A DNA stretch of 43,948 nucleotides from Oscillospiraceae bacterium. GTDB lineage: Bacteria; Bacillota; Clostridia; Oscillospirales; CAG-272. The stretch is from contig SVUF01000003.1 in NCBI GenBank assembly GCA_015063395.1, forward strand, positions 1 to 43,948, written 5' to 3'. The translations under genes were made by a program, and so were the position numbers. Position 1 is the first letter of the stretch. Each line of letters opens with the position of its first letter. Below the pieces are notes generated by a model. The model made no database searches. It worked only from the letters and a program-made list of their open reading frames with translations, and had not been told where the DNA came from. Below are positions 1-43,948 of the stretch, piece by piece.

Positions 1-49
1 TTCTGCGATTAGCGTATTCTATATCTGCAAAATTTAACTGTTTTTCCAT
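1..49 (-). CDS. IS5-like transposase, N-terminus only (runs off left edge)
   Basis: An ATG at 49-47 opens a minus-strand frame that leaves the window after 16 codons (MEKQLNFADIEYANRR). It follows a purine-rich ribosome binding site (AAAGGAAAGAGGGG). This opening matches the usual start of IS5-family transposases in Firmicutes (M-x-K-Q-L-x-F-x-D-x-E-Y-x-N-R-x-R). No catalytic residue is visible, so the call rests on this signature alone. The gene is too short for the ORF track. Another protein with a similar first 16 residues cannot be excluded. Confidence 0.5.
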   Translation of the reverse strand, partial: MEKQLNFADIEYANRR

Positions 50-124
50 GTCTTTTCCCCTCTTTCCTTTGGTATCTATATTATACCATATTTTTGAGGC
101 TTTGTCCATGATTTAATCAGCGTT

Positions 125-256
125 TCCCCGGGAGGGAGCTGTCAGCGAAGCTGACTGAGGGAGAGTGCGCTACAATGAAGTTAATTCAAACCTAAAGTCA
201 CGCAGGCTCCTTCCGTCACGGCTACGCCGTGCCACCTTCCTCTCGGAGGAAGGCTT
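125..256. repeat. Hairpin-rich interspersed repeat element
   Basis: The gene-free stretch 50-388 holds this element and the terminator at 276-316; nothing else is seen in it. The element is much more GC-rich than the flanking spacer and has two modules. The left one holds a GTCAGC-gaa-GCTGAC hairpin flanked by GGGAG blocks. The right one holds a CACGGC-tac-GCCGTG hairpin followed by CTTCCTC-tcg-GAGGAAG. No ORF fits it. The pattern resembles non-autonomous repeats that I recall as common in intergenic spacers of gut Clostridia. Its position beside an IS5-like gene fits an insertion-prone site. Confidence 0.55.
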
Positions 257-275
257 TTCGTTAGCCCCATTATAA

Positions 276-316
276 CACAAATCGGCAGAGAAAACAAGTT
301 CTCTGCCGAAATTTTG
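276..316. terminator. Hairpin terminator downstream of the DUF3006 gene
   Basis: TCGGCAGAGAA (282-292) pairs with TTCTCTGCCGA (299-309) around a 6-nt loop. The stem is extended outward by CACAAA/TTTGTG. It would end the minus-strand unit coming from 389-2387. The U-tract is modest on both strands, so it may act in both directions. Confidence 0.6.
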
Positions 317-388
317 TGACTGCCATTTCTCCGCTAAGAATGCAGAGAGAACAAACAGCCTTGTTTTTTTGTTTAGCTTGTATAAAAA

Positions 389-589
389 TCAGTTTTTTTC
401 AAAAAGTCCCGTCAGTCTGCTTCTGAGCTTTTCCTTTTTCTCAGCAGTTTCCGACCTTAGAACCTCTATGCTGACGATGTCACCCTCCTTGGCATCCGGC
501 ACAAGGGCTATTGGAATATTGGCAAACCTGCCCTTTTCGATCTCACATACCGCATAGAAGCCTTCAAATCTATCAATTACAACCTTCAT
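389..589 (-). CDS. DUF3006-family small protein
   Basis: The protein has 66 residues and opens MKVVIDRFEGFYAVCE. The ORF-track start at 646 is too long: the ATG at 589 follows a good GGAGG and begins just after the stop of the upstream MBL-fold gene. The pattern of a first strand with VIDRFEG.yAV.e, an E-x-G-x-F-x-x-I-P middle and a D-A-K-E-G-D turn matches DUF3006 proteins as I know them. These are very often encoded directly beside secreted ComEC-like metallo-beta-lactamase proteins, as here. Its biochemical role is unknown. The 1-nt spacing implies translational coupling and work in the same pathway. Confidence 0.75.
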   Translation of the reverse strand: MKVVIDRFEGFYAVCEIEKGRFANIPIALVPDAKEGDIVSIEVLRSETAEKKEKLRSRLTGLFEKN

Positions 590-590
590 A

Positions 591-1688
591 TCATTCCTCC
601 GTATCGCATACACCGCAAGGTGTATATCCCTCTTTAATAAGCTCATCCAGTGTCTTTGATGAGTATTCCTTGTTCTCCTCTTTCATGTCTTCGACACTGC
701 TGCATCCCTCTTTGTGAATCTTCATGGTCTTTATATTTAATATCCATTTCAAAACCGAAGTATTTGGCGTATCATCTGGCAGAACCGTGGTTGGAGGTAC
801 TTCTCCCTTTGAGGTTACGATCTCAAACTCATTGCCATCCGTAACAAAAGTTATATTTCCGCAATCATCTGTTCTGAGGATCTTGGTTCCGTTTTTGATC
901 CAACGGTCAACCACCTCTGAATGAGGATGTCCGTATTTATTTGTTTCTGCAACCGAGATCACGCCGTAATCCGCGCCCGTTCGTTTCACGAAATCATCTC
1001 CCGATGAGGTATTGCTGCCGTGGTGACCGATCTTTACAACATCGCAGGCAACCTCCATTCCAAGCTCCTCCTCGGCAAGAGTTTCCGCATCTCCCATAAA
1101 TAAAAACGATTTGCTTTTATAAGTGATCTTCACAACGGATGAGTAATTGTTAAGCTCGTCATATTCCTCGGACACAGGTGAGAGAAACCTTGCTTCAAGC
1201 TCATTGCCGGAAGTGATCACGACACCCTTTTTAGCTTGCTTCAACGGTATATTCTCTCTTTCAATGGTATCAAGAAGCTCCTCAAATGATGAGGTATTGT
1301 TCACCGCATTGGTCATATAGATCTCTCCGATCTCAAATGCCTCAATGATCTTCACCATTCCGCCCATATGATCCGAATGTGGATGAGTCACTACAAGATG
1401 ATCGATCCTGCTATACCCTGCCTTTTGTATAAAATGTATTGCATTTATACTGTCGGCACGTTCACCGGCATCAATAAGCATGCATTTTCCGTCGGGAAAT
1501 TCTATAAATGCCGAATCGCCCTGACCGACATCAATAAAGGTCACCTTGAGTAAGCTGTCCCCGGTCAACACTGATTGTTCTTCTGTGGTTTGGGGCATCT
1601 GTGGATTTCCAAGCTCTATAATGCCGCAGGATGACATTACAAGGGACACTATCAAAAGAAGCACTGTACCTAAAATTATTTTCTTCAT
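591..1688 (-). CDS. Secreted ComEC/Rec2-like metallo-beta-lactamase-fold lipoprotein
   Basis: The protein has 365 residues from the ATG at 1688, which follows AAAGGAAAA; the longer frame starting at 1703 abuts the previous stop without a ribosome binding site. Residues 1-21 are a lipoprotein signal ending LVMSSC, so it should be anchored outside the membrane at Cys21. Next comes an MBL hydrolase domain with FIDVGQGDS, the metal-binding motif HPHSDH (about residues 102-107) and GHHGS, the set typical of the ComEC C-terminal domain and related extracellular nucleases or phosphodiesterases. The C-terminal 50 residues contain H-x4-C and P-C-x2-C, a small metal-binding module seen on similar proteins. 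A DNA-processing role is inferred from family. It lies between a DUF6873-like gene and DUF3006 in one unit. Confidence 0.8.
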   Translation of the reverse strand: MKKIILGTVLLLIVSLVMSSCGIIELGNPQMPQTTEEQSVLTGDSLLKVTFIDVGQGDSAFIEFPDGKCMLIDAGERADSINAIHFIQKAGYSRIDHLVVTHPHSDHMGGMVKIIEAFEIGEIYMTNAVNNTSSFEELLDTIERENIPLKQAKKGVVITSGNELEARFLSPVSEEYDELNNYSSVVKITYKSKSFLFMGDAETLAEEELGMEVACDVVKIGHHGSNTSSGDDFVKRTGADYGVISVAETNKYGHPHSEVVDRWIKNGTKILRTDDCGNITFVTDGNEFEIVTSKGEVPPTTVLPDDTPNTSVLKWILNIKTMKIHKEGCSSVEDMKEENKEYSSKTLDELIKEGYTPCGVCDTEE

Positions 1689-1703
1689 TGCTTTTCCTTT
1701 CAT

Positions 1704-2387
1704 TTACACGATCACAGCCGAGCCGAAATCCGTCAGTGGAAAATTCCTCGGATATTCCGCTTCAAAGCCCTTTGATCTTACAAAATCCAATATTTTCTTT
1801 CCGTCCGGGTGATCCTCTACATTTCCGAAGAACACCGCCGTTTTATCAACAACAAGACTTGCCCCGCCGATGAATCCGTAGTTATACCCGCAAAGCTCAA
1901 TTCCTCCGCTTTGAATTTCCAAAACCTCCACATCAAGCTTACGAAGCGCTGCTCCAATTCCGCCATCGGCAGTAATTGCCCCCTTTGTGCCCAAAAGACA
2001 AACGGAGCATCTTGCATATCCTTGCTTTACATCAATGATCCTCTTACCCGTTTTGATCATTTTCGCTGTAAATTTTTCCTTGCATATAAGGGTTTCGCCA
2101 ACCAAAAGCGCATCAAGATATATATCCTCGGGGTAATCCTTTTTGAAAACCTCATCAACACATTCCACATCCAATGTGCCAAAAATACTCCTGTTTTCCT
2201 CATAATATTCCCGCGGCAAATATAGCTTATTCTCCATTTTGTCCTTGAAAATAAGCATATCCCCATGGGAAGCAACGGGCTTTTGAAGCTTTTTGAAGGG
2301 GGGCAGCTTGATGACTCTGCCATATCCCGAAAGCATCTCTTCAAGCTCCCGAGGTATCTGTTCCGATATAAATATTTTTCTTTCCAT
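1704..2387 (-). CDS. DUF6873-like protein (GME-type fold)
   Basis: The protein has 227 residues, with no signal peptide and no membrane span. It has a KLPPFKKLQKPVASHGDML segment, a central K-Q-G-Y-A-R-C-S run, a D-G-G-I-G motif and a late C-G-Y-N-Y-G-F-I-G-G-A-S motif. This set resembles the DUF6873 family, thought to have an amidinotransferase-like (GME) fold. The residues H (in SHGD), D (in ADGG) and C (in ELCGYN) could form a Cys-His-Asp type active centre, but that is inference. The start has a poor ribosome binding site and sits directly after the rpmB terminator. Its stop touches the next gene, so it heads the unit with the MBL lipoprotein. The substrate is unknown. Confidence 0.55.
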   Translation of the reverse strand: MERKIFISEQIPRELEEMLSGYGRVIKLPPFKKLQKPVASHGDMLIFKDKMENKLYLPREYYEENRSIFGTLDVECVDEVFKKDYPEDIYLDALLVGETLICKEKFTAKMIKTGKRIIDVKQGYARCSVCLLGTKGAITADGGIGAALRKLDVEVLEIQSGGIELCGYNYGFIGGASLVVDKTAVFFGNVEDHPDGKKILDFVRSKGFEAEYPRNFPLTDFGSAVIV

Positions 2388-2395
2388 ATTCTTAT

Positions 2396-2436
2396 AAAAG
2401 GATAATGGACGAGTACATCAGCCTCGTCCATTTATC
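2396..2436 (-). terminator. rpmB terminator
   Basis: On the minus strand a long stem, GGATAAATGGACGAG paired with CTCGTCCATTATCC (one bulged base), is followed by TTTTAT. It lies between the rpmB stop and the DUF6873-like start, so genes below 2387 need read-through or a promoter I could not see. Confidence 0.8.
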
Positions 2437-2457
2437 CTATTTGAGAGTTTGTGAGAA

Positions 2458-2652
2458 TTATTTAATCTCGATTTTTCCATTGCGAACCGAACGCAGACAA
2501 CGTGAGCAAACATAAACGGTCTTGTGTGTGCCGTCAACATCAGCCTTGATCTTTCTTACATTGGGTTTCCATGTTCTGTTTGTTTTGCGGTTTGAGTGGG
2601 ATACGTTCTGTCCGAATGTTACTCCCTTTCCGCAGAGTTGACACTTAGCCAT
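2458..2652 (-). CDS. rpmB: 50S ribosomal protein L28
   Basis: The 64-residue protein opens MAKCQLCGKGVTFGQNVSHS, the standard start of bacterial L28, and carries the family's NRTWKPN segment. Two CxxC pairs (CQLC near residue 4 and CSRC near residue 54) mark the zinc-binding form. It binds 23S rRNA in the large subunit. The start is supported by GGAGGTAACAAACA before the ATG. It has its own promoter (2710-2738) and terminator (2396-2436), so it is expressed as a single gene. Length and motifs are normal. Confidence 0.97.
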   Translation of the reverse strand: MAKCQLCGKGVTFGQNVSHSNRKTNRTWKPNVRKIKADVDGTHKTVYVCSRCLRSVRNGKIEIK

Positions 2653-2709
2653 TGTTTGTTACCTCCAGTTTATTCGAAAGAAATTGTTTTCATACAAATC
2701 ACAACGATG

Positions 2710-2738
2710 ATTATATCATATTTTTTTCAAAATTGCAA
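2710..2738 (-). promoter_or_regulatory. SigA-type promoter of rpmB
   Basis: On the minus strand there is a -35 TTGCAA, a 17-bp spacer and a -10 TATAAT preceded by TGA. It lies about 60 bp upstream of the rpmB start. Confidence 0.75.
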
Positions 2739-2781
2739 TAGTTTTTTCAAAATATTTTTCGCAACTTTTTATTTTTTTTGC

Positions 2782-3552
2782 TTATTTTTCAGAGTCCTCT
2801 GTTTTTTCCTTCTTTTTAAAGGATATCTTGTTTTCAGTTTTGTTCATTACTCTTGCCATATTCTTGCGATGCAGATATACCACAAGCACCGCCATGGCAA
2901 TTGAGCTTACAGTTGCCAAAAACGGCGGAAACACCTCACCCTTAACAGATGGGAAATGGAGTAATTTATACATACTTGAAGCAAGTACAGGGAACATTAC
3001 AAGTGCAAAAACGGATCCTAAGGATACATATCTTGTCATTGCTACGGTTGCAACAAATATAACCGCGCACACAAGGAATATTACAGGCTCAAGGAAAAGA
3101 ATTACTGCAGATGCACATGCAACTCCCTTGCCGCCCTTAAATCCGTAAAACACGGGAAATGCATGACCGAGCATACACATAAAACCTGCAACATATCCAA
3201 AAGCCTCACCGCCGATTATAATTCCTATAATAACCGACAAAGCCGCCTTCAAAAAATCTCCGAGATATGTGAGAGCAGCCGCGCCCTTACCGTAGGTTCT
3301 CAGCATATTGGTTGCCCCGGCATTTCCGCTTCCGTGAGTTCTTACATCATCCTTATACTTGAACTTTGAAAGTATGATTCCGAAATTAATGCTTCCAAAA
3401 TAATATCCCATTACCGCAACTGCAGCAAGACAAAGAATATAGGGCACTATTTCAAAGGAGATATATTCAATTCCGTCCTCATATCTTATATTTCCGATCC
3501 ATTGCTTCAAAAAGCCGTAATCGTATTTCAATTTGCTAAAAGCCTCAAACAT
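2782..3552 (-). CDS. plsY: Acyl-phosphate:glycerol-3-phosphate acyltransferase
   Basis: PlsY transfers the acyl group from acyl-phosphate to glycerol-3-phosphate, the first committed step of phospholipid synthesis at the membrane. The protein has 256 residues and shows the family's G-S-x-N-F-G loop, the glycerol-phosphate motif GSGNAGATNMLR, and the acyl-phosphate region GFKGGKGVA. There are about five membrane spans and a basic, Lys-rich C-terminal tail. The usual PlsY begins at the first span. Here about 35 soluble residues precede it (MFEAFSKLKYDYGF...), which is unusual. A GGAGG lies 12 nt before the annotated ATG, longer than ideal, but no better in-frame start is visible. It directly follows der. 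Confidence 0.92.
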   Translation of the reverse strand: MFEAFSKLKYDYGFLKQWIGNIRYEDGIEYISFEIVPYILCLAAVAVMGYYFGSINFGIILSKFKYKDDVRTHGSGNAGATNMLRTYGKGAAALTYLGDFLKAALSVIIGIIIGGEAFGYVAGFMCMLGHAFPVFYGFKGGKGVACASAVILFLEPVIFLVCAVIFVATVAMTRYVSLGSVFALVMFPVLASSMYKLLHFPSVKGEVFPPFLATVSSIAMAVLVVYLHRKNMARVMNKTENKISFKKKEKTEDSEK

Positions 3553-3570
3553 AGTATCGTCCAGCCTCCA

Positions 3571-4902
3571 TCACTTTTTTTCGTCGCCCTTTTCCCTGAT
3601 GACAAGCTTGATCGGTGTGCCTTCAAATCCGAACACACGGCGCAAGCAGTTTTCAAGGTATCTCTGATACGAGAAATGGAACAGGGTCGCACTGTTACAG
3701 AATACCACAAAGCACGGCGGCTGTGAGCCTGTCTGCGTCATGTAGTATATCTTCAAGTATCTTCCCTTGTCCGAGGGCGGTTGAACTCTTGCCACAGCAT
3801 CAGCAAGAACATCGTTGAGCATTCCCGTTGTCACTCTGATCTTTGACTGCTCTGCAACATGATTGATCAGTGTGAAAAGCTTGTCGATCCTCTGCCCTGT
3901 TTTTGCCGAAACAAATATTACAGGCGCATATTCCATATATGAAAATGCTCTTTTTACATCATCTGTAAAGGCTTTCACTGTGGAGTTGTCCTTTTCAATG
4001 AGATCCCATTTGTTAATGACAAATATTGACGCCTTTCCTGCCTCATGAGCAAGACCCGCAATTTTTTCATCCTGCTCGGTCACTCCCGAGGTTGCATCGA
4101 TCATGATAAGACATACATCGGCTCTTTCCACAGCCATTTTTGCACGAAGAACGCTGAATTTTTCAATTCTGTCCTCAACCTTGCTTTGCTTTCTGATTCC
4201 GGCGGTATCAATGAACACATACTTTCCATGTTCATTTTCAACCTCTGCATCAATTGCATCCCTTGTTGTTCCCGCAATATCGGAAACGATGAGTCTGTTC
4301 TCGCCAAGTATTTTGTTTACAATTGAGCTTTTTCCCGCATTGGGCTTTCCGATTACCGCTACCTTTATGGTATCGTCATCCTTTTCCTCCTCGGCAGCCT
4401 CTGGGAAATACTTGCAGACCTCGTCAAGGAGATCTCCGGTTCCCGTTCCGTGAATTCCCGACATTGGTATGGGATCACTAAGGAAGCCAAGCTCATAAAA
4501 CTCATAAAATTCCGGTGGAAGATTACCGATATTATCCACCTTATTTACCGCAAGAAGCACGGGCTTTTGGCTCCTTACAAGCATTTTGGAAATCTCTCTG
4601 TCATCCCCTGTAACACCTGTATGAACATCGGTTACAAGAACGATAACATCCGCCATATCTATTGCTATCTCCGCTTGAGTTTTGATGTGCTTTAATATGA
4701 TATCATCGGTTTTAGGCTCAATTCCGCCTGTGTCGATCATCAAAAACTGTTTACGGTTCCATTCACATTCATAATAGATTCTATCCCTGGTTACCCCGGG
4801 AATATCCTCAACTATGGACACTCTTTCCCCGGCTATTTTGTTAAATATCGTACTCTTTCCAACATTTGGACGTCCTACGATGGCAACTACCGGCTTAGCC
4901 AT
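3571..4902 (-). CDS. der: Ribosome biogenesis GTPase Der (EngA)
   Basis: The 443-residue protein has the diagnostic tandem G domains. The first has GRPNVGKST near residue 10, with DTGG and NKVD; the second has GKPNAGKSS near residue 180, with DTAG and NKWD. A C-terminal KH-like domain ends KLVIREKGDEKK. Der acts in maturation of the 50S subunit. Length and motifs are normal. The start is supported by AAAGGAGG upstream. It lies between the DUF512 radical SAM gene and plsY, an order I recall as recurrent in Clostridia. Confidence 0.97.
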   Translation of the reverse strand: MAKPVVAIVGRPNVGKSTIFNKIAGERVSIVEDIPGVTRDRIYYECEWNRKQFLMIDTGGIEPKTDDIILKHIKTQAEIAIDMADVIVLVTDVHTGVTGDDREISKMLVRSQKPVLLAVNKVDNIGNLPPEFYEFYELGFLSDPIPMSGIHGTGTGDLLDEVCKYFPEAAEEEKDDDTIKVAVIGKPNAGKSSIVNKILGENRLIVSDIAGTTRDAIDAEVENEHGKYVFIDTAGIRKQSKVEDRIEKFSVLRAKMAVERADVCLIMIDATSGVTEQDEKIAGLAHEAGKASIFVINKWDLIEKDNSTVKAFTDDVKRAFSYMEYAPVIFVSAKTGQRIDKLFTLINHVAEQSKIRVTTGMLNDVLADAVARVQPPSDKGRYLKIYYMTQTGSQPPCFVVFCNSATLFHFSYQRYLENCLRRVFGFEGTPIKLVIREKGDEKK

Positions 4903-4949
4903 ATGGCAACACCTCCTTTGTATTTTGCGGCACTGTCACGCCGCCTTCC

Positions 4950-6251
4950 TTAATCCAATATTCCTTTTATAAATCCTACGCCGTCGGTGTCGTGGATCTC
5001 CACCCTTACACCAAGCTCCCCTTCAATTTCGGGAATGCCAACTCCGTCAAGCATAAGATCGCCCTCATGGCGAAAGCTTACTGTAGGAAGAAGCAATCTT
5101 TCTCCAAGGTGCTTTCCCTTCAGCTGATCTATAAGATCTCTGCCGCATATGAGTCCTGCAACAGTTATGTTTTCGCCAAAAAATTTGTTTTCAATTTTGT
5201 ATACGGTGATTTTAGTATTGACCGCCTTTTCCATCAATCGCTGTGAAAGCTCACATATAAACTCATATGCCGCTTCTCCCGTAGCAATTGAAATATCCCT
5301 GTGCTTTGAAACATCATATTCATCAATGTAATTGACCTCGTCACAGAATTCCTCTTCCATTGATGCGATCATTCCAACTCCGTTTTCGATCTGGGGATAT
5401 CCCTCATAGAAATCTCCGTCAGGAATTTCAAGTCCGCCCTTGATATAAAGCTCATCCGAGGGATAAAATATTCTGCTTCCGTACATTTCACAGCACAGCT
5501 CTCCGTACTCCTCAACGATCCTTACAAGCTCCGCACATTCGCCCTTTGTGAATGGCTCAAGGGGATACAGTCCGCATCTGTGCTTGGTAATTCCCGCAGG
5601 AACAACTGACACGCTTTCCACCATCGGATAGAATACGGCAAGCTCTCTCATTGATCTTTGAAGCTCCCGTCCGTCATTCAGACCCTTGCAAATTACAAGC
5701 TGACAGTTCATTCTGATTCCGTTATCAGCAAGCTTCTTGATCCTTTCAAGAATGTTACCCGCAAATCTATTGTTCATCATCTTCACCCGAAGCTCCGGGT
5801 TTGTTGTGTGAACCGAAATGTTCACCGGGCTCATTTTCATTTTGATGATCCTGTCTATATCCTCATCACTCATGTTGGTCATGGTGATATAGTTTCCCAT
5901 CAAAAACGAAAGCCTTGAGTCATCATCCTTGAAATACAGAGTGTCCCTCATTCCGACGGGCAATTGGTCTATAAAGCAGAAAACACATTTGTTGCGGCAT
6001 GACTTTTTTTCATCCATAAGATAGGTCTGAAAATCAAGTCCTATGTCGTCATATTCACCCTTTTTGATCACAACGTCAAAAAGCTCTGCTTCTCTGTGTA
6101 TTTTCAAGACGACCTTTTTGTTGGTGAGATGAAAACGGTAATCAAGCACGTCTTTTATCTCTTCTCCGTTTATGGATATCAGATAGTCCCCCGCTTTGAT
6201 ACCATGCCTGTGGGCAATTCCGCCCTCAGTAACTAATTCAATTTTTACCAT
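4950..6251 (-). CDS. DUF512 radical SAM protein with N-terminal PDZ domain
   Basis: The protein has 433 residues from the ATG at 6251, which follows AAGGG. The ORF-track start at 6269 is a TTG six codons upstream without a better ribosome binding site. Residues 1-65 form a PDZ-like domain (GGIAHRHGIKAGDYLISING). A radical SAM [4Fe-4S] site follows as C85-x3-C89-x2-C92 in CRNKCVFCF, then a TIM-barrel region and the C-terminal DUF512 domain. The family is widespread in anaerobic Firmicutes and usually lies beside der, as here. No reaction is established. The neighbourhood suggests a link to ribosome or translation maturation, which is inference. Confidence 0.9.
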   Translation of the reverse strand: MVKIELVTEGGIAHRHGIKAGDYLISINGEEIKDVLDYRFHLTNKKVVLKIHREAELFDVVIKKGEYDDIGLDFQTYLMDEKKSCRNKCVFCFIDQLPVGMRDTLYFKDDDSRLSFLMGNYITMTNMSDEDIDRIIKMKMSPVNISVHTTNPELRVKMMNNRFAGNILERIKKLADNGIRMNCQLVICKGLNDGRELQRSMRELAVFYPMVESVSVVPAGITKHRCGLYPLEPFTKGECAELVRIVEEYGELCCEMYGSRIFYPSDELYIKGGLEIPDGDFYEGYPQIENGVGMIASMEEEFCDEVNYIDEYDVSKHRDISIATGEAAYEFICELSQRLMEKAVNTKITVYKIENKFFGENITVAGLICGRDLIDQLKGKHLGERLLLPTVSFRHEGDLMLDGVGIPEIEGELGVRVEIHDTDGVGFIKGILD

Positions 6252-6269
6252 ACACAAAACCCTTGTCAA

Positions 6270-6317
6270 AAAAATACGGGCGGTCCTGAATGCCTGTGCC
6301 TTCGGGAATATCCGCCC
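6270..6317 (-). terminator. rpmF terminator
   Basis: On the minus strand GGGCGG (6317-6312) pairs with CCGCCC (6283-6278), with inner pairing of CGGGA-type bases, followed by GTATTTTTTT. It separates DUF177-rpmF from the DUF512-der-plsY genes, which are then expressed by read-through or a weak unseen promoter. Confidence 0.75.
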
Positions 6318-6334
6318 TCATTTTTATTTGCCGA

Positions 6335-6523
6335 TTACTCGTTATCTGCCTTTTCGATAATCACTTTTCCGGCATAAGAACCGCAACTTCTGCATACTCT
6401 ATGGGTAAGGTTGTACTCACCGCACTTAGGGCACTTTACCATTGTGGGAGCGTCCAATCTGAAGTTCGCTGAACGTCTCTTATCGCGTCTTGCTTTTGAA
6501 ACTTTTCTCTTCGGTACTGCCAT
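6335..6523 (-). CDS. rpmF: 50S ribosomal protein L32
   Basis: The 62-residue protein opens MAVPKRKVSKARRDKRRS, the standard L32 start. It has the zinc ribbon CPKCGEY...CRSCGSY, so it is the zinc-binding form. The ATG follows AAGGAGGAATAGTC. It lies downstream of a DUF177 gene, the classic yceD-rpmF pairing found across bacteria. Confidence 0.97.
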   Translation of the reverse strand: MAVPKRKVSKARRDKRRSANFRLDAPTMVKCPKCGEYNLTHRVCRSCGSYAGKVIIEKADNE

Positions 6524-6594
6524 GACTATTCCTCCTTGGTTGCATTAAACATTATATTTTTTAAAATTTATTATTTATGATTTTTATAGATCTC

Positions 6595-7101
6595 TCATTC
6601 CTCTGAGAGCTTTTTGAGTGCTTCCGCCCAAACCGAATCTACCTGCTTTTCCTTTGAACAACGACATTTTTCGATGTTAAGGTCGGCACCGCACCCTTGA
6701 CAAAGTCCCTTACAGTCCTCGTCACAAAGATGCTTGGTCGGGAACGACAGAACAAATTCCTCACGGATCTCTTCGTCCGCCTCAAGAAAGCCTCCCTTGA
6801 TCTCAAGATATACGCCTTCTTCATCGTCGTTTTCAATTGTTCCCTCTTTTACAAGAGTACGTGAAAACTGAAATTCATGTCTGCATTTTATTGGCTTTGA
6901 GCATCTGTCGCAATATGTGTCGTATTCTGTATCCGCAGTTATTTCAAGACTGATGTAACCAGCCATGTTCTTGATGATTCCGTGAACATTCAAAGGCTCG
7001 GGAAAGGCAACACCGTAAAAATCATCTTCGATCGTGAGTGGATAATCAAAGGAAATCTCTTTTTGTTGTCCTGCCAAAACATTGGATAGATCAAGCTTCA
7101 T
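6595..7101 (-). CDS. DUF177 (YceD-like) protein
   Basis: The 168-residue protein precedes rpmF, as DUF177 genes do in most bacteria. The family is linked to 23S rRNA or large-subunit assembly. Visible features are a CDRC pair with a following C in the middle, and a Cys-rich stretch CDEDCKGLCQGCGADLNIEKCRC near the C-terminus that probably binds zinc. The C-terminal W-A-E-A-L-K-K-L is typical. The start has GAGG upstream, and the gene has its own strong promoter at 7143-7171, which should also drive rpmF. Confidence 0.88.
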   Translation of the reverse strand: MKLDLSNVLAGQQKEISFDYPLTIEDDFYGVAFPEPLNVHGIIKNMAGYISLEITADTEYDTYCDRCSKPIKCRHEFQFSRTLVKEGTIENDDEEGVYLEIKGGFLEADEEIREEFVLSFPTKHLCDEDCKGLCQGCGADLNIEKCRCSKEKQVDSVWAEALKKLSEE

Positions 7102-7142
7102 TCTTCAACCTCATATACGTTACACAATTTGTCACAATGATT

Positions 7143-7171
7143 ATTATATACGGACTTTCATTTTTTGTCAA
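7143..7171 (-). promoter_or_regulatory. SigA-type promoter of DUF177-rpmF
   Basis: On the minus strand there is a consensus TTGACA, a 17-bp spacer and a consensus TATAAT, about 40 bp upstream of the DUF177 start. It is one of the strongest promoters in the window. Confidence 0.85.
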
Positions 7172-7223
7172 GTGGTTTTTTAACTTTTTTTGTAACATAA
7201 ATAAGAATATTTGCACACTTTGT

Positions 7224-7943
7224 TCACAAAGCAAGTCTCAGCAGCTTCATGATCTTTTTCTCTTCCCTTGAAATTTTAACCTGGGAAAGTCCAAGGACCT
7301 TTCCCGTCATTTGCTGGGATAAATTTTTATAAAATCTCAAATGAATTATCTTCTTTTGCATGTCATCAAGGGTCTTGATGGCTTCCTTCAGCGCCATGGA
7401 ATCCGTAAGCCTGTCAATTTCGTTGGACTCATCGGGGATCACATCGGAAAGCCTGAGTCCGTCCTTATCTCCGCCCACACAGTCAGAAAGAGATTGTATG
7501 GGGCTCGATGCCTCAATGACCTCCGTTATTTCCTCGGGCGTTATTCCGCATATACTTGCAAGCTCCGAGATCCTCGGCTCCCTTGAATTTGTTCTGAGAA
7601 AATTTTCCCTTGCCCTCATCACGCCTGCAGCCCTTGCTTTTATGCTTCTGCTGACCTTCACGGGACCATCATCCCTCAAAAAGCGCAGGATCTCCCCTGT
7701 TATGAGTGGAACTGCATATGTTGAAAATACATTTCCATAGGAAAAATCAAAGCTCCTTGCCGCTTTTATCATCCCGATTGAACCGATCTGCACAAGATCC
7801 TCATATTCCACACCTCTGTCATGAAACCTCACGACAATGCTTTTTACAAGTCCCATATTTTCCTTTACAAGCTCCTCAAGAGCAGCTTCATCTCCCGCCG
7901 CTATTCTTTCAAGCAACAGATGGTTACGATTTTCCTGTGCCAA
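7224..7943 (-). CDS. sigF: Forespore sigma factor SigF
   Basis: The 239-residue sigma-70 family protein has region 2 (NMGLVKSIVVRF, YEDLVQIGSIGMIKAARSFDFS), region 3 (VKVSRSIKARAAGV) and region 4 (LSQQMTGKVLGLSQVKISREEKKIMKLL). It is the last gene of the spoIIA operon and so is identified as SigF, the first forespore-specific sigma factor, rather than SigG. The start codon is TTG, placed 6 nt after AAGGAGG. By family knowledge SpoIIAB holds SigF inactive until SpoIIAA is dephosphorylated after asymmetric division. Length is normal. Confidence 0.95.
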   Translation of the reverse strand: MAQENRNHLLLERIAAGDEAALEELVKENMGLVKSIVVRFHDRGVEYEDLVQIGSIGMIKAARSFDFSYGNVFSTYAVPLITGEILRFLRDDGPVKVSRSIKARAAGVMRARENFLRTNSREPRISELASICGITPEEITEVIEASSPIQSLSDCVGGDKDGLRLSDVIPDESNEIDRLTDSMALKEAIKTLDDMQKKIIHLRFYKNLSQQMTGKVLGLSQVKISREEKKIMKLLRLAL

Positions 7944-7962
7944 CTTACGCCTCCTTGGCTGT

Positions 7963-8394
7963 TCAAGACAGCTTTTTATAAAGCGTCACCGTTGTTCCCG
8001 AGCCCACCTTTGACTTTACAGTCATTTTATCCATGAAGCTTTCCATTATTGCAAATCCCATGCCGCCTCTTTCACCGCTTTCATCAGTGGTATAAAGAGG
8101 CTCCTTGCATTTCTCGATATCCTCAATTCCGCATCCTCTATCCTTTATCTTCAGAACAACAGTGCGGTCGGTATAATATTTGACGCTTATGTATATGGTC
8201 CCCTCGGCATTCCTATACCCGTGGACAATGGCATTTGTCACTGCCTCCGAAAGAGCGGTCCTTATGTCCGCAAGCTCGGGGATTGTCGGATCAAGAGCTG
8301 TAATGAACGCGCAAACCGATGTTCTTGAAAATCTTTCATTTTCGGATTTTGACATGATCTTCATGCTGAATTCATTCTGAAGCTTTCTTTTCAT
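7963..8394 (-). CDS. spoIIAB: Anti-sigma F factor (kinase) SpoIIAB
   Basis: The protein has 143 residues from the ATG at 8394 (MKRKLQNEFSMKI), which follows AAAGGAG and aligns with SpoIIAB starts. The ORF-track start at 8427 lies deep inside spoIIAA. It is a GHKL ATPase/kinase with an N box in SEAVTNAIVHGY, D-R-G-C-G-I as the G1 box, and GGMGFAIM as the G2 box. It binds SigF and phosphorylates SpoIIAA. The gene overlaps the end of spoIIAA by 23 nt, implying translational coupling. Confidence 0.95.
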   Translation of the reverse strand: MKRKLQNEFSMKIMSKSENERFSRTSVCAFITALDPTIPELADIRTALSEAVTNAIVHGYRNAEGTIYISVKYYTDRTVVLKIKDRGCGIEDIEKCKEPLYTTDESGERGGMGFAIMESFMDKMTVKSKVGSGTTVTLYKKLS

Positions 8395-8776
8395 TTTCTG
8401 CTGTACTCCTTTCCTTATAGGAAACATTTTTTACCTTTAATACACTTCCTACAGGCTTTGCACTCTGTATCTTTATAAACTTGTCCACCCCGGAAAGCTT
8501 TAAGATCTTCATGATCTCCCCTGTTGGATCCTTGATTATCAAGGTTGAACCCATATCCTTGATCTTTGTATACCTGCCAAGTATCAATCCAAGCCCCGAG
8601 CTGTCCATAAAATCTATACCCGAAAGATCAAGAAATACCCTTGGGGCTCTGTAAAAAAACACATCTCTGTCAATCATTTCTCTGATCTTGCCCGCACTGT
8701 GATGGTCCACTTCTCCCCTTATTTTCACCAACAAGTCTTCACCGCAAAGCTCACTGTAAACCTCGGCTTCCTTCAT
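8372..8776 (-). CDS. spoIIAA: Anti-anti-sigma factor SpoIIAA
   Basis: The 134-residue STAS-domain protein has the phosphorylation motif DSSGLGLILGRY (serine near residue 59). Dephosphorylated SpoIIAA releases SigF from SpoIIAB. It is the first gene of the spoIIA operon. The family is usually about 115 residues, so the C-terminal tail (SYKERSTAENEKKASE) is slightly long; it is the part that overlaps spoIIAB. The ATG follows AAAAGGAGG. I could not find a convincing SigH promoter (RNAGGAWWW and RNNGAATWW) in the AT-rich spacer 8777-8942. Confidence 0.95.
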   Translation of the reverse strand: MKEAEVYSELCGEDLLVKIRGEVDHHSAGKIREMIDRDVFFYRAPRVFLDLSGIDFMDSSGLGLILGRYTKIKDMGSTLIIKDPTGEIMKILKLSGVDKFIKIQSAKPVGSVLKVKNVSYKERSTAENEKKASE

Positions 8777-8884
8777 TGCCCGTCCTCCTTTTATTACTTA
8801 TTAATATGTCATTTCAATGATATCCATATCATAATCAAAAAATTGTCGATATGAGTTGATATTTTTATTTGTTTAAAATAACTC

Positions 8885-8913
8885 TTGAATTTATTATTTT
8901 TTTGTTATATAAT
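8885..8913 (+). promoter_or_regulatory. SigA-type promoter of the PHP gene
   Basis: A TTGAAT, a 17-bp T-rich spacer and a consensus TATAAT lie 29 bp before the PHP-protein start. Confidence 0.7.
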
Positions 8914-8942
8914 GTATTGGAATGATTATGAGGTAACATATT

Positions 8943-9794
8943 ATGATTAATGAAGAAAAAATTATTGACTTACACACACACTCTTCCTTTTCAGACGGTT
9001 CAATGACCCCCGAGGAGCTTTTGTGCCATGCTCATGAAAAAGGCATTTCCGCCATAGCCCTTACTGACCACGACACCGTTTCGGGAATTAAAGATGCATC
9101 AGTTGCCGCCTTGAAATACGGCGTTGAGCTTGTACCCGGAGTTGAGATTTCTTCGGAATCCGTATCACAGGTTCACGTTTTAGGTTTATTCATCAACACC
9201 GAGTCCCAAGCCCTTCTTGATCTTTTCAAATCACAGCAGGAAGAAAGACTCATTTCCAACAAAAAATACATTTCAGTTCTTGCAGAGCATGGATTTCCGA
9301 TCACCGAGGAGGAGGTCAAAAGGGTTGCTCCCCACGGAGGCGTTGGACGTGCCCATTATGCCAAGATCATGATGGATCACGGCTGGGTATCATCTGTTGC
9401 CGAGGCTTTTGACAAATATCTGGGCGTGGGCATGTCCTGTTATGTTAAACGAATGGTAATTACTCCCGAGGAAGCAATTGAGTGTATACACAAGGCGGGA
9501 GGACTTGCTTTTTTTGCCCATCCTTACCAAACCAAGCTTGACTACAAGGGTATCTACGACCTTGCAAAGCACCTTAAGAACTGCGGACTTGACGGAATTG
9601 AAGGCTATTACAGTGAATATTCCCCCGAAATGCACAAAACCTTTATGGACATGGCAGATGATCTTTCCCTTCTTGTTTCAGGGGGAAGCGACTACCACGC
9701 CCTTATGAAGCCCCACCTTGAGATCGGTGTCGGCAGAGGAAACCTGAAGGTGCCTTATTCGGTGCTTGAAAAAATCAAAGCTGCGTTGAAATAA
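8943..9794 (+). CDS. PHP-domain phosphoesterase (YciV/RNase AM-like)
   Basis: The 283-residue protein opens IIDLHTHSSFSDGSMTPEELL and has TDHDTVSGI, the metal-binding motifs of the PHP superfamily. VPGVEISSE, FFAHPYQ and SGGSDYHA supply the later metal ligands. This layout fits the YciV/TrpH group, which hydrolyses 3',5'-nucleoside bisphosphates or the 5' ends of short RNAs. The exact substrate cannot be read here. The start follows GAGG. No terminator is seen before copA, 45 bp downstream. Confidence 0.88.
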   Translation: MINEEKIIDLHTHSSFSDGSMTPEELLCHAHEKGISAIALTDHDTVSGIKDASVAALKYGVELVPGVEISSESVSQVHVLGLFINTESQALLDLFKSQQEERLISNKKYISVLAEHGFPITEEEVKRVAPHGGVGRAHYAKIMMDHGWVSSVAEAFDKYLGVGMSCYVKRMVITPEEAIECIHKAGGLAFFAHPYQTKLDYKGIYDLAKHLKNCGLDGIEGYYSEYSPEMHKTFMDMADDLSLLVSGGSDYHALMKPHLEIGVGRGNLKVPYSVLEKIKAALK

Positions 9795-9839
9795 ATATAA
9801 TCAGTATATAATTGCAATACGAAAGAAAGGAATTATCGT

Positions 9840-12350
9840 TTGAAAAAAGAAAAATTCAGAATCGGCGGTATGACCTGCGCCGCCTGCGTCTCATCAGTTG
9901 AAAAGGCAGTCTCCTCCCTTAAAGGTGTCACAAAAGCAAGTGTAAGCCTTATGACCAACTGTCTTGATATCGAATATGACGAAGGTCTTCTCACTCCTCG
10001 TGATATTATCAAGGCAGTAAAAAATAAGGGATATACCGCTGAAGAATATGACTCAAGAAAAAGAGATGACTCCACGGAAAGTGCCGACAAAATGAAGCTG
10101 CGGCTTATTGTTTCCCTTGTTTTTCTCTTCCCTCTTATGTACATTGCCATGGGCAGTATGGCAGGACTTCCTTTGCCCAAGGCTTTAACCCAAAATTTCG
10201 CCCTTTTCGGAGCATTACAGTTTATTCTCTGCGCTCCTGTTGTAATTATAAACTATAAGTTTTTCACCGTAGGCTTCAAAAGACTTATAAAGCTTGATCC
10301 AAACATGGATTCCCTTATAGCCACAGGCTCGGGAGCTTCCATTTTATATTCAGCCTATGCCTACTATAAAATTCTGACATCATCAACTCATGATTATCAT
10401 TTATACATTGATTCAGCCGCAATGATCCTCACCCTCATAACCTTGGGTAAATTTCTTGAGGCAAGAGCAAGACGCAAGACCTCGGGGGCATTACACAATA
10501 TTGCCAGTCTTGCTCCCGAATTTGCAACCGTCCTTAGAAACGGCGAGGAGCTGAATATCCCCACAGCTGACATCATGATCGGTGACACGGTCATTATGCG
10601 TCCCGGGCAAAACCTTCCCGCTGACGGAGTGATCACAAAAGGACACGCCTCCCTTAACGTTTCCGTCATCACCGGCGAAAGCCTTCCTGTTGATCTGTCA
10701 GTCGGAGACCTTGTAAGCGCAGGAACAACCAATCTTAATTCCTCCTTTGAATTCAAGGTAACCGAAAAGGGCGAGATGACCACCCTTGGAAAAATGATCG
10801 CATTAGTAGAAGACGCAGCCGCTTCAAAGGCACCAATCGCACGGCTTGCCGACAAGGTGGCATCGATCTTTGTTCCAACAGTTATCGGAATTGCTTTTAT
10901 AACCTCAATTATTTGGTTTTTTATAACGTCAAACCTTGAAACCGCACTTTCCGTTGGTATAACAGTGCTTGTAATCGCCTGCCCCTGCTCTCTCGGTCTT
11001 GCAACTCCAACTGCCATAATGGCAGGTACGGGACGCGGCGCCGAATTTGGAGTGCTTTTCCGTTCAGCCGAGGCGCTTGAAACACTTGGCAAGTCGGACT
11101 GTGTCATTCTTGACAAAACAGGTACAATTACAAGCGGCGTTCTTACAGTTAATCACGTTATTCCGCAAAGCGATTCTCTCACCGAAGATCATATAATTCC
11201 TAAAAAAGAGAAAAGTGAACAGCTTCTTGCCATCTCCGCCGCCTTGGAATCCCGTTCCGAGCATCCAATCGCCAGAGCCATTTGCAAAAATGCAGAGGAA
11301 CTTGGGCTTAAACTTCCGGAGATCAACAGTGAAATCACTGCCATGCCCGGTTACGGAATCAAAGGAACTATCAATTCTGACGAATACGTCATCGGAAACA
11401 GCGCAATATGCAAAAATATTCAAATTCCCGCAGAGACACAGAAAATAATAAACACTCTCGAAGCATCGGGAAGTACCGTTGTGAGAATTACCAAAAACAA
11501 TGAATTTATAGGCTTTATCGCTCTTTCAGACCGAATTCGTACAGATAGCCCTGAGGCTATAAAATTCATGAAGGAAAACGGCATCACTCCAATTATGATC
11601 ACCGGTGATAACCAGGGAGCCGCCTCCGAGGTTGCGCGATCAGTCGGGATCACCTCCTTCACCGCAGAAGCTAAGCCCGATGACAAGGAGCTTGCTGTCA
11701 AAAAGCTGAAAACAGCGGGACACACTGTCGTAATGATCGGTGACGGAGTAAACGACGCTCCTGCCCTTGCCTGTGCTGACATTGGAGTTGCCATCGGATC
11801 AGGAACCGATATAGCCATTGAAAACTCCGATGTTGTCCTCATTGGAGGACGTCTTGGGGATTTCTGCAACGCATTGACAGTCTCAAAAAAGACCATGCAG
11901 ATCATCCGCCAAAATCTTTTCTGGGCATTTTTCTACAATAGCATTGGAATCCTTCTTGCAACCTTCAATCTTGCAAGTCCCATGATCGCTTCTGCTGCCA
12001 TGAGCCTCAGCTCCCTGTGTGTTGTCTCAAACGCATTGAGACTTCGTAAAATCAAGCTCGAAAAAGTATCAGCAGAGGTAAATCACGCGGCAAGCCCTCA
12101 ACACAAAAACGCTATTAATAATAATATAAAGGAGATATCCACAATGAAAAAAGAAATCGTTATTGACGGAATGATGTGCATGCACTGCTCAGGCAGAGTT
12201 GAAAAGGCTCTCAATGCCATTGACGGTGTTGAAGCAAAGGTCGATCTTGAAAAGAAGACCGCTTATGTCACCTGCCCCGACACACTTGATACCGCAGTAC
12301 TCACAAAAACCGTAACTGATGCAGGATATACGGTTATAAGCATCAACTGA
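9840..12350 (+). CDS. copA: Cu(I)-exporting P1B-type ATPase with N- and C-terminal HMA domains
   Basis: The 836-residue protein starts at TTG after GAAAGAAAGG. The order is: an HMA domain with GMTCAAC (Cys13, Cys16); membrane helices; the actuator with TGES; the transport motif C381-P-C383; the phosphorylation motif DKTGT (Asp425); MITGDN and GDGVNDAPAL; a last helix pair with FFYN and M-S-L-S-S. CPC with these late-helix residues is typical of Cu(I) exporters. After the last helix a linker of about 50 residues leads to a second HMA domain (GMMCMHC, Cys780 and Cys783) that looks like a whole CopZ chaperone. No CsoR or CopY box was recognised upstream. It may be transcribed from the PHP promoter. 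Confidence 0.93.
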   Translation: MKKEKFRIGGMTCAACVSSVEKAVSSLKGVTKASVSLMTNCLDIEYDEGLLTPRDIIKAVKNKGYTAEEYDSRKRDDSTESADKMKLRLIVSLVFLFPLMYIAMGSMAGLPLPKALTQNFALFGALQFILCAPVVIINYKFFTVGFKRLIKLDPNMDSLIATGSGASILYSAYAYYKILTSSTHDYHLYIDSAAMILTLITLGKFLEARARRKTSGALHNIASLAPEFATVLRNGEELNIPTADIMIGDTVIMRPGQNLPADGVITKGHASLNVSVITGESLPVDLSVGDLVSAGTTNLNSSFEFKVTEKGEMTTLGKMIALVEDAAASKAPIARLADKVASIFVPTVIGIAFITSIIWFFITSNLETALSVGITVLVIACPCSLGLATPTAIMAGTGRGAEFGVLFRSAEALETLGKSDCVILDKTGTITSGVLTVNHVIPQSDSLTEDHIIPKKEKSEQLLAISAALESRSEHPIARAICKNAEELGLKLPEINSEITAMPGYGIKGTINSDEYVIGNSAICKNIQIPAETQKIINTLEASGSTVVRITKNNEFIGFIALSDRIRTDSPEAIKFMKENGITPIMITGDNQGAASEVARSVGITSFTAEAKPDDKELAVKKLKTAGHTVVMIGDGVNDAPALACADIGVAIGSGTDIAIENSDVVLIGGRLGDFCNALTVSKKTMQIIRQNLFWAFFYNSIGILLATFNLASPMIASAAMSLSSLCVVSNALRLRKIKLEKVSAEVNHAASPQHKNAINNNIKEISTMKKEIVIDGMMCMHCSGRVEKALNAIDGVEAKVDLEKKTAYVTCPDTLDTAVLTKTVTDAGYTVISIN
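12144..12350 (+). CDS. Candidate internally initiated CopZ-like copper chaperone
   Basis: This is in frame inside copA. The ATG at codon 769 sits 7 nt after AAAGGAG (12128-12134), a near-perfect ribosome binding site. Translation from it would give a free 68-residue protein, MKKEIVIDGMMCMHCSGRV..., the size and pattern of CopZ (MxCxxC copper site). The two codons encoding Lys-Glu make up the Shine-Dalgarno core, so the site could be chance, a relic of a former copA-copZ gene pair, or a working second start. The first two residues repeat the KKE that opens the full protein. Confidence 0.4.
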   Translation: MKKEIVIDGMMCMHCSGRVEKALNAIDGVEAKVDLEKKTAYVTCPDTLDTAVLTKTVTDAGYTVISIN

Positions 12351-12828
12351 GTATTTTGTAATCCACAAGTCCAAAAAGCTCTGTTTTCCCAAGCTTTATA
12401 CGGGGAGTATCCTGTGATTTTTCAATCAAACAGACTGTCTTTTCTTTCCACAGAAAATACGGTCTGTTTTTTCTTTTCGGCATGCCCAAATGCATATAGA
12501 GAGGCACTATATTGCCCATTTTATCAAGAGTTATGGGTATATATTCAAACAATACAAGCTCATTGCCTTCAAATCCACCCATTAGAATCACAAAGGAAAA
12601 ACACTCACCATCAGCAAAGGTTACATGAAAATCTCCGTATGCCCTGCCCCTTTTTCGCTTTATCAGCCTTTCTGTGATTCTTTTTCCAAAGGCATTTTCA
12701 AAGTAAAACGCCACATCTCCTTGAAGCTCATCAATTACCGTCTGTATTTTTTCGTTCTCCACAATCGGATATTCGATCTCATATCCGATTCCATTTCCAA
12801 ATCCCAATACTGTATTTTTCGTAAACAA
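12343..12828 (-). CDS. Hypothetical protein, unknown family
   Basis: The 161-residue protein shows no signal peptide, membrane span or motif I recognise. It is rich in aromatic and basic residues, with a central RGRAYGDFHVTFADGE segment and a late NIVPLYMHLGMPKRKN run. It starts at TTG after AAGGGGTG, a ribosome binding site that lies within one arm of the terminator hairpin at 12835-12864. Translation may therefore depend on whether that hairpin forms. Its 3' end overlaps the 3' end of copA by 8 bp on the opposite strand. It lies downstream of the CPBP-like gene. Confidence 0.6.
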   Translation of the reverse strand: MFTKNTVLGFGNGIGYEIEYPIVENEKIQTVIDELQGDVAFYFENAFGKRITERLIKRKRGRAYGDFHVTFADGECFSFVILMGGFEGNELVLFEYIPITLDKMGNIVPLYMHLGMPKRKNRPYFLWKEKTVCLIEKSQDTPRIKLGKTELFGLVDYKILS

Positions 12829-12864
12829 AAAATCACCCCTTACGCCAATATATGCGCAAGGGGT
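12826..12864 (-). terminator. Terminator of the CPBP-like gene
   Basis: On the minus strand ACCCCTTGCGC pairs with GCGTAAGGGGT (one mismatch) around an 8-nt loop, followed by GATTTTTTG. The T-tract overlaps the TTG start of the downstream unknown gene. Confidence 0.75.
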
Positions 12865-12878
12865 ATTTTATGCCCAAA

Positions 12879-13691
12879 TTACAGGGTTATTACAAGACAT
12901 CCCACAAGAAGCATGATCACCGTCATAATCACGATCACCGCAGCCTCAATGTAAGTGGTCTTTCTGTCAAAGTATTTTTTATAAAAAGTATAGCAAATTC
13001 CAAAGGATATGGCAGAAAAGATCATCAACATACCAATAATATTGGAAAGACCGATATTTTGAGCTCCCGCGCCCTCTCCTGAAATCGCTCCAAGCACCAT
13101 CATTATAAATACAGGTGAAATCACCGCGAACATATACCTGTATTTATTAGAGATCACTCCAATCGCCGTCAAAGCAATATTCAAAAGGAACACCGTCACA
13201 ACAATTCTTATATCCAAAAAAAGCAATGAAAAGCTCAAAGAGGTTATCATCATGGCAGTTTTCTTTTTGAAAATATTGGAGAAGCAATCATATATTACCC
13301 CTCTGAAAAAAAGCTCATATCCAATTGCCGACATAAATACAGCCGCCCATAAAACAGGATTTCCAAGCCCCTCCCAAAGGAAAGCTATATCGTATCCAAG
13401 CCCGCTTACAGTGACAAGATAGTCCCCCAAAAAGATCAACGGAATTGCCAAAAGAAGCCACGCCGAAAAAATGAAGGAGCAATATGTCACTTTACCCTTA
13501 TATCCGAGCTTCTTTTCTTTATCTTCAAATTGCGGCACCTTACAGATCAGCGAAAAAACTGTCATTACCACCGATGTTCCTATAAAAAACCAGAGCTCAT
13601 AAAAATCAAAGAGCCTTGACACAAGCAACAGTGACATGGATAAAATATAAATGATCAGTGCGCTGTAGAGTTTCTTTTTATTGGTGTTCAT
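12879..13691 (-). CDS. CPBP-family membrane protein (Abi-like), degenerate motif
   Basis: The 270-residue protein has about eight hydrophobic segments. The family's first motif (EExxxR) appears as YELFFRGVIYDCF, with the first glutamate replaced by Tyr. The second motif (FxxxH) is not intact: FSLLFLDI stands where FALLH would be expected. CPBP proteins are membrane-embedded glutamic peptidases or scaffolds; loss of these residues suggests a non-catalytic member. The start follows AGAGG. The gene comes straight after the rplA terminator and has its own terminator. Confidence 0.65.
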   Translation of the reverse strand: MNTNKKKLYSALIIYILSMSLLLVSRLFDFYELWFFIGTSVVMTVFSLICKVPQFEDKEKKLGYKGKVTYCSFIFSAWLLLAIPLIFLGDYLVTVSGLGYDIAFLWEGLGNPVLWAAVFMSAIGYELFFRGVIYDCFSNIFKKKTAMMITSLSFSLLFLDIRIVVTVFLLNIALTAIGVISNKYRYMFAVISPVFIMMVLGAISGEGAGAQNIGLSNIIGMLMIFSAISFGICYTFYKKYFDRKTTYIEAAVIVIMTVIMLLVGCLVITL

Positions 13692-13707
13692 TATTAATCC
13701 TCTTATT

Positions 13708-13751
13708 CTAAAAAGAAACGACCTGCCCTGAGGACAAGTCGTTGTTTCTTT
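13708..13751 (-). terminator. Terminator of the rpmG-secE-nusG-rplK-rplA operon
   Basis: On the minus strand AAAGAAAC and ACGAC pair with GTCGTTTCTTT, with an inner GTCC/GGGC pairing, followed by TT. The hairpin starts immediately after the rplA stop. Confidence 0.8.
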
Positions 13752-13756
13752 AAATA

Positions 13757-14455
13757 TTAGCCAAGCTTTGCTGTATTAACCTTGATTCCGGGGCCCATTG
13801 TAGAAGCAACAACACAGCTCTTGATGTACTGTCCCTTTGCTGCAGCGGGCTTTGCCTTGATGATGGCAGTGAGAAGTGTTGTGAAGTTTTCACCAAGCTT
13901 CTCAGCTCCGAAGGAAGCCTTACCGATGGGGCAGTGGATGATGTTTGTCTTTGTGTTGTCAAGACGGTACTCAATCTTACCTGCCTTAACTTCCTTGATT
14001 GCCCTTGCTACGTCAGGAGATACTGTTCCTGCCTTGGGGTTAGGCATAAGTCCCTTAGGTCCGAGGATCTTACCGAGACGTCCGAGCATACCCATCATGT
14101 CAGGAGAAGCGATGATTACGTCGAATTCGAACCAGTTTTCCTTCTGAATTCTTTCGATGTATTCCTCTGCGCCTGCATAATCTGCACCTGCGTCGAGAGC
14201 CTGCTGAACCTTGTCGCCCTTTGTGATACAAAGAACTCTGATGGTCTTACCTGTACCGTTGGGAAGAACTACTGCTCCTCTTACCTGCTGGTCAGCATGA
14301 CGTGAGTCAACGCCGAGACGTACGTGTACCTCGATTGTTTCGTCAAACTTAGCCTTTGCTGTCTGGCAAACCAGTGCAAGAGCCTCGTTCTGCTCATATA
14401 CCTTTGTTTTATCAACAAGCTTTGCGCTGTCAAGATATTTCTTTCCCTTTTTCAT
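13757..14455 (-). CDS. rplA: 50S ribosomal protein L1
   Basis: The 232-residue protein opens [20 protein letters not shown] and has the L1 signatures [34 protein letters not shown] and [17 protein letters not shown]1 forms the stalk on 23S rRNA and in many bacteria represses its own operon by binding the mRNA. It is normally followed by rplJ-rplL; here a strong terminator follows directly, so rplJL must lie elsewhere or in another unit. Confidence 0.97.
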
Positions 14456-14471
14456 CTCTCAATACCCCCTA

Positions 14472-14897
14472 TTATTCTTCAACAGTGATACCCATGCTGC
14501 GTGCTGTTCCCGCAACCATGCTCATTGCTGCTTCGAGTGATGCTGCGTTAAGGTCGGGCATCTTCATCTCAGCGATTTCCTTAACCTGTGCCTTTGTAAG
14601 CTTACCAACCTTTGTCTTGTTGGGCTTTGCAGATGCAGACTGAAGTCCGAGCGCCTTCTTTATAAGAACAGGTGCAGGAGGAGTCTTTGTGATGAATGTG
14701 AATGAACGGTCAGCATATACTGTGATTACTACAGGAATTACAAGACCGATCTGTGACTTTGTTCTTTCGTTAAAATCCTTTGTGAAGTTAGGAATTGAAA
14801 CTCCATACTGTCCAAGTGCAGGACCTACAGGGGGAGCAGGAGTTGCTTTACCTGCGGGAAGCTGAAGTTTAATATAACCTTGAATTTTCTTAGCCAT
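14472..14897 (-). CDS. rplK: 50S ribosomal protein L11
   Basis: The 141-residue protein of standard length has a [28 protein letters not shown]-terminal region, split here only for reference, and [13 protein letters not shown]. The C-terminus ends [17 protein letters not shown], the RNA-binding domain. L11 sits at the GTPase-associated centre. The ATG follows TTGGAGG. A structured spacer of about 90 nt separates it from nusG. Confidence 0.97.
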
Positions 14898-14912
14898 TTT
14901 ATTACCTCCAAT

Positions 14913-14976
14913 GTGGTTAATTTTGCGAGGGAATCAATATTTTCCCCCTCCCACAAGTGCGTTTTTGCTCACGCAC
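14913..14976 (-). promoter_or_regulatory. Structured nusG-rplK spacer, candidate r-protein mRNA site
   Basis: On the minus strand there are two hairpins: GTGCG/CGCAC and GAGGG/CCCTC. The second is bracketed by GTGG and CCAC just before the rplK ribosome binding site. The 90-nt spacer is longer than the other gaps in this operon. By analogy with L1 or L11 operon feedback it may be a translational control site. The structure is seen; the function is inferred. Confidence 0.35.
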
Positions 14977-14989
14977 GAGAGCATTTAAT

Positions 14990-15520
14990 TTAATATGTGA
15001 TTTTTTCGACGTCTGTTGCGTCAACTTCGAGGGGTGTGGGTCTTCCAAGCATGGAAACCATTACAACCACTCTCTTCTTATCATCCGATATGGACGCTAC
15101 TACGCCCTGGTGATCGGTTGATATGATCTTAACTTCGTCTCCAACCTCAAATGAAAGAGATACTACCTTGGTCTCAATTCCCATAGCCTCAACCTCTTTG
15201 TCTGTGAGGGGGACGGGCTTTGACCCGGGACCAACAAATCCTGTAACACCTGTAATGTTTCTTACAACGTGCCATGTTGCATCGCTCATTTCCATTTTTA
15301 CAAGTACGTAGCAGGGGAAGATCTTTTCTTCCTTTTCCTTCTCAACTCCTCCGCCGACTTCTACTGTTGTCATAAGGGGAATTCTTACTTCGAAAATGAC
15401 GTTCTGCAATCCTCTGTTTTCAATCATCTTTTCAAGATTGGTCTTGACTTTGTTCTCGTACCCTGAATATGTGTGTACAACATACCAACGGGGACCGAGG
15501 TTTTCAAAATTATCTGCCAT
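14990..15520 (-). CDS. nusG: Transcription termination/antitermination factor NusG
   Basis: The 176-residue protein has the NGN domain opening RWYVVHTYSGYENKVKTNLE, with FPCYVLVKMEM and ITGVTGFVG, and a C-terminal KOW domain (FEVGDEVKIISTDHQGVVASI). It binds RNA polymerase and couples to ribosomal protein S10 or Rho. It lies between secE and rplK as usual. The ATG follows AAAGGG. Confidence 0.97.
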   Translation of the reverse strand: MADNFENLGPRWYVVHTYSGYENKVKTNLEKMIENRGLQNVIFEVRIPLMTTVEVGGGVEKEKEEKIFPCYVLVKMEMSDATWHVVRNITGVTGFVGPGSKPVPLTDKEVEAMGIETKVVSLSFEVGDEVKIISTDHQGVVASISDDKKRVVVMVSMLGRPTPLEVDATDVEKITY

Positions 15521-15541
15521 AACTCTACCCTTTCAAGGAGA

Positions 15542-15850
15542 TCAATACAGATCTATGATGTGTGTGATAAGCCAGTTGAAGCCCATATCAAACAAACCAA
15601 ATGCTACACCAACAATTACAAGAACCACTAATACAAGCAATGAGTTTTTGGTTGTTGCTGTTTTTCCTGCCCAAGTTACCTTGCTCAACTCGCTCTTGCT
15701 GCCTTTGAAAAGCTTAACAAGCTTGCTGAACCAGCCTTCCTTCTTTACCTTGGCAGGTTTAACTTCTTTTGCTTCGGGCTTTTCATTGCCCTTTTTGCTT
15801 TCCGCAACCTCAGAAGTCAGTTCGCTTTCTTTTTTCTTGTTCTCAGCCAT
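15542..15850 (-). CDS. secE: Preprotein translocase subunit SecE
   Basis: The 102-residue protein has a long charged N-terminal part (Lys/Glu-rich, about 55 residues). Next is the SecE motif FKGSKSELSKVTWAGK and one C-terminal membrane helix (LLVLVVLVIVGVAFGLFDMG). SecE clamps SecY in the membrane. Position between rpmG and nusG confirms the call. The N-terminal extension is longer than in minimal SecE proteins but is common in Clostridia. Confidence 0.95.
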   Translation of the reverse strand: MAENKKKESELTSEVAESKKGNEKPEAKEVKPAKVKKEGWFSKLVKLFKGSKSELSKVTWAGKTATTKNSLLVLVVLVIVGVAFGLFDMGFNWLITHIIDLY

Positions 15851-15861
15851 AACTTTTCTCC

Positions 15862-16011
15862 TTACTTAGATTCCTTATGAAGAGTGTGCTTACGACAAAA
15901 ACGGCAATACTTGTTCATTTCAAGTCTGTCGGGGTCGTTTTTCTTGTTCTTCTTGGTCTCGTAGTTGCGCTGTTTGCACTCGCTGCAAACCATTGTGATT
16001 TTGACTCTCAT
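15862..16011 (-). CDS. rpmG: 50S ribosomal protein L33
   Basis: The protein has 49 residues from the ATG at 16011 ([19 protein letters not shown]), which follows GGAGG; the track's start at 16077 adds 22 residues foreign to L33. CSEC and CRFC form the zinc-binding site. It is the first gene of the rpmG-secE-nusG-rplK-rplA operon, behind a consensus promoter. Confidence 0.96.
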
Positions 16012-16121
16012 TTCGGCACCTCCTGATAAATTTGATCGTTTTTGACGACCATAGAATATTACCTCCCTCTTCGGCAATTATTTTGACATAAAAACAAAAC
16101 CCTCGCCGCAGAGGTAGATTG

Positions 16122-16150
16122 ATTCTATCACATTTCCACCTCTTTGTCAA
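16122..16150 (-). promoter_or_regulatory. SigA-type promoter of the rpmG-secE-nusG-rplKA operon
   Basis: On the minus strand there is a consensus TTGACA, a 17-bp spacer and TAGAAT preceded by TGTGA. The leader of about 105 nt contains a small CCTC/GAGG hairpin followed by GTTTTGTTTTT, which might be a weak attenuator. Confidence 0.85.
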
Positions 16151-16218
16151 GGGCTTTTTTGAATATTTTTCAGTTTTTTTCTTACTTTTTAAGCATTATC
16201 GGTAATATTTCTCCGATT

Positions 16219-19200
16219 TTACTTAACATCCTTGAAGAACGCCGCCACTGTCCAGTCAGCGTGGTCGTTTGTGTTTCCGCCATATGTTCCCTCATAGGCA
16301 TAGAGCTTTATTTCCTCAGCACCCTTAGGAATATCAATGTCAAATATATAGTGCTGACCGATCTTTATAAGGGACGAGCTGTCAACAAGCTCTCCGTCGA
16401 TATAGACAAAGAACATCATTGTATTCATTCCCGACATTTCAAGGTCGCATCCCGCAACAGCAAGGAATTTTTCCGCACCCTTGGGAATATCCATTACAAT
16501 TTCCGAGTTTGCGTGAGTTCCGATTCCATGGCTGAATTTCTTACCCGCAAGTGTCAGGGGATTTCCGTTTACGGATTTATCCTTCTTGATGCTTCCCCAA
16601 CCTATTGTTGCAGTTTTCCATTCTATATCCGTTGCAAATGTATCAACGGTCTTTTCCGACCAGAATATAAACTCCTCGGATATCTCCGCATAGCATACTC
16701 CCTCATAGGCAAGGTACGCCTTGAGTGTCATATAGTAGCCGTCATATTCAGGAACGGTAAATTCCTCGATCTTTACCGCATCCTTAAATTCGGAGCCTGC
16801 GCCGATGGATACATATACCGAAGGCTTATCAAATGGGCTTGCGGTAAACTCAACCTCCACGCCCTCTCCTGCGGTTATTACCTTGCAGGTCTTGCTTGAG
16901 AATGTTAAGGTGGGCTCAACATCATAGTTTGACATACTTCCGAGGTTATAAACATTTTTATATCCAAGCTTGATCATTGCTTCAACCGCCTGTGTCGAAC
17001 GCTTTGCCGCCGAGCAATATACGATCACCGCCTGCTCCTTATTGGCAACAAGCTTTTCAACATCGGTAGCAATTTTTGAATAATCAAGGTTCAGCGCACC
17101 CTCGATGTGACCTCTTGCATATTCCTCGGGAGTTCTTACATCAAGAAGAACCGCACCCTTGGAAACAAGATGCTTTGCGCCCATGGGTCCGATACCGTAA
17201 TCGGAATTTGAAGCATATGCAACCTCACATTCGGTATTCTTACAAAGAGGCACATTACCCTTCCAAAGATATGCGCATACCCTTCCTTCAAAGCTTTTTC
17301 CTGCATTAAAGGTTGCCTTTACAGTTTGTGCCTTTTTAGCACCTACCTCCAAGGTCTTAAATTCAAGCAATGCTCCGTTTTTGTCCTCAAGAGCAAATAT
17401 TACACTTGCGCCCGCAGAAAGAGAGATGGCATTTACGGAAACCTCAAGCTCTTCTCCGTTATAGTCAATTTTAGGATTGCCGAGACTGCTCTTTGTAACC
17501 TTCATGGAAAGAGCAACACCCTCAACATTTACACTGTCACTGCTGCCCAGACTGTCAACAACAGTCCACTTTACATAAGCTGTTGTGGGAATATCACTGG
17601 AATATGTAAAGGTCAAAAGCTTGTCGACCTTCTGCTCTCCTCCGCCCTTAACGCTAAAGGACTTCTGCACCTTGCCGCCTATGATCAGCTCGATTTTGAT
17701 ATTGGCGGAATAGCTTCCTATGGGAAGGTACAGTGTTCTCTCGTTTTGATCGCATGGTGTTGACAGAAGCATATATGCACCCTTGCCTCGAACACCTATG
17801 CCCGACGTAGAGGTCTTTACAGGCGTGCTTCCGTTACCGTTGGTCCAGCTGTATGTCGCCGCCGCATTTCCGTAGGTACAGTATGAGCCCTCATAGCTGA
17901 GCTGGATCTCTCCCGAACCGTTTCTCATTTTGGTAGTTTCGGTATCTCCGAAATGCACCCAATCGTATTTTCCAAGTGTTGTAAGGTTTATAAGCTTCGG
18001 CTTGCCTTCAAGCTTTGCCTCAAACACAGGGGTGGAGCCGTCCTCCACAAAAATGTCATTCTTTTCGTCCTCAAGGGGTATATCAATTCCCTCGGCGCTT
18101 AAAACAACAGTACCGTGAGCAGGGATCGTTACCTTATATGTTTCTCCCACGGGAATATCCGAATGTGACCAAAGATCGCGAAGCTTTACTACGTTTTTAA
18201 GACCAAGATCCTCAAAGGAAACAACAACGGTTTTGCTTTCGTTGCTTCTGTTGAGAAGGGCGATGGCTTTCTTTCCGGAGTCGGCAGAGCCAAGATCCTT
18301 TGTCCACGCTTCAACATCTCCGTATGTTTTAGCAACCGTTGCCTGAATACATGCAGGATCCTGATTCAGCGCTATAAGCTCTGCATTGGATATGATGGAA
18401 AGAGTTTCATCGGAAATACTGTTGAGGTCCATTCCGAGCATAAGAGGTGTTGACATCATGCACCACATGGAAAAGTGGGATTTATCCTCCTCATATGTCA
18501 TACCGTTTCCGACCTGCATCATATCAAGGTCATTTACATGACCCGGAGTGGTATATTTTGCAAGGGATTTGATATTGTCAAGCTGTTCAAGAACTGCGCC
18601 GAAATTGTTGAAGATATCTCCGCCCGTTCTCCATGAGTCCGCAACATCAGTTACCCATTCTCCCGGGAATGACCAACAGCATACATTGTATATCTTGTCG
18701 TCTCCCGTTTCCTTTTCAATTTCTTTTACTATATTTCCTATAGCCGTATATCTCTGCTGCTTTGAAAGTCCCTGACGGATACCTCCGCACCAGTCTACCT
18801 TGATGAAGTCATAGCCCCATTCAATAAGATAACGGCGAAGGTCCTCTTCGTCATGCCCGTAAAGTCCTACGTTAAAGTTGTTGACCTCGTTATCGGAAGC
18901 CCAACCGCAAGTATACGAGCCTGCGTCGGTATAGATACCTGCATAGAAGCCCATATCGTGAAGGGTATCTGCAAGAGCCTTCATTCCCGATGGAAATCTT
19001 GTTGTATTGATGTTTACAAGTCCGTCCTCGCCTCTGCCGTTCTGCCAACCGTCATCAACGTTGACAAAAACATAGCCAAGCTCCTGCAGTCCAAGCTCCT
19101 TGAGCTTTATTGCCTGTGAAAGTATGGATTCTTCTGTTATATCTGTTCTGTAAGCATTCCATGATGCCCAGCCCATGATCGGTGTTTTCCTTGAGTTCAC

Positions 19201-19308
19201 CTCATCATCGGCATATGACGTAACCAATGAAGCCGGCGCAAGAGGAAGGATCATGGAAACAAGACAAATTAGCGAAATTATAGCTTTTGACACTCTGTTA
19301 ATCCTCAT
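16219..19308 (-). CDS. Secreted GH27 alpha-galactosidase with rhodanese and NPCBM domains
   Basis: The 1029-residue protein has a Sec signal at about 1-34. Residues 41-410 are a GH27 catalytic domain: PIMGWASWNAY, VNVDDGW, the nucleophile in FIKVDWCGG (Asp172) and the acid/base in DSWRTGGD (Asp231), followed by the C-terminal beta domain. Residues 425-605 look like a beta-sandwich. Residues 706-798 are a rhodanese domain with LLDVRTPEEYARGHI and the active loop CSAAKRS (Cys765). Residues 897-1029 form an NPCBM-type carbohydrate-binding domain (FSHGIGTHANSEI). It should cleave terminal alpha-galactosides outside the cell. The rhodanese insertion is unexpected in a secreted glycosidase. Its ATG overlaps the TGA of the upstream lipoprotein gene. 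Confidence 0.92.
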   Translation of the reverse strand: MRINRVSKAIISLICLVSMILPLAPASLVTSYADDEVNSRKTPIMGWASWNAYRTDITEESILSQAIKLKELGLQELGYVFVNVDDGWQNGRGEDGLVNINTTRFPSGMKALADTLHDMGFYAGIYTDAGSYTCGWASDNEVNNFNVGLYGHDEEDLRRYLIEWGYDFIKVDWCGGIRQGLSKQQRYTAIGNIVKEIEKETGDDKIYNVCCWSFPGEWVTDVADSWRTGGDIFNNFGAVLEQLDNIKSLAKYTTPGHVNDLDMMQVGNGMTYEEDKSHFSMWCMMSTPLMLGMDLNSISDETLSIISNAELIALNQDPACIQATVAKTYGDVEAWTKDLGSADSGKKAIALLNRSNESKTVVVSFEDLGLKNVVKLRDLWSHSDIPVGETYKVTIPAHGTVVLSAEGIDIPLEDEKNDIFVEDGSTPVFEAKLEGKPKLINLTTLGKYDWVHFGDTETTKMRNGSGEIQLSYEGSYCTYGNAAATYSWTNGNGSTPVKTSTSGIGVRGKGAYMLLSTPCDQNERTLYLPIGSYSANIKIELIIGGKVQKSFSVKGGGEQKVDKLLTFTYSSDIPTTAYVKWTVVDSLGSSDSVNVEGVALSMKVTKSSLGNPKIDYNGEELEVSVNAISLSAGASVIFALEDKNGALLEFKTLEVGAKKAQTVKATFNAGKSFEGRVCAYLWKGNVPLCKNTECEVAYASNSDYGIGPMGAKHLVSKGAVLLDVRTPEEYARGHIEGALNLDYSKIATDVEKLVANKEQAVIVYCSAAKRSTQAVEAMIKLGYKNVYNLGSMSNYDVEPTLTFSSKTCKVITAGEGVEVEFTASPFDKPSVYVSIGAGSEFKDAVKIEEFTVPEYDGYYMTLKAYLAYEGVCYAEISEEFIFWSEKTVDTFATDIEWKTATIGWGSIKKDKSVNGNPLTLAGKKFSHGIGTHANSEIVMDIPKGAEKFLAVAGCDLEMSGMNTMMFFVYIDGELVDSSSLIKIGQHYIFDIDIPKGAEEIKLYAYEGTYGGNTNDHADWTVAAFFKDVK

Positions 19309-19829
19309 GACTGACCTCCTGAATAAAAATATGTATACTCTCCGCCGTCGAATGAAATTTTAATGGCAAAATCGGTGATTTCCTCATCGATTGTAACTGC
19401 AACAGTGCCCTTTCCCCTGTTATCAACAGAGATCTGAGCAATATCCACTATAAGATCCGGCTCCTCCTGCCATTTGCTATTAGTTGATGAGCCCTTGAAC
19501 ACAACTACGCCAAGCTCGGTGTTTTTGAGCCCTATCGTTACAACATTGATCGTACAGGTGCTTCCATTGCGCCTGCACTCCATAGTATCAACCTTCTTTT
19601 CTGTTGAAGTATCCGTTGGCTCAGGGGACGGATCAACGGACGGTGACGGGGTGGCATCGGCAGTATCCGATGGTGTCGGCGTTGTATCCTCCGTAGTTTT
19701 TGGTATATTTGTAGGTGTTTTCGTTGGCAATGCAGTGGGTGCCGATGTTGTTTCCTTTGGTGTATTATCGCAGGAAACAAGAAGCAGTGCCATGACCAAC
19801 AGTAAAAGCAGTGCTGTGATCCTTTTCAT
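19305..19829 (-). CDS. Small lipoprotein with Thr/Pro-rich linker
   Basis: The protein has 174 residues from the ATG at 19829 (MKRITALLLLLVM), which follows GGAGG; the track start at 19889 lies in the promoter. The lipobox LLVSC gives a lipid-anchored Cys near residue 20. A linker of about 60 residues rich in Thr, Pro and Ser follows, then a domain of about 90 residues with CRRNGSTCTINVV (two Cys that could pair) and a beta-strand-rich end. I recognise no family. It is translationally coupled (ATGA overlap) to the alpha-galactosidase, which suggests a surface role with it, such as substrate capture; that is inference. Confidence 0.75.
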   Translation of the reverse strand: MKRITALLLLLVMALLLVSCDNTPKETTSAPTALPTKTPTNIPKTTEDTTPTPSDTADATPSPSVDPSPEPTDTSTEKKVDTMECRRNGSTCTINVVTIGLKNTELGVVVFKGSSTNSKWQEEPDLIVDIAQISVDNRGKGTVAVTIDEEITDFAIKISFDGGEYTYFYSGGQS

Positions 19830-19860
19830 TCTGAACCTCCTAAGTTTTTTCTTTATATAA

Positions 19861-19889
19861 AGTATAAAACTTTTTTGGTCATTTGTCAA
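19861..19889 (-). promoter_or_regulatory. SigA-type promoter of the lipoprotein-alpha-galactosidase operon
   Basis: On the minus strand there is a consensus TTGACA, a 17-bp spacer and TATACT, about 30 bp before the lipoprotein start. I saw no catabolite-repression (cre) box. Confidence 0.8.
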
Positions 19890-20000
19890 TACGCGAGCCC
19901 TTTAGATAACTTTATATTTTATATAAAATCACTCAAATACTCAATCATCAATGGCAATCCTTACAAAATCGCCTTGTTTTGTGCATGTTCACTCATATCA

Positions 20001-20018
20001 ATATATATATATATATAT
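20001..20018. repeat. AT dinucleotide run
   Basis: Nine uninterrupted AT units lie in the spacer between two divergent genes, upstream of the plus-strand promoter. The run could easily melt or vary in length. Confidence 0.8.
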
Positions 20019-20040
20019 AGATTTTATATGGTTTTTGATA

Positions 20041-20070
20041 TTGACTTTGACTGCTCCGCGGTGATATAAT
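20041..20070 (+). promoter_or_regulatory. SigA-type promoter of the 20112 membrane-protein gene
   Basis: A TTGACT, an 18-bp spacer with a GC-rich CTCCGCGG core and a consensus TATAAT preceded by TGA lie 41 bp before the start. Confidence 0.65.
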
Positions 20071-20111
20071 TTAGAAAAATACCCTATTATATAATAATGG
20101 AAGGAGAAATT

Positions 20112-20753
20112 ATGAACACAACCAATCAGACACAGGCAACACCTGTAAACAAGTCCGAAAACGTACTTGCGGGCATCGTGGGAGCTTTCCTTTTCGCTCT
20201 TGTAGGAGGAATTCTGTGGTTTATACTTGACAGAGTCGATTTTGTTGCAGGTATCAGCGGAATCGTCGGAGTAATTGCCGCAAACCGCGGATATACATTT
20301 TTTGCAAAGGGTTCAAGCAAAAAAGGCATCATCATTTCCAGCATCATCGCAATCCTTGTTCTTGTATTGGCATGGTATCTCTGCTTCTCTCTTGATCTTT
20401 ATCAAGCACACGAGGGATGGTACGCAGACGGCGAGATAGACTATATGCCCACATATTTTGAGTGTGTAGCAAGCGGATATTTGTTTTTTAGCGATGCAGA
20501 GATCGCGTTTTCCTACATAAAGATCCTGCTTATAGGTCTTGCTCTTGCAGTGGTTTCAACGATCCCCACATTCAAGCAGCTTATGCAAAACCAAAAGATT
20601 GCAAATGAAGCTCCCATTGAAGCGGACTACACCTACAATACAGCATCAAACACAGAAACCCCTGAAACAGCAAACGAAGAAAAAGCTGAAAACGGTGAGA
20701 CTGACAAGGAAGAACCAAAGCAGGAAAACGCCGAAAACGGCGAAAGCAACTGA
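20112..20753 (+). CDS. Four-span membrane protein with acidic tail, unknown
   Basis: The protein has 213 residues from the ATG at 20112, which follows AAGGAGAAA; the track start five codons upstream is within the ribosome binding site. Four membrane segments occupy roughly residues 20-40, 45-65, 75-95 and 135-155. A loop with YQAHEGWYADGEIDYMP lies between the third and fourth. The last 45 residues are a hydrophilic Glu/Asn/Thr-rich tail. I do not recognise the family. It has its own promoter and terminator, so it is a single-gene unit. Confidence 0.75.
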   Translation: MNTTNQTQATPVNKSENVLAGIVGAFLFALVGGILWFILDRVDFVAGISGIVGVIAANRGYTFFAKGSSKKGIIISSIIAILVLVLAWYLCFSLDLYQAHEGWYADGEIDYMPTYFECVASGYLFFSDAEIAFSYIKILLIGLALAVVSTIPTFKQLMQNQKIANEAPIEADYTYNTASNTETPETANEEKAENGETDKEEPKQENAENGESN

Positions 20754-20774
20754 CCAAAAGTATCAAAATACACA

Positions 20775-20805
20775 AAATCACTGTCACGCCGACAGTGATT
20801 TTTTT
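20775..20805 (+). terminator. Terminator of the 20112 gene
   Basis: AAATCACTGTC pairs perfectly with GACAGTGATTT around ACGCC, followed by TTTT. Confidence 0.9.
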
Positions 20806-20837
20806 GCGTATTTTTCGGCTTTATTTTACAAAAACCA

Positions 20838-20866
20838 TTGATTTATTAACAATTATGTGTTATTAT
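20838..20866 (+). promoter_or_regulatory. Probable promoter of the phosphofructokinase gene
   Basis: A TTGATT, a 17-bp spacer and TATTAT; an overlapping TATAAT three bases later would give a 20-bp spacer. The choice between them is uncertain. The leader to the ATG is about 70 nt. Confidence 0.45.
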
Positions 20867-20941
20867 AATCGTTGGTGTATAAATAAACACCTCAAAAAAG
20901 TAAACAATAATAAAAATAATAGAAAAGGTTAGGTATTCACT

Positions 20942-22189
20942 ATGACACTTAAAGGCGCATGTATAATCGGTCAGTCAGGCGGCCCTACTTCCGTAATTAA
21001 CGCAAGTGCTTACGGTTGTATCAAGACCGCTCTTGAAAACGAAAACATCACTGCAGTTTACGGTGCTCTCAACGGCATCAAGGGAGTTCTTGATGACAAT
21101 CTCATCGACATGGGTAAGGAAGACCCCGCAGAACTCGAGCTTATGAAGTACACACCCTCCTCTGCTCTCGGCTCATGCCGTTACAAGCTTAAGGATCCCG
21201 ATGTTGATCCCACAGATTACAACCGTATTCTTGAGATCTTCAAAAAGTACAACGTTCGTTACTTCTTCTACAACGGCGGTAACGACTCCATGGACACATG
21301 TAACAAGATCAGTAAGTTCATGCTCAAGAACGGATATGAGTGCCGCGTAATGGGTATTCCCAAGACAATCGACAACGACCTTGCAGGAACAGACCACTGC
21401 CCCGGCTACGCTTCCGCAGCAAAGTATATCGCAACATCTCTCATGGAGATCTACCACGACGCAAGAGTTTACGACACAGGAATGATCACTGTTGTTGAGA
21501 TCATGGGTAGAAACGCAGGTTGGCTTACAGCTTCCGCTTCTCTCGCTTGCGCAAAGGGCAACGGCCCCGACCTCATTTACTGCCCTGAGAATGATTTTGA
21601 TATGGATACATTCATCAACGAGGTAACTGAGATCTACAACAAGAACAAGAAGTGTATCGTTGCTGTTTCCGAGGGTATCCACGACAAGAACGGCAAGTAC
21701 ATTTCCGAATACGGCAACGACCTTGGAAACGCTACAGACGGATTCGGTCACGCTCAGCTCGGCGGTCTTGCAACATACCTTGCTTCTGTTCTCAAGGAAA
21801 AGACAGGCGCAAAGGTTAGAGGCATTGAGCTCAGCCTTCTCCAGAGATGTGCTGCTCACTCTGCTTCCCAGACAGATATCGAGGAGTCATTCTCCGCAGG
21901 TAAGGCAGCTGTTGAAAACGCAACTGCAGGTGTTACAGACAAGATGGTAGGCTTTGAGAGAACATATGTGGACGGCAAGTACGTTTGCAACATCAAGCTC
22001 TTTGACCTCAGCATCGTTGCTAACACAGAAAAGAAGATTCCTGCTGAATGGTTCAACGCTGAAAAGAACGGCATGACAGAGGCGTTTGTTGAATACGCAC
22101 TTCCTCTCATTCAGGGCGAGACACAGCTCAAGAAGGAAGACAGCCTTCCCAGATTTGTAAAGCTCAAGAAGGTTAAGGCTACTGTTTAA
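20942..22189 (+). CDS. pfp: PPi-dependent 6-phosphofructokinase
   Basis: The 415-residue protein has the PFK fold signatures QSGGPTSVINAS, NGIKG, MGIPKTIDNDL and MGRNAGWL. Where ATP enzymes have GGDGS it reads GGNDS, which puts Asp at the position of E. coli Gly104, and it has Lys in PKTIDND. Both changes are the known markers of PPi-dependent PFKs, which phosphorylate fructose 6-phosphate reversibly. The Asn in place of the first Asp is seen in a clostridial subgroup, as far as I recall. Codons look strongly selected (uniform AAG, AAC, CTC/CTT), fitting high expression in glycolysis. A strong terminator follows. Confidence 0.85.
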   Translation: MTLKGACIIGQSGGPTSVINASAYGCIKTALENENITAVYGALNGIKGVLDDNLIDMGKEDPAELELMKYTPSSALGSCRYKLKDPDVDPTDYNRILEIFKKYNVRYFFYNGGNDSMDTCNKISKFMLKNGYECRVMGIPKTIDNDLAGTDHCPGYASAAKYIATSLMEIYHDARVYDTGMITVVEIMGRNAGWLTASASLACAKGNGPDLIYCPENDFDMDTFINEVTEIYNKNKKCIVAVSEGIHDKNGKYISEYGNDLGNATDGFGHAQLGGLATYLASVLKEKTGAKVRGIELSLLQRCAAHSASQTDIEESFSAGKAAVENATAGVTDKMVGFERTYVDGKYVCNIKLFDLSIVANTEKKIPAEWFNAEKNGMTEAFVEYALPLIQGETQLKKEDSLPRFVKLKKVKATV

Positions 22190-22211
22190 TCATTATTATA
22201 AAGCTTAAAAG

Positions 22212-22254
22212 AAAGCTCCCCGACAGATTTAGGTCTGTCGGGGAGCTTTTGTTT
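22212..22254. terminator. Strong bidirectional terminator between pfp and mntP
   Basis: AAAGCTCCCCGACAGA pairs perfectly with TCTGTCGGGGAGCTTT (16 bp) around a 6-nt loop, with TTGTTTT on the plus side and an A-rich lead that gives U on the minus side. It serves both convergent genes. Confidence 0.95.
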
Positions 22255-22259
22255 TATAA

Positions 22260-22847
22260 TTATAAAATTCCCGTTATGAATATTTCTATTCCGATAAAGA
22301 TCAAAATTGCGCCGCCGAATACGGATGCCTTGTTTGAAAGATGTGTTCCAAACTTCTTTCCTATACAAATTCCCGCAAAGCAAATGACAAAGGTCACAGA
22401 TGCAATTATAATGGCGCTTATAAACGCCTCAATAAAATTATAATCAGAAATTGTAAAGCCAACGGACAGGGCATCAATTGATGTTGCAACCCCCTGTACC
22501 AAAAGCGCTCCGAACCCAAGCTTTGCACAGCAGCAATCCCTGTCCTTCTCTTCGCCGCAGGGCTTACACTTCAGCCCCTCGAAAAGCATTTTTCCACCGA
22601 TGAATGAAAGGAGCGCAAGAGCGATCCACGGAATAAATTTTTGAAAAGCCTCAAAATATGTTGCAAGAGTATGTACGCAAGCCCAGCCAATCAATGGCAT
22701 CATTCCCTGAAATACTGCAAATACACCTGCGACCAATGTCATTTTAAGCTTGGACATCTTCGATTCATTAAGTCCGTTGGCAAGGGACACGGAAAAAGCA
22801 TCCATCGCAAGACCGAGACCGATCAGTATACTGTTATAAATCAACAT
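22260..22847 (-). CDS. mntP: Manganese efflux pump MntP
   Basis: The protein has 195 residues from the ATG at 22847 (MLIYNSILIGLGLAMDAFSVSLANG), which follows AGAGGAAA; the track start 12 codons upstream is less likely. Six membrane helices and the paired motifs AMDAFSVSLANG and SIDALSVGFTIS are diagnostic of MntP (DUF204), which exports Mn2+. A central loop with CKPCGEEKDRDCCC is unusually Cys-rich and might sense metal. I looked for a yybP-ykoY manganese riboswitch upstream; the spacer is too short and I see none. Confidence 0.93.
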   Translation of the reverse strand: MLIYNSILIGLGLAMDAFSVSLANGLNESKMSKLKMTLVAGVFAVFQGMMPLIGWACVHTLATYFEAFQKFIPWIALALLSFIGGKMLFEGLKCKPCGEEKDRDCCCAKLGFGALLVQGVATSIDALSVGFTISDYNFIEAFISAIIIASVTFVICFAGICIGKKFGTHLSNKASVFGGAILIFIGIEIFITGIL

Positions 22848-22875
22848 AATTATATTTCCTCTTTGATGACAAATA

Positions 22876-22913
22876 CAAAGCAATCAAGATCATTGCTTCT
22901 CCCGATTGCTTTG
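22876..22913 (-). terminator. Hairpin downstream of the FIVAR lipoprotein
   Basis: On the minus strand CAAAGCAATC pairs perfectly with GATTGCTTTG around an 18-nt loop, followed by TATTTGT. The loop is large and the U-tract poor, so termination may be partial and mntP may receive read-through. Confidence 0.5.
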
Positions 22914-22936
22914 CATTATTTATTAATATATATCCG

Positions 22937-24535
22937 TCAGATGCTTACAGACGCTGTGATCTCAATGCTTGTCAAAACCTTTGACAGCATATCGTGGTTG
23001 ATCTTCAACTCATATCCGCCAAGGGCATCCTTATATAAGAACACATTGTCACTGCCCTCAACATAGTACTTTGTGGGATTTGCACCCATAGCATCAATTA
23101 CCTGATCCTCGTCACACATAAGGTCAAGTGCGCCCAACGCTGCGAAATTCACAAGATCGGCAGGAGTTGATGTCTCGCTTCTCTCAATTGTGACAGAATT
23201 TCTCTTGAACACAACAATGCTTGTGTCTGCAAGCTTCACAACCAAGCCCTCGTCAATAGTGCCTGAAAATTCAATCACCGCCGTATTGTCCGCACTTGTA
23301 ACGATGGAGACAAATGCTTCGGGATCCGCAAAATAATCCTTAAGACCGATGACTGCATTTCCGATCCTGAAGGAATATGACGAGAAATCGAAATCGGTTT
23401 TGCCTGTTCCAATGATGATCACATACTCAAGCTCCTCAACAGCCTTGTTGATCGCCGCTATAGCCGCCTTCAAGGAAGCAGTTGTGGACTTTGAGGAATT
23501 GTATTCATCAATTGCAGAATTTATTACCTCATTGAGATTTTCATAGCTTGATTCTGTAAAATAATCCCCGTGGGCAAGATACTTTTCCTGTGTATCAATT
23601 ACAAGATCATAAAGCTGCTTTCTGATGTCCGAGCCCTCAAGCGAGTTCACCGCAAGGATAAGCTCAGCTTTAACGTCATCAAGCTGTTTTTGACTCATAT
23701 CATCGCTTTCAATGGCTTCACGTGCTTTTACAATTGCTTCGTGGAGTGCCTTATACGAAGCCTCGGAATAGTATACCGATGAAGGAATTCCATCAACAGT
23801 TCCGTTGTAAAGCTTTGATGCCTTGTCATATTCCTCGGAAAGAGCATCTGTATTGCCTCTGAGTGTAAGCTTTTCAATTGCAGATCTCAGCTGAGTTACA
23901 CAAAGCTGGATCTCCGCCTTACAGTCAGCAACCTCATCGGGACTTTCTGCCTTGTTCGCCTTATCAATGAGAAGCTGAGCCGCATTGTAAAGAAGAATAT
24001 AATTATTATAGGTGCTTGCCGTGTACTTGGATTCCTCAACATTAAAGATCATGAGCTGCTCAAGCTCACTGACATCCGCCTTTGGAATCAATGCCTCAAT
24101 TTTATCAGTCAATGATTTTATCGCACTGTTTACAGAGCTTTGTCTTGAGTTCTTATTGTTGAAAACCTCTCTTGCCGCTGCATAGGCATCAAGATACTGT
24201 GCGTAGCTTTCAACGGTGTATTTTTCCGCCTCATAGCTTTGAGCCAACAGTCCTTCCAGCACGGAAAAATTTGCTCTTTTTACAAGACCGTTGATTGCTG
24301 AGTTAAGCTCCTTTGTAGCATTGTTTATCTTGGTTTCCGTTGTGCCTGTGTCAGCAAGAACCGCCACGGCTTCGTCGTATTTTTGCTTATATACTGCATA
24401 GGATTCCTCAGTATAATCCTCTTTATTGACCTCTATGTCGATTACTGCCTGAAGCTCCGATTTATCGAGACCGCCGCATGATGCCAGCAAGAAAAGCAGT
24501 GCAGACACCAAAACCAAAAGTATTACTTTCTTCAA
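22937..24535 (-). CDS. Lipoprotein with five FIVAR-type repeats
   Basis: The 532-residue protein starts at TTG after GGAGG. The signal ends LLASC (Cys20), so it is lipid-anchored on the cell surface. Residues about 25-375 contain five helical repeats, each with a Y/F-[TS]-x-x-[ST]-Y core (DYTEESY, KYTVESY, KYTASTY, YYSEASY, YFTESSY) about 65-85 residues apart. These match the FIVAR module, a small helical bundle found in surface proteins and glycosidases that bind host or cell-wall polymers. The last 150 residues form a beta-rich domain I do not recognise. A strong promoter drives it alone. An adhesin or spacer role is inferred. Confidence 0.82.
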   Translation of the reverse strand: MKKVILLVLVSALLFLLASCGGLDKSELQAVIDIEVNKEDYTEESYAVYKQKYDEAVAVLADTGTTETKINNATKELNSAINGLVKRANFSVLEGLLAQSYEAEKYTVESYAQYLDAYAAAREVFNNKNSRQSSVNSAIKSLTDKIEALIPKADVSELEQLMIFNVEESKYTASTYNNYILLYNAAQLLIDKANKAESPDEVADCKAEIQLCVTQLRSAIEKLTLRGNTDALSEEYDKASKLYNGTVDGIPSSVYYSEASYKALHEAIVKAREAIESDDMSQKQLDDVKAELILAVNSLEGSDIRKQLYDLVIDTQEKYLAHGDYFTESSYENLNEVINSAIDEYNSSKSTTASLKAAIAAINKAVEELEYVIIIGTGKTDFDFSSYSFRIGNAVIGLKDYFADPEAFVSIVTSADNTAVIEFSGTIDEGLVVKLADTSIVVFKRNSVTIERSETSTPADLVNFAALGALDLMCDEDQVIDAMGANPTKYYVEGSDNVFLYKDALGGYELKINHDMLSKVLTSIEITASVSI

Positions 24536-24571
24536 GGCTATAATACCTCCATTATTTTATATTATAAAATC

Positions 24572-24600
24572 AGTATATCACATCCGATATTTTTTGTCAA
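24572..24600 (-). promoter_or_regulatory. SigA-type promoter of the FIVAR lipoprotein
   Basis: On the minus strand there is a consensus TTGACA, a 17-bp spacer and TATACT preceded by TGA, 36 bp before the TTG start. Confidence 0.8.
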
Positions 24601-24638
24601 TAGACCTTCCTTTTCCCAAAAATGAACAATTATGAACT

Positions 24639-26081
24639 TTATTTATTCTTTTTTTGACATTCATCAAGACTCACCCTTGACATGACCCTCCAAAGCGCTT
24701 CTTTATCAAAGGGGACAAGGGGATACAGATACCCGGGGGCACCTTTTATGGTGGGAGTTGTGACGATCATCACAATTGTCAAAAGTATCCCTGCCCAAAA
24801 GCCCCAAACGTGAAACAGCCCTGTCAGCACAAGGGTTATGATCCTCATGAATTTGAAGGCATACCCAAGCTCAAAGTTTGGCTGAGTGAAATTTGCAATT
24901 GCCACAAAGGACATATAAAAAATCACGTTTTCAGAAAGCCAACCAACGCTTACTGCAAAGTCTCCAAGAAGAAGTCCGCCGATTATTCCAAGGGAGCTTG
25001 ACATGGTATCGGGGGCATTGAGGGATGCAAGCTTCAAGCCGTCAACACATATCTCCACTCCGATGAGCTGTAACAGTATGGGAACATTCTGATCCCCCTT
25101 TGGCACGATAAACTCAAGCCACCCCGGTAATATTTCGGGAGTGCTTATGAGTAAATACCATACGGGCGTCAGCATCAAGGAAAGGCTATAAACTACAAGA
25201 CGAACCATTTTTAAATATTTTCCAATGAAGGGTGTGAAATAAAAATCGTTGGTGTCCTGTGTAAAGCTGAAAAATGTTGTGGGAAGGATCATTGCGCTGG
25301 GATAATTGTCGCAAAGAAGAATAATACTCCCCTCCATGATCATGGCGCAGGCGGCATCGGGTCTCTCCGTATACCGTATTCTCGGAAAAGGGTTGAACCA
25401 TCGTCCTCCAATCATTACCTCGGCAATGCTTTCAAGTCCCATATTAATGCCGTCAAGACAAAGAGAGCCAAGCTTGTTTTCAATTGACTCAAGAAGCTTA
25501 TTGCTTGCCCTGCCCTCCAAATAGCAAAGAGCCACATCCGTTTTAGTTCTCTTGCCTATTGTATGCTTTCTGACTCTCAAAGATGTGTCTCTGATCCGTC
25601 TTCTTATAAGTCCCGTATTTACAACAAGGGATTCAATAAAGCCCTCACGGGGTCCTCTGAGAACCTTATCGTTTGCAGGCTCGCCAACGCCCCTCATGCT
25701 ATATCTTCGGGAATCTATGATGATTATGTCGGAAAGCCCCTTTACAACAAGCGCGGACGTACCCGACATTACAAAATATACTGCCCTGTCAACCGAAGGC
25801 TCTGCGCTTGACTCGGAGTATGGAATTGCATTTTTGAAAAAGCCCTCGGGATTTTTCGGAAGATATGAGGAAAGGCTTTTGTTTTTTATAAGGTATTCAA
25901 CGATCTGCTCTGTAAGCTCACCGTTGCCAAAGGAATTTATTCCATAAAACACCGCTTCAACCTCGCCGCTTATCATCAGCCTTTTTCTGACTATGTCAAA
26001 ATTGATGCCATATCCCAAGCCTTCGTCCATCAACGCAAGGGTTTCCCCATATTTCTCATTTATATTATCCGTAAATATCAC
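24639..26081 (-). CDS. spoVAF: GerA-family spore membrane protein (SpoVAF-like)
   Basis: The 480-residue protein starts at GTG. The N-terminal 250 residues are the soluble GerA-A domain (VYFVMSGTSALVVKG, RGPREGFIESLVVNTGLIRRRIRD, ERPDAACAMIMEGSIILLCDNYPSAMILPTTF). About five membrane spans follow, with a late P-G-Y-L-Y-P-L-V-P-F motif. It has no gerB or gerC neighbours, which fits SpoVAF (an accessory of the germinant complex and the SpoVA channel) better than a nutrient-receptor A subunit. The N-terminal GLGYGINFDIVRK resembles SpoVAF. The ribosome binding site nearly abuts the GTG, an oddity, so the start could differ. A SigG-like promoter lies just upstream. Confidence 0.82.
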   Translation of the reverse strand: MIFTDNINEKYGETLALMDEGLGYGINFDIVRKRLMISGEVEAVFYGINSFGNGELTEQIVEYLIKNKSLSSYLPKNPEGFFKNAIPYSESSAEPSVDRAVYFVMSGTSALVVKGLSDIIIIDSRRYSMRGVGEPANDKVLRGPREGFIESLVVNTGLIRRRIRDTSLRVRKHTIGKRTKTDVALCYLEGRASNKLLESIENKLGSLCLDGINMGLESIAEVMIGGRWFNPFPRIRYTERPDAACAMIMEGSIILLCDNYPSAMILPTTFFSFTQDTNDFYFTPFIGKYLKMVRLVVYSLSLMLTPVWYLLISTPEILPGWLEFIVPKGDQNVPILLQLIGVEICVDGLKLASLNAPDTMSSSLGIIGGLLLGDFAVSVGWLSENVIFYMSFVAIANFTQPNFELGYAFKFMRIITLVLTGLFHVWGFWAGILLTIVMIVTTPTIKGAPGYLYPLVPFDKEALWRVMSRVSLDECQKKNK

Positions 26082-26106
26082 CCTTTTATTACAAAGTTAT
26101 ATTGTC

Positions 26107-26137
26107 TATTATTTTACAAATAATAAAGGTATATTCA
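26107..26137 (-). promoter_or_regulatory. Candidate SigG promoter of the GerA/SpoVAF gene
   Basis: On the minus strand TGAATA, an 18-bp spacer and AATAATA compare with the SigG consensus TGMATA and CATAMTA. There is one mismatch in all. It lies about 26 bp before the GTG start. Forespore expression is what a SpoVAF gene needs. Confidence 0.45.
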
Positions 26138-26226
26138 AAAAAGCACTAAAACCAATCATTAATTGTCACTATTATGGTTCTTTTATATTATTACCTGAGT
26201 CTATCACAAAAATTGCAACAAAACCA

Positions 26227-26255
26227 TTGACATTTTGAAAAAAATATAATATAAT
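26227..26255 (+). promoter_or_regulatory. SigA-type promoter of the small membrane-protein gene
   Basis: A consensus TTGACA, a 17-bp spacer and a consensus TATAAT; a second TATAAT overlaps five bases earlier. It lies 36 bp before the start. Confidence 0.85.
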
Positions 26256-26291
26256 ACCAGGAGTAAATATTTTTTGAAAGGAGACTTTACC

Positions 26292-26534
26292 ATGGAATTC
26301 TTGAAGAAATTCTTTCCCAGATCTTTTTCTCATTCCAACACTGTTGCTCAGGTAATCATCACAGCAATTATTTATCTTGTTGTTGGTGCTGTTGCAGGTG
26401 TTGCAATCGGAATTCTTTCTTTTATCCCTGTTGTTAACCTCATCGTAGGAATCCTCGGATCACTTGTTGACATCTACTGTCTTGTGGGAATCGTAGTTTC
26501 AATTCTCGTTTACCTCAAGGTTATAAACAAGTAA
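26292..26534 (+). CDS. Small glycine-rich membrane protein, unknown
   Basis: The protein has 80 residues from the ATG at 26292 (MEFLKKFFPRSF), which follows AAAGGAGA at ideal spacing; the track start six codons earlier overlaps the ribosome binding site. Two hydrophobic helices of about 23 residues with small-residue spacing (VVGAVAGVAIGI, VGILGSLV) suggest tight helix packing. A short amphipathic basic N-terminus precedes them. Promoter, ribosome binding site and terminator are all close to ideal, so expression should be very high for such a small gene. It is not a recognised holin or toxin, and its function is unknown. Confidence 0.75.
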   Translation: MEFLKKFFPRSFSHSNTVAQVIITAIIYLVVGAVAGVAIGILSFIPVVNLIVGILGSLVDIYCLVGIVVSILVYLKVINK

Positions 26535-26551
26535 TTATTAAAGCACATAAT

Positions 26552-26602
26552 AAAAAGAGACTGCAAAATCTCATGGATCATTGAGGTTTTCAGTCTCTTT
26601 TT
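26552..26602. terminator. Bidirectional terminator after the small membrane-protein gene
   Basis: AAAAAGAGACTG pairs with CAGTCTCTTTTT. An inner AAAATCTCA/TTGAGGTTTT stem extends it. The outer arms give U-tracts on both strands, so it can serve both convergent genes. Confidence 0.85.
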
Positions 26603-26607
26603 AGTTT

Positions 26608-26640
26608 GCCCTGCAAGATATACCTTACAGGGCGATTTTT
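26608..26640 (+). terminator. Second hairpin terminator between the convergent genes
   Basis: GCCCTGCAAG pairs with CTTACAGGGC (one mismatch) around ATATAC, followed by GATTTTTATT. It lies six bases past the first terminator and ends at the 3' end of the DUF5050-like gene. Confidence 0.65.
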
Positions 26641-26641
26641 A

Positions 26642-27952
26642 TTATTTTATCTTAAAATTCAAGGTGCTTCCGTTTTGGCAGTTATACACCGTCAGCTTTG
26701 TCAGCGTTTCTCCTGTATAGCCCTCACACAAAATCATACCGTCTGTAAAGAAATAATCTCCCGAGCTATCGCCCTCTTTTATTACCTTATACTTCTTTGT
26801 TGCCGTATTAAACTCAACAAGACCATAAGCCTCAGTCGGAAAGCCCTGAGAATCAAAGGCTCCGCCGTGATAATAAACCTTTGAGCCAACTACATAGAGA
26901 AAATCCGAATGAAAGGGTGTTTTTCCATATGTAGTATAACTGCCTCCGTTGGCAGCAATTGAACCAATGGTACATTCATCGCTATATTTATCAAGTCTCA
27001 GAAAATATATTTTTGAATCACAAAGGGTAAAATGGACGATACCCTCGCCTTTTTTAAAGGAAACCAATTTGGACTTCTCAGTGCCGTCATATTTTATCCT
27101 TGAAACAGAGCTTACACCGTCTTTGGCTTGTTGGTGATAATATACGTATTTTCCGTCAGAGCGCAAACAGTTTACCGCTCCGTCATGTATCATTTTTGCA
27201 GCTCCGCCGTTTGTGGAAATACTGTAAAGAGGATAACAGTCCTTGGCGTAATCACTGTAGGTTTCATTATATTGAGTATAAAAAATCCTATCCTTTACAA
27301 CAAGCATATCCCAGATCTGAACTCCGCTGAGTATCTTTGCAAAGCCCGAGCCATCAGTGCGAACCTTGGCTATATAGGACTTACCCTCGGTCATGCCCTC
27401 GCAATAAAAATATATCCAATCTCCTACAACGTTGAGGTTTTGTATCTTACCCGAGGGTATCTCATACACGGGAGTTTGGTTTGTTCCCATCTTGGTTATT
27501 TTTGAGATCTTATATGCAGTTGGAGAAAAATATATCCAGTTGCCCTGTGAGCAATACGTACCCATGCTCATATCACTGCCAACGGTATTTTCCTGTCCCT
27601 TTTTATAGTCGGGAACAAATACGGACGGATCCTTTTTATTACACATTGAGCATACGCCGTTTACATATTTGTGGTCAATTACGGCTATATCCTCCTGCTG
27701 TTTTTCACCGCAGGAACAAGCTCTTTCCTGCTTACCCGTTTTTTCACAGCTTGGATCTTCTGTGATCTTCCATTCACCGTATGAATGGATATGCTCTGTT
27801 TTATCGGGAGGGTTATCGGGTGTATTTGTTCCTGAAGCCTCGGCGGTTTTCGTCCCTTCAGGTGTGGGTGTACCCTTATCCCCGGTGTCAGCGCAGGAAA
27901 CCAATGTGAATGCTAAAATTGAAATGATTATTAATGCTATAGTTTTTTTCAT
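26642..27952 (-). CDS. DUF5050-like lipoprotein with Cys/His repeat
   Basis: The 436-residue protein has a lipoprotein signal ending LVSC (Cys20), then a Thr/Pro-rich linker. Residues about 55-110 form a Cys/His module (HSYGEWKITEDPSCEKTG, then C-x-C-G and CSMCNKK) of the kind common on Firmicutes surface proteins. Residues 120-436 look like a beta-propeller of DUF5050 type: repeated blocks with WIYF, YFYCEGM, RTDGSG, KYVYYHQ and KIYFLRLD. The start follows AAAGGG. It lies 49 bp after a membrane-bound MerR regulator carrying the same Cys/His module. It probably displays a binding propeller on the surface; the ligand is unknown. Confidence 0.78.
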   Translation of the reverse strand: MKKTIALIIISILAFTLVSCADTGDKGTPTPEGTKTAEASGTNTPDNPPDKTEHIHSYGEWKITEDPSCEKTGKQERACSCGEKQQEDIAVIDHKYVNGVCSMCNKKDPSVFVPDYKKGQENTVGSDMSMGTYCSQGNWIYFSPTAYKISKITKMGTNQTPVYEIPSGKIQNLNVVGDWIYFYCEGMTEGKSYIAKVRTDGSGFAKILSGVQIWDMLVVKDRIFYTQYNETYSDYAKDCYPLYSISTNGGAAKMIHDGAVNCLRSDGKYVYYHQQAKDGVSSVSRIKYDGTEKSKLVSFKKGEGIVHFTLCDSKIYFLRLDKYSDECTIGSIAANGGSYTTYGKTPFHSDFLYVVGSKVYYHGGAFDSQGFPTEAYGLVEFNTATKKYKVIKEGDSSGDYFFTDGMILCEGYTGETLTKLTVYNCQNGSTLNFKIK

Positions 27953-28001
27953 ATTCTTCCCTTTCTTCGTTACAAATTAAAGAGGTACTTTTCAATACAG
28001 A

Positions 28002-29513
28002 TTATTTGGAATAGGTTATTTCACATTTGATCCCGCTTATATTCGGACTGCTTCTGTCGATCTTCAAATTTTTGTTTTTTATAACAAAGCTTTTTACAGA
28101 ACGAAACGGATTTCCGTTCCAAATATCATCATCAAGATTTTCAGAGAAAGCTCCTGTTGAAATCGACACCACGCCCTCGCAGATCACAATGCTTCTCAGC
28201 TCCTCGGTATACACACTCCTCAGCCACGGATGAGCCTTATATTCTCCCGTCGCCTCGGGCATTTTTCCATAACCGTGTATTACAAGGGTTCTTTCGACCT
28301 CATTGTTGGGGTCTATTACCCCTGTGATATAGTATTGAACAGGACAATATACCCCTCCCATATATGAGCCGTCGGCATTGCCGTATTCGCAAACCTTCAA
28401 GTCACATACTGTACATTTGTAGCCAAGGTCTCCGTTTTTTACAAAGCTGTGCTGCTCCGTTGGAGGAATTATATTTGAGGTATAGCTCTCTTTGCATCCC
28501 ACACATTCAAAATATGTATACCCCCTGTTTGAACAATCTCCCTTGGTTACGGTTCTTGTATAGCTATGGGGCTTTTTCTCTATAACCATTTGGGGAATTG
28601 TAGCTTCGTTACACACTGTACAGTGTTTACCCTCTGTCAGTCCCTCTTCAGCGCATGACGCCTCAATGGCATAATCGGTCACTTCCTTGTGAGGAAGCTT
28701 TGGAACTGTTACAACCTCAACCGCTCTGCAGTCATTGCATTTCCTTATTATTCTTCCCTCGGCAGAACAGCTTACCTCTCGTTCAACGGCAAGCTCACTC
28801 CAAGAATGTTGACAATCGGTTATTGCAAATACAGAACTCGCCGTACAAATCGGTATACATAAAATGCAAATACCAATCAACACCTTTTTCACCTTCTGCT
28901 TTTGCAGAAGCTTGATCTTCGATGTAAACATACTGACCACTGAAGGAACAAAGCAAAAAACGATGATTCCCAATAGCACAGGATGGAATATTGGGTTTTT
29001 GTAGCTTATAATTTTTACAATACCTATTGTAAGGCTAATGAGAATTGGCAGCCAAACCGCCATGAACATTGCCGTTCCGCGAAGACCGGCAAGAATTCTT
29101 TTTGACAAATTCGGTGCAACGTTTTCTTGTGACACCGCCATCTCCTCGGGCTTCGAAAGCTCCCTTGCAAGATCCGCAACTGTATATTGAAGCTCCTCGT
29201 CCAACGCTGACATTGCAGAAACCTTTTTTTGATTGATTAAAAGATTTTTTGCAAGTCTTTCCTTGGCATCCTTGATTATTGCAGGACTGCTTGTTGGATC
29301 CTTCAGTATTCCGCGGATCTCCTCAATGGAAAAATCAAAGCTTCTGAGAATTGCGATGTCATTAAGCTCCGATATGTTTTCATCGGTAAAATCAAATGCT
29401 TTACGTCCAAGATAGTTTTCAGTAAACTGAGGATTTATCAGTCCTTCCTCAATATAATACCTTACCGTTCTGTCCGTAAGCCCTGTTTTTTCACACACTG
29501 TTTTAATTTTCAT
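28002..29513 (-). CDS. Membrane-spanning MerR-family regulator with Cys/His-repeat ectodomain
   Basis: The protein has 503 residues from the ATG at 29513, which follows AAAGGAGG; the track start at 29540 lies within the -10 box. Residues 1-70 are a MerR winged helix (VCEKTGLTDRTVRYYIEEGLI, RKAFDFTDENISEL). Residues 75-125 are probably a coiled coil. Three spans at about 149-169, 176-196 and 209-230 place the C-terminus outside. Residues 235-385 hold at least three Cys units, C-x9/10-C-x2-C (C249-C259-C262, C287-C298-C301, C327-C337-C340), each paired with an H-S/K motif, plus a partial fourth. A BspA-like stretch (LRSIVICEGVVSISTGAF) follows. It looks like a one-component sensor that binds DNA from the membrane. 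Confidence 0.85.
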   Translation of the reverse strand: MKIKTVCEKTGLTDRTVRYYIEEGLINPQFTENYLGRKAFDFTDENISELNDIAILRSFDFSIEEIRGILKDPTSSPAIIKDAKERLAKNLLINQKKVSAMSALDEELQYTVADLARELSKPEEMAVSQENVAPNLSKRILAGLRGTAMFMAVWLPILISLTIGIVKIISYKNPIFHPVLLGIIVFCFVPSVVSMFTSKIKLLQKQKVKKVLIGICILCIPICTASSVFAITDCQHSWSELAVEREVSCSAEGRIIRKCNDCRAVEVVTVPKLPHKEVTDYAIEASCAEEGLTEGKHCTVCNEATIPQMVIEKKPHSYTRTVTKGDCSNRGYTYFECVGCKESYTSNIIPPTEQHSFVKNGDLGYKCTVCDLKVCEYGNADGSYMGGVYCPVQYYITGVIDPNNEVERTLVIHGYGKMPEATGEYKAHPWLRSVYTEELRSIVICEGVVSISTGAFSENLDDDIWNGNPFRSVKSFVIKNKNLKIDRSSPNISGIKCEITYSK

Positions 29514-29538
29514 CAAAGTACCTCCTTTTTTCACCCGC

Positions 29539-29569
29539 ATTATATTCTTTTACGTTGGGTGGAAGTCAA
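29539..29569 (-). promoter_or_regulatory. MerR-type promoter with 19-bp spacer
   Basis: On the minus strand there is a -35 TTGACT, a 19-bp spacer and a -10 TATAAT. The spacer carries an imperfect dyad, CTTCCAC...GTAAAAG. Every other good promoter in this window has 17 or 18 bp. A 19-bp spacer is the hallmark of promoters activated by MerR-family proteins, which twist the DNA. The start codon of the MerR gene is 26 bp downstream, so autoregulation is the natural reading. Confidence 0.75.
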
Positions 29570-29651
29570 TGGTTTTTTGAAAAAAAGTTTAAAAAAATCT
29601 TTTTTTGAGGGCTTTTCACATGTCACAAGCTTTCTTTTTTATAATTCTTAC

Positions 29652-29689
29652 CAAAAAAGAAACAACGGAAACCCGAGTCTCCGTTGTTT
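29652..29689 (-). terminator. Terminator of the Gfo/Idh/MocA gene
   Basis: On the minus strand AAACAACGGA pairs with TCCGTTGTTT, with inner GAC/GTT-type pairing, followed by CTTTTTT. Confidence 0.85.
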
Positions 29690-29705
29690 ATTGATTTTTC
29701 AGATA

Positions 29706-30752
29706 TTATTCGAAGTCGATGACCTGACCCTGCGCAATCGACTTAAACGCCGCCTCCACTATTGAAAGCACAAGTCTTGATTCCTCATGTGTTACAAGCT
29801 GGGGCTCGATGCCGTCAACAGCCTTCACAAAATTGCGGTAGAAATCATGAACGTCGGACTTGGGAATGTCGATCTCATAGGTATCAACTGTGATCTCATC
29901 TCTGGGCGCCATGGTCTTGGTAATTCCTGCCGCTGTCTGTACAGGAAGAACTTCCTTCTCATTCCAGTGCTTGCAGTAAACCACCTGCGCCTTGTTGCGC
30001 CAATCTGTAATAAGGGCAGATCCCTTCATGCTCTGGAGATAGAATCTCGGCATTGCAATAAAGTTAAGCGTTCCGATTTCGATATGCGCAGTAGTTCCTG
30101 ATTCATAAATAAGCTGAAGCTTGAAGCCGTCGTCAACCTCAAAATTTGTTGTATGCTGCTCTGTGCAGTATACCTTCTTGAGCTTTTCTCCGGGAAGAAG
30201 CTGAACCATCTGGTCGATGAGGTGAATACCCCAGTCATAAATCATTCCGCCGCCATATTCCTTCTGTCCTCTCCAGTCGGAAGGAATTCCTCTTGATCCG
30301 TGAACTCTTGATTCAACGCAAATGACCTTTCCAAGCTTACCCTCGGAAATGATGCTCTTCATTGCCAAAAAGTCAACGTCCCAACGTCTGTTCTGATGCA
30401 CTGTAAACAGCATTCCTGTTTTGCGGGAAACTGCAAGAACCTCATCAAGCTCTGCAACTGTAAGCATTACGGGCTTTTCACAAATTACATGCTTTCCCGC
30501 TTCCATTGAAGCTATTGATATTGATTTATGTGAATCGTTGGGAGTTGCAACCACAACGATATCAACAGTTTTATCCTGAAGTATTTCTTCAAGGCTTCCG
30601 TAAGCCTTTATGCCGCGGCTTACTGCAAGCTCATTCTTTGCAGGATTGATGTCATATACACCTGCAAGAGATACAACATCACTTGCGAGGATCTGGTTTG
30701 CATGCCATCCTCCCTGTCCGCCATATCCAACAACCGCTACATTCTTTTTCAT
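29706..30752 (-). CDS. Gfo/Idh/MocA-family NAD(P)-dependent oxidoreductase
   Basis: The 348-residue protein opens NVAVVGYGGQGGWHANQI, a Rossmann NAD(P) motif. VVATPNDSHKSISIASMEAGKHVICEKPV carries the family's conserved E-K-P, with the catalytic Lys. The C-terminal domain contains GGGMIYDWGIHLIDQM, with the active-site His of the family. These enzymes act on sugars, inositols or amino-sugars; the substrate cannot be read from the sequence. It is a single-gene unit with its own promoter and terminator, starting after AAAGGA. The nearest carbohydrate gene is far off (the alpha-galactosidase at 16 kb), so no pathway is assigned. Confidence 0.88.
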   Translation of the reverse strand: MKKNVAVVGYGGQGGWHANQILASDVVSLAGVYDINPAKNELAVSRGIKAYGSLEEILQDKTVDIVVVATPNDSHKSISIASMEAGKHVICEKPVMLTVAELDEVLAVSRKTGMLFTVHQNRRWDVDFLAMKSIISEGKLGKVICVESRVHGSRGIPSDWRGQKEYGGGMIYDWGIHLIDQMVQLLPGEKLKKVYCTEQHTTNFEVDDGFKLQLIYESGTTAHIEIGTLNFIAMPRFYLQSMKGSALITDWRNKAQVVYCKHWNEKEVLPVQTAAGITKTMAPRDEITVDTYEIDIPKSDVHDFYRNFVKAVDGIEPQLVTHEESRLVLSIVEAAFKSIAQGQVIDFE

Positions 30753-30792
30753 AATTTGTCCATCCTTTCAACGCTACTCATTACTACTTTTA

Positions 30793-30821
30793 ATTTTACT
30801 ATTTTTTATCCCAATTGTCAA
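30793..30821 (-). promoter_or_regulatory. SigA-type promoter of the oxidoreductase gene
   Basis: On the minus strand there is a consensus TTGACA, a 17-bp spacer and TAAAAT, about 40 bp before the ATG. Confidence 0.75.
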
Positions 30822-30842
30822 TAGCAAAATCCATTTTTAGTC

Positions 30843-31274
30843 CTAAAATCTAACGTTTACCTTGAATTTTTCGCCACATCCGGGGCATCTTGCCATGTGT
30901 TCGCCTTTTTTCCTCGGAAAACGTATTACCGCTTTACAACGTGGACACTTTACAAAAACCGCTGTTTTAAAGTATCTGACCCGTCTGTAGTTCAACAGTA
31001 TCCACGCTTTTACCCTTTTAAGCACCGCGGTATATTCCCTGTTTTCCTTTTCTCTTTTCCATATATTCTTTGAAAAGGGTCTGTATATTGCATACAGAGT
31101 AAGGGCAAAGGAAACAGTCTCCATTACGATATATACAGCCAATCCAAAAAATCCCGAAAGAAAATTAAGGAAAACCGAGGCGATAAGGCAGGTGATGCAA
31201 ATTGCATCCACCCGCGCATATCTGTCGCTCATAAAAAGCTGAAGCTTCATCATTAATCTGCGAAGAGTATTCAT
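30843..31274 (-). CDS. Membrane protein with C-terminal zinc ribbon
   Basis: The protein has 143 residues from the ATG at 31274 (MNTLRRLMMKLQLF), at usable spacing from AGGAG. The track's GTG at 31286 overlaps that ribosome binding site. Two membrane helices (about 24-70) follow an amphipathic basic start. The C-terminus is a zinc ribbon, CPRCKAVIRFPRKKGEHMARCPGCG, of the kind that resembles small rubredoxin-like or MJ0042-type ribbons. It begins 4 nt after the ABC transporter stop, so it is translationally coupled to it and probably works with it. The function is unknown. Confidence 0.75.
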   Translation of the reverse strand: MNTLRRLMMKLQLFMSDRYARVDAICITCLIASVFLNFLSGFFGLAVYIVMETVSFALTLYAIYRPFSKNIWKREKENREYTAVLKRVKAWILLNYRRVRYFKTAVFVKCPRCKAVIRFPRKKGEHMARCPGCGEKFKVNVRF

Positions 31275-31278
31275 TTGC

Positions 31279-34008
31279 TTATTCACTCCTAAGTGATGTT
31301 ACAGGATCGCGTCTTGCCGCTATAACAGCGGGGAAAAGACCTGCAATCAATGTCAGCACAGTGCTAATGGCAATAAGGATAAAGGCTCCCGCAACGGGAA
31401 GAGTTGCGATGTTTGAAATATCCGTCAGCGCATACATTATAAAGTTTACGGGAACTGTTAAAATCAGTGTAATTGCAATTCCTATAACACCCGAGGAAAA
31501 TCCTACGATCATTGTTTCTGCATTGAACACGCTCTTGATATCCTTCTTTGACGCACCGATGGCTCTGAGTATTCCAATCTCCTTGGTACGCTCAAGAACT
31601 GAAATATATGTGATAATTCCGATCATTATTGAAGAAACCACAAGTGAAACGGAAACAAAAGCCATAAGTCCATAGGAAATGAAGTTAACGATATCGGAGA
31701 ATGAAGACATCATAAGTGCCATTATATCCGTATATCTGATTACATTTTCTTCCTTTCCGCTTTCCTCTGCGTCCTTATTATACTGAGAAATTATATCGGA
31801 TATCATTTCCTTAGCTTCAAATGAGCTTGCATAGATATTTATGGACGAAGGCTGTTCGATGTCACAATATCCAAGCTTTACAAGGTTTTTGTAAAGAGTC
31901 GAATCACTGATTCCGAGAAGCTCCTCTGCAAGCTCGGCGATCTGGTCATCTGTCTGCATCTGACCAAGCATGGTGGCAAGCTCTTCCTTGGTGGTGATCT
32001 CGGGCAATCCGTACTGAGCCATCTGCTGATTTATATATCCCATCATCATCTGCAGAGTTTCCTCGGGAAGTGCATCTACAAGCTCGTTTACGTTTTCTTT
32101 GTTATATACCTTTGTTGAGAAGCTCTCTCCTGTGAAAATATCAACAGTATCATGCTCCTCCTGATACTTCATGATCTCCGACTTGGCGCACTGCTCAATT
32201 GCATATTTTGTAAGTGCCGCAGTATATCCGATCTCCCCGCTGATTGCCGCAGAAGCGGTGCTTTCCTTAGGTCTGATGATTCCAACCACTTTGAGATCGA
32301 CTCCGTCCTCAACAACTGCATCCACGTTCTTTTTCTCAACCCAAATGCCGTCGCTATTCTGCTCATAAAGCTCTGTGGGAAGCACAAGCTTAAACTTAAG
32401 ACCCAAAAGCTGATCAAATGTAAAGTCCATGACCTCAGTGTCAATTCCCTCGCTGTTGCCTGTCATAAGGTTTTCCATAAATTCCTTGACATAGTCCATA
32501 TCCTTTATACCGAGAGCAAAAAGTGCCATATCGGATATCTGATTGTCCTTTGAAACAACAATTACAATCTCGTTGTAATTTTCGGGGAATCGGCTGTTTT
32601 CGCCAACAAGCTCATACTGATCCTTGATCAGCGGATTGATGATCTCGCCGTTTCTGCCTTCAAGAATCTCGCTCCAGCTTTCAAAGCCACCGCCGCCCAT
32701 GGCAATCATTTCCTCGGAAACACCGCCGCCCATGGCAGACATTGCTTCATTTATAATGGTGCTTGGATATACAAGCTGGGACTCGCCGGGAGCGCTGCTG
32801 ATGACCTTATTGGCTCCGTATGAATATATCTGCATTTTTGCGGCATAGGCATACTGTACTGCGCTGATATATTCCTCCATTACTCCGCTATCAATATATT
32901 TTTTGAATTCCTGAAGATTATTCTTTTTGATCTCAGAAACCATGGCAGAAAGCATTCTTGCCATCATGGTATTGGAATAGATCTTGTTTTCGTCCCTATC
33001 CTCAATCTTCTCTTGATTTTCCGCCATTGACATGAAAAGCTCGGTATAGTCCATGGTCTCGGATGTAATTGAGATAGGGTATGACGCAAGTGTATCTCTC
33101 TGTACTGTATCAATATATAACTGAATACCGTTGGAAAGCGCAAGGATCAAAGCAATTCCAATGATTCCAATACTTCCCGCAAAGGATGTAAGAAATGTTC
33201 TCGCCTTCTTTGTAAGAAGATTATTCAGTGACAGTGAAAGCGCTGTCTTGAATGACATGGATACTCTTCCGTGCCCCTGCTTCTGATCCATTTCTTTCTT
33301 GCCGCCAAAATCACGGTTATACTCCTCCTCAGTGTAAGGATTGCTGTCGCTTGTCACAAGTCCGTCCACAAGTCTGATGATTCTGTTGGAATACTGATCT
33401 GCAAGATCGGGGTTGTGTGTAACCATGATGATGAGCCTATCCTTTGAGATCTTTTTGAGGATCTCCATGATCTGAACGCTTGTGTCCGTATCAAGCGCTC
33501 CTGTAGGCTCGTCTGCGAGGATGATGTCGGGATTATTCACAAGCGCTCTTGCAATTGCAACTCTCTGCTGCTGACCGCCCGACATTTGAGAAGGCTTTTT
33601 ATTGAGCTGATCTCCAAGACCCACCTGCTCAAGAACCTCCTTGGCGCGACGGCGTCTTTCTGCCTTTGATACTCCCGAAAGGGTCAAGGCAAGCTCAACG
33701 TTTGAAAGAACAGTCTGGTGGGGGATAAGATTATATGTTTGAAAAACAAATCCGATCTTATGGTTTCTGTAGGAGTCCCATTCCCTGTCCTCATATTCCT
33801 TTGTGGATTTTCCGTTTATTACAAGGTCACCGCTTGTATATCTGTCAAGACCGCCGATGATATTCAATAAAGTCGTTTTTCCGCATCCCGATGGTCCGAG
33901 TATGGACACAAACTCACTTTTACGGAAATTCATGTCAACGCCGCGAAGGGCGTGTACAGTAAGGTCACCAAGAACATAATCCTTGGTAATTCCCTTTAAT
34001 TTCAGCAT
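31279..34008 (-). CDS. ABC transporter, ATPase fused to FtsX/MacB-type permease
   Basis: The 909-residue protein has an N-terminal ATPase of the LolD/MacB group: Walker A GPSGCGKTTL, signature MSGGQQQRVAIARAL, and Walker B with DEPTGALD. A first membrane span lies at about residue 270 (FAGSIGIIGIALILALSNGI). An extracellular region of about 500 residues follows, then three C-terminal spans of the FtsX domain with the motif RTKEIGILRAIGASKKDI. Such MacB-type pumps use mechanotransmission rather than classic transport and export peptides or lipoproteins, or confer antibiotic resistance. The very large ectodomain suggests substrate handling outside the cell. No adjacent two-component system is present. 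Confidence 0.9.
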   Translation of the reverse strand: MLKLKGITKDYVLGDLTVHALRGVDMNFRKSEFVSILGPSGCGKTTLLNIIGGLDRYTSGDLVINGKSTKEYEDREWDSYRNHKIGFVFQTYNLIPHQTVLSNVELALTLSGVSKAERRRRAKEVLEQVGLGDQLNKKPSQMSGGQQQRVAIARALVNNPDIILADEPTGALDTDTSVQIMEILKKISKDRLIIMVTHNPDLADQYSNRIIRLVDGLVTSDSNPYTEEEYNRDFGGKKEMDQKQGHGRVSMSFKTALSLSLNNLLTKKARTFLTSFAGSIGIIGIALILALSNGIQLYIDTVQRDTLASYPISITSETMDYTELFMSMAENQEKIEDRDENKIYSNTMMARMLSAMVSEIKKNNLQEFKKYIDSGVMEEYISAVQYAYAAKMQIYSYGANKVISSAPGESQLVYPSTIINEAMSAMGGGVSEEMIAMGGGGFESWSEILEGRNGEIINPLIKDQYELVGENSRFPENYNEIVIVVSKDNQISDMALFALGIKDMDYVKEFMENLMTGNSEGIDTEVMDFTFDQLLGLKFKLVLPTELYEQNSDGIWVEKKNVDAVVEDGVDLKVVGIIRPKESTASAAISGEIGYTAALTKYAIEQCAKSEIMKYQEEHDTVDIFTGESFSTKVYNKENVNELVDALPEETLQMMMGYINQQMAQYGLPEITTKEELATMLGQMQTDDQIAELAEELLGISDSTLYKNLVKLGYCDIEQPSSINIYASSFEAKEMISDIISQYNKDAEESGKEENVIRYTDIMALMMSSFSDIVNFISYGLMAFVSVSLVVSSIMIGIITYISVLERTKEIGILRAIGASKKDIKSVFNAETMIVGFSSGVIGIAITLILTVPVNFIMYALTDISNIATLPVAGAFILIAISTVLTLIAGLFPAVIAARRDPVTSLRSE

Positions 34009-34069
34009 ATCTTTTTCCTTTCTTTATTAAAAACTACCTTAAAGTGTACTACCTCATTATTAACTCCCT

Positions 34070-34084
34070 ATGAATATTATTCAT
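34070..34084. promoter_or_regulatory. Perfect dyad upstream of the ABC transporter gene
   Basis: ATGAATA-T-TATTCAT is a perfect 7-bp inverted repeat with a 1-nt centre, 62 bp before the transporter start. No clear promoter is seen around it. It may be a repressor site, or chance in AT-rich DNA. Confidence 0.3.
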
Positions 34085-34104
34085 TTTTTTCAATAATTTT
34101 TTGC

Positions 34105-34150
34105 CAAAAAAAGGAGCTGTAAAAGCTCAAATTGACTTTTTCCAGCTCCT
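34105..34150 (-). terminator. Terminator of the 34227 membrane-protein gene
   Basis: On the minus strand AGGAGCTG pairs with CAGCTCCT, with an inner AAAAG/CTTTT stem, followed by TTTTTT. It separates this gene from the ABC operon. Confidence 0.9.
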
Positions 34151-34226
34151 CACTTGAAGAAAACAAAAAGAATGTGTCCGAATACGAATCGGTTGATCTT
34201 CAGTTCTCTTCCATAGGGTTAGTCTT

Positions 34227-34979
34227 TTACTGTGCCTGTTCTTCTGCGAGGTACTTATTGACAAGAATCGCAGAAACAATATACGTCGCTGCATTGACGA
34301 GGCATTGAAGCTCCAGCATCATTTTGCCGTCAGCAAAATATCCAAAGCCTTCAACCAATGTGATCACGCCGAACACCCAAAGCCATGTTTTTGCACCGTG
34401 AGCATTCTTTACAAAATCGGTTGTAGAATTGTCAACTCCCATATATACTGACTTGGCAAATGTATGTATCTTCTTGAATCCAAAAATATTTATAAGAAGT
34501 CCCGCAAGCGCAAAAGCCACCAAAGCACCAACCACAGCATATGCCAATGCTCCCGAAAGCAGCTCAATCAGCCACTCCGCTCCGTCAACCGTAACAAGTT
34601 GCTCAGAAAAAACATCTCCGAATGCCAGAAGCATTATGCCGAGCAATCCTCCTGCTGCCATAAGCGCTACACATGCAACATATGTAATGATATACGTAGC
34701 ATAAACCGTTCCGCTGACTCGTCTCAATGATTTCGTATCCACAATGCCCTTCTTTACATTGGAAAAAACCATCCAAAGAAAGATCATAAACAAAAGCTGA
34801 ATTACATCCATGCTTTCTCCAAGCAGACCAAGTCCAAAGGATACTGACGTCAAAATGCAAATGACCAAAAACAATTTGTCCTTGAGGGCTGTCATTACCA
34901 TGCTCCATGCCTTATTCACGCTTACCTTTTCAGAGCTGTTTACAGTCTCAACAGCTTCAAAATTTTGATTATTGTCCAT
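34227..34979 (-). CDS. Multi-span membrane protein, unknown
   Basis: The 250-residue protein has a soluble start of about 30 residues and about six membrane helices (VICILTSVSFGLGLL, LLFMIFLWMVF, TYIITYVACVALMAAGG, ALAYAVVGALVAFALAGLLINIFG, WLWVFGVITLVEGFGYF, and a last one near 225-243). A loop with KSVYMGVDNSTTDFVKNAHG lies between the last pairs. The family is not recognised. It starts after AAGGAGG and has its own strong promoter and terminator. Confidence 0.7.
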   Translation of the reverse strand: MDNNQNFEAVETVNSSEKVSVNKAWSMVMTALKDKLFLVICILTSVSFGLGLLGESMDVIQLLFMIFLWMVFSNVKKGIVDTKSLRRVSGTVYATYIITYVACVALMAAGGLLGIMLLAFGDVFSEQLVTVDGAEWLIELLSGALAYAVVGALVAFALAGLLINIFGFKKIHTFAKSVYMGVDNSTTDFVKNAHGAKTWLWVFGVITLVEGFGYFADGKMMLELQCLVNAATYIVSAILVNKYLAEEQAQ

Positions 34980-35045
34980 AAGTTTACCTCCTTAAATGAC
35001 ATTTTTATTTTCATTCTTAAGCAAAGCGCTCCTTAATGTAATCAA

Positions 35046-35074
35046 ATTGTATCACACGATCATCTGATTGTCAA
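35046..35074 (-). promoter_or_regulatory. SigA-type promoter of the 34227 gene
   Basis: On the minus strand there is a consensus TTGACA, a 17-bp spacer and TACAAT preceded by TGTGA, about 65 bp before the start. The rest of the spacer to 35216 holds no feature I can support. Confidence 0.8.
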
Positions 35075-35212
35075 GGGCGTTTGAAAGATTTTTGAAGTTT
35101 CTACATTATGCACAAAAAGCCCGGCTGTTTTTTGTAAATTCTAACCTGTAATTTTTTATGTTTATTAACACAGCATCTTCAAATTGTTTTGCTGTAGTTT
35201 TCTCATATAATA

Positions 35213-35243
35213 GCAAAAAGGACATGCCTTAGGCATGTCCTTT
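35213..35243 (-). terminator. rpsB-tsf operon terminator
   Basis: AAAGGACATGCC pairs perfectly with GGCATGTCCTTT around TAA, followed on the minus strand by TTGC after five T. It starts 12 nt past the tsf stop. Confidence 0.9.
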
Positions 35244-35255
35244 AGAAACGGATCA

Positions 35256-36188
35256 TTAGTCCTTGTTTACCATCTTTGCGATTTCAGCAGCGAAATCTTC
35301 TTCTCTCTTTTCGATTCCTTCGCCCTTTTCAAAGATAACGAAAGAAACTACCTTGATAGAACCGCCGAATGCCTTAGCAGCCTGCTGAATATACTTACCA
35401 ACTGTGAGAGAATCGTCCTTTACGTATTCCTGCTCAAGCAGACAGTTTGCAGAATAGAACTTTCCAAGTCTACCCATAACCATCTTTTCAAGAACCTGCT
35501 CGGGCTTTCCTGCGTTCTTGGGGTCGTTCTTAGCCTGGTTGATAAGAACTGTCTTTTCCTCTTCGATTACGCTTGCGGGAACATCTTCCTTTGCAACGTA
35601 TGTGGGAGGTGAACCTGCCGCGATCTGAAGTGCAACGTTCTTGATTGTCTCAACGAAGTCTGCATTTGACTTTGCAGCCTCATCAGCTTCAACCTTAACG
35701 ATAACACCTGTTGAACCCATACCGTGAACGTATGTCGCAACTGTTCCTTCAACGATTACAAAACGGCGGATGCTGAGCTTTTCACCGATGAGAGCGATCT
35801 TCTCAACAAGTGCATCCTGTACGCTCTGCTCTGTTCCGTTGAACTTACCTGCCATAAGAGCCTCAAGATTTGCGGGCTTTGTTTCAATAATTGTAGAAAG
35901 GATATCCTTTACGAATTCCTTGAATGTTGCGTTCTTTGCAACGAAGTCTGTTTCAGAGTTAACCTCAACCATTGCTGTTGTTTCACCCTTGGTCATGATA
36001 TCTACAAGACCCTCGGATGCGATTCTGCTTTCCTTCTTTGCAGCTGTTGCAAGTCCCTTCTCACGAAGGATCTTGATTGCCTTTTCTACGTCGCCTTCTG
36101 CCTCTACAAGCGCCTTCTTGCAGTCCATCATTCCAAGACCGGTCTTAGCGCGGAGATCTGCAACGTCCTTAGCTGTGATCTGTGCCAT
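35256..36188 (-). CDS. tsf: Translation elongation factor Ts
   Basis: The 310-residue protein has the N-terminal UBA-like domain (VADLRAKTGLGMMDCKKALVEAEGDVEKAIKILREKG, quoted in part by family) and the exchange-core motif ETDFVAKN. C-terminal segments with HVAAGSPPTYV-like and GGSIKVVSFVIFEKGEG follow. EF-Ts recycles EF-Tu by nucleotide exchange. It follows rpsB by 30 bp, the standard order. The start follows GGAGG. Codon use looks strongly biased, as for a highly expressed gene. Confidence 0.97.
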   Translation of the reverse strand: MAQITAKDVADLRAKTGLGMMDCKKALVEAEGDVEKAIKILREKGLATAAKKESRIASEGLVDIMTKGETTAMVEVNSETDFVAKNATFKEFVKDILSTIIETKPANLEALMAGKFNGTEQSVQDALVEKIALIGEKLSIRRFVIVEGTVATYVHGMGSTGVIVKVEADEAAKSNADFVETIKNVALQIAAGSPPTYVAKEDVPASVIEEEKTVLINQAKNDPKNAGKPEQVLEKMVMGRLGKFYSANCLLEQEYVKDDSLTVGKYIQQAAKAFGGSIKVVSFVIFEKGEGIEKREEDFAAEIAKMVNKD

Positions 36189-36218
36189 TTCTATTCCTCC
36201 AATTATTGTATTTTTAAA

Positions 36219-36953
36219 TTAGTTGTTTTCTTCCTCTGTAGCTTCTGTAGCTTCAGCTTCGCCTGCAAGCTCTTCGCCCTGCTTGCTCTCGATTACTGCA
36301 TCTGCAAGTGCGCCTGTGATAAGCTTTACTGCACGGATTGCGTCATCGTTACCGGGAATTACGTAGTCAGCGTCGTCGGGATCGCAGTTTGTGTCAACGA
36401 TTGCAACAACGGGAATACCAAGCTTCTTAGCCTCAAGAACTGCAATTCTTTCCTTGCGAGGGTCAACAATGAACACTGCAACAGGAAGATCTGTCATTGT
36501 CTTGATACCACCGTAGCTCTTTTCGAGGTCGTTCATCTCTTTTACAAGAGAAGCAACTTCCTTCTTGGGAAGAACTTCGAATGTTCCGTCTGCCTGCATC
36601 TTCTCAAGGTTGTTGAGACGAGCAATGGACTTCTTGATTGTCTTGAAGTTTGTGAGCATTCCGCCGGGCCAACGAACGTTTACATAGTACTGTCCGCATC
36701 TGATTGCTTCTTCCTTGATAGCATCAGCAGCCTGCTTCTTTGTTCCTACAAACAGAATGTTACCCTGTGTTGCAGCTTCGCGTACAAACATATACGCCTC
36801 ATCAAACTTCTTAACGGTCTTTGCAAGGTCAATGATGTAAATACCGTTTCTTTCTGTGAAGATGTACTCTGCCATCTTGGGGTTCCATCTTCTTGTGTGG
36901 TGTCCAAAGTGAACACCTGCTTCGAGCAATTGCTTAATTGAAATAACTGACAT
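36219..36953 (-). CDS. rpsB: 30S ribosomal protein S2
   Basis: The protein has 244 residues from the ATG at 36953 ([20 protein letters not shown]), which follows GAAGGAGG; the track start at 36986 is in the leader. S2 motifs include [26 protein letters not shown] and [23 protein letters not shown]. The C-terminal tail is short and acidic ([13 protein letters not shown]). It is the first gene of the rpsB-tsf operon, behind a structured leader. Confidence 0.97.
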
Positions 36954-36980
36954 TTTATATGTCCTCCTTCGGTTATTTTC

Positions 36981-37035
36981 CACCACAGACGGATATTAGC
37001 CGCACCTTACGGCACCGAAAGCCGACCTGTGTGTG
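36981..37035 (-). ncRNA. Structured rpsB leader RNA (candidate S2 autoregulatory element)
   Basis: On the minus strand a closing stem pairs CAC-A-CACAG with CTGTGGTG (one bulged A). It encloses a GCCG/CGGC hairpin with a 7-nt loop and a GGC/GCC arm, ending about 28 nt before the rpsB start. Leaders that bind S2 and repress rpsB-tsf are known in many bacteria. I identify this one by position and structure only, not by a covariance match. Confidence 0.55.
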
Positions 37036-37046
37036 AATTTCGAGGT

Positions 37047-37075
37047 ATTATATCACATTTATTTCCTTTTTTCAA
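37047..37075 (-). promoter_or_regulatory. SigA-type promoter of rpsB-tsf
   Basis: On the minus strand there is a TTGAAA, a 17-bp spacer and a consensus TATAAT preceded by TGTGA, about 95 bp before the rpsB start. Confidence 0.85.
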
Positions 37076-37128
37076 GGGGTATTCTCGCACTTTTTTAAAT
37101 TTAACATTATTTTAACAATTTTCTTTTG

Positions 37129-37157
37129 TAATATAATCACCCCCTTTTGCATATTCA
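37129..37157 (+). promoter_or_regulatory. Weak candidate SigE promoter of spoIVA
   Basis: TAATATAA, a 13-bp spacer and CATATTCA partly match the SigE pattern (-35 ending ATATT-like, -10 CATACAMT). Only half of the -10 matches. It is placed here because spoIVA is a mother-cell gene, and no SigA promoter is evident. Confidence 0.25.
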
Positions 37158-37193
37158 TGTACAAATCCAAGTTTCTTTTTTGGGGGATCGTTT

Positions 37194-38672
37194 ATGTCAA
37201 ATAAAAATATTTATCACGATATTGCTCAGCGTACGGGCGGGGATATCTACATCGGTGTTGTAGGCCCTGTACGCACGGGAAAATCCACGCTTATTAAAAA
37301 AATCATGGAAATGCTTGTAATTCCCAACATATCCAACAGCTACGACAAGGAACGCGCCAAGGACGAACTGCCCCAAAGCGCAGGCGGCAAAACCGTCATG
37401 ACAACGGAACCGAAATTCATTCCCGACGAAGCAGTTGCCATATCAGTTGACGACGCGTCAAATATCAAGATCAAGCTTATTGACTGTGTTGGCTACGTTG
37501 TTCCCGAGGCATTGGGACAGATCGAAGAGGGTCAGCCGAGGATGGTCCATACCCCTTGGCAAAAGGAGCCCATGCCCTTTGTTGAAGCAGCTGAATACGG
37601 AACCAAAAAGGTCATCACCGACCACTCCACCATCGGACTTCTTGTAACCTGCGACGGCTCTGTTTGCGATCTTCCGAGAAACCAATATATTGATGCCGAA
37701 GCCCGTGTTGCCGCAGAGCTTAAAAGCCTTGGCAAGCCCTTTGCCATTGTTTTGAACTCAAAGGATCCCAATTCCGAAAGTGCTGTCGCACTTGCCCTTG
37801 AGCTTGAGGAAAAATATAAGGCTCCTGTTGCACTTGTCAACTGTCTGCAGATCAACGCCGATGATATTCGCCACATTCTTGAGCTTATCCTTCAAGAATT
37901 TCCGATTTCGGAAATGAAATTCCGTCTGCCGGAATGGACCTCCGCTCTTGACCGCAACCACGAGCTTATCAGAAGCATTGAATCCGACATCATGAGCTGT
38001 GCCAACAAAATTTCAAAAATGGGAGAGGTCCGCCCTGCCCTTACACTTCTCGGGGAAAATCAGTATGTAGTTTCTGCCCACCTTGAGCGAATCGACATGG
38101 GTGAAGGAACTGTATCCTCCCGTCTTGAACTTGATCCCACGCTTTACTACAAGATCATGAGTGAGCTAACAGGACTTACCATCACCAACGAGGAATCCCT
38201 TATAAAGCTTATCCGCGATCTTGCTGAAATCAAGGTGAAATATGATAGGGTCTCCGAGGCTCTTGCTTCCGTTGAGGAAAAGGGCTATGGAATTGTCATG
38301 CCGGGAAGAGACAGCCTCACGCTTGAAGAGCCGAAGATCGTCAAGCAGCCGGGGGGCTACGGGGTTAAGCTGAAGGCAAGCGCACCGTCAATCCATATGA
38401 TAAAAGCGGACATTGAAACAGAAATCAATCCCGTCGTGGGAACAGAAGCCCAATCCGAAGAGCTTGTCAGATATCTTCTTTCTTCCTTTGAGTCCGACCC
38501 TTCAAAGATATGGGAAACCAACATGTTCGGCCGCACTCTTTATGATCTTGTAACTGACGGACTTCAAACCAAGCTGAAAAACATGCCGGAGGATTCCCGC
38601 ATACGCCTTTCTGAAACTCTCGGAAGGATCATAAACGAAGGAAGCGGCGGTCTTATCTGCATAATTCTCTGA
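37194..38672 (+). CDS. spoIVA: Stage IV sporulation protein A (coat-base ATPase)
   Basis: The 492-residue protein of family-typical length has an N-terminal P-loop GPVRTGKST (residues 24-32), a D-C-V-G-Y switch-like motif, and PWQKEPMPFVEAAEYGTKKVI. The C-terminus ends GLICIIL, like the conserved end that polymerises and binds SpoVM. SpoIVA hydrolyses ATP to form the basement layer of the spore coat around the forespore. The start follows GGGGGA. It precedes ymxH by one base. Confidence 0.96.
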   Translation: MSNKNIYHDIAQRTGGDIYIGVVGPVRTGKSTLIKKIMEMLVIPNISNSYDKERAKDELPQSAGGKTVMTTEPKFIPDEAVAISVDDASNIKIKLIDCVGYVVPEALGQIEEGQPRMVHTPWQKEPMPFVEAAEYGTKKVITDHSTIGLLVTCDGSVCDLPRNQYIDAEARVAAELKSLGKPFAIVLNSKDPNSESAVALALELEEKYKAPVALVNCLQINADDIRHILELILQEFPISEMKFRLPEWTSALDRNHELIRSIESDIMSCANKISKMGEVRPALTLLGENQYVVSAHLERIDMGEGTVSSRLELDPTLYYKIMSELTGLTITNEESLIKLIRDLAEIKVKYDRVSEALASVEEKGYGIVMPGRDSLTLEEPKIVKQPGGYGVKLKASAPSIHMIKADIETEINPVVGTEAQSEELVRYLLSSFESDPSKIWETNMFGRTLYDLVTDGLQTKLKNMPEDSRIRLSETLGRIINEGSGGLICIIL

Positions 38673-38673
38673 C

Positions 38674-38940
38674 ATGAAAAAAGGTTTTTCCACCCTGTGC
38701 GACCTTCGGCGCAAGGAGATCATAAATGTATGTACGGGAACAAGGCTTGGTTGTGTCAGCGATGTGGAAATCGACCTTGACTGCGGCAAGATCATTGCCA
38801 TCATCGTTCCGGAGCACCAATGTGTATTTTCCTTCAAAGCGCCTCAGGAATACAGAATTCCTTGGGACTGCATCAGCAAGATCGGCGATGACATCATCAT
38901 AGTAAATGCCGCTTATCCCATGGATCACAGCAAAATATAG
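38674..38940 (+). CDS. YlmC/YmxH-family sporulation protein
   Basis: The 88-residue PRC-barrel protein has LCDLRRKEIINVCTGTRLGCVSDVEID and IPWDCISKIGDDIIIV, the pattern of the YlmC/YmxH family, which is conserved in spore formers. The ATG is one base after the spoIVA stop, so it should be translated with it in the mother cell. The molecular role is unknown. A good bidirectional terminator follows. Confidence 0.9.
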   Translation: MKKGFSTLCDLRRKEIINVCTGTRLGCVSDVEIDLDCGKIIAIIVPEHQCVFSFKAPQEYRIPWDCISKIGDDIIIVNAAYPMDHSKI

Positions 38941-38981
38941 TTTTAAAAAAAACTTAAATATATTTATTACAATTATTGATA

Positions 38982-39014
38982 AAAACCTGCTGTATTCAGT
39001 GTACGGCAGGTTTT
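38982..39014. terminator. Bidirectional terminator between ymxH and the ispE operon
   Basis: AAAACCTGCTGTA pairs with TACGGCAGGTTTT (one G-T pair) around a 7-nt loop, with T-runs on both strands. It closes the two convergent units. Confidence 0.9.
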
Positions 39015-39060
39015 CATTGTTATGTGATCAATTGTGCTGTTTTCAGAGTATAAATCTTAA

Positions 39061-39324
39061 TCAAAAAACAGAGCATTCTTCAAATCTTTCACAACAATTG
39101 TTTAGAGTATTATTTCCGTCGAATGCGTAGTTCAAGATATCTTCTATAGTACCATTAACGAGATATTTCGATTCATTTTTATTACATCGATACAGTTTAT
39201 AAAAAATTTTACCAAACTTTTCTATACTTTCATAATCGGGTTCTAAGAAATATAACTGATTATTGATAGTAAATTCAATTTCATGTCCTAAATGTAAGCA
39301 TTCTATTAATTCTTCTGTTTTCAT
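39061..39324 (-). CDS. Small hypothetical protein
   Basis: The 87-residue protein opens MKTEELIECLHLGHEIEFTINNQLYFLEPD. The alternation of E-I-E-F-x-x-N-x-x-x-Y-x-L-x-P resembles small beta-rich proteins found widely near surface or toxin-immunity genes in Firmicutes, but I assign no family. The C-terminus has two adjacent Cys and one more (NNCCERFEECSVF). Its ATG overlaps the TGA of the upstream gene. Base composition is more AT-rich than the surroundings, which hints at recent acquisition. Confidence 0.65.
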   Translation of the reverse strand: MKTEELIECLHLGHEIEFTINNQLYFLEPDYESIEKFGKIFYKLYRCNKNESKYLVNGTIEDILNYAFDGNNTLNNCCERFEECSVF

Positions 39325-39896
39325 TTAATTACCTCACCATGATCTATTTGTAAACCTCGAATATAGATTATTAACACAAACAAATAAATAGCTTCAAAGA
39401 ACACGAAAAAAATTATACTTTCCGTTCTTGCTAAGCGACTATAGTCATTATAGTCATTCATTGTATAGTATGTTTTTGTTTCGCTTCTTAAATCCACTAT
39501 TGTATTGTAAAAACCATAAGTTCCTATACACTTATAATATTTCACATAAAGTTTTTCTGCCAAGAGATCTTTTGGGAGGTTATCACCGGAATATTGATTA
39601 AACAACCCTGCTCCATAGCGATAAGCTTCTGAATCAAAATAAATATTTAGTTGTTTATTAAGATCAGATTTAAAAACATCTTCAGCAAAACCAATTATTG
39701 TTTGGGTATTTTCATTAGTGGCGATTCTCGATTGATTTTGCATAACCGAAAAAATCCCTATAAATAATGCTTGTACAATAACAAAAAGCACTATGTTTTT
39801 TACCAATTTTCTTTTTCGTTTTCTCTGTTTTTCTCTTTTCTTTATAAGCTTTTTTTCTTTTCGTTTTCTAACTATCTCATCCTTATCCATATCCAT
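39321..39896 (-). CDS. Two-span membrane protein with Lys/Arg-rich N-terminus
   Basis: The protein has 191 residues from the ATG at 39896, which follows AGAGG; the track start at 39953 overlaps the previous stop region. About 30 very basic residues (repeated K-K and R-K-R-K) lead to a membrane helix (NIVLFVIVQALFIGIFSVM). An extracellular part of about 105 residues follows, then a second helix (ESIIFFVFFEAIYLFVLIIYI). The family is unknown. The AT-rich codon use matches the next gene, to which it is coupled by an ATGA overlap. The pair follows a surface papain-like protein gene. Confidence 0.65.
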   Translation of the reverse strand: MDMDKDEIVRKRKEKKLIKKREKQRKRKRKLVKNIVLFVIVQALFIGIFSVMQNQSRIATNENTQTIIGFAEDVFKSDLNKQLNIYFDSEAYRYGAGLFNQYSGDNLPKDLLAEKLYVKYYKCIGTYGFYNTIVDLRSETKTYYTMNDYNDYSRLARTESIIFFVFFEAIYLFVLIIYIRGLQIDHGEVIK

Positions 39897-39953
39897 AACT
39901 TTACCTCTTAAAGTATTTATTTTAACTACCTTCTTCAATCTGCACACCGTCAT

Positions 39954-42230
39954 TCAATCACAAGCCTTGCCGTAAAACACTCTGAATGCAGGAGTTGCAA
40001 CTCTTCCGTAATTACATAAATAGTGTATCTTTATATACGATTGGGTGGCGTCAGAGCCACATGATATCTCAAAGCTTCCGTCGGAATTTATGGGAGCAGT
40101 ATCGTATACAACTCCGGTTATACCAACTCTTGAAACATACATGGGGGTGAGAAAGCCGTCATATAACTGCACTTTACCCTTTATCATATTGTCCTCAGGG
40201 ATTATTATACCCTTGTCGGAATATCCGTTGGTGATTACAGTGACGCTGTCTCCGTACACCATAAGCTCCTGTGTGCCAAGAATCTTATTGTTTTTATCAA
40301 CGGCATTTACAGTATAATATCCGCTCTCAAGTGTACCTTTTTCAATTGTCAGTGTATGAGTTTGATTTCCCATGTCAACACTGTTTTTGAAAGAACAGCT
40401 CAATTCCTTCATTCCTTCTCTCAAAATCTCCACACCATCAACACCCTTACCTGCAAACAATGTGATCACAATGTCATCGTTAACGGAGTATACGGATTTG
40501 TTACCTCGGTCAAGAGCAATTGCCCCGCCTCCGTAATTGTAGCTTTTCGCTTGAGTAAGATATGCTCGGTCCATATCGCTTCTGCTGAGCTTTACCGTTG
40601 ATGACTCAATGCTTTTTGAAGAAATATCAAGGACAAGCTGATGTGTACTTAGATCATATGTATAGTCAAAAAATTCCTTTCCGTCAATAAAAACGCATCC
40701 GACTCTGTCAACGCTTTTGTCAAGAACCAAAATGCTTTTCCCGTTTTTCTCGGTAAATGCCTTGCCGCTATACTCCAGGATCGTATTATTTTCAATGCCG
40801 CTGTAGCGAAAGATCTTTGCAATGCTATATGTATTCAGTGACGATTCCTTCAAAAATCTCAGCACAAATTCATCGGCAGTGACTCTGTCCAAATGACAGT
40901 TGGAATAGTTGGATTCACTGTATGTAATATATTTGACCTCTCCACTTGGATCTTTTTCAACATCAAGAATGATTACAGTGTGACCGCCACCGTTTTCACT
41001 TCGGAACTGCACCACAATATCCCCGCTGCGCACCTTATTAAGATCCATAGGGACCTCCTCCATGTCCTTGTTTGCAAATGAATATGTGGTCTCATAGTAT
41101 GGCAATCCAATTGCATATCCCACAAGACTTGAGCAAACAGTGCCGTAATAGCACGATGCATTTTGCTGACCTATTGACTCATACACTTTTCCCAATGTAG
41201 AGCAAACATTTTTTCCGTAGGTACTGTCAAAGGTCATGGAATAATTCTTTATGGCAACCTCGTTGCAATTGTAGCTGTACAGTATTCCGTTGGGGTTTTC
41301 AAGACATGTCAAAAAGGTTTCGGGCAAAACGTCAACGCCCACAAATTTATTGTATCCCTTAACAGATGAATACGGAAATCCCTGGGAGGGCTTGTCCGGT
41401 GAAAACACTCCGTTCATGGAAGGCATATTCTTTTTCGGTGTCCACAATATCCGAGAAAGCATTTCCGATTTTTTCACTGCATTTTGGATATACTCCGACT
41501 TATAGTCGGGGTCATGGGTATAGCCCTCCGAGGAATATCCGCAAATGGAAAAGGAATCTCCCTTTTTTATAACTGTATTGCTTATGTAGCCTTCATACAC
41601 CCTGTCAATTTCTGTCGGAAAGGACAGCAAACCAAGCTCATCGGTATTAAAAGCGAAGATCAGATATTTGTCATTTTCTCCTGTGGTCACCGTAAGTATT
41701 CTGTCAATGGGCTTTCCGTTCACTCTGTTTGACATTATTGCCGTCAATGAATTTTCCTCTCCGCAATCCTCAGGAGATCTCGGCGCGCTTCCCAAAAACA
41801 CCACCATATCCTCCTTAAAGCACTGCATTACATACTCGGTGTTTTTTTCACATGGCATATAATATACTCTTTGATAGTGATATTCCTTGGTGTTTATCTT
41901 CTTTTTTCCTTCGTAGACAACACAGGATTTATTGTAGAAGTAATCCTCAGTCAAGAGAAGATTGGGAATTTCCGGCATTGGTGTTTCATCTCCCGTTATA
42001 TCTTCAGTTATGACGGAGGTATCAATATCAGTATTTATCACAGTGTCAATACCTGTATCAATACCCGTGTCAATCGATGTATTAACAGATGTATTAACAG
42101 GTATATTCACATCGGTGCCAATTTCCGTTTTATTATTATTTTCTTCTGTTTTCATTTGGTTTTCCTCAAAGCACGAGCACAGCGTCATCAGCATTGCTCC
42201 GCAAAGAATCAAAGTAATTATTTTTTTCAT
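39954..42230 (-). CDS. Papain/NlpC-P60-like surface lipoprotein
   Basis: The 758-residue protein has a lipoprotein signal ending TLCSC (Cys20). A tetrapeptide-repeat linker occupies residues 45-72. An unknown beta-rich region runs to about 330. A Cys-His hydrolase-like domain follows: YYGTVCSSLVGYAIGLPYY (Cys366 in the nucleophile position), then RSGDIVVQF and GGHTVIILD (His417). This order matches the papain-like NlpC/P60 and CHAP folds that cut peptidoglycan or amide bonds. The last 300 residues appear to be Ig-like beta domains. It starts 8 bp after ispE, behind AAGGAGAAAC, and so shares the ispE promoter. Confidence 0.75.
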   Translation of the reverse strand: MKKIITLILCGAMLMTLCSCFEENQMKTEENNNKTEIGTDVNIPVNTSVNTSIDTGIDTGIDTVINTDIDTSVITEDITGDETPMPEIPNLLLTEDYFYNKSCVVYEGKKKINTKEYHYQRVYYMPCEKNTEYVMQCFKEDMVVFLGSAPRSPEDCGEENSLTAIMSNRVNGKPIDRILTVTTGENDKYLIFAFNTDELGLLSFPTEIDRVYEGYISNTVIKKGDSFSICGYSSEGYTHDPDYKSEYIQNAVKKSEMLSRILWTPKKNMPSMNGVFSPDKPSQGFPYSSVKGYNKFVGVDVLPETFLTCLENPNGILYSYNCNEVAIKNYSMTFDSTYGKNVCSTLGKVYESIGQQNASCYYGTVCSSLVGYAIGLPYYETTYSFANKDMEEVPMDLNKVRSGDIVVQFRSENGGGHTVIILDVEKDPSGEVKYITYSESNYSNCHLDRVTADEFVLRFLKESSLNTYSIAKIFRYSGIENNTILEYSGKAFTEKNGKSILVLDKSVDRVGCVFIDGKEFFDYTYDLSTHQLVLDISSKSIESSTVKLSRSDMDRAYLTQAKSYNYGGGAIALDRGNKSVYSVNDDIVITLFAGKGVDGVEILREGMKELSCSFKNSVDMGNQTHTLTIEKGTLESGYYTVNAVDKNNKILGTQELMVYGDSVTVITNGYSDKGIIIPEDNMIKGKVQLYDGFLTPMYVSRVGITGVVYDTAPINSDGSFEISCGSDATQSYIKIHYLCNYGRVATPAFRVFYGKACD
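42015..42098 (-). repeat. 12-bp tandem repeat encoding [V/I][N/D]T-x units
   Basis: Seven 12-nt units encode VNTS, VNTS, IDTG, IDTG, IDTV, INTD and IDTS just after the lipid anchor of the papain-like protein. The unit length keeps the frame, so copy number could change by slippage without breaking the gene. It probably forms an extended surface linker. Confidence 0.85.
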
Positions 42231-42238
42231 GTTTCTCC

Positions 42239-43108
42239 TTAAATATCGTTAACACTTTTGGCTTCAAAAACACCTACTGCAACTCCCGAAAGAGCGGATT
42301 TTGCCCCTTCAAGCCTTCCTTTATCTGAAAAGATCCCGAAAACAGCCGCTCCGCTTCCGCTCATCAGCACACCCAAAGCTCCGCTTACAGACATGATCCT
42401 CCGAATTCTTGAACACTCACTATTTATGGGAAGCACCACCTTTTCAAAGGCGTTATACATATTTGCGCAAATTGCTCTTATATCACCATTTTCAAGGGCT
42501 TCTGTAATTTTACCGCTTCCGATGTGGCGAGATCTGTTCTTTATGTTGTCAAGTCTTTGATACGCTTGGGGAGTCGGACTTCCCTGCTTTCCGATTGCAA
42601 TTAGTATCAAACAGTCATCGGACAAGCTTGCGCATGGGGTAAATATCTCTCCGATACCGCCGCAAAGAGTTGCACCACCCTTTATACAAAAAGGAACATC
42701 TGCCCCAACCCTGAGACCTATGTCACACAGCTCTTCGAGAGTCAGCCTGTTTCCGTACATTTTATTCAGCCCTCTCAGTACTGCCGCCGCATCCGCGCTG
42801 CCGCCGCCAAGCCCTGCACACATCGGGATCTTTTTTTCAATATCAATTTCTACACGGGCATTCTCCTTTATCTCTTCAAGAAAAAGCTCCGCCGCCTTAT
42901 AAGCGGTATTACGGCTATCGCATGGAACCTCCCCGTTGTCACAGGTAATTACAATCTCAATGCTTTCTCCTTTTTCACAATTCAAGGTAACCTCGTCGCA
43001 AAGAGTCACCGTCTGCATGACTGTATCTATATTGTGATATCCGCTGGGAAGCTTATCCAAAACCTCAAGGTACAAATTTACCTTTGCATATGCCTTTTCT
43101 TTTATCAT
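42239..43108 (-). CDS. ispE: 4-diphosphocytidyl-2-C-methyl-D-erythritol kinase
   Basis: The protein has 289 residues from the ATG at 43108 (MIKEKAYAKVNLYLEVL), which follows GGGAG; the track start at 43141 lies in the leader. It is a GHMP kinase with AKVNLYLEVLDKLPSGYH, the ATP loop MCAGLGGGSADAAAV and the late motif MSGSGAAVFGIF. It phosphorylates CDP-methylerythritol in the non-mevalonate isoprenoid pathway. It heads a four-gene unit with a papain-like lipoprotein and two small unknown genes. Confidence 0.95.
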   Translation of the reverse strand: MIKEKAYAKVNLYLEVLDKLPSGYHNIDTVMQTVTLCDEVTLNCEKGESIEIVITCDNGEVPCDSRNTAYKAAELFLEEIKENARVEIDIEKKIPMCAGLGGGSADAAAVLRGLNKMYGNRLTLEELCDIGLRVGADVPFCIKGGATLCGGIGEIFTPCASLSDDCLILIAIGKQGSPTPQAYQRLDNIKNRSRHIGSGKITEALENGDIRAICANMYNAFEKVVLPINSECSRIRRIMSVSGALGVLMSGSGAAVFGIFSDKGRLEGAKSALSGVAVGVFEAKSVNDI

Positions 43109-43149
43109 TTTATTTCTCCCATCATATAAAGCACTTGGCATCTGTAAAA

Positions 43150-43178
43150 ATTATAACACATATTTTTAAATTATTCAA
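43150..43178 (-). promoter_or_regulatory. SigA-type promoter of the ispE operon
   Basis: On the minus strand there is a TTGAAT, a 17-bp spacer and a consensus TATAAT, 42 bp before ispE. The -35 and spacer form the left arm of the inverted repeat at 43160-43206. Confidence 0.8.
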
Positions 43179-43206
43179 TGATTTGTGTTGACTAATTTAA
43201 AAATAT
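43160..43206. repeat. Inverted repeat forming both divergent promoters
   Basis: ATATTTTTAAATTATTCAA (43160-43178) and TTGACTAATTTAAAAATAT (43188-43206) are inverted copies matching at 18 of 19 positions, 9 bp apart. Each arm supplies the -35 and most of the spacer of one promoter. Confidence 0.85.
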
Positions 43207-43216
43207 AGGATAAAAT
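43188..43216 (+). promoter_or_regulatory. SigA-type promoter of the AI-2E transporter gene
   Basis: A TTGACT, a 17-bp spacer and TAAAAT lie about 30 bp before the TTG start. The -35 and spacer form the right arm of the inverted repeat. Confidence 0.75.
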
Positions 43217-43246
43217 GTTATCATAAGTAAAAGAAGGTGAAGAAAC

Positions 43247-43948
43247 TTGAAGTTTGAAAAAAACAACAATTATAAATCAATTGCGGTATATGCTTTTTTT
43301 GCCTTATCATCTGCGATTCTTGTGTTCTTTTTAATAAATGAATATGAAAAGACACTTGGCATTATAAAAACCGTGTTAAGTCCCCTGTCATCTCTTTTGA
43401 TAGGAGTTGTAATTGCATATTTTCTGAATCCCCTTTTGAACTTTTTTGAAAGAAAGGTTTTCAAAAAGGTCTATCAAAAAAACAGATTTTCCAAGCTGCG
43501 CCGCGGTCTTTCGATCTTTTGTGTTTTTGCCATTGTATTGTTTGCCCTTTTCCTGTTTGTCATGTCGTTTATTCCTCAGCTTACAGAAAGCGTAAACAGC
43601 CTTATAGAGAATTACGGAACTGTTGACAAGGCAATTGCTTCCATTAACGGATTTTTGAAGAACAACCGATTTACCGCACCTCATTATGATACGATTATCT
43701 CGACCCTAATGGAATATGAACAGAAGATCTTCAATTTTCTCTATTCCGCCATTGAAAAAATTGCTCCTCTCGTGATCAATTATACAGTCGATCTTATGAA
43801 GGGCATCTACAATGTCATCATCGGCATAATATTTTCGATCTATATTCTTTGCTACAAAGAAAAGCTTTTGGCTCTTGTCAAAAAGCTCTTTACCGCATTT
43901 CTCTCGGAAAGCAGATTTTCATTCATCAGAAAGATCCTTGGAATCACC
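43247..43948 (+). CDS. AI-2E family transporter (N-terminal 234 codons; runs off right edge)
   Basis: The frame is open from a TTG at 43247 to the end of the window and is absent from the ORF track because it has no stop. The start follows GAAGG. The protein opens with a hydrophilic Asn/Lys-rich stretch. Two early membrane helices follow (SIAVYAFFALSSAILVFFLI and LSSLLIGVVIAYFLNPLLNFFER), the second holding the AYFLNP motif typical of the AI-2E/PerM family. A third helix and an F-I-P-Q-L-T-E-S-V segment come next, with another helix near the cut end. The family exports small molecules or Na+ in exchange for H+; the substrate is not predictable. Confidence 0.85.
   Translation, partial: MKFEKNNNYKSIAVYAFFALSSAILVFFLINEYEKTLGIIKTVLSPLSSLLIGVVIAYFLNPLLNFFERKVFKKVYQKNRFSKLRRGLSIFCVFAIVLFALFLFVMSFIPQLTESVNSLIENYGTVDKAIASINGFLKNNRFTAPHYDTIISTLMEYEQKIFNFLYSAIEKIAPLVINYTVDLMKGIYNVIIGIIFSIYILCYKEKLLALVKKLFTAFLSESRFSFIRKILGIT

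Follow-up and report, generated by a model that had tools for sequence, protein, structure and literature searches.

The locus described here raises the question of whether a single bacterial copA gene could supply both a Cu(I) pump and a free copper chaperone. The window, meaning the whole stretch of DNA that was analysed (43,948 nucleotides from an Oscillospiraceae bacterium), contains a copA gene encoding HMA domains at both ends of the protein. The first-pass annotation, made from the sequence alone, had proposed that an AAAGGAG located 7 nt before an in-frame ATG at the boundary of the C-terminal HMA domain could allow this domain to be made separately as a free CopZ. The gene and the parts that concern its full-length product are as follows.

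9826..9831, plus strand: Shine-Dalgarno (SD) sequence of the copA TTG start, AAAGGA, with a spacer of 8 nt and a predicted pairing of -5.9 kcal/mol
9840..12350, plus strand: copA, Cu(I) P1B-type ATPase of 836 aa with a TTG start and an HMA at the N and C termini
9855..10037, plus strand: N-terminal HMA of CopA (PF00403, 66 bits)
12045..12143, plus strand: hydrophilic linker running from the last transmembrane segment to the C-terminal HMA, assigned from the translation, with the internal SD inside it

The CopA protein scored 521.7 bits against TIGR01511 (cut-off of 397), which meets the requirement for membership of the Cu(I) P1B-1 ATPases, and 587.5 bits against TIGR01525. Its Pfam matches were PF00122, PF00702 and two stretches of PF00403, and the translation contained the ACPCS (CPC), DKTGT and GDGVNDAPAL (GDGxNDAP) motifs. 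The features that would define a second product lie at the 3' end of the gene.

12128..12134, plus strand: internal SD, AAAGGAG, read in frame as AAG GAG (Lys-Glu), with a predicted pairing of -8.8 kcal/mol and nucleotide-level conservation in relatives
12144..12146, plus strand: internal ATG in frame with copA, putative start of the nested copZ, with an equivalent ATG in 175/187 distinct fused relatives
12144..12350, plus strand: nested copZ for a 68-aa CopZ-like HMA protein (PF00403), sharing the copA frame and the copA stop
12177..12188, plus strand: metal-binding CxxC (Cys-Met-His-Cys) of the C-terminal HMA, assigned from the sequence

The sequence from position 12120 onward is 12120-AATAATATAAAGGAGATATCCACAATGAAAAAAGAAATC. 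The site and its frame were found as first described, but the spacer between the internal SD and the ATG (ATATCCACA) is 9 nt rather than 7 nt, which is within the functional range. The ATG does stand at the domain boundary, as had been claimed, and opens a complete 68-aa product in which the PF00403 match spans 12162-12332. This product scored 45.9 bits against PF00403 (cut-off of 24.8) and carries the CxxC within MCMHC, meeting the criterion for an HMA domain, and the ATG lies 11 codons upstream of the first Cys of MCMHC, the position expected for the start of a free CopZ. The product fell below the CopZ equivalog cut-offs, with 57.1 bits against NF047957 (85), its best NCBIfam match, and 53.5 bits against NF033794 (95). 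It is therefore filed only as CopZ-like; its best-named relatives are CopZ, and a function as a free Cu(I) carrier is inferred.

By predicted energy, the internal site pairs more strongly with the 16S anti-SD than the TTG start of copA itself does, the exact 16S 3' end being assumed. The start region was also predicted to be unstructured (-3.2 kcal/mol per 60 nt, versus -15.7 kcal/mol in the rest of copA), which is owed partly to its A-rich composition. An internal promoter for copZ was considered and rejected: only a weak 9-of-12 match was present (12098-12125), and the total count was within ~1.6 sd of that in shuffled sequences.

The window sequence alone is insufficient to show that such a site is not due to chance, and this was decided by comparing relatives. 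A search with a junction query found the C-terminal fusion to be widespread in the same family, and a GTDB genome scan with a junction query, which is biased to fusions, added 62 further loci. The combined loci comprised 190 fused copA genes, 187 of them with distinct tails; a further 14 copA genes were followed closely by a separate copZ, and 17 lacked one. A second, unbiased family sample was picked by the CopA core alone and gave 124 CopA proteins from 56 genera, of which 99 were fused, 11 had a separate downstream copZ and 14 had neither; a boundary ATG and SD were present in 87 of the 99 fused genes. A class-level search with 60 further loci yielded 48 fused genes from more than 30 families. 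ATG and SD were both found in 45 of these, the remainder being one with a GTG behind AAAGGAGG in place of the boundary ATG (L291), one with an ATG and a weak SD, and one with neither; the fused loci L273, L305 and L306 in this sample were assessed by hand. Many of the genomes in the relatives' samples are probably metagenome assembled. An assembly or indel artefact joining two genes was excluded, as the fusion recurs in the majority of genomes sampled from many families.

Among the 187 distinct fused tails, 175 had a boundary ATG, and 168 of these had an SD at functional spacing (≤ -5.5 kcal/mol). Strong SD pairing (≤ -7 kcal/mol) was found at 149 of the 175 boundary ATGs (85%). The linkers are A-rich and Lys/Glu-rich, so that AAGGAG might be no more than a chance by-product of their A/G-rich composition, and codon-usage-matched synonymous shuffles of the six codons upstream of the ATG did produce a substantial background of 31% (53.7 strong SDs; sd, 5.3; maximum, 71; 200 replicates). 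This background is far from the 149 observed. At the other in-frame ATGs of the same genes (n = 1,985), only 3.5% reached -7 kcal/mol versus 85% at the boundary, with the caveat that the rule of taking the best ATG within 6 to 22 codons slightly favours high SD scores. GGAG and GAGG starts were almost confined to the 9 to 16 nt upstream of the ATG and were nearly absent elsewhere in the linkers. With the synonymous shuffles, the other internal ATGs and the position profile all against it, chance or A-rich composition was excluded as the source of the SD, and we consider an origin as a by-product of the linkers extremely improbable.

Codon choice and reading frame gave the same indication of conservation at the level of nucleotides rather than peptide. 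Lys-Glu was encoded as AAG GAG in 73/98 instances at the site versus 100/473 in the rest of these ORFs (Fisher P = 1e-23), and Lys-Gly as AAA GGA in 34/39 versus 48/315. The GGAG fell in one codon frame in 100 genes, in another in 35 and in the third in 2, giving sequences such as AAG GAG, AAA GGA GA and ACG GAG GA, and the SD was kept through at least 20 changes of codon frame on a tree that is rough, being built on ~140 residues. Whether the SD bases were kept beyond the needs of the protein had been put forward as a check on the proposal, and the synonymous, positional and frame-change tests answered it clearly in the affirmative. The criterion for in-frame internal initiation of the SctQ type was also met, in that there is an in-frame start with an SD at functional spacing, conserved in relatives. 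The comparisons constitute strong evidence that the internal SD and ATG are under selection, the production of a protein from them being inferred.

Fused relatives lacking the SD and ATG had been named in advance as grounds for refutation. Such relatives do exist, but they make up only ~10% of the fused genes, and most of them have lost both elements together. None of the 12 genes without a boundary ATG had an SD within the 22-codon limit, although one of them (L218) has AAGGAG and an ATG one codon beyond it. In two fused genes (L026 and L113), the boundary ATG was kept in the context VKRMKKT and the SD was lost. The genome with the first of these loci (G063) has a separate 71-aa CopZ-like ORF, which is consistent with a relaxed need. 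The copA tail of another locus (L159, genome G006) consists of a long, degenerate-looking linker followed by an HMA without a start or an SD; this junction is possibly frameshifted or decaying.

The origin of the arrangement bears on how its retention should be read. In sister families, a separate copZ lies 21 to 81 nt 3' of copA and is preceded by a similar, ordinary SD. The internal site thus clearly descends from an ordinary ribosome binding site. Most likely, an ancestral copA-copZ operon lost the stop codon of copA but retained the ribosome binding site of copZ, a change that would produce the present structure in one step. The same separate pairs would also be expected if the stop had been lost recently and the old SD and ATG of copZ, although no longer needed for a free CopZ, had simply not yet decayed. 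The fusion, however, is old and stable: the fused or unfused state switches only ~12 times on a 218-tip tree, and the tree length among the SD-bearing tips is ~42 amino acid substitutions per site. Moreover, the SD outlasts frame switches and is written with biased synonymous codons, while the neighbouring linker is conserved in neither length nor sequence. We therefore leave an undecayed relic only a small chance. It is argued instead that free CopZ is still required, since the ribosome binding site has been kept through many frame changes.

The linkers themselves ranged from 10 to 283 codons (median of 28) in the relatives and were stop-free; base shuffles left 32/175 open. As this linker set was defined as fused, the fairer figure is the 99 fused versus 11 adjacent but separate genes of the unbiased sample. 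From such comparisons, both the pump-chaperone fusion and the free product appear to be maintained.

Loci with several HMA domains at the C-terminal end were informative as to what the SD accompanies. Hydrogenoanaerobacterium saccharovorans (L046) has four C-terminal HMAs and two Holdemanella loci (L079 and L088) have two each, and in all three, AAGGAG(G) with an ATG was present only before the last. In the cultured species Holdemanella biformis DSM 3989 and H. porci, it is only the last HMA that has the SD. In the fourth multi-HMA locus (L058), the first domain is preceded by a weaker AAGGA. These observations bear on the possibility that the SD-like sequence serves not as a start but as a translational pause after the membrane part and before the C-terminal domain, assisting co-translational insertion or folding. 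The site does come shortly beyond the final transmembrane segment, a place at which pausing could plausibly help. A pause, however, does not require an ATG at a fixed spacing. The SD goes missing along with the ATG, it follows the last of the tandem HMAs and not the exit from the membrane (L046, L079 and L088), and the length of linker separating it from the membrane part varies widely. Gene content also tracks the SD site, as described below, and we hold a pause without initiation to be very improbable.

If the nested gene supplies free CopZ, genomes that have it might be expected to differ in their standalone CopZ genes. A standalone CopZ scoring above 35 bits was present in 1/24 genomes with a fused gene and SD versus 6/14 with a fused gene but no SD (P = 0.006); the 35-bit split was, however, picked after the hits were known. 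When any standalone hit was counted, the figures were 4/24 versus 6/14 (P = 0.13), and 4/24 versus 9/12 for genomes in which CopA has no C-terminal HMA (P = 0.001). Free CopZ does not seem to be universally needed, because ~10% of the fused genes are without the site and no standalone CopZ was found in 8 of the 14 checked genomes of this kind.

No other CopZ was found in the genome of the window (G000). The only other small HMA protein there is encoded at 1453-2018 of contig C72 (L002), in an operon with an ArsR-type regulator and a ZntA-like P-type ATPase, which suggests a role in zinc or cadmium handling. It was excluded as a standalone copZ, since it belongs to that operon. A CsoR-type copper repressor (PF02583) was not found in this genome, which is 91% complete.

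On the evidence from relatives, we consider it highly probable that this copA is a two-product gene with copZ nested in frame, from which both the CopA-CopZ fusion and free CopZ are translated. Ribosomes starting at the TTG at 9840 would produce the Cu(I) pump, its C terminus tethered by a flexible linker to a CopZ-like HMA. Other ribosomes on the same mRNA would be recruited by the SD (12128-12134) and begin at the ATG at 12144, producing that domain as a free 68-aa copper chaperone. The idea that one copA yields a pump and a chaperone is thus supported by the conservation of SD and ATG in relatives; in the absence of ribosome profiling, proteomics or reporter data, it is inferred that translation starts at the internal ATG, in what ratio the long and short forms are made, and that the short form acts as a chaperone. 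Whether or not internal initiation occurs, a free CopZ could in principle also be cut from the fusion by proteolysis within the linker, which is long, hydrophilic and, as inferred from its sequence, probably disordered. Cleavage, however, would leave the SD, the ATG and the codon bias unexplained, and the linkers are diverse in sequence with no obvious common cleavage motif. Proteolysis is barely credible as the explanation but is not excluded as an additional route. The broader proposal, which we regard as likely, is that a "fused operon" of this kind is maintained across much of the class, as a solution independent of E. coli-type frameshifting. Selection would hold open the fusion frame and preserve the internal ribosome binding site, so that every copA mRNA gives the pump with its tethered chaperone domain and also free chaperone in an amount tuned separately.

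The proposed arrangement has parallels in known systems. Separate copA-copZ operons, of the B. subtilis and E. hirae type and in sister Clostridia, encode the same two proteins in adjacent genes with an SD before copZ; here the copA stop is gone, so that copZ is also a domain of CopA. In type III secretion, SctQ/HrcQ/SpaO genes use an internal in-frame SD and start to produce the full-length protein and a separate C-terminal domain (PMC8553256 and PMC4295842). The layout is that of the present copA, although the proteins are unrelated, and whereas the short form of the SctQ type stabilises or assembles with the long form, that of copA would be a diffusible copper carrier which may pass Cu(I) to the long form. 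HMA domains at both the N and C termini, as in the present CopA, also occur in the CopA of a 2010 study listed in PMC7558416. No earlier report of a copA-copZ fusion with an internal ribosome binding site conserved across a class was found in the literature searched, in which subscription journals were largely uncovered. In the 2010 system, CopZ is reportedly a separate gene product.

If the reading of copA as a two-product gene is true, conventional annotation, which calls only the pump from such genes, would overlook a free copper chaperone in many members of the class. It would also imply that a downstream gene can survive its fusion to the gene before it, as a ribosome binding site can stay under selection inside the fused frame. 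The arrangement would moreover be a second, independent solution to supplying both proteins from a single copA, one that draws on the opposite end of CopA and works by a different mechanism.

The first of these solutions is that of E. coli copA, in which the domain released by -1 frameshifting and early termination is the N-terminal HMA. Like the present gene, E. coli copA is a single gene giving the pump and a free chaperone derived from the pump's own metal-binding domain. That programmed ribosomal frameshifting lets it produce the Cu(I) pump as well as a free HMA chaperone was described by Meydan et al. (2017) and Drees et al. (2017), as cited in PMC10187127 and PMC9548414, and the latter discusses Ribo-seq data that back it. 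The comparison with E. coli drawn by the first-pass annotation thus holds for the outcome but not for the mechanism. In the present copA, the conserved signal is an SD and ATG before the C-terminal HMA, a different device from the E. coli-type frameshift, and independent internal initiation would allow the amount of this domain to be adjusted separately from the pump. Directly 3' of the N-terminal HMA, at 10056-10069, the 0 frame reads AGA AAA AGA, and a -1 shift there leads to a TGA (10067-10069) a few codons on. At this position, the N-terminal domain could conceivably be released as in E. coli, but the heptamer is imperfect and may be there by chance.

Follow-up and report, generated by a model that had tools for sequence, protein, structure and literature searches.

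The analysed window, 43,948 nucleotides of contig SVUF01000003.1 from a 1.96-Mb draft genome (143 contigs) of an Oscillospiraceae bacterium, contains on its minus strand an open reading frame with its ATG at 29513 and its stop at 28002 (a first-pass annotation of the gene had given no strand). The encoded regulator is a single protein in which membrane spans follow a MerR DNA-binding domain (according to Pfam, hydropathy and AlphaFold2) and is followed by a lipoprotein gene whose start lies 49 bases past the regulator stop codon. The features of the locus are as follows:

35046-35074, minus strand: second promoter motif TTGACAATCANGYGACCAYGTGNTACAAT, before the membrane-protein gene 34227-34979 (genome motif search)
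29539..29569, minus strand: MerR-type promoter/operator TTGACTTCCACCCAACGTAAAAGAATATAAT, 19-bp spacer with palindrome (upstream comparison, genome and family searches)
29521..29526, minus strand: ribosome-binding site AGGAGG of the regulator gene (read directly from the sequence)
28002..29513, minus strand: gene of the transmembrane MerR protein, 503 aa (ORF and translation; orthologues in eight other genomes)
29301..29513, minus strand: MerR winged-helix DNA-binding domain, residues 1-71 (PF13411; Foldseek)
29016..29072, minus strand: predicted span 1, residues 148-166, hydropathy core (hydropathy and AlphaFold2)
28923..28979, minus strand: predicted span 2, residues 179-197 (hydropathy and AlphaFold2)
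28827..28883, minus strand: predicted span 3, residues 211-229, behind a basic loop (hydropathy and AlphaFold2)
28404..28814, minus strand: Cys/His repeats, residues 234-370, with three complete Cys3-His units plus a half unit (invariant Cys; unit comparison)
28005..28403, minus strand: BspA-like C-terminal part, residues 371-503 (alignment; LRR_5 in relatives)
26642..27952, minus strand: lipoprotein gene, 436 aa, with lipobox, one Cys/His repeat and DUF5050 beta-propeller (PF16472, E 8.5e-25; model)

In the textbook picture, MerR regulators are soluble sensors whose distortion of the DNA opens promoters. The MerR winged helix claimed in the first-pass annotation was borne out by the domain searches: residues 1-71 matched MerR_1 (PF13411; E 1.5e-12, 47.8 bits against a cut-off of 21.6), PF00376 also scored above its cut-off (33.3 versus 28.2 bits), and the Foldseek matches of the N-terminus were MerR-family DNA-binding domains. 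The ToxR-type winged helix (Trans_reg_C) had no Pfam match in the regulator, MerR_1 being found instead. The “coiled coil” that had been assigned to the region behind the MerR domain is better described by linker helices at residues 73-89, 95-102 and 112-120, as seen in the AlphaFold2 monomer model. With regard to the long dimerisation helix that MerR proteins carry behind the DNA-binding domain, these helices and a weak match to PF09278 (E 0.077) are what the regulator shows. Another MerR gene of the same genome (contig C112, L001:973-1710, minus strand) codes for a protein with a pair of membrane helices and, at the C-terminus, a motif resembling a zinc ribbon.

The hydrophobicity peaks of the regulator (148-166, 179-197 and 211-229) coincide with helices at residues 136-170, 178-198 and 206-230 of the AlphaFold2 model (nine orthologues; mean pLDDT 81.5), which is strand-rich in the ectodomain and whose relative domain placement is unreliable at a pTM of 0.38. 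Spans 2 and 3 are connected by a loop with six Lys/Arg and no Asp/Glu residues (across the orthologues four to seven basic and no acidic residues), so that by the positive-inside rule this loop and the N-terminus would lie inside and the C-terminus outside; the occurrence of the same Cys/His repeat in exported lipoproteins supports an outside location of the regulator repeats. The three spans and the N-in/C-out orientation proposed earlier are thus also predicted here, and the topology prediction does not place the Cys repeats in the cytoplasm, the location that had been named beforehand as speaking against the proposal.

The outside part of about 270 residues comprises three regular C-x9/10-C-x2-C units, each with a His as described in the first-pass annotation (C249/259/262, C287/298/301 and C327/337/340), and a half unit (C367/370). 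Shuffling of the ectodomain produced at least three such units in 38 of 20,000 trials; the invariance of all repeat Cys and of H236, H275 and H355 in the alignment of nine orthologues appears more telling than this test. In 97% of 151 repeat units from many proteins, a His is positioned 10-14 residues ahead of the first Cys. No Pfam or NCBIfam model covers the repeat in the regulator and Foldseek yielded no credible PDB match for the ectodomain fold; a zinc-finger protein as the identity of the repeat was rejected, its single PDB sequence match (E 0.6) being attributable to chance. The BspA-like stretch proved to be real, with LRR_5 matched in a longer orthologue (L048, E 2.3e-5) and strongly in the neighbouring lipoproteins, but it is short and LRR_5 found no match in the 503-aa regulator itself.

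Full-length orthologues (33-51% identity) were present in eight other genomes as one continuous protein, a recurrence of the architecture that the earlier annotation had proposed to look for; besides the repeat Cys, the TENYLGR wing and most of the DNA-reading region are invariant among them. The named relatives are Clostridia MAGs, several of them from animal guts. At E < 1e-10, the N-terminal module was matched in 45 out of 395 genomes from the same family and in one out of 290 further genomes sampled across the class: the regulator lineage is patchy in its distribution. A further cassette (L082, about 3186-3340) shows a frame break near the regulator start, due to either assembly error or decay. 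The stretch L012:530-2381, from a different family of the order, holds a tandem pair of genes of about 300 aa that combine MerR with a membrane helix and lack an ectodomain.

A common consensus, TTGACTTTTACCCTRCGTAAAAGTNTATAAT, was found upstream of every member examined; it consists of a -35 and a -10 box at an exact 19-bp spacing: TTGACT is followed by the palindrome ACTTTTAC-N5-GTAAAAGT within the spacer and by TATAAT, and each of the 16 distinct sites had both the palindrome and the 19-bp spacer. Regulators of COG0789 bind palindromes between boxes that are 19 or 20 bp apart (PMC1526738); since a palindrome in a spacer of exactly 19 bp is a published hallmark of MerR promoters, the element supports MerR-type regulation. 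Within the window, the pattern occurred at a single site (29539-29569; chance expectation none), and direct evidence comes from 12 measured pairs, in which the operator was located 23-25 bp from the start codon. Among the 395 family genomes, 28 carried the pattern (backward-pattern control: 0), and 26 of these also had a family gene, shorter members of about 310-340 aa included (Fisher p 2e-26, a value inflated by genome relatedness). Operator matches with one or two mismatches in the gene-less genomes G007, G011, G015 and G020, mostly located before other MerR-type genes, were set aside. A different operator type, TTGACATTGACGCNNCGTCAAGTG, was found upstream of MerR genes of about 230 aa (L109, L110, L131, L133, L136-L140), several of which are followed by lipoprotein-like genes.

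Four operator sites exist in the own genome, three strong and one weak: at the regulator gene, at C40:390 before a 461-aa lipoprotein, at C107:4494 before a 318-aa lipoprotein, and at C3:51114, the weak site with two mismatches, where the lipobox ORF begins after an in-frame stop. All three distal sites thus precede lipoprotein ORFs (three operator-linked lipoproteins, as called by a simple lipobox rule), compared with 11 lipoproteins among 190 background ORFs. Near the start of the weak-site lipoprotein, a frame break is present (L096, about 3819-3855), which reflects assembly error or decay. In the relatives G002, G257 and G036, ten, ten and four sites were detected, respectively, with genes for lipoproteins, membrane proteins and a DUF1836 regulator downstream; Cys/His repeats are carried by the operator-linked lipoproteins L098/L121, L115/L119 and L116, and several targets in G002 and G257 are membrane proteins without the repeat. 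At G002:C53 and G257:C9 (L146, L124), the operator that precedes the DUF1836 regulator gene is that of the transmembrane MerR family. In G178, G287, G381 and G190 the operator was found only at the regulator gene itself, which indicates that the wider regulon is not conserved and that the cassette is its constant part. As judged from the operators, the sequences suggest that the regulator acts on its own gene and on a small number of surface lipoproteins, several of which bear the repeat. The first-pass annotation had suggested metal, redox state or a polymer as the outside signal; the predicted regulon points towards the envelope or the partner lipoproteins, and away from metal efflux and detoxification.

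The second promoter motif, TTGACAATCANGYGACCAYGTGNTACAAT, has a 17-bp spacer and a palindrome and is present at seven sites in the own genome, the other six being C2:2589, C40:570, C107:4619, C45:2732, C81:19655 and C116:8235. It precedes one DUF1836/MerR-like regulator gene as well as membrane or lipoprotein genes; in C40 and C107 it is located roughly 125-180 bp downstream of the operator, and the C3 promoter is similar, not identical, to it. The transmembrane MerR protein and the DUF1836 regulator may be parts of one envelope-related network.

According to this evidence, that is, the architecture and its conservation, the operator and its linkage to the family gene, the linked lipoprotein and the kinds of target genes, the protein is probably a one-component MerR regulator that is tethered to the membrane and controls the sensor-lipoprotein cassette to which it belongs as well as a small envelope regulon. 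The one-component regulator at the membrane envisaged by the first-pass annotation is consistent with the conserved DNA-reading region, the operator, the predicted N-in/C-out orientation and the repeats shared with lipoproteins. The MerR domain in the cytoplasm is presumed to be a dimer and would bind the palindrome in the over-long 19-bp spacer, both in front of the regulator gene and at the promoters of a few genes for lipoproteins and membrane proteins. The ectodomain with its Cys3-His and BspA-like parts, the modules of which are common to some of the controlled lipoproteins, would sense a surface condition or the state of those lipoproteins, and the change, relayed through the three spans, would bring the promoter boxes into alignment as is usual for MerR proteins, with activation by promoter distortion rather than repression as the expected outcome.

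A sharper form of this explanation, not exclusive of it, holds that sensing requires the lipoprotein, which would bind to the ectodomain via the shared Cys/His module, the regulator alone being blind (compare ToxS-ToxR and VtrC-VtrA). The linkage is indeed strict for Cys/His ectodomains: a lipoprotein gene was found downstream in ten of ten loci with the Cys/His-repeat ectodomain (also at G036b, described below) and in none of six relatives with an unrelated ectodomain, and the cassette lipoproteins combine one or more repeats with either DUF5050 or BspA leucine-rich repeats; in the window, the DUF5050 part was modelled as a beta-propeller with PDB entry 3s25 of Eubacterium rectale as best match. 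However, in G002 and G257 the first lipoprotein is without the repeat and only the second one contains it, and the pairing could be merely that of a regulator and its target; an obligate partnership is conceivable, though rather doubtful.

Binding or release of zinc by the Cys3-His units on the outside, or their oxidation, is unlikely to be the signal, although the Cys3-His set is invariant in each unit, which may hold a metal, and although fold and family are otherwise typical of metal-sensing MerR proteins. In the relatives, large surface proteins and lipoproteins without a regulatory role carry this repeat in abundance, so that its function may rather be structural, and no genes for metal transport or detoxification turned up downstream of the operators in the own genome and the relatives examined. 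In addition, the regulator scored far below the curated cut-offs of the metal-sensing subfamily models CueR, ZntR, CadR-PbrR and MerR (CueR: 31.3 bits versus 147.4; the others were lower still relative to their cut-off).

Hardly probable is the view that the ectodomain is a fusion-acquired anchor or surface structure, with regulation being constitutive or governed by a cytoplasmic signal. The shorter family members of about 310-340 aa are devoid of an ectodomain and keep the same operator, for which the ectodomain is thus not needed, and ectodomains are freely swapped within the family; yet the ectodomain is conserved over its full length with invariant residues, and its type predicts the neighbouring lipoprotein. 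Two deviating ectodomains were observed: G036b (L049:4815-8249, minus strand) encodes a 1,144-aa protein with a MerR domain, one span, and InlB-like and BspA leucine-rich repeats but no Cys repeats, and a sister group (L083, L084, L086, L089, L038, L050) shares the N-terminal module and the operator and has an unrelated ectodomain of about 170 residues, most of the six relatives ending in DQPYYLELDW or similar. The G002 target L114 was discarded as a homologue of the latter ectodomain, the similarity being too weak (BLAST E 0.51, profile 8.9 bits). Finally, the idea that a sequencing or assembly error had joined a MerR gene to a gene for a surface protein, which had been named beforehand as speaking against the proposal and which the 143-contig draft state might invite, is already refuted: the continuous architecture recurs in eight further genomes, and one of these is also on public record as a separate MAG.

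The membrane-tethered regulator favoured here shares with the MerR family (COG0789: MerR, CueR, ZntR, BmrR) the N-terminal winged helix, the palindrome between boxes 19 bp apart and the position of the gene behind its own operator; in contrast to the soluble effector-binding domain and the efflux or detoxification targets of that family, it has three predicted spans with a long outside domain, and envelope genes lie behind its operators. With the transmembrane transcription regulators, as presented in the main text of PMC10269533, it has in common that DNA-binding domain and spans reside in one one-component protein; according to that text, those regulators most commonly possess a single span, and MerR is not named there as their DNA-binding part (it may be in the supplementary tables). 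ToxR/CadC-like regulators and VtrA/VtrC (PMC5936718, PMC9214523) likewise combine a cytoplasmic DNA-binding domain with an outside sensor and an adjacent gene for a candidate exported partner, but their winged helix is of the ToxR type, whereas the present MerR regulator stems from a Gram-positive lineage, and the neighbour is a lipoprotein with beta-propeller or leucine-rich repeats instead of the lipocalin-like partner of VtrA. In the biomass-sensing RsgI/SigI pairs of Clostridium thermocellum, as far as described in the available text of PMC4711584 and PMC12203970, a membrane protein with an outside sensing module and interchangeable ectodomains is also linked to the control of exported proteins; RsgI, however, is an anti-sigma factor acting via proteolysis and does not bind DNA. 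Transmembrane regulators are a known class, and no described MerR member was found; a search of the open-licence literature for membrane-bound MerR proteins returned nothing relevant.

Tentatively, these proteins may represent a membrane-anchored MerR lineage whose swappable ectodomains copy modules of the controlled lipoproteins, so that the surface state would be read directly at MerR promoters, with no kinase, sigma factor or proteolysis involved. Given its defined operator and the lipoprotein regulon predicted for it, the lineage would make it directly testable whether MerR promoter distortion can be driven through a membrane, and it would offer a first handle on the regulation of surface lipoproteins in uncultured gut Clostridia.
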